Assembly: GCA_949130485.1 (NCBI GenBank)
Contig: OX422197.1
Location: 4,036,205-4,100,204, forward strand
DNA from: Agelas oroides
Taxonomy: Eukaryota; Porifera; Demospongiae; Agelasida; Agelasidae
Direction: 5' to 3'
DNA length: 64,000 nucleotides
The first letter of the stretch is position 1; every line of letters starts with the position of its first letter. The notes below the pieces were generated by a model. The model did not search any database. It worked only from the letters and a program-made list of their open reading frames with translations, and was not told where the DNA came from. Position numbers and translations under genes: made by a program. This document shows, piece after piece, positions 1-64,000 of the stretch.

Positions 1-3000
1 GGTTAGAACGGCTTTGTCAGGTCATTCCCGCACATACACACGCTTGCACGAGCTTCACATTGCCCCCAGAGTGGTGAAAATTGCTTTGTAGATGTTTCCT
101 AGCTCTTCAGCAGGCTTGCACGAGCTTCACAGGGCCTCCACAGAGGTGAAAACTGCTTTTTTGATATTTTCTGACACTTAAAGAGGCTTGGAGGAGCTTT
201 ACATGGGCTTCCATAGCACGTAAGCAGGCCTGCACGTGCTTCACAGTACCTCCTAGATGGTTAAAACGGCTTTGTCAGGTCTTTCCAGCCCATACACAGT
301 CTTGCACGAGCTTCACAGGGTCTCCACTGTGGTGAAAAGTGCTTTCTCGATCTTTCCTGACACTTCAACAAGCCACCACGTGCTTAACAGTACCTTCAAG
401 GCGGTTAAAACGGCTTTGTCAAGTCTTTCCGCACATACACAGGCTTGCACGGGCTTCACAGGACTTACACAGTGGCGAAAACTGCATACTAGATCTTTCC
501 TGACACTTCAACACGCCTCCATGTGCTTCACAGCACCTTCTCGGCGGTTAAAACGGCTTTGTCAGGTCATTCCCGCACATACACAGGCTTGCACGAGCTT
601 CAAAGGGACCCCAGAGTGGTGAAAAGTGCTTTGTAGATCAATCCTACCTCTTGAGCAGGCTTGCACGAGCTTCACAGGACCTCCACAGTGGTGAAAACTG
701 CCTTTTTGATATTTCCTGACACTTAAAGAGGCTTGGAAGAGGTTCACATGGGTGAAAACTGCTTTCTCGTTCTTCCCTGGCACATAAGCAGACCTCGTTC
801 TTCACAGTACCTCCTAGCTCGTTAAAACGGCTTTGTCAGGTCTTTCCAGCACATACACAGTCTTGCACGAGCTTCACAGGGCCTCCACAGAGGTGAAAAG
901 TGCTTTGTAGATCAATCCTACCTCTTGAGCAGGCTTGCACGAGCTTCACAGGACCTCCACAGTGGTGAAAACTGCCATTTTGATATTTCCTGACACTTAA
1001 AGAGGCTTGGAGGAGGTTCACATGGGTGAAAACTGCTTTCTCGATCTTCCTGGCACATAAGCAGGCCTCGTGCTTCACAGTACCTCCTAGCTGGTTAAAA
1101 CGGCTTTGTCAGGTCTTTCTAGCTCATACACAGTCTTGCACGACAGTAGTGAAAAGTGCTTTCTCGATCTTTCCTGACACTTCAACAAGCCACCACGTGC
1201 TTCGCAGCACCTTCACGGCGGTTAAAACGGCTTTGTCAGGTCTTCCCGCACATACACAGGCTTGCACGAGCTTCGCAGGACTTACACAGTGGTGAAAACT
1301 GCTTTCTAGATCTTTCCTGACACTTAAAGAGGGTTGCAGGAGCTTCACAGGACCTCTGCTGTGGTTGAAACGGCTTTGTCAAGTGATTCCTGCACATACA
1401 GGCTTGAACGAGATTCACAGGGCTTCCTCAGTGGTGAAAACTGCTTTTTAGATCTTTCCTGGCACTTAAACAAGCCTCCACGGGCTTCACAGCACATTCT
1501 TGGCAGTTAGAATGACTTTGTCAGGTCATTCCTGCATATACACAGGATGGCACTTAAACAAGCCTCCACGGGCTTCACAGCACATTCTTGGCAGTTAGAA
1601 TGACTTTGTCAGGTCATTCCTGCATATACACAGGATTACACGAGTTTCACACGACTTTGACAGTGGTGAAAACTACTTTCTCAATCTATCCTGGCACTTA
1701 AACAGGCCTGCACGAGCTTCATAGCTACTGCACAGCGTTTAAAACAGCATTTTCAGACTTCTACCGCACTTAAATAGGCTTGCACGAGCTTAACAGGACT
1801 TACACAGTGGCGAAAACTGCTTACTAGATCTTTCCTGACACTTCAACACGCCTCCACGTGCTTCACAGCGCCTTCTCGGCGGTTAAAACGGCTTTGTCAG
1901 GTCATTCCCGCACATACACAGGCTTGCACGAGCTTCACATTGCCCCGAGAGTGGTGAAAATTGCTTTGTAGATGTTTCCTAGCCCTTCAACAGGCTTGCA
2001 CGAGCTTCACAGGGCCTCCACAGAGGTGAAAACTGCTTTTTTGATATTTCCTGACACTTAAAGAGGCTTGGAGGAGCTTTACATGGGCTTCCATGGCACG
2101 TAAGCAGGCCTGCACGTGCTTCACAGAACCTCCTAGCTGGTTAAAACGGCTTTGTCTGGTCTTTCCAGCTCATACACAGTCTTGCACGAGCTTCACAGGG
2201 CCTCCACAGTGGTGAAAGGTGCTTACTAGATCTTTCCTGACACTTCAACACGCCTCCACGTGCTTCACAGCACCTTCTCGGCGGTTAAAACGGCTTTGTC
2301 AGGTCATTCCCGCACATACACAGGCTTGCACGAGTTTCACAGGGACCCCAGAGTGGTGAAAAGTGCTTTGTAGATCATTCCTACCTCTTGAGCAGGCTTG
2401 CACGAGCTTCACAGGGCCTCCACATTGGTGAAAACTGCCTTTTTGATATTTCCTGACAGTTAAAGAGGCTTGGAGGAGGTTCACATGGGTGAAAACTGCT
2501 TTCTCGATCTTCCCTGGCACATAAGAAGGCTTCGTGCTTCACAATACCTCCTAGCTGGTTAAAACGGCTTTGTCAGGTCTTTCCAGCTCATACACAGTCT
2601 TGCACGAGCTTCACAGGGCCTCCACAGTAGTGAAAAGTGCTTTCTCGATCTTTCCTGACACTTCAACAAGCCACCACGTGCTTCACAGCACCTTTACGGC
2701 GGTTAAAACGGCTTTGTCAGATCTTCCCGCACATACACAGGCTTGCTCGAGCTTCACAGGACTTACACAGTCGTGAAAACTGCCTTCTAGATCTTTCCTG
2801 ACACTTAAAGAAGGTTGCAGGAGCTTCACAGGACCTCTACTGTGGTTGAAACGGCTTTATCAGGTCATTCCTGCACATACAGGCTTGAACGAGATTCACA
2901 GGGCTTCCTCAGTGGTGAAAACTGCTTTTTAGATCTTTCCTGGCACTTAAACAAGCCTCCACGGGCTTCACAGCACATTCTTGGAAGTTAGAATGACTTT

Positions 3001-3249
3001 GTCAGGTCATTCCTGAATATACACAGGATTACACGAGTTTCACAGGACCTTGACAGTGGTGAAAAGTACTTTCTCAATCTATCCTGGAACTTAAACAGGC
3101 CTGCACGAGCTTCATAGCTACTGCACAGCGGTTAAAACAGCATTTTCAGACTTCTACCGCACTTAAATAGGCTTGCACGAGCTTCACAGGCCTTACACAG
3201 TGGTGAAAACTGCTTAACAGATCTTTCCTGACCCTTGCAGGAGCTTCAC
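1..3249 (+). repeat. Satellite array, ~144-bp monomer, + orientation (left arm, segment 1)
   Basis: Head-to-tail copies of a ~144-bp unit fill the segment. Each unit has two related ~72-bp halves. Half A starts GGTTAAAACGGCTTT and runs through GCACGAGCTTCACAGG. Half B starts GGTGAAAACTGCTTT and runs through CACGTGCTTCACAGC. Monomer variants are interspersed: one carries AATGACTTTGTCAGG, another CAGCATTTTCAGACTTC, and these recur together as a higher-order cassette. The segment starting at 1 is a close copy of the one starting at 1881 (offset about 1880 bp). No gene is visible. The short ORFs here are by-products of a repeat whose length is divisible by three. Confidence 0.95.
1461..1636 (+). 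repeat. Perfect 88-bp direct duplication inside the satellite
   Basis: Positions 1461-1548 and 1549-1636 are identical base for base. Both begin GGCACTTAAACAAGCC and end CACAGGAT. The 88-bp length is neither the 72-bp half-unit nor the 144-bp monomer, so this is an out-of-register local duplication. Perfect identity suggests it is recent. Confidence 0.93.
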
Positions 3250-3806
3250 GATCGAGAATGCAGGTTTCACCTATGTGAACCTCCTCCAAGCCTCTTTAAG
3301 TGTCAGGAAATATCAAAATGGCAGTTTTCACCACTGTGGAGGCCCTGTGAAGCTCGTGCAAGCCTGTTGATGTGCAGGAATCACCTGATAAAGCCGTTTC
3401 AACCACAGTAGAGGTCCTGTGAAGCTCTTGCAACCTTCTTTAAGTGTCAGGAAAGATCTAGAAAGCAGTTTTCACCACTGTGTATGTCCTGTGAAGCTCG
3501 TGCAAGCCTCTGTATGTGCGGGAAGACCTGACAAAGCCGTTTTAACCGCCGTGAAGGTGCTGTGAAGCACGTGGTGGCTTGTTGAAGTGTCAGGAAAGAT
3601 CGAGAAAGCACTTTTCACTACTGTGGAGGCCCTGTGAAGCTCGTGCAAGACTGTGTATGAGCTGGAAAGACCTGACAAAGCCGTTTTAACCAGCTAGGAG
3701 GTACTGTGAAGCACGAGGCCTGCTTATGTACCAGGGAAGATCGAGAAAGCAGTTTTCACCCATGTGAACCTCCTCCAAGCCTCTTTAAGTGTCAGGAAAT
3801 ATCAAA
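3250..3806 (-). repeat. Inverted satellite block 1
   Basis: Orientation flips at 3249/3250: the + strand motif GAGCTTCAC is followed directly by GATCGAGAATGC, which belongs to the - register. The block reads AAAGCCGTTTTAACC and flips back at 3806/3807, after AGGAAATATCAAA, to TGTCAAGTCTTTCC. Both junctions are abrupt, inside monomers, with no foreign sequence. The block is about four monomers long. Confidence 0.92.
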
Positions 3807-4550
3807 TGTCAAGTCTTTCCAGCTCATACACAGTCTTGCACGACAGTGGTGAGAAGTGCTTTCTCGATCTTTCCTGACACTTCAACAAGCCACCACGTGC
3901 TTTACAGCACTTTCACGGCGGTTAAAACGGCTTTGTCAGGTCTTTCCGCACATACACAGGCTTGCACGAGCTTTACAGGACTTACACAGTGGTGAAAACT
4001 GCTTTCTAGATCTTTCCTGACACTTAAAGAAGGTTGCAGGAGCTTCACAGGACCTCAACTGTGGTTGAAACGGCTTTATCAGGTCATTCCTCCACATACA
4101 GGCTTGAACGAGATTCACAGGGCTTCCTCAGATGTGAAAACTGCATTTTAGATCTTTCCTGTCACTTAAACAAGCCTCCACGGGCTTAACAGCACATTCT
4201 TGGTAGTTAGAATGACTTTGTCAGGTCATTCCTGCATATACACAGGATTACACGAGTTTCACAGGACCTTGACAGTGGTGAAAACTACTTTCTCAATCTA
4301 TCCTGGCACTTAAACAGGCCTGCACGAGCTTCATAGCTACTGCACAGCGGTTAAAACAGCATTTTCAGACTTCTACCGCACTTAAACAGGCTTGCACGAG
4401 CTTCACAGGACTTACACAATGGTGAAAACTGCTTAATAGATCTTTCTTGACCCTTAAAGAGGGTTGCAGGAGATTCACAGGACCTCTACTGTGGTTGAAA
4501 CGGCTTTGTCAGGTCTTTCCCGCACATCAACAGGCTTGCACGAGCTTCAC
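3250..4550. repeat. Large paralogous block, left copy (2812-bp offset)
   Basis: This stretch, including inverted block 1 and about 740 bp of the following + array, is repeated at about 6062-7362 with a constant 2812-bp offset. Shared peculiarities such as ATCGAGAATGC and the AATATCAAATGTCAAG junction show common descent. The copies diverge after the CCCGCACATCAACAGG motif. Confidence 0.85.
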
Positions 4551-6000
4551 AGGACTTACAAAGTGGCGAAAACTGCTTACTAGATCTTTCCTGACACTTC
4601 AACACGCCTCCACGTGCTTCACAGCACCTTCTCGGCGGTTAAAACGGCTTTGTCAAGCCATTCCCGCACATACACAGGCTTGCACGAGCTTCACAGGGAC
4701 CCCAGAGTGGTGAAAAGTGCTTTGTAGATCATTCCTACCACTTGAGCACGCTTGCACAAGCTTCACAGGGCCTCCACAGTGGTGAAAACTGCCTTTTTGA
4801 TATTTCCTGACACTTAAAGAGGCTTGGAGGAGGTTCACATGGGTGAAAACTGCTTTCTCGATCTTCCCTGGCACATAAGCAGGCCTCGTGCTTCACAGTA
4901 CCTGCTAGCTAGTTCAAACGGCTTTGTCAGGTCTTTCCAGGTCATACACTGTCTTGCACGAGCTTCACAGGACCTCCACAGTGGTGAAAAGTGCTTTCTC
5001 GATCTTTCCTGACACTTCAACAAGCCACCACGTGCTTCACAGCACCTTCACGGCGGTTAAAACGGCTTTGTCAAGTCTTCCCGCACATAACCAGGCTTGC
5101 ACGAGCTTCACAGGACTTACACAGTGGTGAAAACTGCTTTCTAGATCTTTCCTGACACTTAAAGAAGGTTGCAGGAGCTTCACAGGACCTCTACTGTGGT
5201 TGAAACGACTTTATCAGGTCATTCCTGCACATACAGGCTTGAACGAGATTCACAGGGCTTCCTCAGTGGTGAAAACTGCTTCTTAGATCTTTCCTGACAC
5301 TTCAACAAGCCACCACGTGTTTCACAGCACATTCACGGCGCTTAAAACGGCTTTGTCAGGTCTTCCCGCACATACACAGGCTTGCACGAGCATCACAGGA
5401 CTTACACAGTGGTGAAAACTGCTTTCTAGATCTTTCCTGACACTTAAAGAGGGTTGCAGGAGCTTCACAGGACCTCTACTGTGGTTGAAACGGCTTTATC
5501 AGGTCATTCCTGCACATACAGGCTTGAACGAGATTCACAGGGCTTCCTCAGTGGTGAAAACTGCTTTTTAGATCTTTCCTGGCACTTAAACAAGCCTCCT
5601 CGGGCTTAACAGCACATTCTTGGCAGTTAGAATGACTTTGTCAGGTCATTCCTGCATATACACAGGATTACACGAGTTTCACAGGACCTTGACAGTGGTG
5701 AAAACTACTTTCTCAATCTATCCTGGCACTTAAACAGGCCTGCACGAGCTTCATAGCTACTGCACAGCGGTTAAAACAGCATTTTCAGACTTCTACCGCA
5801 CTTAAACAGGCTTGCACGAGCTTCACAGGACTTACACAGTGGTGAAAACTGCTTAATAGATCTTTCCTGACCCTTAAAGAGGGTTGCAGGAGCTTCACAG
5901 GACCTCTACTGTGGTTGAAACGGCTTTGTCAGGTCTTTCCCGCACATCAACAGGCTTGCACGAGCTTCACAGGGCCTCCACAGTGGTGAAAACTGCCATT
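3807..6000 (+). repeat. Satellite array, + orientation (left arm, segment 2)
   Basis: This is the same 144-bp satellite in the + register between the two inverted blocks. It holds two copies of the CAGCATTTTCAGACTTC marker cassette (about 4357 and 5777). No gene or insertion is visible. Confidence 0.93.
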
Positions 6001-6618
6001 AAGCCGTTTTAACCAGCTAGGAGGTACTGTGAAGCACGAGGCCTGCTTATGTGCCAGGGAAGATCGAGAATGCAGGTTTCACCTATGTGAACCTCCTCCA
6101 AGCCTCTTTAAGTGTCAGGAAATATCAAAATGGCAGTTTTCACCACTGTGGAGGCCCTGTGAAGCTCGTGCAAGCCTGTTGATGTGCAGGAATCACCTGA
6201 TAAAGCCGTTTCAACCACAGTAGAGGTCCTGTGAAGCTCCTGCAACCTTCTTTAAGTATCAGGAAAGATCTAGAAAGCAGTTTTCACCACTGTGTAAGTC
6301 CTGTGAAGCTGGTGCAAGCCTCTGTATGTGCGGGAAGACCTGACAAAGCCGTTTTAACCGCCGTGAAGGTGCTGTGAAGCACGTGGTGGCTTGTTGAAGT
6401 GTCAGGAAAGATCGAGAAAGCACTTTTCACTACTGTGGAGGCCCTGTGAAGCTCGTGCAAGACTGTGTATGAGCTGGAAAGACCTGACAAAGCCGTTTTA
6501 ACCAGCTAGGAGGTACTGTGAAGCACGAGGCCTGCTTATGTACCAGGGAAGATCGAGAAAGCAGTTTTCACCCATGTGAACCTCCTCCAAGCCTCTTTAA
6601 GTGTCAGGAAATATCAAA
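6001..6618 (-). repeat. Inverted satellite block 2 (paralogue of block 1)
   Basis: The + register stops at 6000 (after AACTGCCATT) and the - register starts at 6001 with AAGCCGTTTTAACC. It flips back at 6618/6619 with exactly the junction seen at 3806/3807. From 6062 the block matches inverted block 1 at an offset of 2812 bp. Block 2 is about 60 bp longer at its left end, so the left junctions of the two blocks differ while the right junctions are the same. Confidence 0.92.
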
Positions 6619-7362
6619 TGTCAAGTCTTTCCAGCTCATACACAGTCTTGCACGACAGTGGTGAAAAGTGCTTTCTCGATCTTTCCTGACACTTCAACAA
6701 GCCACCACGTGTTTCACAGCACATTCACGGCGCTTAAAACGGCTTTGTCAGGTCTTTCCGCACATACACAGGCTTGCACGAGCTTCACAGGACTTACACA
6801 GTGGTGAAAACTGCTTTCTAGATCTTTCCTGACACTTAAAGAAGGTTGCAGGAGCTTCACAGGACCTCAACTGTGGTTGAAACGGCTTTATCAGCTCATT
6901 CCTGCACATACCGGCTTGAACGAGATTCACAGGGCTTCCTCAGTTGCGAAAACAGCTTTTTCGATTTTTCCTGTCACTTAAACAAGCCTCCACGGGCTTA
7001 ACAGCACATTCTTGGCAGTTAGAATGACTTTGTCAGGTCATTCCTGCATATACACAGGATTACACGAGTTTCACAGGACCTTGACAGTGGTGAAAACTAC
7101 TTTCTCAATCTATCCTGGCACTTAAACAGGCCTGCACGAGCTTCATAGCTACAGCACAGCGGTTAAAACAGCATTTTCAGACTTCTACCGCACTTAAATA
7201 GGCTAGCGCGAGCTTCACAGGACTTACACAGTGGTGAAAACTGCTTAATAGATCTTCCCTGACCCTTAAAGAGGGTTGCAGGTGCTTCACAGGACCTCTA
7301 CTGTGGTTGAAACGGCTTTGTCAGGTCTTTCCCGCACATCAACAGGCTTGCACGAGCTTCAC
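6062..7362. repeat. Large paralogous block, right copy (2812-bp offset)
   Basis: This is the second copy of the 3250-4550 block. It contains inverted block 2 from 6062 onward, its right junction and the following + array. Small substitutions separate the copies, so the duplication is not brand new. Confidence 0.85.
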
Positions 7363-10300
7363 AGGGCCTCCACAGTGGTGAAAACTGCCATTTTGATATT
7401 TCCTGACACTTAAAGAGGCTTGGAGGAGGTTCACATGGGTGAAAACTGCTTTCTCGATCTTCCCTGGCACATAAGCAGGCCTCGTGCTTCACAGTACCTC
7501 CTAGCTGGTTAAAACGGCTTTGTCAGGTCTTTCCAGCTCATACACAGTCTTGCACGAGCTTCACAGGGCCTCCACAGTAGTGAAAAGTGCTTTCTCGATC
7601 TTTCCTGACACTTCAACAAGCCACCACGTGCTTCACAGCACCTTCACGGCGCTTAAAACGGCTTTGTCAGGTCTTCCCGCACATACACAGGCTTGCACGA
7701 GCTTCACAGGACTTACACAGTGGTGAAAACTGCTTTCTAGATCTTTCCTGACACTTAAAGAGGGTTGCAGGAGCTTCACAGGACCTCTACTGTGGTTGAA
7801 ACGGCTTTATCAGGTCATTCCTGCACATACAGGCTTGAACGAGATTCACAGGGCTTCCTCAGTGGTGAAAACTGCTTTTTAGATCTTTCCTGGCACTTAA
7901 ACAAGCCTCAACGGGCTTAACAGCACATTCTTGGCAGTTAGAATGACTTTGTCAGGTCATTCCTGCATATACACAGGATTACACGAGTTTCACAGGACCT
8001 TGACAGTGGTGAAAACTACTTTCTCAATCTATCCTGGCACTTAAACAGGCCTGCACGAGCTTCATAGCTACTGCACAGCGGTTAAAACAGCATTTTCAGA
8101 CTTCTACCGCACTTAAATAGGCTTGCACGAGCTTCACAGGACTTACACAGTGGCGAAAACTGCTTACTAGATCTTTCCTGAAAATTCAACACGCCTCCAC
8201 GTGCTTCACAGCACCATTTCGGCGGTTAAAACGGCTTTGTCAGGTCATTCCCGCACATACACAGGCTTGCACGAGCCTCACAGGGCCCCCAGAGTGGTGA
8301 AAATTGCTTTGTAGATGTTTCCTAGCTCTTCAGCACGCTTGCACGAGCTTTACAGGGCCTCCACAGAGGTGAAAACTGCTTTTTTGATATTTCCTGACAC
8401 TTAAAGAGGCTTGGAGGAGCTTTACATGGGCTTCCATGGCACGTAAGCAGGCCTGCACGTGCTTCACAGCACCTTCATGGCGGTTAAAACGGCTTTGTCA
8501 AGTCTTCCCGCACATACACAGGGTTGCACGAGCTTCACAGGAGTTACACAGTGGTGATAATTGCTTTCTAGATCTTTCCTGACACTTAAAGAGGGTTGCA
8601 GGAGCTTCACAGGGACCCCAGAGTGGTGAAAAGTGCTTTGTAGATCATTCCTACCTCTTGAGCAGGCTTGCACGAGCTTCACAGGGCCTCCACATTGGTG
8701 AAAACTGCCATTTTGATATTTCCTGACACTTAAAGAGGCTTGGAGGAGGTTCACATGGGTGAAAACTGGTTTCTCGATCTTCCCTGGCACATAAGCAGGC
8801 CTCGTGCTTCACAGTACCTCCTAGCTGGTTAAAACGGCTTTGTCAGGTCTTTCCAGCTCATGCACAGTCTTGCACGAGCTTCACAGGGCCTCCACAGTGG
8901 TGAAAAGTGCTTTCTCGATCTTTCCTGACACTTCAACAAGCCACCACGTGCTTCACAGCACCTTCACGGCGGTTAAAACGGCTTTGTCAAGTCTTCCCGC
9001 ACATACACAGGCTTCCACGAGCTTCACAGGACTTACACAGTGGCGAAAACTGCTTACTAGATCTTTCCTGACACTTCAACACGCCTCCACCTGCTTCACA
9101 GTACCTTCTCGGCGGTTAAAACGGCTTTGTCAGGTCATTCCCGCACATATCCAGGCTTGCACGAGCTTCACAGGGACCCCAGAATGGTGAAAAGTGCTTT
9201 GTAGATCATTCCTACCTCTTGAGCAGGCTTGCACTAGCTTCACAGGGCCTCCAGAGTGGTGAAAACTGCCTTTTTGATATTTCCTGACACTTAAAGAGGC
9301 TTGGAGGAGGTTCACATGGGTGAAAACTGCTTTCTCGATCTTCCCTGGCACAAAAGCAAGCCTCGTGCTTCACAGTACCTCCTAGCTGGTTAAAACGGCT
9401 TTGTCAGGTCTTTCCAGCTCATACACAGTCTTGCACGAGCTTCACAGGACCTCCACAGTGGTGAAAAGTGCTTTCTCGATCTTTCCTGACACTTCAACAA
9501 GCCACCACGTGCTTCACAGCACCTTCACGGCGGTTAAAACGGCTTTGTCAGGTCTTTCCGCACATACACAGGCTTGCACGAGCTTCACAGGACTTACACA
9601 GTGGTGAAAACTGCTTTCTAGATCTTTCCTGACACTTAAAGAAGGTTGCAGGAGCTTCACAGGACCTCTACTGTGGTTGAAACGGCTTTGTCTGGTCATT
9701 CCTGCACATACAGGCTTGAACGAGATTCACAGGGCTTCCTCAGTGGTGAAAACTGCTTTTTAGATCTTTCCTGGCACTTAAACAAGCCTCCACGGGCTTC
9801 ACAGCACATTCTTGGCAGTTAGAATGACTTTGTCAGGTCATTCCTGCACATACACAGGATTACACGAGTTTCACAGGACCTTGACAGTGGTGAAAACTAC
9901 TTTCTCAATCTATCCTGGAACTTAAACAGGCCTGCACGAGCTTCATAGCTACTGCACAGCGGTTAAAACAGCATTTTCAGACTTCTACCGCACTTAAACA
10001 GGCTTGCACGAGCTTCACAGGGCCTCCACAGTGGTGAAAACTGCCTTTTTGATATTTCCTGACACTTAAAGAGGCTTGGAGGAGGTTCACATGGGTGAAA
10101 ACTGCTTTCTCGATCTTCCCTGGCACAAAAGCAAGCCTCGTGCTTCACAGTACCTCCTAGCTGGTTAAAACGGCTTTGTCAGGTCTTTCCATCTCACACA
10201 CAGTCTTGCACGAGCTTCACAGGACCTCCACAGTGGTGAAAAGTGCTTTCTCGATCTTTCCTGACACTTCAACAAGCCACCACGTGCTTCACAGCACCTT

Positions 10301-11960
10301 CACGGCGCTTAAAACGGCTTTGTCAGGTCTTTCCGCACATACACAGGCTTGCACGAGCTTCACAGGACTTACACAGTGGTGAAAACTGCTTTCTAGATCT
10401 TTCCTGACACTTAAAGAAGGTTGCAGGAGCTTCACAGGACCTCTACTGTGGTTGAAACGACTTTGTCAGGTCATTCCTGCACATACAGGCTTGAACGAGA
10501 TTCACAGGGCTTCCTCAGTGGTGAAAACTGCTTTTTAGATCTTTCCTGGCACTTAAACAAGCCTCCACGGGCTTCACAGCACATTCTTGGCAGTTAGAAT
10601 GACTTTGTCAGGTCATTCCTGCATATACACAGGATTACACGAGTTTCACAGGACCTTGACAGTGGTGAAAACTACTTTCTCAATCTATCCTGGCACTTAA
10701 ACAGGCCTACACGAGCTTCATAGCTACTGCACAGCGGTTAAAACAGCATTTTCAGACTTCTACCGCACTTAAACAGGCTTGCACGAGCTTCACAGGACTT
10801 ACACAGTGGTGAAAACTGCTTAATAGATCTTTCCTGACCCTTAAAGAGGGTTGCAGGAGCTTCACAGGACCTCTACTGTGGTTGAAACGGCTTTGTCAGG
10901 TCTTTCCCGCACATCAACAGGCTTGCACGAGCTTCACAGGGCCTCCACAGTGGTGAAAACGGCCATTTTGATATTTCCTGACACTTAAAGAGGCTTGGAG
11001 GAGGTTCACATCGGTGAAAACTGCTTTCTCGATCTTCCCTGGCACATAAGCAGGCCTCGTGCTTCACAGTACCTCCTAGCTGGTTAAAACGGCTTTGTCA
11101 GGTCTTTCCAGCTCATACACAGTCTTGCACGAGCTTCACAGGGCCTCCACAGTAGTGAAAAGTGCTTTCTCGATCTTTCCTGACACTTCAACAAGCCACC
11201 ACGTGATTCACAGCACCTTCACGGCGGTTAAAACGGCTTTGTCAGGTCTTCCCGCACATACACAGGCTTGCACGAGCTTCACAGGACTTACACAGTGGTG
11301 AAAACTGCTTTCTAGATCTTTCCTGACACTTAAAGAGGGTTGCAGGAGCTTCACAGGACCTCTACTGTGGTTGAAACGTCTTTGTCAGGTCATTCCTGCA
11401 CATACAGGCTTGAACGAGATTCACAGGGCTTCCTCAGTGTCTTTCCTGGCACTTAAAGAAGCCTCCACGGGCTTCACAGCACATTCTTGGCAGTTAGAAT
11501 GACTTTGTCAGGTCATTCCTGCATATACACAGGATTACACGAGTTTCACACGACCTTGACAGTGGTGAAAACTACTTTCTCAATCTATCCTGGCACTTAA
11601 ACAGGCCTGCACGAGCTTCATAGCTACTGCACAGCGGTTAAAACAGCATTTTCAGACTTCTACCGCACTTAAACAGGCTTTCACGAGCTTCACAGGACTT
11701 ACACAGTGGCGAAAACTGCTTACTAGATCTTTCCTGACACTTCAACACGCCCCTCCACGTGCTTCACAGCACCTTATCGGCGGTTAAAACGGCTTTGTCG
11801 GGTCATTCCCGCACATACACAGGCTTGCACGAGCTTCACAGGGCCCCCAGAGTGGTGTAAATTGCTTTGTAGATCATTCGTAGCTCTTCAGCAGGCTTGT
11901 ACGAGCTTCACAGGGCCTCCACAGTGGTTAAAACTGCCTTTTTGATATTTCCTGATACTT
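6619..11960 (+). repeat. Satellite array, + orientation (left arm, segment 3)
   Basis: Continuous + register satellite with five marker cassettes. A sub-block of about 890 bp at about 6975-7865 recurs at about 10550-11440 (offset 3575 bp). The second copy then loses part of a monomer, with CTTCCTCAGTG running straight into TCTTTCCTGG near 11438. No gene is visible. Confidence 0.92.
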
Positions 11961-14473
11961 AAAGATGCTTAGGGGAGCTTCACATGGGTGAAAACTGCTT
12001 TCTCGATCTTTCTTGGCACATAAGCAGGGCTGCACGTGTTTCACAGTGCCTCCTAGCTGGTTAAAACGACTTTGTCAGGTCTTTCCAGCTCATGCACAGT
12101 CTTGCACGAGCTTCACAGGGTCTCTACGGTGGTGAAAAGTGCTTTCTCGATCTTTCCTGGCACTTAAACAGGATTGCACGTGCCTCACAGCACCTCATCA
12201 GCGGTTAAAACGGTTTTATTAGGTCTTTCCCGCACATTCACAGGTTTGAACGAGCTTCATAGTGCTGAAAACTGCTTTATAGATCTTTCCTGACACGTGA
12301 ACAAGCTTCCACGTGGTCCACAGCACCTTCTCGGCGATTAAAACGGCTTTGTCAGATCAATCCAGCAGATGCACAGGCACATACACAGGTTTGTAGGAGC
12401 TTCAAAGGACTTTCACAGTGGTGAAAACTGCTTTTGAATATTTCCTGGCACTTAATCAGGCCAGCACGTGTATCACAGCACTTGTCAGGTCATTCCAGCA
12501 CATACACAAGCTTGCAGGAGCTTCAAAGGACCTTCACAGTGGTGAAAACTGCTTTCTCAATCATTCCTGGCACTTAAACCGGCTTGAACGTGCTTCACAG
12601 CAAAACATCTTCCAGCCTCACAGGACATTCACAGTGGTGAAAACTGCTTTCTCAATCTTTCCTGGTACTTAAACAGGCCTGCACGTACTTCACCAGCACA
12701 TCACCGCCGTTTAAAACAGCTTCATCAGGTCTTTGTCGCTCATACACAGGCTTGCACGAGCTTCACAGGACTTCCACAGTGGCGAAAACTGCTTTTTAGA
12801 TCTTTCCTGGCAATTAAAGAGGATTGCACATGCTTCACAGCACCTCATCGGCAGTTAAAACGGCTTTATCAGGTTTTTCTCGCCCATACACATGCTTGCA
12901 CGAGCTTCACAGGAATTTCACTGTGCTGAAAACTACTTTTTAGATCTTTCCTGACACTTCTACAAGCCTCCACGTGCTTCACAACACCTCGGCGGTTTAA
13001 ACGGATTTGTGAGGTCATTTCACTACATACACAGGCTTGTACGAGCTTTACAGGACCTTCACAGTGGTGAAAACTGCTTTCTCAATCTTTCCTGGTACTT
13101 AAACAGACCTGCACGGGTTTCACAGCACCGTATCGGCTGTTAAAACGGTTTTATCAGGTCTTTCAAGCACATACACAGGCTTGCACGAGCTTCACAGGGC
13201 CTCCTCAGTAGTGGAAAGTGCTTTCTCCATCTTTCCTGGCACTTAAAGACGATTGCACGTGCTTCACAGCAGGTTAAAACGGCATTATCAGGTCTTTCCC
13301 GCACATACACAGGCTTGCACGATCTTCACAGCATTTCCACAGTGATGAAAACTGCTTTTTAGATCTTTCCTGACACTTCAACAAGCCTCCACGTGCTTCG
13401 CAGCACCTTCTCGGCGGTTAAAACGGCTTTATCAGGTCATTTCAGCACACATACACAGGCTTGCACGAGCTTCACAGGACTTCCACAGTGGTGAAAACTG
13501 CTTTCTCAATCTTTCCTGGCACTTAAACAGGCTTGCACGTGCTTCACAGCACCGCATCGGCGGTTGAAACGGCTTTTATCATGTCTTTCCCGCACATACA
13601 CTGGCTTGTACGTGCTTCGCAGGGCCCCCACAGTGGTGAAAAGTGCTTGCTCGATCCTTCATAGCACTTAAACGTGATTGCACGTGCTTCACAGCACCTC
13701 ATCGGCTGTTGAAACGGCTTTTATCAGGTCTTTCCCGCACATACACAGGCTTGCACGAGATTCGCAGGGCCCCCACAGTGGTGAAAACTGCTTTCTCGAT
13801 CTTTCATAGCACTTAAACAGGTGCTTCACAGCACCTCATCTGCGGTTAAAACGGTTTTATCAAGTCTTTCCCGCACATACACACGATTGCACGAGCTTCA
13901 CTGGGCCTCCACTGAGGTGAAAAGTGCTTTCTCGATCTTTCCTTGCACATAAACAGGCCTGCACGTGCTTCTCAGCACCTCATCGGCGGTTAAAATGGCT
14001 TTATCAGGTCTTTCCCGCTCATAAACAGGCTTGCATGAGCTTCACAGGAATTCCACAGCGCTGAAAACTGCTTTTTAGGTCTTTACTGACACTTCAACAT
14101 GACTCCACGTGCTTCACAGTATCTCCTCGGCGGTTAAAACGGCTTTGTCAGGTCATTCCAGCACACATACACAGGCTTGCACGAGCTTCTCAGGGCCTCC
14201 ACAGCGGTTAAAAGTACTTTCTCGATCTCTCCTGGCACTTGAACAGGATTGCACGTGCTTCACAGCACCTCATCGGCGGTTAAAACGGCTTTATCAGCTC
14301 TTTCCTGCACATGAACAGGCTAGCACCAGCTTCGCTGGGACCCACAGTAGTGAAAACTGCTTTCTCGATCTTTCATAGCACTTAAACAGTATTGCACTTG
14401 TTTCCCAGCACCTCATCGGAGGTTAAAACGGCTTTATCAGGGCTTTCTTTCTCATACACAGGCTTGCACGAGC

Positions 14474-15174
14474 TTCACAGGACTTCCACAGTGGTAAAAA
14501 TTGCTTTTTAGATCTCTCTTGACACTTCAAGAAGCCTCCACGTGCTTCACACCACCTTCTCGGCTAGGTCAGGTTATTCCATCCCATACACAGGCTTGCA
14601 CCAGCTTCACAGGACTTCCACAGTGGCGAAAACTGCTTTCACAATCGTTCCTGGTACTTAGACCTGCACGTGCTTCACAGCTCCGCATCGGCGGATGAAA
14701 CGGCTTTAACAGGTCTTTTCCGCACATACACAGGCATGCACGAGCTTCGTAGGGCCCCAACAGTGGTAAAAACTGCTTTCTCGATCTTTCATAGCACTTA
14801 AACAGGATTGCACGTGCTTCACAGAACCTCATTGGCGGTTAAAACGGCTTTATCAAGTCTTTCCCGCGCATACACAGGCTTGCACGAGATTCACAGGGCC
14901 TCCACAGAGGTTAAAAGTGCTTTCTCGATATTTCCTGGCACAAAACAGGATTGAAGGTGCTTCACAGGACTTCCACAGTGGTAAAAATTGCTTTTTAGAT
15001 CTCTCTTGACACTTCAAGAAGCCTCCACGTGCTTCACAGCACCTTCTCGGCTAGGTCAGGTTATTCCATCCCATACACAGGCTTGCACCAGCTTCACAGG
15101 ACTTCCACAGTGGCGAAAACTGCTTTCACAATCGTTCCTGGTACTTAGACCTGCACATGCTTCACAGCTCCGCT
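14474..15174 (+). repeat. 214-bp block duplicated 487 bp apart
   Basis: About 14474-14687 and 14961-15174 are nearly identical. Both carry the same odd deletion, in which CTTCTCGGCTAGGTCAGG has lost the usual GGTTAAAACGG core. Both also share TCACAATCGTTCCTGG and a missing stretch before GACCTGCACRTGC. The shared defects show one copy was made from the other. Confidence 0.88.
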
Positions 15175-15623
15175 TCGACGGTTAAAACGGCTTTATCAGC
15201 TCTTTCCAGCACATACACAGGCTTGCACGTGCTTCACATGGCTCACACAGTGCTGAAAACTGCTTTTTAAATCCTTATTGACATTTCAACAAGCCTCAAC
15301 GTGCTTCACAGCACCTTCTCGGCGGTTAAAACGGCTTTGTCAGGTCACTCCAGCACATACACAGGCTTGCATTAGCTTCACAGGACCTTCACAGTGGTGA
15401 AAACTGCTTTCTCAATCATTCCTGATACGTAAACAGGATTGCACGTGCTTCACAGCACCTCACCGGCTGTTAAAACAGCTTTATCAGCTTTTCCCGCACA
15501 TACACAGCCTTGTACGAGCTTTTCAAGATTTTCACATTGGTGAAAACCACATCTTTCCTGGCACTTAATCAGGCCTGCACGTGCTTCACAGAACCTCATC
15601 GGCGGTTAAAACGGCTTTATCAG

Positions 15624-15632
15624 GTCTTTCCC
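15624..15632 (+). repeat. Target-site duplication, left (GTCTTTCCC)
   Basis: GTCTTTCCC sits directly left of the transposon and again directly right of it at 17406-17414. The sequence is the normal satellite half-A motif, and joining the flanks across the element restores an ordinary monomer. This fixes both ends of the insertion. Confidence 0.9.
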
Positions 15633-15696
15633 TAGCCTCGCACCCAGGCCGTTAATTAGGAAAAACGGCCTGGCAACTTACCCTGGTTCAAACTGT
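15633..15696 (+). repeat. Left TIR of the 1773-bp transposon, with internal hairpin
   Basis: The 64 bp are the reverse complement of 17342-17405 except at four positions. Within the TIR, CCAGGCCGTT (15644-15653) and AACGGCCTGG (15664-15673) form a perfect 10-bp stem with a 10-nt loop. Each end can therefore fold alone. Confidence 0.92.
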
Positions 15697-16122
15697 ATAC
15701 GGATATGACGACAAAAAGATTACAGCTGCACCCATACAAGCCATGAATATTGGATAATGCATGCGATATTTAATCGTAGCCACGTGACTGTTCGTAATGT
15801 GCAAGCGCGTTGATGGTGCCAGTAGACTCGCTACAGGCTTATATTGGATGGTTACTGTCTTACTTGTCATCTGTAGACGAACCGCTTGCAGTAGACTCGC
15901 TCTCGCTCACCGATGTCGATGTGCCCGACTGACAGTAAGTACTAACTAGTACCTGACACTGCTACTCTCGAACAGGTCCTTTTTTGTAAAGGATCCGTTT
16001 TGTCCCCAGGTACTGTAGTTGTTACACACAAGTCAGCGGAAGGAGTTCGAACAAAAGCGTTGTTCCAAGCGCTAGCGGTACCACGGGACGGATATAATAT
16101 AGATAATAAAAAAATTTTAAAA
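15697..16122. other. Unique 5' region of the transposon, no clear gene
   Basis: This stretch is non-satellite. An in-frame ATG at 16000 would add 41 residues to the ORF below, but that extension looks like ordinary non-coding translation. A pyrimidine-rich run ending in CCCCAG near 16007 could be a splice acceptor. An AT-rich run (16091-16122) lies just before the preferred ATG. I see no sure promoter. Confidence 0.6.
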
Positions 16123-16587
16123 ATGGCTGACACATGTGGCAAAATTGCTGTCCTCGTTGTTGATGGGAATTACTCTGCCCTTCGTGCGCTAGGTTTCCCT
16201 CTTCCCGCCCTTGCTGCTATGCAAGAGGCTGGAGTTCTACTTGGTCAGGCCTGTTGGGATATGAAGCAGTCAACTTCTGGGATATCTGTGAGCTTTTTCT
16301 GGCCGCAGACTGATTCACGTCAGACTCAGCTGAGGAGCACCCAGAAGATCACTAAATCTAAGAAGAGAAGGCGTAGGCGTAAGAGTAAGGGTAAGACTAA
16401 TGACCTCACTAAGAATAAAGACTGTGGTGGAGATTGTGACCAACTGCAACCTCAAGCCCAGGATATTCCAATTGATGCCCACTCTATCCCTGAATCAGTT
16501 AAGTCCCCTACTCCTTCTGTCACACTGGCTGATACTGATCTAGTTGTTGTGAACGATCACATTGACATGAATGTTGATGATGAGTGA
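16123..16587 (+). CDS. Small basic protein of unknown function carried by the transposon
   Basis: I do not recognise a named family. From the ATG at 16123 the product is 154 residues. I prefer this start over the in-frame ATG at 16000 because its context is AAAATGG, with A at -3 and G at +4. Residues 1-61 look like a compact domain with a hydrophobic strand (AVLVVDGNYSALRALGF) and a C-terminal SVSFFWP. Residues 80-91 are a strongly basic KKR5-K-type run, a likely nuclear localisation or nucleic-acid-binding patch. The tail (about 110-154) is acidic, Ser/Pro-rich and probably disordered. The layout recalls small ORF1-like proteins of animal mobile elements, but this is only an impression. The reading frame stops at 16585-16587, where a second frame opens. 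It could also be an exon of a captured host gene. Confidence 0.55.
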   Translation: MADTCGKIAVLVVDGNYSALRALGFPLPALAAMQEAGVLLGQACWDMKQSTSGISVSFFWPQTDSRQTQLRSTQKITKSKKRRRRRKSKGKTNDLTKNKDCGGDCDQLQPQAQDIPIDAHSIPESVKSPTPSVTLADTDLVVVNDHIDMNVDDE

Positions 16588-16840
16588 CATTCCTGGAGTT
16601 TGTGTGGAATCTGGAGAGACTTCATCTTGGACACCTATCAAGATCTCAAGGAATCGAGTGAGAGCAGCAGATAGTGACACTAGTGATGATAATGTTTCTT
16701 TGGATTACTGCCTGTCGCTAAACTATCAACCAGTACATGGAGTACCTGGATTTGAGGTTGAAACTGCTGACGATATCTTTTGGGCACCGATTGCTCATCG
16801 GACTCGGGCTCGTGCGCGGTTGAAGTTTACGGACACTTAG
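16571..16840 (+). CDS. Overlapping ORF, likely frameshifted C-terminal continuation
   Basis: An 89-codon ORF starts 17 nt before the end of the previous ORF, in the +1 frame. A stop at 16568-16570 closes this frame just upstream, so the open part begins exactly where the first frame ends. The product is acidic and Ser/Asp-rich in its middle and ends with an Arg-rich APIAHRTRARARLKF segment. Its composition continues the tail of the first ORF. The simplest reading is one ancestral gene with a single frame-changing indel in 16571-16587. Programmed frameshifting, or two overlapping genes, cannot be excluded. No ribosomal slippery heptamer is obvious. Confidence 0.45.
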   Translation: MLMMSDIPGVCVESGETSSWTPIKISRNRVRAADSDTSDDNVSLDYCLSLNYQPVHGVPGFEVETADDIFWAPIAHRTRARARLKFTDT

Positions 16841-16883
16841 TGCTGATCATTAGTGTGTAATTGGATGTTGCAGTGTTGTTTGT

Positions 16884-16905
16884 CCCCCCCCCCCCCCCCC
16901 CCCCC
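16884..16905 (+). repeat. Homopolymer tract, 22 C
   Basis: Twenty-two consecutive C residues are followed by TT and six more C residues. The tract lies 43 bp after the stop of the second ORF. Homopolymers of this length are slippage-prone, and their length in an assembly is uncertain. Confidence 0.95.
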
Positions 16906-16941
16906 TTCCCCCATTGCACCTACTGTGGTGTGTTCGAATAA

Positions 16942-17233
16942 TAGTCTCGCGTAGCCAGACTCTCACACGAAAAACGGGAGAGAGTCTGGTGACTCTCGCA
17001 TATTGAGTTGGTGTTGCGCTGTCAGCAAGTCAGTAGGTAATTAAGTAGGTGCGAACAAGTGTGCATTTGACAGGGAAGTCATGAAAGTGACATTGAAGCC
17101 AGACTCTCAAACGGTAACTCACTTATGGTCAATTATCGCCCCCAGAAATTCCTGGGCCTATTAGCACCAACTCAATATGCAAGAGTCACCAGACTCCCGT
17201 TTTTTCGTGTGAGAGTCTGGCTACGCGAGACTA
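16942..17233. mobile_element. Nested 292-bp MITE with long hairpin TIRs
   Basis: The element begins TAGTCTCGCGTAGCC and ends GGCTACGCGAGACTA. The ends pair as inverted repeats for about 70 bp, through ATATTGAGTTGGTG, with a small indel. Each TIR contains a further palindrome: CCAGACTCTC at 16955-16964 pairs with GAGAGTCTGG at 16980-16989, and a shorter version lies near 17189-17220. No convincing target duplication remains; a TA at each end is the only candidate. The interior (about 17015-17160) has no ORF. The ends resemble those of the host transposon (TAGYCTCG plus a subterminal CCAG hairpin). Confidence 0.85.
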
Positions 17234-17341
17234 GGTATAACACTGTGATGCATTTATGACGCAATTAAAATTCTCTACAACTGTCACGTGAACCGCTCTG
17301 AAATCTGATTGGTACTGCCAACCCCAGTGCAGCGGAAGTCA
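17234..17341. other. 3' unique region of the transposon
   Basis: Non-satellite sequence between the nested MITE and the right TIR. No ORF or recognised motif. Confidence 0.6.
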
Positions 17342-17405
17342 ACAGTTTGAACTCGGATAAGTTGCCAGGCCGTTTTTCCTAATTAACGGCCTGGGTACGA
17401 GGCTA
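17342..17405 (-). repeat. Right TIR of the 1773-bp transposon
   Basis: Inverted copy of 15633-15696. It holds the mirror hairpin (stem arms at 17365-17374 and 17385-17394) and ends CGAGGCTA. It is followed at once by the second GTCTTTCCC. Confidence 0.92.
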
Positions 17406-17500
17406 GTCTTTCCCAAACAAAGACAGGCTTGCACGAGTTTCACAGAGTCTCCACGGTGGTGAAAGGTGCTTTCTCGATCTTTCCCAGCACTAAAACAGGC
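17406..17500 (+). repeat. Remainder of the interrupted + monomer with right target duplication
   Basis: GTCTTTCCC (17406-17414) is the right target duplication. The following ACAGGCTTGCACGAG, GGTGAAAGGTGCTTTC and CACTAAAACAGG continue the monomer cut by the transposon, still in + orientation. The orientation switch follows at about 17501. Confidence 0.88.
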
Positions 17501-20500
17501 CTGCAAGCCTGTGTATGTGCGGGAAAGACCTGATAAAACCGTTTTAACCGCCGATGAGGTGCTGTGAAGCTCGTGCATGCCTGTTTAAGTGCCAGGAAAG
17601 ATGGAGTTCACCACTGTGGAGGCCGTGTGAAGCTCGTGCAAGCCTGTGTGTGTGCCGGAAAGACCTTATAAAGCCGTTTTAACCGCCGATGAGGTGCTGT
17701 GAAGCTCGTACAGGCCTGTTTAAGTGCCAGGAAATATGGTGAAAGCGTTTTTCACCACTGTGGAGGCCCTATGAAGCTCGTACAAGTCTGTGTGTGTGCT
17801 GGAAAGACCTGCTTAAACGTTTTAACCGTCGATGGTGTGCAGTAAACCACGTACAGGCCTGTTTAAATGCCAGGAAACATTGAGAAAGCAGTTTTCGCCA
17901 CTGTGAAGGTCCTGTGAAGCTCGTGCAAGCCTGTGTATGTGCTTGAATGACCTGACAAAGCCGTTATAACCGCCCAGAAGGTGCTGTGAAGCACGTGGAG
18001 GCTTGTTGAAGTGTCAGGAAAGATCTAAAAAGCAGTTTGCAGCATTGTGGAAGTCCTGTAAAGCTAGTGTATGCTTGTATGCCCTGATAAAGCCGTTTTA
18101 AACGCCGATGAAGTGCTGAGAAGCACGTGTAGGGCTGTTTAAGTGCCAGGAAAGATTGAGAAAGCAGTTTTCACCACTGTGAAGGTCCTGTGAAGCTCGT
18201 GCAAGCCTATGTATGTGCTGGAATGACCAGACCAAGCCGTTTTAACCGCCCAGAAGGTGCTGTGAAGCACGTGGAGGCTTGTTGAAGTGTCAGGAAAGAT
18301 CTAATAAGCAGTTTGCAGCATTGTGGAAGTCCTGTAAATCTAATCCAAGCTTTTGTATGCCGGGAAAGACATGATAAAGCCGTTTTAACCTCCGATGAAG
18401 TGCTGAGAAGGACGTGCAGGGCTGTTTACGTGCCAGGAAAGATTGAGAAAGCAGTTTTTACCACTGTGAAGCTCCTGTGAAGCTCGTGCAAGCCTGTGTA
18501 TGTGCTGGGATGACCTGACAAAGCAGTTTTAACCACAGAGAAGGTGCTGTGAAGCACGTGGAGGCTTGCTGAAGTGTCAGGAAAGGACTAAAAAGCAGTT
18601 TTCTCTACTGTGGAAGTCCTATGAAGCTCGTGCAAGCCTGTGTATGTGCGGGAATGACCTCATAATACCGCCGATGAGGTGCCATGAAGCACGTACAATC
18701 CTGTTTAAGTGCCAGGAAAGATCGAGAAAGCGTATTCACCACTGTGGAGGCCCTGTGAAGCACGTGCAAGCCCGTATATGTGCATTGAAGACCTGATAAA
18801 GCCGTTTTAACCGCGGATGAAGTGCTGTGAAGCACGTGCAGGCCTGTTTAAGTGCCAGGAAAGATTGAGAAAGCAGTTTTCACCATTGTGAAGGTCCTGT
18901 GAAGCTCGTACAAGCCTATGTATGCGCCGGAATGACCTGACAAAGCCGTTTTAATCCCCCAGAAGGTGCTGGCAAGCGCGTGGAGGCTTGTTGAAGTGTC
19001 AGGAAAGCTCTAAAAAGCAGTTTTCAGCACTGTGGAGGACCTGTGAAGCAAGTAAAAGCCTGTGTATATGCAGGAAAGACCTCTTAAAGACGTTTTAATC
19101 GCCGATGAGGTGCTGTAAAGCACGTGCAATCCTGTTATGTGCCAGGAAAGATCGAGAAAGCAGTTTTCAACACTGTGAAAGTCCTGTGAAGTTTGTGCAA
19201 GCCTGTGTGTGTGCTGGAATTACCTGATAAGGCCGTTATAACCGCCCAGAAGGTGCTTTGAAGCACGAGGAGGCTTGTTGAAGTGTCAGGAAAGCTGTAA
19301 AAATCAGTTTTCATCACTGTGGAAGTTCTGTGAAGCTCATGCAAGCCTGTGTATGAGCGGGAAAGACCTGATAAAGCTGTTTTAACCGCCGATGAGGTGC
19401 TGTGAAGCACGTGCAATCCTGTTTAAGTGCCAGGAAAGACCGAGAAAGCAGTTTTCAGCACTGTGGAGGACCTTTGAAGCTAGTGGAAGCCTGTGTATAT
19501 GAGGGAAAGACCTCGTAAAGACGTTTTAACAGCCGATGAGGTGCTGTAAAGCACGTGCAATCCTGTTATGTGCCAAGAAAGATCAAAAAGTAGTTTCCAC
19601 GACTGTGGAAGTCCTGTGAAGGTCGTGCAAGCCTGTGTATGTGCTGGAAAGTCCTGACAAAGCCGTTTTAAACGCCGATGAGTTGCTGAGATGCGCGTGC
19701 AGGCCTGTTTCGGAAAGATTAAGATAGCAATTTTCACCACTGTGGAAGTATTGTGAAGCTCGTGCAAGCCTGTGTATGAGCGGGAAAGAGCTCATAAAAC
19801 CGTTTTAACCGCCGATGAGGTACTGGGAAGCACGTGCAATCCTGTTTAAGTGCCAGGAAAGAACGCGAAAGCGCCCTGTGAAGTACGTGCAAGCCTGGGT
19901 ATGTGCGGGAAAGACCTGAGGAAGCCGTTTTAACCGCCGATGAGGCGCTGTGAAGCACGTGCAGCCCTGTTTAAGTGTTAGAAAAGATTGAGAAAGCAAT
20001 TTTCACCCATAAAGCTCGTGCAAGCCTGTCTATGTGCTTTAATGAGCTGACAAAGCCGATTTCACAGCTGAGGAGGTGCTGTGACGCACGTGGAGGCTTC
20101 TTCAAGTGTCAGGAAAGATCTAAAAAACAGTTTTAAGCACTGTGGAAGTCCTGTGAAGCTAGTGCAAGCCTTTGTATGTGCGGGAAAGACCTGATAAAGC
20201 CGTTTTAACCGAAAATGAGGTGCTGTGAAGCACGTGCATTCCTTTTTAAGTGCCGGGAATGATCGAGATAACACTTTTCACCACTGTGGATGCCCTGTGA
20301 AGCTCGTGTAAGCCTGTGTATGTGCTGGAAATACCTGATAAAGCCGTTTAAACCGCCAATGAGGTGCTGTGAAGCACGTGCAATCCTGTTTAAGTGCCAG
20401 GAAAGATTGATAAAGCAGTTTTCACCACCGTGTAGGTCCTGTGAAGCTCGTGCAAGCCTGTGTATGTGCTGGAATGACCTGATAAAGCCGTTTTAACCGC

Positions 20501-23500
20501 CCATGAGTTGCTGTGAAGCACATGCAGGCCTGTTTAAGTCCAAGGAAAGATTTTGAAAGCAGTTTTCACCACTGTGAAGGTCGTGTCAATCTCGTGCAAG
20601 CCAGTGTATGTGCTGGAATGACCTGATCAAGCCATTTTAACCGCCGATGAGGTGCTGTGAAGCACATGCATTTCTGTTTAAGTGCCCGGAAAGATCGAGA
20701 AATCACTTTTCACCACTGTGGAGGCCCTGTGAAGCTCGTGCAAGCCTGTCTATGTGCAGGAGAGACTTCATAAAGCCGTTTTAACCGCCGATGAGGTGCT
20801 TTGAAGCACGTGCAGGCCTGTTTAAGTCCCAGGAAAGATTTTGAAAGCAGTTTTCACCGCTGTGAAGGTCGTGTCAATCTCGTACAAGCCAGTGTATGAG
20901 CTGGAATTACCTGATCAAACCGTTTGAACCGCCGATGTGGTGCTGTGAAGCACGTGCAGGCCTATTTAAGTGCCAAGAAAGATTGAGAAAGCAGTTTTCA
21001 CCACTATGAAGTTCCTGTGAAGTTTGTGCAAGGAAGGGAATCTGCTGCAATGACCTGATAAAGCCGTTATAACCGCCGAGAAGGTGCTGTGAAGCAACTG
21101 GAGGCTTGTTGAAGTGTCAGGAATGCTCTAAAAAGCAGTTTTCAGCATTGTGGAAGTCGTGTGAAGCTCGTTGAAGCCTGTGTATGAGGGGGAATGACCT
21201 TATAAAGCCGTTTTAACCGCCGATGAGGTGCTGTGAAGCACGTGCAGGCCTGTTTAATTGCCAGGAAAGATTGAGAAAGCAGTTTTCACCCCTGTGAAGG
21301 TCCTGTGAAGCTCGTGCTAGCCTGTGTCTGAGCTGAAATGACCTGACAAATCAGTTTTAACCGCCGAGAAGGTGCTGTAAAGAACCTGCAGTCTTGTTGA
21401 AGTGCCAGGAAAGATCTAAAGAGCCGTTTTCAGCACTGTGGAAGTCCTGGGAAGCTCGTGCAAGCCTGTGTATGTGCGGGAAAGACGTGATGAAGCCGTT
21501 TAGACCGCCGATGAGGTGCTGTGAAGCACGTGCAATCCTGTTTAAGTGCCAGGAAAGATGGAGAAAGCACTTTTCACCACTGTGGAGTCCCTGTGAAGCT
21601 CATGCAAGCCTGTGTGTGTGCTGGAAAGACTTGATAAAGCCGTTTTAACCGCCGATGAGGTACATGCAGGACTGTTTAAGTGCAAGGAAAGATCGAGAAA
21701 GCAGTTTTCACCACTGTGGAGGCCCTGTGAAGCTCGTGCAATCCTGTGTGTGTGCTGGAAAGACTTGATAAAGCCGTTTTAACCGCCGATGAGGTGGTGT
21801 GAAGCACATGCAGGACTGTTTAAGTGCAAGGAAAGATTGAGAAAGCAGTTTTCACCTCTGTGAAAGTCCTGTTAAGCTCGTGCAAGTCTGGGTATGTGCT
21901 GGAATGAGTTGACAAAGCCGTTTTAACCGCTGAGAGAGTGCTGTGGAGTACGTGGGGTCTCGTTGATGTGCCAGTAAAGATCTAAAAAGCAGTTTTCAGC
22001 ACTGTGCAAGTCCTGTAAATCTAGTCCAAGCATGTGTATGTGCGGGAAAGACCTGATATAGCCGTTTTAACGTCCGAGGATGTGTTGTAACGAAAGTGTA
22101 ATCCTGTTTAAGTGCCAGGAAAAATCGAGAAGGCACTTTTCACCACTGTGGAGGCCCTGTGAAGCTCGTGTAAGTCTGTGTATGTGGGGGAAAGACATGA
22201 TAAAACCGCCGATGAGGTGCTGTGAAGGCGTGCAAATCCTGTTTAAGTGCCAGGAAAGATCGAGAAAGAATATTCACCACTGTGGAGGCCCTGTGAATCT
22301 CGTGCAAAACTGTGTATGTGCGGGAAAGATGTGATAAAGCCGTTTTAACCTCCGGTGAGGTGCTGTGAAGCACGTACTGGCCTGTTTAAGTGCCAGGAAA
22401 GATTGAGAAAGCACTTTACACCACTGTGTAAGGCCCTGTTTAGCTCGGGCAATGTGCGGTAAAGAGCTGAAGAAACCGCCGAGGAGGTGCTGTGAAGCAC
22501 GTGAAATCCTGTTTAAGTGCCAGGAAAGATCGAGAAAGCATGTTCACCACTGTGGAGGCCCTGTGAAGCTCGTGCAATCCTGTGTATGTGCGGGAAAGAC
22601 ATTATAACTCCGTTTAAACCGCCGACAAAATGCTGTGAAGCACGTGCTGGCCTGTTTAAGCCGCAGGAAAGATCTAAAAAGCAGTTTTCGGCACCGTGGA
22701 AGTCCTTTGAAGCTCGTGCAAGCCTGTGTAGGTGATGGAATGACCTTAGAAAGCCCTTTTAACCGCCGTTGAGGTGCTGTGAAGCACGTACAGGCCTGTT
22801 TAAGTGCCAGAAAAGATCGATAAATCACTTTTCACCACCGTGGAGGCCCTGTGAAGCTCGTGCAAGCTTGTGTATGTGCGTGAAAGACCTGATAAAGCCG
22901 TTTTAATCGTCGATGGGGTGCAGTGAAACACGTACAGGCCTGTTTAATGCCAGGAGAGATTGAGAAAGCAGTTTTCACCACTGTGAAAGTCCTGTGAAGC
23001 TCGTGCAAGCCTGTGTATGTGCTGGAATGACCTGACGAAGCGGTTTTAACCGCAGAGAAAGTGCCGTGAAGCACGTGGAGGCTTGTGGAGGTGTCTGCAA
23101 AATCTAAATTGCATTTTTCACCACTTTGGGGGCCCTGCATGTGAAGCTCGTGCAAGCTTGTGTAATTGCGGGTATTACCTGATAAAGCCGATTTAACCGC
23201 CGATAAGGTGCTGTGAAGCACATACAGGCTTGTTTAAGAGCCAGGAAAGATCGAGAAAGCACTTTTCACCACTGTGGAGGCCCTGTGAAGCTCGTGGATG
23301 CCTGTCTTTTTGCAGGAAAGACCTGATAAAGCCGTTTTATCCGCCGATGAGGTGCTGTGAAGCACGTGCAATCCTGCTTAAGTCCCAGGAAAGATCGAGA
23401 AAGAATATTCACCACTGCCGAGGCCCTGTGAAGCTAGTCCAAGCCTGTGTATGTGCGGGAAAGACTTGATATAGCCGTGTTAACCGCCGAGGAGGTGCTG

Positions 23501-24088
23501 TAAAGAAAGTGTAATCCTGTTTAAGTGCCAGGAAAAATCGAGAAAGCACTTTTCACCACTGTGGAGGCCCTGTGAAGCTCGTTCAAGCCTGTGTATGTGG
23601 GGGAAAGACCTGATAAAACCGCCGATGAGGTGTTGTGAAGCACGTGCAATCCTGTTTAAGTGTCAGGAAAGATCTAAAAAGCCGTTTCACCACTGTGGAG
23701 TCCCTGTTATGCTCGTACAAGCCTGTGTATCTGCGGGAATGACCTGATAAATCCGTTTTAACCGCCGATGAGGTTCTGTGAAGCACGTACTGGCCTGTTT
23801 AAGTGCCAGGAAAGATTGAGAAGGCACTTTTCACCACTGTGGAGGCCCTGTGAAGCTCGTGCAAGCATGTGTATGTGCGGTAAAGAGCTAGTAAATCCGC
23901 CTATGAGATGATGTTAAGCACGTGCATTTCCTCTTTAAGTGCCAGGAAGGATGGAGAAAGCACTTTTTACCACTCTGGAGGCCCTGTGAAGCTCGTGCAA
24001 GCCTGTGTATGTACGGGAAAGACCGGATAAATCCGCCGATGAAGTGCTGTGAAGCGCGTGCTGGCCTGTTTAAGTGGCAGGAAAGATT
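17501..24088 (-). repeat. Diverged satellite array, - orientation (right arm, proximal)
   Basis: At about 17500 the sequence CAGGCCTG runs directly into CAAGCCTGTGTATGTGC, which belongs to the reverse register. From here all monomers read AAAGCCGTTTTAACCGCC and GTGAAGCACGTGC. The monomers are well preserved in length but differ in many positions from one another, matching the diverged zone left of the transposon. No gene or insertion is visible. Confidence 0.92.
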
Positions 24089-24288
24089 NNNNNNNNNNNN
24101 NNNNNNNNNNNNNNNNNNNNNNNNNNNNNNNNNNNNNNNNNNNNNNNNNNNNNNNNNNNNNNNNNNNNNNNNNNNNNNNNNNNNNNNNNNNNNNNNNNNN
24201 NNNNNNNNNNNNNNNNNNNNNNNNNNNNNNNNNNNNNNNNNNNNNNNNNNNNNNNNNNNNNNNNNNNNNNNNNNNNNNNNNNNNNNNN
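24089..24288. other. Assembly gap of 200 N
   Basis: Exactly 200 N bases lie between two satellite monomers in the same orientation. A round number suggests a placeholder, so the true number of missing monomers is unknown. Translations through it are meaningless. Confidence 0.98.
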
Positions 24289-25272
24289 CGATGAGGTGCT
24301 GTGAAACACGTCCAATCTTGTTTAACTGCAAGGAAAGATCGAGAAAGCACTTTTCACCACTGTGGAGGACCTGTGAAGCTAGTGCAAGCCTGTGTATATG
24401 CGGGAAAATTCTCTTAAAGACGTTTGAACCGCCGATGAGGTGCTGTAAAGCACCTGCAATCCTGTTATGTACCAGGAAAGATCGAGAAAGCAGTTTTCAC
24501 CACTGTGGAGGACTTGTGAAGCTCGTGCAAGCCTGTGTAAGTGCGGGAAAGACCTGATTAAGCCGTTTTAATCGACAATGTGGTGCTGTGCAACCGAAAA
24601 AGATTGAGAAAGCAGTTTTCACAACTGTGATGGTCTTTTGAAGCTCGTGCAAGCCTGTGTATGTGCTGGAATGACCTGACAAAGCCTTTATAACCGCCGA
24701 GAAGATGCTGTGAAGCACGTTCAGGCCTCTTTAAGAACCAGGAAATGTTGAGAAAACAGTTTACACCACTGTGGTGGTCATCTGAAGCTCATGCGTGCCT
24801 GTGTATGTGCTGGAGAGAACTAATAAAGCCATTTTAACCGCCGATGATGTGCAGTGAGAAACGTCCAATCTTGTTTAAGGGCCAGGAAAGCTCAATAAAA
24901 CACTTTTCACACTGTGGAGGCCCTGTGAAACTCGTGCAAGCCTGTGTATGTACTGGAATGAACTGATAAAGCCGTTTTAATCGCCGAGAATGCGTTGTGA
25001 AGCACGTGGAAGCATGTTGAATTGTCAGGAAAGATCTGAAAAGCAGTTTTTACCACTGTGGAATAAATCCTGTAAAGCTAGTGCAAGCCTGCGTATGTGC
25101 GTGAAAGACCTGATAGTGCCGTTTTAACTGCCGATGAGGTGATGTGAAGTACGTGCAATGCGGTTGAAGTGCCTGGAAGAATTGAGAAACCACTTTTCAG
25201 CACTGTGGGGGACCTGTGAAGGTCGTGCAAGCCTGTGTATGTGTGGGAAAGACTTGATAAAACCGCCAATGA
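24289..25272 (-). repeat. Diverged satellite array, - orientation, between gap and TIR element
   Basis: The - register continues with irregular monomers, for example a shortened unit near 24585-24600. It ends in AACCGCCAATGAGGTACT, where the next element is inserted. Confidence 0.9.
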
Positions 25273-25278
25273 GGTACT
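25273..25278 (+). repeat. Probable target-site duplication, left (GGTACT)
   Basis: GGTACT precedes the TIR element and recurs at 25938-25943 right after it. It is a variant of the satellite GAGGTGCTGTG motif. The next base differs between the sides (G or C), so the original duplication may have been 6 bp, or longer and decayed. Confidence 0.75.
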
Positions 25279-25279
25279 G

Positions 25280-25937
25280 CAGGAGCTTATGAGCGGCGAA
25301 GCCGCGAATGAGCAAGTAACTACCGCATACACCCGAGTGTCATCCAAATCCAAATTATTGGCGAACGAACTTCCAAATAAGGAAACCACTCTTCAAATCA
25401 AGCGTCATAGTGACGACATAAAAACCAACGTGTTCCGTAATAGCGATGTGAGAAATTTTACACTCACTCAGAACGCCGCGCGCCCTTTGACCTAGCCGCG
25501 GAGGAAAGGGCAAGCGAACAGGTGACGTCGAAAGCGATCTGCCTCAGAAACGCGTAAGATTCGAAGATGCCGGGACCCCTCACCGTTCTGGAGCGGCTTC
25601 GTTTGAGAAGCGGACTCTACAGTTGCAGCAGGTATCTCCGATTGCTCGATCGATTTTTTAAAACGCCGATAACAGCGGCTTCCGTGTCTTTCAGTGTCTT
25701 TTAGCCTGATATTCAAATTTCAAGAAGTATTCTTGTTCATTGTCTTGTGGAGTCTAGAGTCACTATTTCTTGTACTTGCCATCGTTTAGTTTTCTCACGT
25801 AGCCGAATGACCTCAAGTAGGTGATAGACCGCATGACGTGCTTTGCGCCTCACCAAACGGAAATACGTAAGTAATCCGGATTTGAATGGAACCGGAGTTA
25901 CACGCTCCTTCGCGGCTTCGCCGCTCATAAGCTCCTG
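25280..25937. mobile_element. 658-bp TIR element with GC-rich hairpin termini, no recognised transposase
   Basis: The ends are CAGGAGCTTATGAGC and its inverse GCTCATAAGCTCCTG, perfect inverted repeats for 29 bp and imperfect for about 40 bp more. Each TIR includes GCGGC-GAA-GCCGC, a 5-bp stem with a 3-nt loop (25293-25305 and its mirror 25912-25924). The interior is not satellite and is richer in CpG than the surroundings. Short ORFs exist (a - strand one at 25492-25716 and one entering from the right TIR), but none resembles a transposase. This is probably a non-autonomous DNA transposon; the superfamily is unresolved. Confidence 0.82.
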
Positions 25938-28300
25938 GGTACTCTGAAGCACGTGCAATCCTATTTAATTGCGAGGAAGGATCGAGAAAGCATTTTCACC
26001 ACTGTGGAGGCCCTGTGAATCTCGTGCAAGCCTGTGTATGTGCTGGAAAGACTTGATAAAGCCGTTTTAACAGCCGATTTGGTGCTGTGAAGCACGTGCA
26101 GGCCTGTTTAAGTGCGAGGAAAGGTTGATAAAGCAGGTTTCACCGCTGTGGAAGTCCTGTGAAGCTCACGCAAGCCTGTGTATATGCTGGAAAGACCTGA
26201 TAAAGCCGTTTTAACTGCCGATGAGGTGCTGTGAAGCACGTTCAGGCGACCTTAAGTGCCAGGAAATATTGAGAAAACAGTTTTCACCACTGTGGAGGCC
26301 CTGTGAAGCACGTGCAAGCCTGGGTATGTGCTGGAAAGACCTGATAAAGCCGTTTTAACCACCGATGGGGTGCTGTGAAGCACATTCATGTCTGTTTAAG
26401 TACCAGAAAAGGTTGAGAAAGTAGTTTTCACCACTGTTGAGGTCCTGTAAAGCTCGTGCAATCCTGTGGAGGTGCTGCAGAGACCTGAGAAAGCCGTTTT
26501 AACCGCCGATGTGCTACTGTGAAGCGCGTACAGGCCTGTTTAAGTGTTAGGAAAGATTGAGAAAACAGTTTTCACCACTGTGAAGGTACTGTGAAGCTCG
26601 GGAATGCCTGTGTATGTACGGGAGAGACCTGATAAAGCTGTTTTAACCGCCGATGAGGTGCTGAGAAGCACGTGCAGACCTGTTTAAGTGCCAGGAAAGA
26701 TTGAGAAAGCAGTTTTCACAACTGTGAAGGTCCTGTGAAGCTTGTGCAAGCCCGTTTATGTGCTGCAATGACCTGAGAAAGTCGTTTTAACCGCCGAGAA
26801 GGTGCTGTGAAGCACGTGGAGGCTTGCTGAAGTGTGAGGAAAGTTCTAAAAAGCAGTTTTCACCAATGTAGAAGTCCTCTGAACCTCGTGTAACCCTGTG
26901 TATGTGCGGGAAAGGGCTGATAAAGTCGTTTTAACCGCGGATATGGTGCTGTGAAGCACGTGCAATCCTGTTTCAGTGCCAGGAAAGATTGCGAAAGGAG
27001 CTCGTGGAAGCCTGTGTATGTGCGGGAAAGACATGATAAAGCCGTTTTAATCGCCGGTGAGTTGCTGTGAAGAACATGCAATCCGGTTTAACTGCCAGCA
27101 AAGATCGAGAAATCACTTTTCACCACTGTGGAGTCGCTGTGAAGCCCGAGCAATCCTATTTATGTGCAGGAAAGACCTGATAAAGCCGTTTTAACCGCCG
27201 ATGAGGTGATGTGAAGCACGTGCAGACCTGTTTATATGCCAGGAAAGATTGATAAAGCAGTTTTCACCACTGTGAAAGTCTGTGAAGCTCCTGCAGGCCT
27301 GTGTATGTGTTGGAATGACCTGACAAAGCCGTTTTAACCGCCGAGAATGTGCTGTTATGCACGTAGGGGCTTGCTGAAGTGTCAGGAAAGATCTAAAAAG
27401 CAGTTTTCAGCACTGTGGAAGTACTGTGAAGCTCGTGCAAGCCTGTGTATGTGCGGTAAGGAGCAGATAAAGCCGTTTTAACCGCTGATAAGGTGCTGTG
27501 AAGCACGTGCAGGACTGTTTTTCGTGCAAGCATGTGTTTGTGCGGGAAAGAGCTGACAAAGCCGTTTTAACAGCCGATAACGAGCTGTGAAGCACGTGCA
27601 ATCCGGATTAAGTGCCAGGAAAGATCGAGAAAGCACTTTTCCCCACGGTGGAGGCCTTGTGAAGCAGGTGCAATCCTGTGTATGTGCTGGAAAGACCTGA
27701 TAAAGACGTTTTAACCGCCGATGAGGTGTTGTGAACCACTTGCAGTCCTGTTTAAGTGCCAGGAAAGATAGAGAAAGCAGTTTTCACCACTGTTAAAGTC
27801 CTGTGATGCTCGTGCAAGCTTATGTATGTGCTGGAATGACCTGATAAAGTCGTTTTAACCTCCGATGAGGTGCAGTGAACAACGTGCAGGCCTGTTTAAG
27901 TGCCAACAAAAATTGAGAAAGCAGTTTTCAGCACTGTGGAAGTCCTGTGAAGCTAGTGCAAGCCCGTGTATGTGCGGGAAAGACCTGATAAAGCCGTTTT
28001 AACCGCCGATGAAGTGCTGTGAAGAACGTGTAATCCTGTTTAAGTGCAAGGAAAGATCGAGAAAGCACTTTTCAACACTGTGGAGGCCCTTTGAAGTTCG
28101 TGTAAGCCTGTGTATGTGCTGGAATGACCTGACAAACCCGTTTTAACCGCGAGAAGGTGCTGTGAATCACGTGGAAGCTTGTTGAAGTGTCAGGAATGAC
28201 CTAAAAAGCAGTTTTCACCCCTGTGGAAGTCCTGTGAAGCTCGCGCAAGCCTGTCTATGTGCGGGAAATACCTGATAAAGCCGTTTTAACCGCCGATGAG
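25938..28300 (-). repeat. Diverged satellite array, - orientation
   Basis: It starts with the right GGTACT copy and CTGAAGCACGTGC, so the interrupted monomer resumes. Regular ~144-bp units follow, with some truncated ones, for example near 27000 (GATTGCGAAAGGAGCTCG) and 27530. It ends abruptly at GCCGATGAG. No gene is visible. Confidence 0.9.
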
Positions 28301-28983
28301 TGCAAACAACTAATAATACTCACCGTGAGATAGTCGCCGCAGTACAGACCCGAATAATCTTCGGCACAGGAGCGCCTACCAGCGAAGAGCAAGCCTCCCA
28401 GACGTTCCACCTAGACGACACGATAGCGAGCCAGAATCCCGTACGTTAACCGTTCGCCCATCCCCCTAGTTATTATAAGTTAATACGATAACTCCACCCA
28501 TTGAGCCCCTCCCCCAATTTGATTAGTAATTTGAATATTTATAGCACTGTAAATGCCCATAGCACTATGTGCCAACCAAAAGCTGGGCTCCTCAAAGCAA
28601 ACCTTAGGCGGGGAGTGGTCCCGCCCTTTCTGTAGTAGGCTACGGGTCGGGAGTTCAAAAGGACCGAAACCCGTGGTCATGCGAGGACCTGAAAGGCTAC
28701 TCCCCTGAAGACCAGTATGTTTTTGAGCATTTCTCCCAAAAACAGTAACTAACCGCCCCATCCATTTGAGCCATAAATGCCCCACCCATTTAAGTCATAA
28801 ATGCCCCACACATTTAAGCCATAAATGCTCCACCCATTTAAGCCATAAAATGCCCCATCCCTTTAAGCCATAAATACCCCATCCCCATCTCCGTTTATGT
28901 TTTAACTTCACACTTTATGTATGTGTGAAATTTTGAACATCGATGTGCCAGCGGTGTTGGTGCTCCCCCTTGTACTCGACACA
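28301..28983. other. 683-bp unique (non-satellite) block of unknown origin
   Basis: The satellite stops after CGCCGATGAG at 28300 and resumes at 28984 with CACTTTTCACC. About 52 bp of the monomer are missing between these points, so the block replaced satellite rather than simply splitting it. No inverted repeats or target duplication are seen at the edges. Contents: a mixed-sequence left part, a hairpin (CGGGTCGGG with CCGAAACCCG, about 28645-28675), a 24-bp tandem repeat, and an AT-rich right edge. A 101-codon - strand ORF (28480-28785) runs partly through the tandem repeat and is not convincing as a gene. Confidence 0.8.
28756..28888 (+). repeat. 24-bp minisatellite, about 5.5 copies
   Basis: Units read about CCCCACCCATTTAAGC followed by CATAAATG. 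They start at 28756, 28780, 28804, 28828 (25 bp, one extra A) and 28853, with a partial copy from 28877. Copies differ at one to three positions. The repeat is unrelated to the 144-bp satellite. Confidence 0.93.
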
Positions 28984-31208
28984 CACTTTTCACCACTGTG
29001 GAGGCCCTCTGAAGCTCATGCAAGCCTGTCTTTGTGCGGGAAAGACCTGATAAAGCCGTTTTCACCTCCGATGAGGTGCTGTGAACCACGTGCAAGCCTG
29101 TTTAAGTACCAACGAAGATTGAGAAAGCAGTTTTCACCACTGTGAAGGTCCTGTGAAGCTCGTCCAAGCCTATGTCTGTGCTGAAATTACCTGACAAATC
29201 CGTTTTAACCACCGAGAAGGTGCTGTGAAGAACATGGAGGCTTGTTAAAGTACCTGGAAGGATCTAAAAAGCCGTTTTCAGCACTTTGGAAGTGCTGTGA
29301 AGCTCGTGCAAGCCTGTGCATGTGCAGGAAAGACCTGATAAAGCCGTTTTAACCGCCGATAAGGTGCTGTGAAGCACGTGCAGGCCTGTTTAAGTAACAA
29401 CAAAGATTGAGAAAACAGTTTTCACCACTGTGAAGGTCCTGTGAAGCTCGCGCAAGCCTGTGTCTGTGCTGAAATGACCTGATAAATCCGTTTTCACCAC
29501 CGAGAAGGTGCTGTGAAGAACGTGGAGGTTTGTTGAAGTATCAGGAAAGATTGAGAAAACAGTTTTCACCACTGTGAAGGTCCTGTAAAGCTCGTGCAAG
29601 CCTGTGTATGTGCTGGAATGACCTGACTAACCCGTTTGAACCGCGAGAAGGTGCTATGTATCACGTGGAAACTTGTTGAAGTGACAGGAAAGACCTAAAA
29701 AGCAGTTTTCACCACAGTGGAAGTCCTGTGAAGCTCGTGCATGCTTGTGCATATGCTGGAATGATCTGATAAAGCCGATTTCACCGCCGGGAAGGTGCTG
29801 TGAAGCACTTGGAGGCTTGTTGAAGTGTCAGGAAAGATTGAGAAAGCAGTTTTCACCACTGTGAAGGTCCTGTGAAGCTTGTGCAAGGCTGTGTATGTGC
29901 TGGAATGATCTGATAAAGCCGATTTCACCGCCGAGGAGGTGCTCTGAAACACTTGGAGGCTTGTTGAAGCGTCAGCAAAGATTTAGAAAGCAGTTTTCAC
30001 CACTGTGAAGGTCCTGTGAAGCTTGTGCAAGCCTGTGTATGTGCGGGAAAGACCTGATAAAGCCATTTTAACCGCCGATGAAGTGCTGTGAAGCACTTGG
30101 AGGTTTGTTGAAGTGTCAGGAAAGATTGAGAAAGCAGTTTTCACTACTGTGAAGGTCCTGTGAAGCTTGTGCAAGCCTGTGTATGTCCTGGAATGATCTG
30201 ATAAAGCCGATTTCACCGCCGAGGAGGTGCTGTGAAACACTTGGAGGCTTGTTGAAGCGTCAGCAAAGATTGAGAAAGCAGTTTTCACCACTGAGAAGGT
30301 CCTGTGAAGCTTGTGCAAGCCTGTGTATGTGCGGGAAAGACCTGATAAAGCCATTTTAACAGCCGATGAGGAGCTGTGAAGCACTTGGAGGTTTGTTGAA
30401 GTGTCAGGAAAGATTGAGAAAGCAGTTTTCACCACTGTGAAGGTCCTGTGAGGCTCATGCAAGCCTGTGTATGTGCTGGAATGATCTGATAAAGCCGATT
30501 TCACCGCCGAGGAGGTGCTGTGAAACACTTGGAGACTTGTTGAAGCGTCAGCAAAGATTGAGAAAGCAGTTTTCACCACTGTGAAGGTCCTCTGAAGCTT
30601 GTGAAAGCCTGTGTATGTGCGGGAAAGACCTGATAAAGCCGTTTAAATCACCGATCAGGTGCTGTGATGCACTTGGAGGTTTGTTGAAGTATCAGGAAAG
30701 ATTGAGAAAGCAGTTTTCACCACTGTGAAGGTCCTGTGAAGCTCGTGCAAGCCTGTGTATGTGCTAGAATGACCTGATAAAGCCGAATTCACCGTCGAGG
30801 AAGTGCTCAGAAGCACGTGGCAAGCCTGTTTAAGTGCCAACAAAGATTGAGAAAGCAGTTTTCACCACTGTGAAGGTCCTGTGAAGCTCGTGCAAGCCTG
30901 TGTATGTGCTGGAATTATCTGGTAAATCCGATTTCACCGCCGAGGAGGTGCTGTGATACACTTGGAGGCTTGTTGAAGCGTCAGCAAAGATTGAGAAAGC
31001 AGTTTTCACCACTGTGAAAGTCCTGTGAAGCTTGTGCAAGCCTGTGTATGTGCTGGATTGACCTGATAAAGCCGAATTAACCGTCGAGGAAGTGCTGAGG
31101 AGCACGTGCAGGCCTGTTTAAGTGCTAGGAAAGATCGAGAAAGCAGTTTTCATCACTGTAAAGGTCCTGTGAAGCTTGTGCAAACCTGTGTATGTGCTGG
31201 AATGTCCT
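28984..31208 (-). repeat. Satellite array, - orientation, becoming homogeneous
   Basis: Regular monomers show a clear alternation of two variants, one with GCCGATTTCACCGCCGAGG and one with GCCATTTTAACCGCCGATG, forming 288-bp dimers at about 29.98-30.58 kb. The - strand frame stays open for 198 codons there. That follows from the 144-bp length and does not indicate a gene. Confidence 0.92.
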
Positions 31209-31461
31209 CACTGTAAAAACAAAATTGTTGTTTTTACTAATTATTTGGTTACTACAATTGCGTGACTGTCCTTCCTACGCTATTTCATAAAATGTGCTTG
31301 TCAAACATTTTGTAGGAGGCTAGTAAAGTTGATTCAAGTATCAGCTCCCACTGCATGAATTCATTTCCAGCAGTGCATTCATAAAACTTGCACAGTAAGG
31401 ATAGTCACGCAACTGTAGTAACCAAATACTTAGCTAAAATAACAACTTTGTTTTTGCAGTG
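31209..31461. mobile_element. 253-bp MITE with CACTG termini and CT target duplication
   Basis: The element starts CACTGTAAAAACAAA and ends TTTGTTTTTGCAGTG. TIRs of 65 bp (31209-31273 and 31397-31461) differ at about eight positions. It is AT-rich and non-coding. The target can be read directly: the monomer variant GGAATGTCCTGACAAACCC, seen uninterrupted near 46990, 48807, 54565, 56385 and 61858, is split here after GGAATGTCCT and resumes CTGACAAACCC. The duplication is therefore CT, 2 bp. CACTG ends suggest the CACTA/CMC group, but this is tentative. Confidence 0.9.
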
Positions 31462-31994
31462 CTGACAAACCCGTTTTAACCGCGAGAAGGTGCTGTGAAT
31501 CACGTGGAAGCATGTTGAAGTGTCAGGAAAGACCTAAAAAGCAGTTTTCACAACAGTGGAAGTCCTGTGAAGCTCGTGCAAGCCTATGTATGTGCGGGAA
31601 AGACCTGATAAAGCCGTTTTAACCGCCGATGAGGTGCTGTGAAGCACGTGCAGGCCTGTTTAAGTGCCAGGAAAGATTGAGAAAGCAGTTTTGACAACTG
31701 CAAAGGTGCTGTGAAGCTCGTGCAAGCCTGTGTATGTTCTGGAATCACCTGACAAACCCGCATTAACTGCGAGAAGGTGCTGTGAAGCACATGCAATCCT
31801 GTTTACGTGCCAGGACTGTGAAGGCCCTATGAAGCTCGTGCAAGCCTGTCTTTGTGCGGGAAAGACCTGATGAAGCCGTTTTCACCTACGATGATGTGCT
31901 GTGAACCACGTGCAGGCCTGTTTAAGTACCAACAAAGATTGAGAAAGCAGTTTTCACCACAGTGGAAGTCCTGTGAAGCTCGTGCAAGCCTGTG

Positions 31995-34975
31995 TATTTT
32001 CTGGAATGACCTGACAAACCCGGTTTAACTGCAAGAAGGTGCTGTGAAGCTCATGCAATCCTGTTTACGTGCCAGGAATGATCGAAAGCACTTTTCCCCA
32101 CTGTGGAGACCCTGTGAAGCTCGTGCAAGCCTGTCTTTGTGCGGTAAAGACCTGATAAAGCCGTTTTCACCTCCGATGAGGTGCTGTGAAGCACGTGTAG
32201 GCCTGTTTAAGTACCAACAAAGATTGAGAAAGCAGTTTTCACCACTGTGAAGGTCCTGTGAAGCTCGTGCAAGCATGTGGATGTGCTACAATGACCTGAT
32301 AAGGCCGAATTCACCATCGAGGAAGTGCCGAGAAGCACGTGCAAGCCTGTTTAAGTACCAAAAATGATTGGGAAAGCAGTTTTCACCACTGTGAAGGTCC
32401 TGTGAAGCTCGTGCAAGCCTGTGTATGTTCTGGAATTATCTGATAAAGCCGAATTCACCGCCGAAGAGGTGCTGTGAAACACTTGGAGGCTTGTTGAAGC
32501 GTCAGCAAAGATTGAGAAAGCAGTTTTCACCACTGTGAAGGTCCTGTGAAGCTTGTGCAAGCCTGTGTATGTGCTGGATTGACCTGATAAAGCAGAATTC
32601 ACCGTCGAGGTAGTGCTGAGAAGCACGTGCAGGCCTGTTTAAGTACCAACAAAGATTGAGAAAGCAGTTTTCACCTCTGTGAAGGTCCTGTGAAGCTCGT
32701 GCAAGCCTGTGTCTGTGCAGGAAAGACCTGATAAAGCCGTTTTAACCGCCGATAAGGTGCTGTGAAGCATGTTCAGGCCTGTTTAAGTACCAACAAAGAT
32801 TGAAAAAGCGGTTTTCACCACTGTGAAGGTCCTGTGAAGCTCGTGCAAGCCTGTGTATGTGCTGGAATGCCCTGATACAGCCGAATTCACCATCGAGGAA
32901 GTGCTGAGAAGCACGTGCAGGCCGGTTTAAGTACTAACAAACATTGAGAAAGCAGTTTCCACCACTGTGAAGGTCCTTTGAAGCTCGTGCAAGCCTGTGT
33001 ATGTGATGGGATGATCTGATAAAGCCGAATTCACCGCCGAGGAGGTGCTGTGAAACACTTGGAGGCTTGTTGAAGCGTCAGCAAAGATTGAGAAAGCAGT
33101 TTTCACCACTGTGAAGGTCCTGTGAAGCTTGTGCAAGCCTGTGTATGTACGGGAAAGACCTGATAAAGCCGTTTTAACCGCCCATGAGGTGCTGTGAAGC
33201 ACTTGGAGGTTTGTTGTAGTGTCAGGAAAGATTGAGAAAGCAGTTTTCACCACTGAAGGTCCTGTGAAGCTCGTGCAAGCCTGTGTATGTGCTGGAATGC
33301 CCTGACAAACCCGTTTGAACCGCGAGAAGGTGCTGTGAATCACGTGGAAGCTTGTTGAAGTGGCAGGAAAGATCTAAAAAGCAGTTTTCACCACAGTGGA
33401 AGTCCTGTGAAGCTGGTGCAAGCCTGTGCATGTGCTGGAATGATCTGATAAAGCCGATTTCACCGCCGAGGAGGTGCTCTGAAGAACTTGGATGCTTGTT
33501 GAAGTGTCAGGGAAGATTGAGAAAGCAGTTTTCACCATGGTGAAGGTCCTGTGAAGCTTGTGCAAGCCGGTGTATGTGCGGGAAAGACCTGATAAAGCCG
33601 TTTTAACCGCCGATGAGGTGCTGTGAATCACGTTCTGGCGTGTTTAAGTGTCAAGAAAGATTGAGAAAGCAGTTTTCACCACTGTGAAGGTCCTGTGAAG
33701 CTCGTGCAAGCCTGTGTATGTTCTGGAATGACCTCACAAACACGGTTTAGCTGCGAGAAGGTGCTGTGAAGCACATGCAATCCTGTTTACGTGCCAGGAA
33801 TGATCGAAAGCACTTTTCCCCACTGTGGAGACCCTGTGAAGCTCGTGCAAGCCTGTCTTTGTGCGGGAAAGACCTGATAAAGCCGTTTTCACCTCCGATG
33901 TGGTGCTGTGAAGCACGTGTAGGCCTCTTTAAGTACCAACAAAGATTGAGAAAGCAGTTTTCACCACTGTGAAGGTCCTGTGAAGCTCGTGCAAGCCTGT
34001 GTATGTGCTAGAATGACCTGATAAAGCCGAATTCACCGTTGAGGAAGTGCCGAGAAGCACGTGCAGGCCTGTTTAAGTACCAACAAAGATTGGGAAAGCA
34101 GTTTTCACCACTGTGAAGGTCCTGTGAAGCTCGTGCAAGCCTGTGTATGTTCTGGAATTATCTGATAAAGCCGAATTCACCGCCGAAGAGGTGCTGTGAA
34201 ACACTTGGAGGCTTGTTGAAGCGTCAGCAAAGATTGAGAAAGCAGTTTTCACCACTGTGAAGGTCCTGTGAAGCTTGTGCAAGCCTGTGTATGTGCTGGA
34301 TTGACCTGATAAAGCAGAATTCACCGTCGAGGTAGTGCTGAGAAGCACGTGCAGGCCTGTTTAAGTACCAACAAAGGTTGAGAAAGCAGTTTTCACCTCT
34401 GTGCAGGTCCTGTGAAGCTCGTGCAAGCCTGTGTCTGTGCAGGAAAAACCTGATAAAGCCGTTTTAACCGCCGATATGGTGCTGTGAAGCATGTTCAGGC
34501 CTGTTTAAGTACCAACAAAGATTGAAAAAGCGGTTTTCACCACTGTGAAGGTCCTGTGAAGCTCGTGCAAGCCTGTGTATGTGCTGGAATGCCCTGATAC
34601 AGCCGAATTCACCATCGAGGAAGTGCTGAGAAGCACGTGCAGGCCGGTTTAAGTACTAACAAACATTGAGAAAGCAGTTTCCACCACTGTGAATGTCCTG
34701 TGAAGCTCGTGCAAGCCTGTGTATGTGATGGGATGATCTGATAAAGCCGAATTCACCGCCGAGGAGGTGCTGTGAAACACTTGGAGGCTTGTTGAAGCGT
34801 CAGCAAAGATTGAGAAAGCAGTTTTCACCACTGTGAAGGTCCTGTGAAGCTTGTGCAAGCCTGTGTATGTACGGGAAAGACCTGATAAAGCCGTTTTAAC
34901 CGCCCATGAGGTGCTGTGAAGCACTTGGAGGTTTGTTGTAGTGTCAGGAAAGATTGAGAAAGCAGTTTTCACCTC
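31995..34975 (-). repeat. Higher-order repeat, two copies, 1722-bp offset
   Basis: About 31995-33253 and 33717-34975 match monomer for monomer, including the AATGATCGAAAGC variant and shared substitutions. Each copy is about 1.26 kb. The intervening ~460 bp belong to the next repeat family. Confidence 0.85.
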
Positions 34976-37900
34976 TGTGAAGGTCCTGTGCAGCTCGCTA
35001 AAGCCTGTGTATGTGCTGGAATGATCTGATAAAGCCGATTTAACCGCCGAGGAAGTGCTGTGAAACACTTGGAGGCTTGTTGAAACGTCAGCAAAGATTC
35101 AGAAAGCAGTTTTCACCACTGTGAAGGTCCTCTGAAGCTTCTGCAAGCCTGTGTATGTGCTCGATTGACCTGATAAAGCCGAATTCACCATCGAGGAAGT
35201 GCTGAGAAGCACGTGCTGGCCTGTTTAAGTGCTAGGAAAGATTGAGAAAGCAGTTTTAACCACTGTGAAGGTCCTGTGAAGCTTGTGCAAGCCTGTGTAT
35301 GTGCGGGAAAGACCTGATAAAGCCGTTTTAACCGCCGATGAGGTGCTGTGAATCACGTGCTGTCGAGTTTAAGTGCCAAGAAAGATTGAGAAAGCAGTTT
35401 TCACCTCTGTGAAGGTCCTGCGAAGCTCGTGCAAGCCTGTGTCTGTGCTGAAATGACCTGACAAATCGGTTTTCACCACCGAGAACGTGCTGTGAAGAAC
35501 ATGGAGGCTTGTTGAAGTTCCAGGAAGGATCTCAAAAGCCGTTTTCAGCACTGTGGATGTCCTGTGAAGCTCGTGCTTGCCTGTCTTTGTGCCGGAAAGA
35601 CTTGATGAAGCCGTTTTCACCTCCGATGAGGTGCTGTGAACCACTTGCAGGCCTGTTTAAGTACCAACAAAGATTGAGAAAGCAGTTTTCACTACTGTGA
35701 AGGTCCTGTGAAGCTCGTGCAAGCCTGTGTATGTGCTGGAATGCCCTGACAAACCCGTTTGAACCGCGAGAAGGTGCTGTGAATCACGTGGAAGCTTGTT
35801 GAAGTGGCAGGAAAGATCTAAAAAGCAGTTTTCACCACGGTGGAAGTCCTGTGAAGCTGGTGCAAGCCTGTGCATGTGCAGGAATGATCTGATAAAGCCG
35901 ATTTCACCGCCGAGGAGGTGCTCTGAAGAACTTGGATGCTTGTTGAAGTGTCAGGGAAGATTGAGAAAGCAGTTTTCACCATGGTGAAGGTCCTGTGAAG
36001 CTTGTGCAAGCCGGTGTATGTGCGGGAAAGACCTGATAAAGCCGTTTTAACCGCCGATGAGGTGCTGTGAATCACGTTCTGGCGTGTTTAAGTGTCAAGA
36101 AAGATTGAGAAAGCAGTTTTCACCACTGTGAAGGTCCTGTGAAGCTCGTGCAAGCCTGTGTATGTTCTGGAATGACCTGACAAACACGGTTTAGCTGCGA
36201 GAAGGTGCTGTGAAGCACATGCAATCCTGTTTACGTGCCAGCAATGATCGAAAGCACTTTTCCCCACTGTGGAGACCCTGTGAAGCTCGTGCAAGCCTGT
36301 CTTTGTGCGGGAAAGACCTGATAAAGCCGTTTTCACCTCCGATGTGGTGCTGTGAAGCACGTGTAGGCCTGTTTAAGTACCAACAAAGATTGAGAAAGCA
36401 GTTTTCACCACTGTGAAGGTCCTGTGAAGCTCGTGCAAGCCTGTGTATGTGCTAGAATGACCTGATAAAGCCGAATTCACCGTCGAGGAAGTGCCGAGAA
36501 GCACGTGCAGGCCTGTTTAAGTACCAACAAAGATTGGGAAAGCAGTTTTCACCACTGTGAAGGTCCTGTGAAGCTCGTGCAAGCCTGTGTATGTTCTGGA
36601 ATTATCTGATAAAGCCGATTTCACCGCCGATGAGGTGCTGTGAAACACTTGGAGGCTAGTTGAAGCGTCAGCAAAGATTGAGAAAGCAGTTTTCACCACT
36701 GTGAAGGTCCTGTGAAGCTCGTGCAACCCTGTGTCTGTGCTGAAATTACCTGTCAAATCCGTTTTAACCGCTGAGAAAGTGCTGTGAAGAACGTGGAGGC
36801 TTGTTGAAGTGCCAGGAAGAATCTAAAAAGCCGTTTTCAGCACTATGGATGTCCTGTGAAGCTCGTGCAAGCCTGTGGATGTGCACGAAAGACCAGATAA
36901 AGCCGTTTTAACCGCCGATAAGGTGCTGTGAAGCACGTGCAGGCCTGTTTAAGTACCAACAAAGATTGAGAAAGCAGTTTTCACCACTGTGGAGGTCCTG
37001 TGAAGCTCGTGCAAGCCTGTGTATGTGATGGAATGACCTGACAAACCGGTTTGAACCGCGAGAAGGTGCTGTGAATCACGTGGAAGCTTGTTGAAGTGTC
37101 AGGAAAGACCTAAAAAGAAGTTTTCACCACAGTGGAAGTCCTGTGAAGCTCATTCAAACCTCTGCATGTGCTGGAACGATCTGATAAAGTCGATTTCACC
37201 GCCGAGGAGGTGCTGTGAAGCACTTGGAGGCTTGTTGAAGTGCCAAGAAAGATTGAGAAAGCAGTTTTCACCTCTGTGAAGGTCCTGTGAAGCTCGTGCA
37301 AGCCTGTGTCTGTGCTGAATGACCTGACAAATCCGTTTTAACCACCGAGAACGTTCTGTGAAGAACGTGGAGGCTTGTTGAATTGCCAGGAAGGATCTAA
37401 AAAGCCGTTTTCAGCACTGTGGATGTCCTGTGAAGCTCGTGCAAGCCTGTGGATGTGCGGGAAAGACCTGATAAAGCCGTTTTCACCGCCGATAAGGTGC
37501 TGTGAATCACGTGCTGGCGTGTTTAAGTGCCAAGAAAGATTGAGAAAGCAGTTTTCACCACTGTGAAGGTCCTGTGAAGCTCGTGCAAGCCTGTATATGT
37601 GCTGGAATGACCTGACAAAACCGTTTGAACCGCGAGAAGGTGCTGTGAATCACGTGGAAGCTTGTTGAAGTGTCAGGAAAGACCTAAAAAGCAGTTTTCA
37701 CCACAGTGGAAGTCCTGTGAAGCTCGTTCAAAACTGTGCATGTGTTGGAATGATCTGATAAAGCCGATTTCACCGTCCAGGAGGTGCTGTGAAGCACTTC
37801 GAGGCTTGTTGAAGTGTCAGCAAAGATTGAGAAAGCAGTTTTCACCACTGTGAAGGTCCTGTGAAGCTTGTGCAAGCCTGTGTATGTGCGGGAAAGACCT

Positions 37901-39299
37901 GATAAAGCCGTTTTAACCGCCGATGAGGTGCTGTGAATCACGTGCTGTCGAGTTTAAGTGCCAAGAAAGATTGAGAAAGCAGTTTTCACCTCTGTGAAGG
38001 TCCTGCGAAGCTCGTGCAAGCCTGTGTCTGTGCTGAAATGACCTGACAAATCGGTTTTCACCACCGAGAACGTGCTGTGAAGAACGTGGAGGCTTGTTGA
38101 AGTGCCAGAAAGGATCTCAAAAGCCGTTTTCAGCACTGTGGATGTCCTGTGAAGCTCGTGCTTGCCTGTCTTTGTGCCGGAAAGACTTGATGAAGCCGTT
38201 TTCACCTCCGATGAGGTGCTGTGAACCACTTGCAGGCCTGTTTAAGTACCAACAAAGATTGAGAAAGCAGTTTTCACCACTGTGAAGGTCCTGTGAAGCT
38301 CGTGCAAGCCTGTGTATGTGCTGGAATGCCCTGACAAACCCGTTTGAACCGCGAGAAGGTGCTGTGAATCACGTGGAAGCTTGTTGAAGTGGCAGGAAAG
38401 ATCTAAAAAGCAGTTTTCACCACAGTGGAAGTCCTGTGAAGCTGGTGCAAGCCTGTGCATGTGCTGGAATGATCTGATAAAGCCGATTTCACCGCCGAGG
38501 AGGTGCTCTGAAGAACTTGGATGCTTGTTGAAGTGTCAGGGAAGATTGAGAAAGAAGTTTTCACCATGGTGAAGGTCCTGTGAAGCTTGTGCAAGCCGGT
38601 GTATGTGCGGGAAAGACCTGATAAAGCCGTTTTAACCGCCGATGAGGTGCTGTGAATCACGTTCTGGCGTGTTTAAGTGTCAAGAAAGATTGAGAAAGCA
38701 GTTTTCACCACTGTGAAGGTCCTGTGAAGCTCGTGCAAGCCTGTGTATGTTCTGGAATGACCTGACAAACACGGTTTAGCTGCGAGAAGGTGCTGTGAAG
38801 CACATGCAATCCTGTTTACGTGCCAGGAATGATCGAAAGCACTTTTCCCCACTGTGGAGACCCTGTGAAGCTCGTGCAAGCCTGTCTTTGTGCGGGAAAG
38901 ACCTGATAAAGCCGTTTTCACCTCCGATGTGGTGCTGTGAAGCACGTGTAGGCCTGTTTAAGTACCAACAAAGATTGAGAAAGCAGTTTTCACCACTGTG
39001 AAGGTCCTGTGAAGCTCGTGCAAGCCTGTGTATGTGCTAGAATGACCTGATAAAGCCGAATTCACCGTCGAGGAAGTGCCGAGAAGCACGTGCAGGCCTG
39101 TTTAAGTACCAACAAAGATTGGGAAAGCAGTTTTCACCACTGTGAAGGTCCTGTGAAGCTCGTGCAAGCCTGTGTATGTTCTGGAATTATCTGATAAAGC
39201 CGATTTCACCGCCGATGAGGTGCTGTGAAACACTTGGAGGCTAGTTGAAGCGTCAGCAAAGATTGAGAAAGCAGTTTTCACCACTGTGAAGGTCCTGTG
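33256..39299 (-). repeat. Higher-order repeat, three copies (33256-34270, 35700-36714, 38285-39299)
   Basis: Three ~1-kb blocks share the same order of variants, including GAAGAACTTGGATGC, CACGTTCTGGCG and AATGATCGAAAGC. The offsets are 2444 and then 2585 bp. They differ by scattered substitutions. Copies two and three lie within a longer 1.6-kb duplication (35242-36860 and 37827-39445). Confidence 0.85.
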
Positions 39300-41844
39300 A
39301 AGCTCGTGCAACCCTGTGTCTGTGCTGAAATTACCTGTCAAATCCGTTTTAACCGCTGAGAAAGTGCTGTGAAGAACGTGGAGGCTTGTTGAAGTGCCAG
39401 GAAGGATCTAAAAAGCCGTTTTCAGCACTGTGGATGTCCTGTGAAGCTCGTGAAAGCCTGTGTATGTGCGGGAAAGACCTGATAAAGCCGTTTTATCCGC
39501 CGATAAGGCGCTGTGAAGCACGTGAAGGCCTGTTTAAGTACAAACAACGATTGAGAAAGCAGTTTTCACCACTGTGAAGGTCCTGTGAAGCTGGTGCACG
39601 CCTGTGTATGTGCTGGAAAGACCTTACAAAACCCGTTTTAACCGCGAGAAGGTGCTGTGAATCACGTGGAAGCTTGTTGAAGTGTCAGGAAAGACCTAAA
39701 AAGCAGTTTTCACCACAGTGGAAGTCCTGTGAAGCTCGTGCAAGCCTGTGCATGTGCTGGAATGATATGATAAAGCCGATTTCACCGGCGAGGAGGTGCT
39801 GTGAAGCACTTGGAGGCTTATTGAAGTGTCAGGAAAGATTGAGAAAGCATTTTACACCACTGTGAAGGTCCTGTGAAGGTTGTGCAAGCCTGTGTATGTG
39901 CAGGAAAGACCTGATCAAGCCGTTTTAACCGCCGATGAGTTGCTGTGAATCACGTGATGACGTGTTTAAGTGGCAAGAAAGATTGAGAAAGCGGTTTTCA
40001 CATCTGTGAAGGTCCTGTGAAGTCGTGCAAGCCTGTGTCTGTTCTGAAATGACCTGACAAATCCGTTTTAACCACCGAGAACGTGCTGTGAAGAACGTGG
40101 AGGCTTGTTGAAGTGCCAGGAAGGATCTAAAAAGCCGTTTTCAGCACTGTGGATGTCCTGTGAAGCTCGTGCAAGCCTGTGGATGTGCGGGAAAGACCTG
40201 ATAAAGCCGTTTTCAGCGCCGATGAGGTGCTGTGAATCACGTGCTGGCGTGTTTAAGTGCCAAGAAAGGTTGAGAAAGCAGTTTTCACCACTGTGAAGGT
40301 CCTGTGAAGCTCGTGCAAGCCTGTGTATGTGCTGGAATGACCTGACAAACCCGTTTGAACCGCGAGAAGGTGCTGTGAATCACGTGGAAGCTTGTTGAAA
40401 TGTCAGGAAAGACCTAAAAAGCAGTTTTCACCACAGTGGAAGTCCTGTGTAGCTCGTGCAAGCCTGTGCATGTGCTGGAATGATCTGATAAAGCCGATTT
40501 GACCGGCGAGGTGGTGCTGTGAAGCACTTGGAGGCTTATTGAAGTGTCAGGAAAGATTGAGAAAGCAGTTTTCACCGCTGTGAAGGTCCTGTGAAGCATG
40601 TGTAAGCCTGTGTATGTGCTGGAATGATCTGATAAATCCGATTTCACTGTCGAGGAGGTGCTATGAAACACTTGGAGGCTTGTTTAAGCGTCAGCAAAGA
40701 TTGAGAAAGCAGTTTTCTCCACTGTGGAAGTCCTGTGAAGCTCGTGCAAGCCTGTGTATGTGCGGGAAGGACCTGATAATGCCGTTTTAACCGCCGATGA
40801 GGTCGTGCTGGCGTGTTTAAGTGCCGAGAAAGATTGAGAAAGTAGTTTTCACCACTGTGAAAGTCCTGTGGAGCTCGTGCAAGCCTGTGTATGTTCTGGA
40901 ATGACCTGACAAACCCGGTTTAACTGCGAGAAGGTGCTGTGAAGCACATGCAATCCTGTTTACGTGCCAGGAATGATCGAAATCACTTTTCCCCACTGTG
41001 GAGACCATGTGAAGCTCGTGAAAGGCTGTCTTTGTGCGGGAAAGACCTGATAAGGTCGTTTTCACCTCCTATGAGGTACTGTGAAGCACGTGTAGGCCTG
41101 TTTAAGTACCAACAAAGATTGAGAAAGCAGTTTTCACCACTGTGAAGGTCCTGTGAAGCTCGTGCAAGCCTGTGTATGTGCTAGAATGACCTGATAAAGC
41201 CGAATTCAACGTCGAGGAAGTGCTGAGAAGCACGTGCAGGCTTGTTGAAGCGTCAGCAAAGATTGAGAAAGCAGTTTTCACCACTGTGAAGGTCCTGTGA
41301 AGCTTGTGCAAGCCTGTGTATGTGCTGGATTGATCTGATAAAGCAGAATTCACCGTCTAGGAAGTGCTGAGAAGCACGTGCAGGCCTGTTTAAGTACCAA
41401 CAAAGATTGAGAAAGCAGTTTTCACCTCTGTGAAGGTCCTGTGAAGCTCGTGCAAGCCTGTGTCTGTGCTGGAATGAGCTGATAATGCCTTTTTAACCGC
41501 CGATATGTTGCTGTGAAGAACGTGCAGGCCTGTTTAACTACCAACAAAGATTGAGGTGCTGTGAAGCACGTGTAGGACTGTTTTAGTACCAACAAAGATT
41601 GGGAAAGCAGTTTTCACCACTGTGAAGCTCCTGTGAAGCTCGTGCAAGCCTGTGTATGTGCTGGAATTATGTGATAAAGCTGATTTCACCGCCGAGGAGG
41701 TGCTGTGAAACACTTGGAGGCTTGTTGAAGCGTCAGCAAAGATTGAGAAAGCAGTTTTCACCACTGTGAAGGTCCTGTGAAGCTTGTGCAAGCCGGTGTA
41801 TGTTCTGGAATGACCTGACAAACCCGGTTTAACTACGAGAAGGT

Positions 41845-44800
41845 GCTGTGAAGCACATGCAATCCTGTTTACGTGCCAGGAATGATCGAAAGCACTTTTC
41901 CCCACTGTGGAAACCCTGTGAAGCTCGTGCAAGCCTGTCTTTGTGCGGGAAAGACCTGATTAAGCCGAATTCACTGTCTAGGAAGTGCTGAGAAGCACGT
42001 GCAGGCCTGTTTAAGTACCAACAAAGGTTGGGAAAACAGTTTTCACCACTGTGAAGGTCCTGTGAAGCTCGTGCAAGCCTGTGTATGTGCTGGAATTATG
42101 TGATAAAGCCGATTTCACCGCCGAGGAGGTGCTATGAAACACTTGGAGGCTTGTTGAAGCGTAAGCAAAGATTGAGAAAGCTGTTTCCACCACTGTGAAT
42201 GTCCTGTGAAGCTTGTGCAAGCCTGTGTATGTGCTGGATTGACCTGATAAAGCAGAATTCACCGTCGAGGAAGTGCTGAGAAGCACGTGCAGGCCTGTTT
42301 AAGTACCAACAAAGATTGAGAAAGCAATTTTCACCTCTGTGAAGGTCCTGTGAAGCTCGTGCAAGCCTGTGTCTGTGCTGGAATGAGCTGATAAAGCCGT
42401 TTTAACCGCCGATAAGGTGCTGTGAAGAACGTGCAGGCCTGTTTAACTACCATCAAAGATTGAGAAAGCAGTTTTCACCTCTGTGAAGGTCCTGTGAATC
42501 ACGTGGAAGCTTGTTGAAGTGTCAGGAAAGACCTAAAAAGCAGTTTCCATCACAGTGGAAGTCCTGTGAAGCTCGTGCAAGCCTGTGTATGTACTGGAAT
42601 TATCCGATTTCACCGGCGAGGAGGTGCTGTGAAGCACTTGGATGGGTTGTTGAAGTGTCAGGAAAGATTTAGAAAGCAGTTTTCACCACTGTGAAGGTCC
42701 TGTGAAGCTGAAGCTTGTGCAAGCCAGTGTTTGTGCGGGAAAGACCTGATAAAGCCGTTTTAACCTGCTATGAATCACGTGCTGGCGTGTTTAAGTGTCA
42801 AGAAAGATCGAGAAAGCAGTTATCACCACTGTGAAGGTCCTGTGAAGCTCGTGCAAGCCTGTGTATGTTCTTGAATGACCTGACAAACCCGGTTTAACTG
42901 TGAGAAGGTGCTGTGAAGCACATGCAATCCTGTTTACGTGCCGGGAATGATCGAAAACACTTTCCCCCACTGTGGAGACCCTGTGAAGCTCTTGCAAGCC
43001 TGTGTATGTGCTGTAATTATCTGATAAAGCCGATTTCACCCCCAAAGAGGTGCTGTGAAGCACTTGGAGACTTGTTGAAGTGTCAGGAAAGATTGAGAAA
43101 GCAGTTTTCACCACTTTGAAGGTCCTGCGAAGCTTGTGCAGGCCTGTGTATGTGCTGGATGAGCTGATAAAGCCGTTTTAACCGACGATAAGGTGCTGTG
43201 AAGCACGTGTAGGCCTGTTTAACTGCCAACAAAGATTGAGAAAGCAGTTTTCACCTCTGAGAAGGTCCTGTGAAGCACGTGCAAGTTTGGGTCTGTGCTG
43301 GAATTAGCTGATAAAGCCGTTTTAACCGCCGATAAGCTGCTGTGAAGCACATGCAATGCTGTTTATGTGCCAGGACTGTGGCAGCCCTGTGAAGCTCGTG
43401 CAAGCCTGTCTTTGTGCGGAAAAGACCTGATAAAGCCGTTTTCACCTCCGATGATGTGCTATGAACCACGTGCAGGCCTGTTTAAGTACCAACAAAGATT
43501 GAGAAAGCAGTTTTCACCTCTGTGAAGGTCCAGTGAAGCTCGTGCAACCCTGTGTCTGTGCTGAAATGACCTGACAAATCCGTTTTAACCACCGAGAAAG
43601 TGCTGTGAAGAACGTGGAGGCTTGTTGAAGTGCCAGGAAGGATCTAAAAAGCCGTTTTAAGCACTGTGGATGTCCTGTGAAGCTCGTGCAAGCCTATGTA
43701 TGTGCAGGAAAGACCTGATAAAGCCGTTTTCACCTCCGATGAGGTGCAGTGAAGCACGTGTAGGCCTGTTTAAGTACCAACAAAGATTGAGAAAGCAGTT
43801 TTCACCACAGTGAAGGTCCTGTGAAGCTCGTGCAAGCCTGTGTATGTGCTGGAATGATCTGATAAAGCCGATTTCACCGCCGAGGAGGTGCTGTGAAACA
43901 CTTGAAGGCTTGTTGAAGCATCAGCAAAGATTGAGAAAGCAGTTTTCACCACTGTGAAGGTCCTGTGAAGCTTGTGCAAGCCTGTGTATGTGCGGGAAAT
44001 ACCTGATAAAGCCGTTTTAACCGCCGATGAGGTGCTGTGATGAACTTGGAGGTTTGTTGAAGTGTCAGGAAAGATTGAGAAAGCAGTTTGCACCACTGTG
44101 AAGGTCCTGTGAAGCTCGTGCAAACCTGTGTATGTGCTAGAATGACCTGATAAAGCCGAATTGACCGTCGAGGAAGTGCTGAGGAGCACGTGCAGGCCTG
44201 TTTAAGTGCTAGGAAAGATCGAGAAAGCAGTTTTCACCACTGTAAAGGTCCTGTGAAGCTTGTGCAAACATGTGTATCTTCTGGAATGTCCTTACAAACC
44301 CGTTTTAACCGCGAGAAGGTGCTGTGAATCACGTGGAAGCTTGTTGAAGTGTCAGGAAAGACCTAAAAAGCAGTTTACACCACAGTGGAAGTCCTGTGAA
44401 GCTCGTGCAAGCCTGTGTATGTGCAGGAAAGACCTGATAAAGCCGTTTTAACCGCCGATGAGGTGCTGTGAAGCACGTGCAGGCCTGTTTAAGTGCCAGG
44501 AAAGATAGGGAAAGCAGTTTTGACCACTGTAAAGGTCCTGTGAAGCTCGTGCAGGCCTGTGTATGTTCTGGAATGAACTGACAAACTCGCTTTAACTGCG
44601 AGAAGGTGCTGTGAAGCATATGCAATCCTGTTTACGTGCCAGGACTGTGGAGGCCCTGTGAAGCTCGTGCAAGCCTGTCTCTGTGCGGGAAAGACCAGAT
44701 AAAGCCGTTATCACCTCCGATGATGTACTGTGAACCACGTGCAGGCCTGTTTAAGTACCAACAAAGATTGAGAAAGCAGTTTTCACCTCTGTGAAGGTCC

Positions 44801-47800
44801 TGTGAAGCTCGTGCAACCCTGTGTCTATGCTGAAATGACCTGACAAATCCGTTTTAACAACTGAGAAAGTCCTGTGAAGAACGTGGAGGCTTGTTGAAGT
44901 GCCAGGAAGGATCTAAAAAGCCGTTTTCATCACTGTGGATGTCCTGCGTAGCTGGTGCAAGCCTATGTTTGTGCAGGAAAGACCTGATAAACCCGTGTTC
45001 ACCTCCGATGAGGTGCAGTGAAGCACGTGTAGGCCTGTTTAAGTACCAACAAAGATTGAGAAAGCAGTTTTCACCACAGTGAAGGTCCTGTGAAGCTCGT
45101 GCAAGCCTGTGTATGTGCTGGAATGATCTGATAAAGCCGATTTCACCGCCGAGGAGGTGCTATGAAACACTTGGAGGCTTGTTGAAGCGTCAGCAAAGAT
45201 TGAGAAAGCAGTTTTCACCACTGTGAAGGTCCCGTGAAGCTTGTGCAAGCCTGTGTATGTGCGGGAAAGACCTGATAAAGCCGTTTTAACCTTCGATGAG
45301 GTGCTGTGAAGAACTTGGAGGCTTGTTGAAGTGTCTGGAAAGATTGAGAAAGCAGTTTTCACCACTGTGAAGGTCCTGTGAAGCTCGTGCAAGCCTGTGT
45401 ATGTGCTGGAATGATCTGATAAAGCCGATTTCACCGCCGAGGAGGTGCTATGAAACACTTGGTGGCTTGTTGAAGCGTCAGCAAAGATTGAGAAAGCAGT
45501 TTTCACCACTGTGAAGGTCCCGTGAAGCTTGTGCAAGCCTGTGTATGTGCGGGAAAGACCTGATAAAGCCGTTTTAACCGCCGATGAGGTGCTGTGAAGA
45601 ACTTGGAGGCTTGTTGAAGTGTCTGGAAAGATTGAGAAAGCAGTTTTCACCACTGTGAAGGTCCTGTGAAGCTCGTGCAAACCTGTGTATGTGCTAGAAT
45701 GACCTCATAAAGCCTAATTCGCCGTCGAGGAAGTGCTGAGAACCACGTGCAGGCCTGTTTAAGTGCTAGGAAAGATCGAGAAAGCAGTTTTCACCACTGT
45801 AAAGGTCCTGTGAAGCTTGTGAAAACCTGTGTATGTGCAGGAAAGACCTGATAAAGCCGTTTTAACCGCCGATGGGGTGCTGTGAAGCACGTGCAGGCCT
45901 GTTTAAGTGCCAGGAAAGATTGAGAAAGCAGTTTTGACCACTGTGAAGGTCCTGTGAAGCTCGTGCAACCCTGTGTCTGTGCTGAAATTGCCTGACAAAT
46001 CCGTTTTAACCGCCGAGAAAGTGCTGTGAAGAACGTGGAGGCTTGTTGAAGTGCCAGAAAGGATCTAAAAAGCCATTTTCAGCACTGTGGATGTCCTGTG
46101 AAGCTCGTGCAAGCCTATGTATGTGCTGGAAAGACCTGATAAAGCCGTTTTCACCTCCGATGAGGTGCAGTGAAGCACGTGTAGGCCTGTTTAAGTACCA
46201 ACAAAGATTGAGAAAGCAGTTTTCACCACAGTGAAGGTCCTGTGAAGCTCGTGCAAGCCTGTGTATGTGCTGGAATGATCTGATAAAGCCGATTTCACCG
46301 CCGAGGAGGTGCTGAGAAGCACATGCAGGCCTGTTTAAGTGCTAGGAAAGATCGAGAAAGCAGTTTTCACCACTGTGAAGGTCCTGTGAAGCTTGTGCAA
46401 GCCTGTGTATGTGCGGGAAAGACCTGATAAAGCCGCTTTAACCGCCGATGAGGTGCTGCGAAGCACTTCGAGATTTGTTGAAATGTCAGGAAAGATTGAG
46501 AAAGCAATTTTAACCACTGTGGATGTCCTGTGAAGCTCGTGCAAGCCTATGTATGTGCAGGAAAGACCTGATAAAGCCGTTTTCACCTCCGATGAGGTGC
46601 AGTGAAGCACGTGTAGGCCTGTTTAAGTACCAACAAAGATTGAGAAAGCAGTTTTCACCACAGTGAAGGTCCTGTGAAGCTCGTGCAAGCCTGTGTATGT
46701 GCTGGAATGATCTGATAAAGCCGATTTCACCGCCAAGGAGGTGCTTTGAAACACTTGGAGGCTTGTTGAAGCGTCAGCAATGATTGAGAAAGCAGTTTTC
46801 ACCACTGTGAAGGTCCTGTGAAGCTTGTGCAAGCCTGTGTATGTGCTAGAATGACCTGATAAAGCCGAATTCACCGTCGAGGAAGTGCTGAGAAGCACGT
46901 GCAGGCCTGTTTAAGTGCTAGGAAAGATCGAGAAAGCAGTTTTCAACACTGTAAAGGTCCTGTGAAGCTTGTGCAAACCTGTGTATGTGCTGGAATGTCC
47001 TGACAAACCCGTTTTAACCGCGAGAAGGTGCTGTGAATCACGTGGAAGCTTGTTGAAGTGTCAGGAAAGACCTAAAAAGCAGTTTACACCACAGTGGAAG
47101 TCCTGTGAAGCTCGTGCAAGCCTGTGTATGTGCAGGAAAGAGCTGATAAAGCCGTTTTAACCGCCGATGAGGTGCTGTGAAGCACGTGCAGGCCTGTTTA
47201 AGTGGCAGGAAAGATTGAGAAAGCAGTTTTGACCACTGTAAAGGTCCTGTGAAGCTCGTGCAAGCCTGTGTATGATCTGGAATGACCTGACAAACTCGCC
47301 TTAACTGCGAGAAGGTGCTGTGAAGCACATGCAATCCTGTTTACGTGCCAGGACTGTGGAGGCCCTGTGAAGCTCGTGCAAGCCTGTCTTTGTGCGGGAA
47401 AGACTTGATGAAGCCGTTTTCACCTCCGATGAGGTGCTGTGAACCACGTGCAGGCCTGTTTAAGTACCAACGAAGATTGAGAAAGCAGTTTTCACCACTG
47501 TGAAGGTCCTGTGAAGCTCGTGCAAGCCTGTGTATGTGCTGGAATGACCTGACAAACCCGTTTTAACCGCGAGAAGGTGCTGTGAATCACGTGGAAGCTT
47601 GTTGAAGTGTCAGGAAAGACCTAAAAAGCAATTTTCACCACAGTGGAATTCCTGTGAAGCTCGTGCAAGCCAGTGTATGTGCGGGAAAGACCTGATAAAG
47701 CCGTTTTAACCGCCGATGAGGTGCTGTGAAGCACGTGCAGGCCTGTTTAAGTGCCAGGAAAGATTGAGAAAGCAGTTTTGACCACTATAAGGTCCTGTGA

Positions 47801-49105
47801 AGCTCGTGCAAGCCTGTGTATGTTCTTGAATCACCTGACAAACCCACTTTAACTGCGAAAAGGTGCTATGAAGCACATGCAATCCTGTTTACGTGCCAGG
47901 ACTGTGGAGGCCCTGTGAAGCTCGTGCAAGCCTGTCTTTGTGCCGGAAAGACTTGATGAAGCCGTTTTCACCTCCGATGAGGTGCTGTGAACCACGTGCA
48001 GGCCTGTTTAAGTACCAACAAAGATTGAGAAAGCAGTTTTCACCACTGTGAAGGTCCTGTGAAGCTCGTGCAAGCCTGTGTATGTGCTGGAATGATCTGA
48101 TAAAGCCGATTTCACCGCCAAGGAGGTGCTGTGAAACACTTGGAGGCTTGTTGAAGCATCAGCAATGATTGAGAAAGCAGTTTTCACCACTGTGAAGTTC
48201 CTGTGAAGCTTGTGCAAGCCTGTGTATGTGCGGGAAAGACCTGATAAAGCCGCTTTAACCGCCGATGAGGTGCTGCGAAGCACTTCGAGATTTGTTGAAA
48301 TGTCAGGAAAGATTGAGAAAGCAATTTTAACCACTGTGGATGTCCTGTGAAGCTCGTGCAAGCCTATGTATGTGCAGGAAAGACCTGATAAAGCCGTTTT
48401 CACCTCCGATGAGGTGCAGTGAAGCACGTGTAGGCCTGTTTAAGTACCAACAAAGATTGAGAAAGCAGTTTTAACCACAGTGAAGGTCCTGTGAAGCTCG
48501 TGCAAGCCTGTGTATGTGCTGGAATGATCTGATAAAGCCGATTTCACCGCCAAGGAGGTGCTGTGAAACACTTGAAGGCTTGTTGAAGCGTCAGCAATGA
48601 TTGAGAAAGCAGTTTTCACCACTGTGAAGGTCCTGTGAAGCTTGTGCAAGCCTGTGTATGTGCTAGAATGACCTGATAAAGCCGAATTCACCGTCGAGGA
48701 AGTGCTGAGAAGCACGTGCAGGCCTGTTTAAGTGCTAGGAAAGATCGAGAAAGCAGTTTTCAACACTGTATAGGTCCTGTGAAGCTTGTGCAAACCTGTG
48801 TATGTGCTGGAATGTCCTGACAAACCCGTTTTAACCGCGAGAAGGTGCTGTGAATCACGTGGAAGCTTGTTGAAGTGTCAGGAAAGACCTAAAAAGCAGT
48901 TTACACCACAGTGGAAGTCCTGTGAAGCTCGTGCAAGCCTGTGTATGTGCAGGAAAGAGCTGATAAAGCCGTTTTAACCGCCGATGAGGTGCTGTGAAGC
49001 ACGTGCAGGCCTGTTTAAGTGCCAGGAAAGATTGAGAAAGCAGTTTTGACCACTGTAAAGGTCCTGTGAAGCTCGTGCAAGCCTGTGTATGATCTGGAAT
49101 GACCT
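41845..49105 (-). repeat. 7.26-kb higher-order block, copy 1 (offset 7575 bp)
   Basis: Every monomer variant in this stretch recurs in the same order at about 49420-56680, with a constant offset of 7575 bp and only rare single-base differences, for example at 42956/50531. The block covers about 50 monomers. Near-identity over this length indicates a very recent tandem duplication, or an assembly duplication. Confidence 0.9.
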
Positions 49106-49112
49106 GACAAAC
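46390..49112 (-). repeat. ~0.9-kb sub-repeat, 1817-bp offset
   Basis: About 46390-47295 and 48207-49112 share rare variants such as GATAAAGCCGCTTTAACC and GCACTTCGAGATTTG. Because they lie inside the 7575-bp unit, the pair occurs again at about 53965-54870 and 55782-56687. Confidence 0.85.
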
Positions 49113-49419
49113 CCGTTTTAACCGCGAGAAGGTGCTGTGAATCACGTGGAAGCTTGTTGAAGTGTCAGGAAAGACCTAAAAAGCAATTTTCACCACAGTG
49201 GAAGTCCTGTGAAGCTCGTGCAAGCCAGTGTATGTGCGGGAAAGACCTGATAAAGCCGTTTTAACCGCCGATGAGGTGCTGTGAAGCACGTGCAGGCCTG
49301 TTTAAGTGCCAGGAAAGATTGAGAAAGCAGTTTTGACCACTATAAGGTCCTGTGAAGCTCGTGCAAGCCTGTGTATGTTCTTGAATCACCTGACAAACCC
49401 ACTTTAACTGCGAGAAGGT
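49106..49419 (-). repeat. Two-monomer spacer between the 7.26-kb copies
   Basis: This short satellite stretch is not part of the duplicated block. It matches about 47548-47860 at an offset of 1558 bp instead. It marks the junction between the two large copies. Confidence 0.75.
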
Positions 49420-52400
49420 GCTATGAAGCACATGCAATCCTGTTTACGTGCCAGGAATGATCGAAAGCACTTTTCCCCACTGTGGAAACCCTGTGAAGCT
49501 CGTGCAAGCCTGTCTTTGTGCGGGAAAGACCTGATTAAGCCGAATTCACTGTCTAGGAAGTGCTGAGAAGCACGTGCAGGCCTGTTTAAGTACCAACAAA
49601 GGTTGGGAAAGCAGTTTTCACCACTGTGAAGGTCCTGTGAAGCTCGTGCAAGCCTGTGTATGTGCTGGAATTATGTGATAAAGCCGATTTCACCGCCGAG
49701 GAGGTGCTATGAAACACTTGGAGGCTTGTTGAAGCGTAAGCAAAGATTGAGAAAGCTGTTTCCACCACTGTGAATGTCCTGTGAAGCTTGTGCAAGCCTG
49801 TGTATGTGCTGGATTGACCTGATAAAGCAGAATTCACCGTCGAGGAAGTGCTGAGAAGCACGTGCAGGCCTGTTTAAGTACCAACAAAGATTGAGAAAGC
49901 AATTTTCACCTCTGTGAAGGTCCTGTGAAGCTCGTGCAAGCCTGTGTCTGTGCTGGAATGAGCTGATAAAGCCGTTTTAACCGCCGATAAGGTGCTGTGA
50001 AGAACGTGCAGGCCTGTTTAACTACCATCAAAGATTGAGAAAGCAGTTTTCACCTCTGTGAAGGTCCTGTGAATCACGTGGAAGCTTGTTGAAGTGTCAG
50101 GAAAGACCTAAAAAGCAGTTTCCATCACAGTGGAAGTCCTGTGAAGCTCGTGCAAGCCTGTGTATGTACTGGAATTATCCGATTTCACCGGCGAGGAGGT
50201 GCTGTGAAGCACTTGGATGGGTTGTTGAAGTGTCAGGAAAGATTTAGAAAGCAGTTTTCACCACTGTGAAGGTCCTGTGAAGCTGAAGCTTGTGCAAGCC
50301 AGTGTTTGTGCGGGAAAGACCTGATAAAGCCGTTTTAACCTGCTATGAATCACGTGCTGGCGTGTTTAAGTGTCAAGAAAGATCGAGAAAGCAGTTATCA
50401 CCACTGTGAAGGTCCTGTGAAGCTCGTGCAAGCCTGTGTATGTTCTTGAATGACCTGACAAACCCGGTTTAACTGTGAGAAGGTGCTGTGAAGCACATGC
50501 AATCCTGTTTACGTGCCGGGAATGATCGAAAACACTTTTCCCCACTGTGGAGACCCTGTGAAGCTCTTGCAAGCCTGTGTATGTGCTGTAATTATCTGAT
50601 AAAGCCGATTTCACCGCCAAAGAGGTGCTGTGAAGCACTTGGAGACTTGTTGAAGTGTCAGGAAAGATTGAGAAAGCAGTTTTCACCACTTTGAAGGTCC
50701 TGCGAAGCTTGTGCAGGCCTGTGTATGTGCTGGATGAGCTGATAAAGCCGTTTTAACCGACGATAAGGTGCTGTGAAGCACGTGTAGGCCTGTTTAACTG
50801 CCAACAAAGATTGAGAAAGCAGTTTTCACCTCTGAGAAGGTCCTGTGAAGCACGTGCAAGTTTGGGTCTGTGCTGGAATTAGCTGATAAAGCCGTTTTAA
50901 CCGCCGATAAGCTGCTGTGAAGCACATGCAATGCTGTTTATGTGCCAGGACTGTGGCAGCCCTGTGAAGCTCGTGCAAGCCTGTCTTTGTGCGGAAAAGA
51001 CCTGATAAAGCCGTTTTCACCTCCGATGATGTGCTGTGAACCACGTGCAGGCCTGTTTAAGTACCAACAAAGATTGAGAAAGCAGTTTTCACCTCTGTGA
51101 AGGTCCAGTGAAGCTCGTGCAACCCTGTGTCTGTGCTGAAATGACCTGACAAATCCGTTTTAACCACCGAGAAAGTGCTGTGAAGAACGTGGAGGCTTGT
51201 TGAAGTGCCAGGAAGGATCTAAAAAGCCGTTTTAAGCACTGTGGATGTCCTGTGAAGCTCGTGCAAGCCTATGTATGTGCAGGAAAGACCTGATAAAGCC
51301 GTTTTCACCTCCGATGAGGTGCAGTGAAGCACGTGTAGGCCTGTTTAAGTACCAACAAAGATTGAGAAAGCAGTTTTCACCACAGTGAAGGTTCTGTGAA
51401 GCTCGTGCAAGCCTGTGTATGTGCTGGAATGATCTGATAAAGCCGATTTCACCGCCGAGGAGGTGCTGTGAAACACTTGAAGGCTTGTTGAAGCATCAGC
51501 AAAGATTGAGAAAGCAGTTTTCACCACTGTGAAGGTCCTGTGAAGCTTGTGCAAGCCTGTGTATGTGCGGGAAATACCTGATAAAGCCGTTTTAACCGCC
51601 GATGAGGTGCTGTGATGAACTTGGAGGTTTGTTGAAGTGTCAGGAAAGATTGAGAAAGCAGTTTGCACCACTGTGAAGGTCCTGTGAAGCTCGTGCAAAC
51701 CTGTGTATGTGCTAGAATGACCTGATAAAGCCGAATTGACCGTCGAGGAAGTGCTGAGGAGCACGTGCAGGCCTGTTTAAGTGCTAGGAAAGATCGAGAA
51801 AGCAGTTTTCACCACTGTAAAGGTCCTGTGAAGCTTGTGCAAACATGTGTATCTTCTGGAATGTCCTTACAAACCCGTTTTAACCGCGAGAAGGTGCTGT
51901 GAATCACGTGGAAGCTTGTTGAAGTGTCAGGAAAGACCTAAAAAGCAGTTTACACCACAGTGGAAGTCCTGTGAAGCTCGTGCAAGCCTGTGTATGTGCA
52001 GGAAAGACCTGATAAAGCCGTTTTAACCGCCGATGAGGTGCTGTGAAGCACGTGCAGGCCTGTTTAAGTGCCAGGAAAGATAGGGAAAGCAGTTTTGACC
52101 ACTGTAAAGGTCCTGTGAAGCTCGTGCAGGCCTGTGTATGTTCTGGAATGAACTGACAAACTCGCTTTAACTGCGAGAAGGTGCTGTGAAGCATATGCAA
52201 TCCTGTTTACGTGCCAGGACTGTGGAGGCCCTGTGAAGCTCGTGCAAGCCTGTCTCTGTGCGGGAAAGACCAGATAAAGCCGTTATCACCTCCGATGATG
52301 TGCTGTGAACCACGTGCAGGCCTGTTTAAGTACCAACAAAGATTGAGAAAGCAGTTTTCACCTCTGTGAAGGTCCTGTGAAGCTCGTGCAACCCTGTGTC

Positions 52401-55400
52401 TATGCTGAAATGACCTGACAAATCCGTTTTAACAACTGAGAAAGTCCTGTGAAGAACGTGGAGGCTTGTTGAAGTGCCAGGAAGGATCTAAAAAGCCGTT
52501 TTCATCACTGTGGATGTCCTGCGTAGCTGGTGCAAGCCTATGTTTGTGCAGGAAAGACCTGATAAACCCGTTTTCACCTCCGATGAGGTGCAGTGAAGCA
52601 CGTGTAGGCCTGTTTAAGTACCAACAAAGATTGAGAAAGCAGTTTTCACCACAGTGAAGGTCCTGTGAAGCTCGTGCAAGCCTGTGTATGTGCTGGAATG
52701 ATCTGATAAAGCCGATTTCACCGCCGAGGAGGTGCTATGAAACACTTGGAGGCTTGTTGAAGCGTCAGCAAAGATTGAGAAAGCAGTTTTCACCACTGTG
52801 AAGGTCCCGTGAAGCTTGTGCAAGCCTGTGTATGTGCGGGAAAGACCTGATAAAGCCGTTTTAACCTTCGATGAGGTGCTGTGAAGAACTTGGAGGCTTG
52901 TTGAAGTGTCTGGAAAGATTGAGAAAGCAGTTTTCACCACTGTGAAGGTCCTGTGAAGCTCGTGCAAGCCTGTGTATGTGCTGGAATGATCTGATAAAGC
53001 CGATTTCACCGCCGAGGAGGTGCTATGAAACACTTGGTGGCTTGTTGAAGCGTCAGCAAAGATTGAGAAAGCAGTTTTCACCACTGTGAAGGTCCCGTGA
53101 AGCTTGTGCAAGCCTGTGTATGTGCGGGAAAGACCTGATAAAGCCGTTTTAACCGCCGATGAGGTGCTGTGAAGAACTTGGAGGCTTGTTGAAGTGTCTG
53201 GAAAGATTGAGAAAGCAGTTTTCACCACTGTGAAGGTCCTGTGAAGCTCGTGCAAACCTGTGTATGTGCTAGAATGACCTCATAAAGCCTAATTCGCCGT
53301 CGAGGAAGTGCTGAGAACCACGTGCAGGCCTGTTTAAGTGCTAGGAAAGATCGAGAAAGCAGTTTTCACCACTGTAAAGGTCCTGTGAAGCTTGTGAAAA
53401 CCTGTGTATGTGCAGGAAAGACCTGATAAAGCCGTTTTAACCGCCGATGGGGTGCTGTGAAGCACGTGCAGGCCTGTTTAAGTGCCAGGAAAGATTGAGA
53501 AAGCAGTTTTGACCACTGTGAAGGTCCTGTGAAGCTCGTGCAACCCTGTGTCTGTGCTGAAATTGCCTGACAAATCCGTTTTAACCGCCGAGAAAGTGCT
53601 GTGAAGAACGTGGAGGCTTGTTGAAGTGCCAGAAAGGATCTAAAAAGCCATTTTCAGCACTGTGGATGTCCTGTGAAGCTCGTGCAAGCCTATGTATGTG
53701 CTGGAAAGACCTGATAAAGCCGTTTTCACCTCCGATGAGGTGCAGTGAAGCACGTGTAGGCCTGTTTAAGTACCAACAAAGATTGAGAAAGCAGTTTTCA
53801 CCACAGTGAAGGTCCTGTGAAGCTCGTGCAAGCCTGTGTATGTGCTGGAATGATCTGATAAAGCCGATTTCACCGCCGAGGAGGTGCTGAGAAGCACGTG
53901 CAGGCCTGTTTAAGTGCTAGGAAAGATCGAGAAAGCAGTTTTCACCACTGTGAAGGTCCTGTGAAGCTTGTGCAAGCCTGTGTATGTGCGGGAAAGACCT
54001 GATAAAGCCGCTTTAACCGCCGATGAGGTGCTGCGAAGCACTTCGAGATTTGTTGAAATGTCAGGAAAGATTGAGAAAGCAATTTTAACCACTGTGGATG
54101 TCCTGTGAAGCTCGTGCAAGCTTATGTATGTGCAGGAAAGACCTGATAAAGCCGTTTTCACCTCCGATGAGGTGCAGTGAAGCACGTGTAGGCCTGTTTA
54201 AGTACCAACAAAGATTGAGAAAGCAGTTTTCACCACAGTGAAGGTCCTGTGAAGCTCGTGCAAGCCTGTGTATGTGCTGGAATGATCTGATAAAGCCGAT
54301 TTCACCGCCAAGGAGGTGCTTTGAAACACTTGGAGGCTTGTTGAAGCGTCAGCAATGATTGAGAAAGCAGTTTTCACCACTGTGAAGGTCCTGTGAAGCT
54401 TGTGCAAGCCTGTGTATGTGCTAGAATGACCTGATAAAGCCGAATTCACCGTCGAGGAAGTGCTGAGAAGCACGTGCAGGCCTGTTTAAGTGCTAGGAAA
54501 GATCGAGAAAGCAGTTTTCAACACTGTAAAGGTCCTGTGAAGCTTGTGCAAACCTGTGTATGTGCTGGAATGTCCTGACAAACCCGTTTTAACCGCGAGA
54601 AGGTGCTGTGAATCACGTGGAAGCTTGTTGAAGTGTCAGGAAAGACCTAAAAAGCAGTTTACACCACAGTGGAAGTCCTGTGAAGCTCGTGCAAGCCTGT
54701 GTATGTGCAGGAAAGAGCTGATAAAGCCGTTTTAACCGCCGATGAGGTGCTGTGAAGCACGTGCAGGCCGGTTTAAGTGGCAGGAAAGATTGAGAAAGCA
54801 GTTTTGACCACTGTAAAGGTCCTGTGAAGCTCGTGCAAGCCTGTGTATGATCTGGAATGACCTGACAAACTCGCCTTAACTGCGAGAAGGTGCTGTGAAG
54901 CACATGCAATCCTGTTTACGTGCCAGGACTGTGGAGGCCCTGTGAAGCTCGTGCAAGTCTGTCTTTGTGCGGGAAAGACTTGATGAAGCCGTTTTCACCT
55001 CCGATGAGGTGCTGTGAACCACGTGCAGGCCTGTTTAAGTACCAACGAAGATTGAGAAAGCAGTTTTCACCACTGTGAAGGTCCTGTGAAGCTCGTGCAA
55101 GCCTGTGTATGTGCTGGAATGACCTGACAAACCCGTTTTAACCGCGAGAAGGTGCTGTGAATCACGTGGAAGCTTGTTGAAGTGTCAGGAAAGACCTAAA
55201 AAGCAATTTTCACCACAGTGGAATTCCTGTGAAGCTCGTGCAAGCCAGTGTATGTGCGGGAAAGACCTGATAAAGCCGTTTTAACCGCCGATGAGGTGCT
55301 GTGAAGCACGTGCAGGCCTGTTTAAGTGCCAGGAAAGATTGAGAAAGCAGTTTTGACCACTATAAGGTCCTGTGAAGCTCGTGCAAGCCTGTGTATGTTC

Positions 55401-56680
55401 TTGAATCACCTGACAAACCCACTTTAACTGCGAAAAGGTGCTATGAAGCACATGCAATCCTGTTTACGTGCCAGGACTGTGGAGGCCCTGTGAAGCTCGT
55501 GCAAGCCTGTCTTTGTGCCGGAAAGACTTGATGAAGCCGTTTTCACCTCCGATGAGGTGCTGTGAACCACGTGCAGGCCTGTTTAAGTACCAACAAAGAT
55601 TGAGAAAGCAGTTTTCACCACTGTGAAGGTCCTGTGAAGCTCGTGCAAGCCTGTGTATGTGCTGGAATGATCTGATAAAGCCGATTTCACCGCCAAGGAG
55701 GTGCTGTGAAACACTTGGAGGCTTGTTGAAGCATCAGCAATGATTGAGAAAGCAGTTTTCACCACTGTGAAGTTCCTGTGAAGCTTGTGCAAGCCTGTGT
55801 ATGTGCGGGAAATACCTGATAAAGCCGCTTTAACCGCCGATGAGGTGCTGCGAAGCACTTCGAGATTTGTTGAAATGTCAGGAAAGATTGAGAAAGCAAT
55901 TTTAACCACTGTGGATGTCCTGTGAAGCTCGTGCAAGCCTATTTATGTGCAGGAAAGACCTGATAAAGTCATTTTCACCTCCGATGAGGTGCAGTGAAGC
56001 ACGTGTAGGCCTGTTTAAGTACCAACAAAGATTGAGAAAGCAGTTTTAACCACAGTGAAGGTCCTGTGAAGCTCGTGCAAGCCTGTGTATGTGCTGGAAT
56101 GATCTGATAAAGCCGATTTCACCGCCAAGGAGGTGCTGTGAAACACTTGGAGGCTTGTTGAAGCGTCAGCAATGATTGAGAAAGCAGTTTTCACCACTGT
56201 GAAGGTCCTGTGAAGCTTGTGCAAGCCTGTGTATGTGCTAGAATGACCTGATAAAGCCGAATTCACCGTCGAGGAAGTGCTGAGAAGCACGTGCAGGCCT
56301 GTTTAAGTGCTAGGAAAGATCGAGAAAGCAGTTTTCAACACTGTATAGGTCCTGTGAAGCTTGTGCAAACCTGTGTATGTGCTGGAATGTCCTGACAAAC
56401 CCGTTTTAACCGCGAGAAGGTGCTGTGAATCACGTGGAAGCTTGTTGAAGTGTCAGGAAAGACCTAAAAAGCAGTTTACACCACAGTGGAAGTCCTGTGA
56501 AGCTCGTGCAAGCCTGTGTATGTGCAGGAAAGAGCTGATAAAGCCGTTTTAACCGCCGATGAGGTGCTGTGAAGCACGTGCAGGCCTGTTTAAGTGGCAG
56601 GAAAGATTGAGAAAGCAGTTTTGACCACTGTAAAGGTCCTGTGAAGCTCGTGCAAGCCTGTGTATGATCTGGAATGACCT
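49420..56680 (-). repeat. 7.26-kb higher-order block, copy 2
   Basis: Second copy of 41845-49105, with the same series of variants throughout. Differences are isolated substitutions, for example CCGCCAAAGAGG here against CCCCCAAAGAGG in copy 1. Confidence 0.9.
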
Positions 56681-58124
56681 GACAAACTCGCCTTAACTGC
56701 GAGAAGGTGCTGTGAAGCACATGCAATCCTGTTTACGTGCCAGGACTGTGGAGGCCCTGTGAAGCTCGTGCAAGCCTGTCTTTGTGCGGGAAAGACTTGA
56801 TGAAGCCGTTTTCACCTCCGATGAGGTGCTGTGAACCACGTGCAGGCCTGTTTAAGTACCAACAAAGATTGAGAAAGCAGTTTTCACCACTGTGAAGGTC
56901 CTGTGAAGCTCGTGCAAGTCTGTGTATGTGCTGGAATGACCTGACAAACCCGTTTTAACCGCGAGAAGGTGCTGTGAATCACGTGGAAGCTTGTTGAAGT
57001 GTCAGGAAAGACCTAAAAAGCAATTTTCACCACAGTGGAAGTCCTGTGAAGCTCGTGCAAGCCAGTGTATGTGCGGGAAAGACCTGATAAAGCCGTTTTA
57101 ACCGCCGATGAGGTGCTGTGAAGCACGTGCAGGCCTGTTTAAGTACCAACAAAGATTGAGAAAGCAGTTTTCACCACTGTGAATGTCCTGTGAAGCTTGT
57201 GCAAGCCTGTGTATGTGCTAGAATGACCTGATAAAGCCGAATTCACCGTCGAGGAAGTGCTGAGAAGCACGTGCAGGCCTGTTTAAGTGCTAGGAAAGAT
57301 CGAGAAAGCAGTTTTCAACACTGTATAGGTCCTGTGAAGCTTGTGCAAACCTGTGTATGTGCTGGAATGTCCTGACAAACCCGTTTTAACCGCGAGAAGG
57401 TGCTGTGAATCACGTGGAAGCTTGTTGAAGTGTCAGGAAAGACCTAAAAAGCAGTTTACACCACAGTGGAAGTCCTGTGAAGCTCGTGCAAGCCTGTGTA
57501 TGTGCAGGAAAGAGCTGATAAAGCCGTTTTAACCGCCGATGAGGTGCTGTGAAGCACGTGCAGGCCTGTTTAAGTGGCAGGAAAGATTGAGAAAGCAGTT
57601 TTGACCACTGTAAAGGTCCTGTGAAGCTCGTGCAAGCCTGTGTATGATCTGGAATGACCTGACAAACTCGCCTTAACTGCGAGAAGGTGCTGTGAAGCAC
57701 ATGCAATCCTGTTTACGTGCCAGGACTGTGGAGGCCCTGTGAAGCTCGTGCAAGCCTGTCTTTGTGCGGGAAAGACTTGATGAAGCCGTTTTCACCTCCG
57801 ATGAGGTGCTGTGAACCACGTGCAGGCCTGTTTAAGTACCAACAAAGATTGAGAAAGCAGTTTTCACCACTGTGAAGGTCCTGTGAAGCTCGTGCAAGTC
57901 TGTGTATGTGCTGGAATGACCTGACAAACCCGTTTTAACCGCGAGAAGGTGCTGTGAATCACGTGGAAGCTTGTTGAAGTGTCAGGAAAGACCTAAAAAG
58001 CAATTTTCACCACAGTGGAAGTCCTGTGAAGCTCGTGCAAGCCAGTGTATGTGCGGGAAAGACCTGATAAAGCCGTTTTAACCGCCGATGAGGTGCTGTG
58101 AAGCACGTGCAGGCCTGTTTAAGT
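56204..58124 (-). repeat. ~0.94-kb block in tandem, 980-bp period
   Basis: About 56204-57144 and 57184-58124 match closely, both carrying GGAATGTCCTGACAAACCC and TGGCAGGAAAGATTG. The second copy begins almost where the first ends, so this is a direct tandem duplication of about 6.5 monomers. Confidence 0.85.
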
Positions 58125-61100
58125 GCCAGGAAAGATTGAGAAAGCAGTTTTGACCACTATAAGGTCCTGTGAAGCTCGTGCAAGCCTGTGTATGTTCTTG
58201 AATCACCTGACAAACCCACTTTAACTGCGAGAAGGTGCTATGAAGCACATGCAATCCTGTTTATGTGCCAGGACTGTGGAGGCCCTGTGAAGCTCGTGCA
58301 AGCCTGTCTTTGTGCCGGAAAGACTTGATGAAGCCGTTTTCACCTCCGATGAGGTACTGTGAACCACGTGCAGGCCTGTTTAAGTACCAACAAAGATTGA
58401 GAAAGCAGTTTTCACCACTGTGAAGGTCCTGTGAAGCTTGTGCAAGCCTGTGTATGTGCGGGAAAGACCTGATAAAAGCCGTTTTAACCGCCGATGAGGT
58501 GCTGTGAAGAACTTGGAGGTTTGTTGAAGTGTCAGGAAAGACTGAGAAAGCAGTTTTCACCACTGTGAAGGTCCTGTGAAACTCGTGCAAACCTGTGTAT
58601 GTGCTAGAATGACCTGATAAAGCCGAATTCACCGTCGAGGAAGTGCTGAGAAGCACGTGCAGGCCTGTTTAAGTGCTAGGAAAGATCGAGAAAGCAGTTT
58701 TCAACACTGTAAAAGTCCTGTGAAGCTTGTGCAAACCTGTGTATGTGCTGGAATGTCCTGACAAACCCGTTTTAACCGCGAGAAGGTGCTGTGAATCACG
58801 TGGAAGCTTGTTGAAGTGTCAGGAAAGACCTAAAAAGCAGTTTACACCACAGTGGAAGTCCTGTGAAGCTCGTGCAAGCCTGTGTATGTGCAGGAAAGAG
58901 CTGATAAAGCCGTTTTAACCGCCGATGAGGTGCTGTGAAGCACGTGCAGGCCTGTTTAAGTGGCAGGAAAGATTGAGAAAGCAGTTTTGACCACTGTAAA
59001 GGTCCTGTGAAGCTCGTGCAAGCCTGTGTATGATCTGGAATGACCTGACAAACTCGCCTTAACTGCGAGAAGGTGCTGTGAAGCACATGCAATCCTGTTT
59101 ACGTGCCAGGACTGTGGAGGCCCTGTGAAGCTCGTGCAAGCCTGTCTTTGTGCGGGAAAGACTTGATGAAGCCGTTTTCACCTCCGATGAGGTGCTGTGA
59201 ACCACGTGCAGGCCTGTTTAAGTACCAACAAAGATTGAGAAAGCAGTTTTCACCACTGTGAAGGTCCTGTGAAGCTCGTGCAAGCCTGTGTATGTGCTAG
59301 AATGACCTGATAAAGCCGAATTCACCGTCGAGGAAGTTCTGAGAAGCACGTGCAGGCTTGTTGAAGCGTCAGCAAAGATTGAGAAAGCAGTTTTCACCAC
59401 TGTGAAGGTCCTGTGAAGCTTGTGCAAGCCTGTGTATGTGCTGGATTGATCTGATAAAGCAGAATTCACCGTCTAGGAAGTGCTGAGAAGCACGTGCAGG
59501 CCTGTTTAAGTACCAACAAAGATTGAGAAAGCAGTTTTCACCTCTGTGAAGGTCCTGTGAAGCTCGTGCAAGCCTGTGTATGTTCTGGAATGACCTGACA
59601 AACCCGGTATAGCAGCGAGAAGGTGCTGTGAAGCACATGCAATCCTGTTTACGTGCCAGGAATGATCGAAAGCACTTTTCCCCACTGTGGAGACCCTGTG
59701 AAGCTCGTGCAAGCCTGTCTTTGTGCGGTAAAGACCTGATAAAGCCGTTTTCACCTCAGATGAGGTGCTGTGAAGCACGTGTAGGCCTGTTTAAGTACCA
59801 ACAAAGATTGAGAAAGCAATTTTCACCACTGTGAAGGTCCTGTGAAGCTCGTGCAAACCTGTGTATGTGCTAGAATGACCTGATAAAGCCGAATTCACCG
59901 TCGAGGAAGTGCTGAGAAGCACGTCCAGGCCTGTTTAAGTACCAACAAAGATTGGGAAAGCAGTTTTCACCACTGTGAAGGTCCTGTGAAGCTCATGCAA
60001 GCCTGTGTATGTGCTGGAATTATATGAGAAAGCCGATTTCACCGGCGAGGAAGTGCTGTGAAGCACTTGGAGGCTTGTTGAAGTGTCAGGAAAGATTGAG
60101 AAAGCAGTTTTCACCACTGCTGTGGTCCTGTGAAGCTCGTGCAAGCCTGGGTATGTTCTGGAATGACCTGACAAACCCGGTATAGCTGCGAGAAGGTGCT
60201 GTGAAGCACATGCAATCCTGTTTACGTGCCGGGAATGATCGAAAGCACTTTTCCCCACTGTGGAGACCCTGTGAAGCTCGTGCAAGCCTGTCTTTGTGCG
60301 GTAAAGACCTGATAAAGCAGTTTTCACCTACGATGAGGTGCTGTGAAGCACGTGTAGGCCTGTTTAAGTACCAACAAAGATTGAGAAAGCAGTTTTCACC
60401 ACTGTGAAGGTCCTGTGAAGCTCGTGCAAGCCTGTGTATGTGCTGGAATGCCCTGATACAGCCGAATTCACCGTCGAGGAAGTGCTGAGAAGCACGTGCA
60501 GACCTGTTTAAGTACCAACAAAGATTGAGAAAGCAGTTTTCACCACTGTGAAGGTCCGGTGAAGCTCGTTCAAGCCTGTGTATCTGATGGAATGATCTGA
60601 TAAAGCCGAATTCACCGCCAAGGAGGTGCTGTGAAACACTTGGAGGCTTGTTGAAGCGTCAGCAAAGATTGAGAAAGCATTTTTGTCCACTGTGAAGGTC
60701 CTGTGAAGCTTGTCCAAGCCTGTGTATGTACGGGAAAGACCTGATAAAGCCGTTTTAACCGCCGATGAGGCGCTGTGAAGCACTTGGAGGTTTGTTGTAG
60801 TGTCAGGAAAGATTGAGAAAGCAGTTTTCACCACTGTGAAGGTCCTGTGAAGCTCGTGCAAGCCTGTGTATGTGCTTGAATGACCTGATAAAGCCGAATT
60901 CACCGTCGAGGAAGTGCTGAGAAGCACGTGCAGTACTTTTTAAGTACCAACAAAGATTGAGAAAGCAGTTTTCACCACTGTGAAGGTCCTGTGATGCTCG
61001 TGCAAGCCTGTGTATGTGCTGGAATGACCTGACAAACCCGTTTTAACCGCGAGAAGGTGCTGTGAATCACGTGGAAGCTTGTTGAAGTGTCAGGAAAGAC

Positions 61101-63874
61101 CTAAAAAGCAATTTTCACCACAGTGGAAGTCCTGTGAAGCTCGTGCAAGCCAGTGTATGTGCGGGAAAGAGCTGATAAAGCCGTTTTAACCGCCGATGAG
61201 GTGCTGTGAAGCACGTGCAGGCCTGTTTAAGTGCCAGGAAAGATTGAGAAAGCAGTTTTGACCACTATAAGGTCCTGTGAAGCTCGTGCAAGCCTGTGTA
61301 TGTTCTTGAATCACCTGACAAACCCACTTTAACTGCGAGAAGGTGCTATGAAGCACATGCAATCCTGTTTATGTGCCAGGACTGTGGAGGCCCTGTGAAG
61401 CTCGTGCAAGCCTGTCTTTGTGCCGGAAAGACTTGATGAAGCCGTTTTCACCTCCGATGAGGTACTGTGAACCACGTGCAGGCCTGTTTAAGTACCAACA
61501 AAGATTGAGAAAGCAGTTTTCACCACTGTGAAGGTCCTGTGAAGCTTGTGCAAGCCTGTGTATGTGCGGGAAAGACCTGATAAAAGCCGTTTTAACCGCC
61601 GATGAGGTGCTGTGAAGAACTTGGAGGTTTGTTGAAGTGTCAGGAAAGACTGAGAAAGCAGTTTTCACCACTGTGAAGGTCCTGTGAAACTCGTGCAAAG
61701 CTGTGTATGTGCTAGAATGACCTGATAAAGCCGAATTCACCGTCGAGGAAGTGCTGAGAAGCACGTGCAGGCCTGTTTAAGTGCTAGGAAAGATCGAGAA
61801 AGCAGTTTTCAACACTGTAAAGGTCCTGTGAAGCTTGTGCAAACCTGTGTATGTGCTGGAATGTCCTGACAAACCCGTTTTAACCGCGAGAAGGTGCTGT
61901 GAATCACGTGGAAGCTTGTTGAAGTGTCAGGAAAGACCTAAAAAGCAGTTTACACCACAGTGGAAGTCCTGTGAAGCTCGTGCAAGCCTGTGTATGTGCA
62001 GGAAAGAGCTGATAAAGCCGTTTTAACCGCCGATGAGGTGCTGTGAAGCACGTGCAGGCCTGTTTAAGTGGCAGGAAAGATTGAGAAAGCAGTTTTGACC
62101 ACTGTAAAGGTCCTGTGAAGCTCGTGCAAGCCTGTGTATGATCTGGAATGACCTGACAAACTCGCCTTAACTGCGAGAAGGTGCTGTGAAGCACATGCAA
62201 TCCTGTTTACGTGCCAGGACTGTGGAGGCCCTGTGAAGCTCGTGCAAGCCTGTCTTTGTGCGGGAAAGACTTGATGAAGCCGTTTTCACCTCCGATGAGG
62301 TGCTGTGAACCACGTGCAGGCCTGTTTAAGTACCAACAAAGATTGAGAAAGCAGTTTTCACCACTGTGAAGGTCCTGTGAAGCTCGTGCAAGCCTGTGTA
62401 TGTGCTAGAATGACCTGATAAAGCCGAATTCACCGTCGAGGAAGTGCTGAGAAGCACGTGCAGGCTTGTTGAAGCGTCAGCAAAGATTGAGAAAGCAGTT
62501 TTCACCACTGTGAAGGTCCTGTGAAGCTTGTGCAAGCCTGTGTATGTGCTGGATTGATCTGATAAAGCAGAATTCACCGTCTAGGAAGTGCTGAGAAGCA
62601 CGTGCAGGCCTGTTTAAGTACCAACAAAGATTGAGAAAGCAGTTTTCACCTCTGTGAAGGTCCTGTGAAGCTCGTGCAAGCCTGTGTATGTTCTGGAATG
62701 ACCTGACAAACCCGGTATAGCTGCGAGAAGGTGCTGTGAAGCACATGCAATCCTGTTTACGTGCAAGGAATGATCGAAAGCACTTTTCCCCACTGTGGAG
62801 ACCCTGTGAAGCTCGTGCAAGCCTGTCTTTGTGCGGTAAAGACCTGATAAAGCCGTTTTCACCTCAGATGAGGTGCTGTGAAGCACGTGTAGGCCTGTTT
62901 AAGTACCAACAAAGATTGAGAAAGCAGTTTTCACCACTGTGAAGGTCCTGTGAAGCTCGTGCAAACCTGTGTATGTGCTAGAATGACCTGATAAAGCCGA
63001 ATTCACCGTCGAGCAAGTGCTAAGAAGCACGTCCAGGCCTGTTTAAGTACCAACAAAGATTGGGAAAGCAGTTTTCACCACTGTGAAGGTCCTGTGAAGC
63101 TCATGCAAGCCTGTGTATGTGCTGGAATTATATGGAAGCACATGCAATCCTGTTTACGTGCCGGGAATGATCGAAAGCACTTTTCCCCACTGTGGAGACC
63201 CTGTGAAGCTCGTGCAAGCCTGTCTTTGTGCGGTAAAGACCTGATAAAGCAGTTTTCACCTACGATGAGGTGCTGTGAAGCACGTGTAGGCCTGTTTAAG
63301 TACCAACAAAGATTGAGAAAGCAGTTTTCACTACTGTGAAGGTCCTGTGAAGCTCGTGCAAGCCTGTGTATGTGCTGGAATGCCCTGATACAGCCGAATT
63401 CACCGTCGAGGAAGTGCTGAGAAGCACGTGCAGACCTGTTTAAGTACCAACAAAGATTGAGAAAGCAGTTTTCACCACTGTGAAGGTCCTGTGAAGCTCG
63501 TTCAAGCCTGTGTATGTGATGGAATGATCTGATAAAGCCGAATTCACCGCCAAGGAGGTGCTGTGAAACACTTGGAGGCTTGTTGAAGCGTCAGCAAAGA
63601 TTGAGAAAGCATTTTTGTCCACTGTGAAGGTCCTGTGAAGCTTGTCCAAGCCTGTGTATGTACGGGAAAGACCTGATAAAGCCGTTTTAACCGCCGATGA
63701 GGCGCTGTGAAGCACTTGGAGGTTTGTTGTAGTGTCAGGAAAGATTGAGAAAGCAGTTTTCACCACTGTGAAGGTCCTGTGAAGCTCGTGCAAGCCTGTG
63801 TATGTGCTTGAATGACCTGATAAAGCCGAATTCACCGTCGAGGAAGTGCTGAGAAGCACGTGCAGTACTTTTTA
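57835..63874 (-). repeat. 3.1-kb tandem duplication, second copy with a 176-bp deletion
   Basis: About 57835-60942 repeats directly as 60943-63874. The offset is 3108 bp until about 63130, then 2932 bp, because the second copy has lost 176 bp. At the deletion GGAATTATATG is joined straight to GAAGCACATGC. The copies otherwise differ only by isolated bases. Confidence 0.88.
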
Positions 63875-64000
63875 AGCACCAACAAAGATTGAGAAAGCAG
63901 TTTTCACCACTGTGAAGGTCCTGTGAAGCTCGTGCAAGCCTGTCTTTGTGTGGGAAAGACCTGATAAAGCCGTTTTCACCTCCGATGAGGTGCTGTGAAG
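63875..64000 (-). repeat. Satellite array continues to the window edge
   Basis: Ordinary - oriented monomer sequence, ending in GATGAGGTGCTGTGAAG. The array is not closed here and its end is outside the window. Confidence 0.93.

Follow-up and report, generated by a model that had tools for sequence, protein, structure and literature searches.

Transposons of the hAT superfamily leave 8 bp target-site duplications. Elements of the IS200/IS605 group and Helitrons possess subterminal hairpins and move as single strands; they have no terminal inverted repeats (TIRs) and produce no 9 bp duplication. Helitron palindromes are mentioned in the excerpted part of PMC3422177. According to excerpts of PMC5225508, Mutator-like elements (MULEs) generate duplications of 8–10 bp, and 2 of 14 Aedes MULE families have TIRs shorter than 60 bp. 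The same excerpts describe Muta1 of Aedes aegypti, an active animal MULE with an imperfect palindrome in its TIR and duplications of 8–9 bp.

The locus considered here lies at positions 15633–17405 of the window, i.e. the whole 64,000-nucleotide stretch of DNA that was analysed. It is probably best explained as a non-autonomous transposon (MITE A) mobilised in trans, with a MULE as the likeliest source of the transposase, into which a second MITE (B) and a retroelement fragment were nested later.

Insertion site and copies of MITE A

The initial annotation proposed a transposon inserted into a satellite at this position, and its ends (TAGCCTCG/CGAGGCTA), TIRs and flanks were recovered as described. 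The ends lie immediately within the flanking GTCTTTCCC at 15624–15632 and 17406–17414, and the inverted repeat of the window copy spans 65 nt (15632–15696/17342–17406, 94 % complementary).

15624–15632, + strand: left 9 bp target-site duplication of MITE A, GTCTTTCCC, in the 72/144 bp satellite; exact match with 17406–17414
15633–16099, + strand: left part of MITE A (consensus positions 1–469), from the 94–97 % matches listed for other scored copies and from consensus alignment
15633–15696, + strand: left TIR of A, 64 bp
17234–17405, + strand: right part of MITE A, from matches to other copies and consensus alignment
17342–17405, − strand: right TIR of A, 64 bp
17406–17414, + strand: right 9 bp target-site duplication of MITE A, GTCTTTCCC

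Because the satellite target contains units resembling GTCTTTCCC, a 9 bp repeat alone is weak evidence at this site; the copies of A elsewhere with 9 bp duplications settle the window duplication as genuine. The 259 Mb assembly (141 contigs) was searched, and 40 of 673 first-look candidates for A were scored. A matches these 40 places, window copy included, and nearly all of the others match as two blocks, query 1–467 and about 1602/1606–1773. A is thus an element of about 635 bp that lacks the central part of the window copy; the size given by 15633–17405 has to be revised, since the window copy is enlarged by nested insertions. The 38 other full copies measure 601–637 bp, with a consensus of 635 bp.

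Alignment of other copies, the check proposed in the initial annotation, showed boundaries and duplication length to be consistent across many of them. In the 39 copies of A with both ends (window copy included; the 40th locus is without both ends), the duplication is an exact 9 bp in 32, an exact 10 bp in 2, has one mismatch in 4 and is absent from 1; two pairs of loci, L033/L035 and L036/L037, are duplicates with shared flanks. MITE B was likewise scored at 40 places, window copy included; of 29 further copies examined, 27 are flanked by exact 9 bp duplications, 1 by a duplication with one mismatch and 1 by one with three. Identity of the A copies to their consensus is 95.2–99.8 %, exceeding 99 % in 24 of 39 and reaching at least 99.5 % in 20 of 39, which indicates that A moved recently. 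Short, non-coding, bounded by TIRs and present as many near-identical copies with a duplication of fixed length, A is classed on these sequence features as a young MITE family. Two minus-strand ORFs of at least 60 aa outside the nested insert have no Pfam match. L061/L096 were considered as a longer, possibly autonomous A and rejected as a truncated copy.

The 72/144 bp satellite occupies nearly the whole window (1–15631 and 17502–64000). Its orientation switches near 3293, 3843, 6107, 6655 and about 17500, the last lying about 95 bp to the right of the A insertion, and a 24 bp tandem repeat (GCCCCACCCATTTAAGCCATAAAT, 5.2 copies) breaks it at 28755–28881. The flanks of the L036/L037 copies resemble the satellite of the window at 76–82 %; A has therefore inserted into such satellite more than once.

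Source of the transposase

MITE A would be a cut-and-paste element mobilised by a transposase encoded elsewhere, which would cut its target with a stagger of 9 bp, occasionally 10 bp; in the window, A landed in satellite. Elements from all loci were pooled and repeats removed, keeping those whose duplication had one mismatch or none at 8–11 bp: 35 copies of A, 26 of B and 14 other elements. Among these 75, the duplication was an exact 9 bp in 63, near 9 in 7, an exact 10 bp in 3 and near 10 in 2, with none best at 8 or 11; some of the near 10 bp matches may be chance. The mostly 9 bp duplications of A, B and the pooled elements fall within the MULE range of 8–11 bp. Their TIRs, at 64 bp in A and 69–72 bp in B, compare with a typical length above 100 bp for MULEs (PMC5225508, in excerpt), and those of A are short by that standard. 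Together, the 9 bp duplications and 64–72 bp TIRs may point to Mutator-like elements, and Muta1 adds the example of an animal MULE with a palindrome in its TIR; the MULE superfamily is the likeliest candidate source of the transposase. The high identity of the A copies suggests that the gene is functional now or was very recently, and so should be findable. Among open stretches of at least 150 aa in the fetched loci L001–L072 and L096 (in L001–L072 the first 120 residues, by eye), there was no evident transposase.

Superfamilies with 8 bp duplications fit a 9/10 bp pattern worse than MULEs do. An origin of the transposase in another superfamily with 8–9 bp duplications (Merlin, P-like), or in an undescribed one, is nevertheless a possibility of some substance, if improbable on balance: the TAGYCTCG ends matched no MULE terminus in the excerpted literature compared, yet the strict 9 bp and occasional 10 bp duplication is closer to MULEs than to the 8 bp superfamilies. 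Membership of hAT was rejected on the 9 bp duplications and the lack of any best match at 8 bp in the pooled set of 75, of which A and B make up 61, and membership of IS200/IS605 or Helitrons on the presence of TIRs and 9 bp duplications.

Hairpins in the TIRs of A and B

Each TIR of the window copy contains the perfect 10 bp stem reported in the initial annotation, and MITE B has a stem of its own, different in sequence from that of A.

15644–15673, + strand: hairpin in the left TIR of A, CCAGGCCGTT, loop of 10, AACGGCCTGG; stem perfect in 36 of 39 copies
17365–17394, + strand: hairpin in the right TIR of A, CCAGGCCGTT/AACGGCCTGG, perfect 10 bp stem with a 10-base loop; stem perfect in 24 of 39 copies
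16942–17233, + strand: MITE B, 292 bp, TAGTCTCGCG...CGCGAGACTA; arms 16942–17013 and 17165–17233
16955–16989, + strand: hairpin in the left TIR of B, CCAGACTCTC, loop of 15, GAGAGTCTGG; stem P=0.002

Conservation of the hairpin arms between copies, which the initial annotation had set as a test, is seen on the left side of A and only in part on the right, and both TIRs have a perfect stem in 23 of 39 copies. In B, the stem is perfect in 28 of 29 left and 24 of 29 right TIRs; the right TIR of the window copy retains an 8 bp stem. Mean minor-allele frequencies in the left TIR of A are 0.003 and 0.005 for the stem arms and 0.005 for the remainder. In the right TIR, they are 0.035 and 0.005 for the arms and 0.020 for the remainder, with 0.022 in the middle of the element, so that the outer right arm varies more than the middle. 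Within A, the stem shows no better conservation than the remainder of the TIR. One base that mismatches the stem is common to 11 of 39 right TIRs, and these copies are 99.2–99.7 % identical to the consensus; an imperfect stem therefore did not block amplification.

End architecture shared with other elements

A hairpin within the TIR had been put forward as an unusual mark of this element. That description is incomplete: many other elements, a large group, share such a hairpin. The ends of A and B are alike, consisting of TAGYCTCG, a short spacer and then CCAGRC, which opens the hairpin. When all fetched sequence was searched for the motif, many further families came to light. The end motif TAGYCTCRTNCCCAGRC is recurrently accompanied by the inverted partner GYCTGG. 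The pattern TAG[CT]CT[CT]N3-6CCAG[AG]C marks 25 ends in 60 kb elsewhere in the genome (six arbitrarily placed 10 kb stretches), against a mean of 0.07 expected from 30 Markov simulations. Taken literally, this is about one end per 2.4 kb; the sample is small and the figure rough. The 64 kb window has only four matches to the TAGYCTY-CCAGRC signature, the ends of the A/B nest, and the satellite seems poor in elements with such ends.

Stems vary by family (CCAGGCCGTT, CCAGACTCTC, CCAGACCC, CCAGGCCCC, CCAGGCTCTCCCC, CCAGGCCTTCC) while complementarity persists. Per-cluster shuffles gave P<0.01 for the stem in 14 of 50 end clusters. A perfect stem of at least 6 bp is present in the representative of 19 of 50 clusters and absent from 31; when all members are considered, at least one has such a stem in 22 clusters and none in 28. 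The script's test classed 3 of the 19 stem-bearing clusters as whole mini-elements, inspection by eye added a few, and one (L034) is a decayed copy of A. A first control for stem enrichment (stem of at least 6 bp in 13 of 27 end clusters versus 35 of 179 controls, P=0.0025) was contaminated by hairpins read from the other strand, and a second (12 of 26 versus 11 of 94, P=0.0003) still included three A/B ends; L034 was omitted from the 12 of 26 and kept as a separate cluster among the 50. The per-cluster shuffles are therefore preferred. The terminal Y and inner R are complementary in 45 of 51 clusters (29 C-G and 16 T-A, with 2 C-A and 4 T-G; Fisher P=8e-8), a count that took clusters with C/T and A/G (6 of 57 had other letters) and in which clusters are not fully independent families. 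Stems may differ even between the ends of one element: L098:6086–6724, with the exact duplication ACACTATCA, has a 13 bp stem at one end (CCAGGCTCTCCCC/GGGGAGAGCCTGG) and a different 8 bp stem at the other (CCAGGCCC/GGGCCTGG). Elements of 43–103 bp with exact or one-mismatch duplications have ends mostly without a hairpin of their own; a hairpin is thus not strictly needed.

The hairpin may be a palindromic double binding site, in which each TIR would present two opposed half-sites, CCAGRC/GYCTGG, to a shared transposase family, and drift between families would alter half-site and inner stem without loss of palindromy. Opposed half-sites would explain both the joint change of the half-site letters and the tolerance of imperfect or missing stems, and on this comparison of ends we infer a putative double site.

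It is unlikely, though less so than the readings that follow, that the hairpins are by-products without a role, left by palindromic mini-elements of about 50–100 bp (two collapsed ends) or by quasi-palindrome correction. Near-palindromic mini-elements do recur, as at L098 (−) 5786, which is almost the hairpin of A itself, L102:3697–3790 and L098:9319–9371, but hairpins stand at both ends of A, B, L031:1071–1377, L098:6086–6724 and L100:8759–9212, and the sequence after those 3′ arms is not the outer GAGRCTA but mostly CTGG(T/C)(A/G)A(A/C), the exception being AATA at the right end of L098:6086–6724. It is doubtful that these elements form an undescribed transposon group, perhaps a new superfamily, whose ends are marked by a palindrome conserved in complementarity and not in sequence and whose transposase reads the paired structure or opposed half-sites; covariation of the terminal GYCT, inner CCAGRC and 3′ arm GYCTGG would be part of that reading. 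If true, the group would be a highly successful one, given the end density in the 60 kb sample.

Lower still is the probability of a structural role, in which the hairpin, as a cruciform or single-stranded, would be read by its shape by a transposase or in replication-coupled transposition. Stems change in sequence from family to family, and even from one end of an element to the other, yet stay complementary, and the TIRs of A, predicted as single-stranded DNA, fold better than most shuffles (left, z-score −2.4 with 4 of 200 shuffles folding as well; right, −3.9 with 0 of 200). However, many families are without a perfect stem (no member in the 28 clusters given above), a recent A subfamily amplified with a mismatched stem, fixed 9 bp duplications suit ordinary double-strand cut-and-paste, and opposed protein half-sites account for the palindrome equally well. 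Recognition of structure is possible yet not needed where the hairpin is taken as a double binding site. If the pattern holds genome-wide, the ends form a natural series of covarying mutants that could reveal the geometry of transposase binding, and such elements could explain many of the short repeats in a probably early-branching animal.

Palindromic mini-elements of about 50–100 bp, with little beyond their two ends, were seen at L098 (−) 5786, L098 9319–9371, L102 3697–3790 and L068 2041; some of them have duplications of 9 or 10 bp, with one mismatch at L098:9319 and, by eye, a length of 10 bp at L068:2041. On a contig filed as a sponge-symbiont bacterium, a 133 bp stretch (L073 1711–1843) has TAGCCTCGTCCCCAGGCC at both ends and flanks without a clean 9 bp duplication, and is probably host contamination in that MAG. 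A longer end signature has three exact matches in bacterial and archaeal assemblies: a poecilosclerid-sponge symbiont MAG, Nitrosopumilus MAG isolate HM_N, which we take to be sponge-derived, and a groundwater Bacteroidetes MAG, where the match looks like chance. A demosponge is accordingly the likely host of these elements. Exact searches of IMG/VR with two signature patterns returned nothing, the window has no Rfam match at gathering thresholds, and six end strings do not occur in the literature searched. Literature on sponge MITEs, palindromic or hairpin TIRs, and MULE or foldback hairpins, judged mostly from listings, contained nothing recognised as this group.

Nested insertions in the window copy

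Foreign DNA is nested in the window copy of A, as an insert of 1134 bp (16100–17233) that is missing from the 38 other full copies.

16091–16099, + strand: left copy of the nested 9 bp target duplication, GATATAATA, where the nearest uninterrupted copies of A have GGTATAATA
16100–16941, + strand: fragment of a truncated, non-LTR-like retroelement; its 5′ edge is uncertain in exact position, and its 3′ end enters an AATAAT-type tail
16123–16587, + strand: first ORF of the retroelement fragment, 154 aa when counted from its ATG and 195 aa when counted from a TTG further upstream (16000); it includes a stretch rich in Lys/Arg and matches no Pfam family
16571–16840, + strand: overlapping ORF of 89 aa, in the retroelement fragment; no Pfam match
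17234–17242, + strand: right copy of the nested 9 bp target duplication, GGTATAACA

The segment 16100–16941 has 13 partial matches besides its own, several of which stop at one common 3′ point, and its relatives at L065 and L067 continue into long (ATA)n tails; the common 3′ point and the tails identify it as a truncated non-LTR-like retroelement. It contains a run of 22 C at 16884–16905. The immediate flanks of B in the window do not match one another directly. GATATAATA, to the left of the whole insert, and GGTATAACA, to the right of B, each differ by one base from the GGTATAATA of the closest uninterrupted copies. From this it appears that B, a MITE of the same group, inserted into A with its own 9 bp duplication, and that the truncated fragment with its ORFs would have entered later at the left edge of B.

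The protein that the element was initially thought to carry does lie between the TIRs by position; as cargo it does not stand, its ORFs being in the nested insert. The four ORFs of the window element have no Pfam match at E≤1, and with both plus-strand ORFs in a low-copy, 5′-truncated retroelement, their assignment as transposase or cargo was rejected. Membership of Pack-MULEs, which carry a host gene fragment along between their TIRs, was likewise rejected, the ORF region being part of a later insertion and lacking in the 38 other full copies of A. It is thus very improbable that the locus is one intact transposon with its own gene or captured cargo, even with ORFs sitting between the TIRs, when the insert is missing from the other full copies examined (40 of 673 candidates scored), is flanked by a diverged 9 bp duplication and contains both another MITE and the 3′ end of a retroelement whose copies elsewhere include two with (ATA)n tails. 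The nested copy serves as a warning that ORFs between TIRs are not necessarily cargo.

Comparison with known systems

The subterminal hairpins of A and B are a likeness to the ends of IS200/IS605 elements and Helitrons. Foldback/Tm1 elements of root-knot nematodes are similar in their 9 bp duplications, structured TIRs and combination of MITE-like and transposase-coding members, whereas the TIRs of Tm1 are largely arrays of 13–15 bp motifs in tandem, and its hairpin, a histone-hairpin motif, lies between the TIRs and is no palindrome within each of them (PMC3169594, in excerpt). Foldback elements are marked by very long TIRs composed of internal tandem repeats. Membership of Foldback was rejected, as the TIRs here are only 64–72 bp long and no tandem array is listed within 15633–17405.

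Animal MULEs (Phantom/Muta) share with A and B duplications of 8–10 bp, TIRs of tens to hundreds of bp and non-autonomous derivatives (PMC6446971, in excerpt). Like A and B, Muta1 has a palindromic motif inside the TIR. Unlike theirs, the Muta1 palindrome is terminal and imperfect, 10 bp in all with its two middle bases unpaired, and is accompanied by 9 copies of a 12 bp tandem repeat (PMC5225508, in excerpt); neither A nor B has tandem repeats in a subterminal position. Compared with MULEs, the palindrome of the present elements starts 11–13 bp inside the end, forms a perfect stem of 7–13 bp in the clearest families, and is family-specific.
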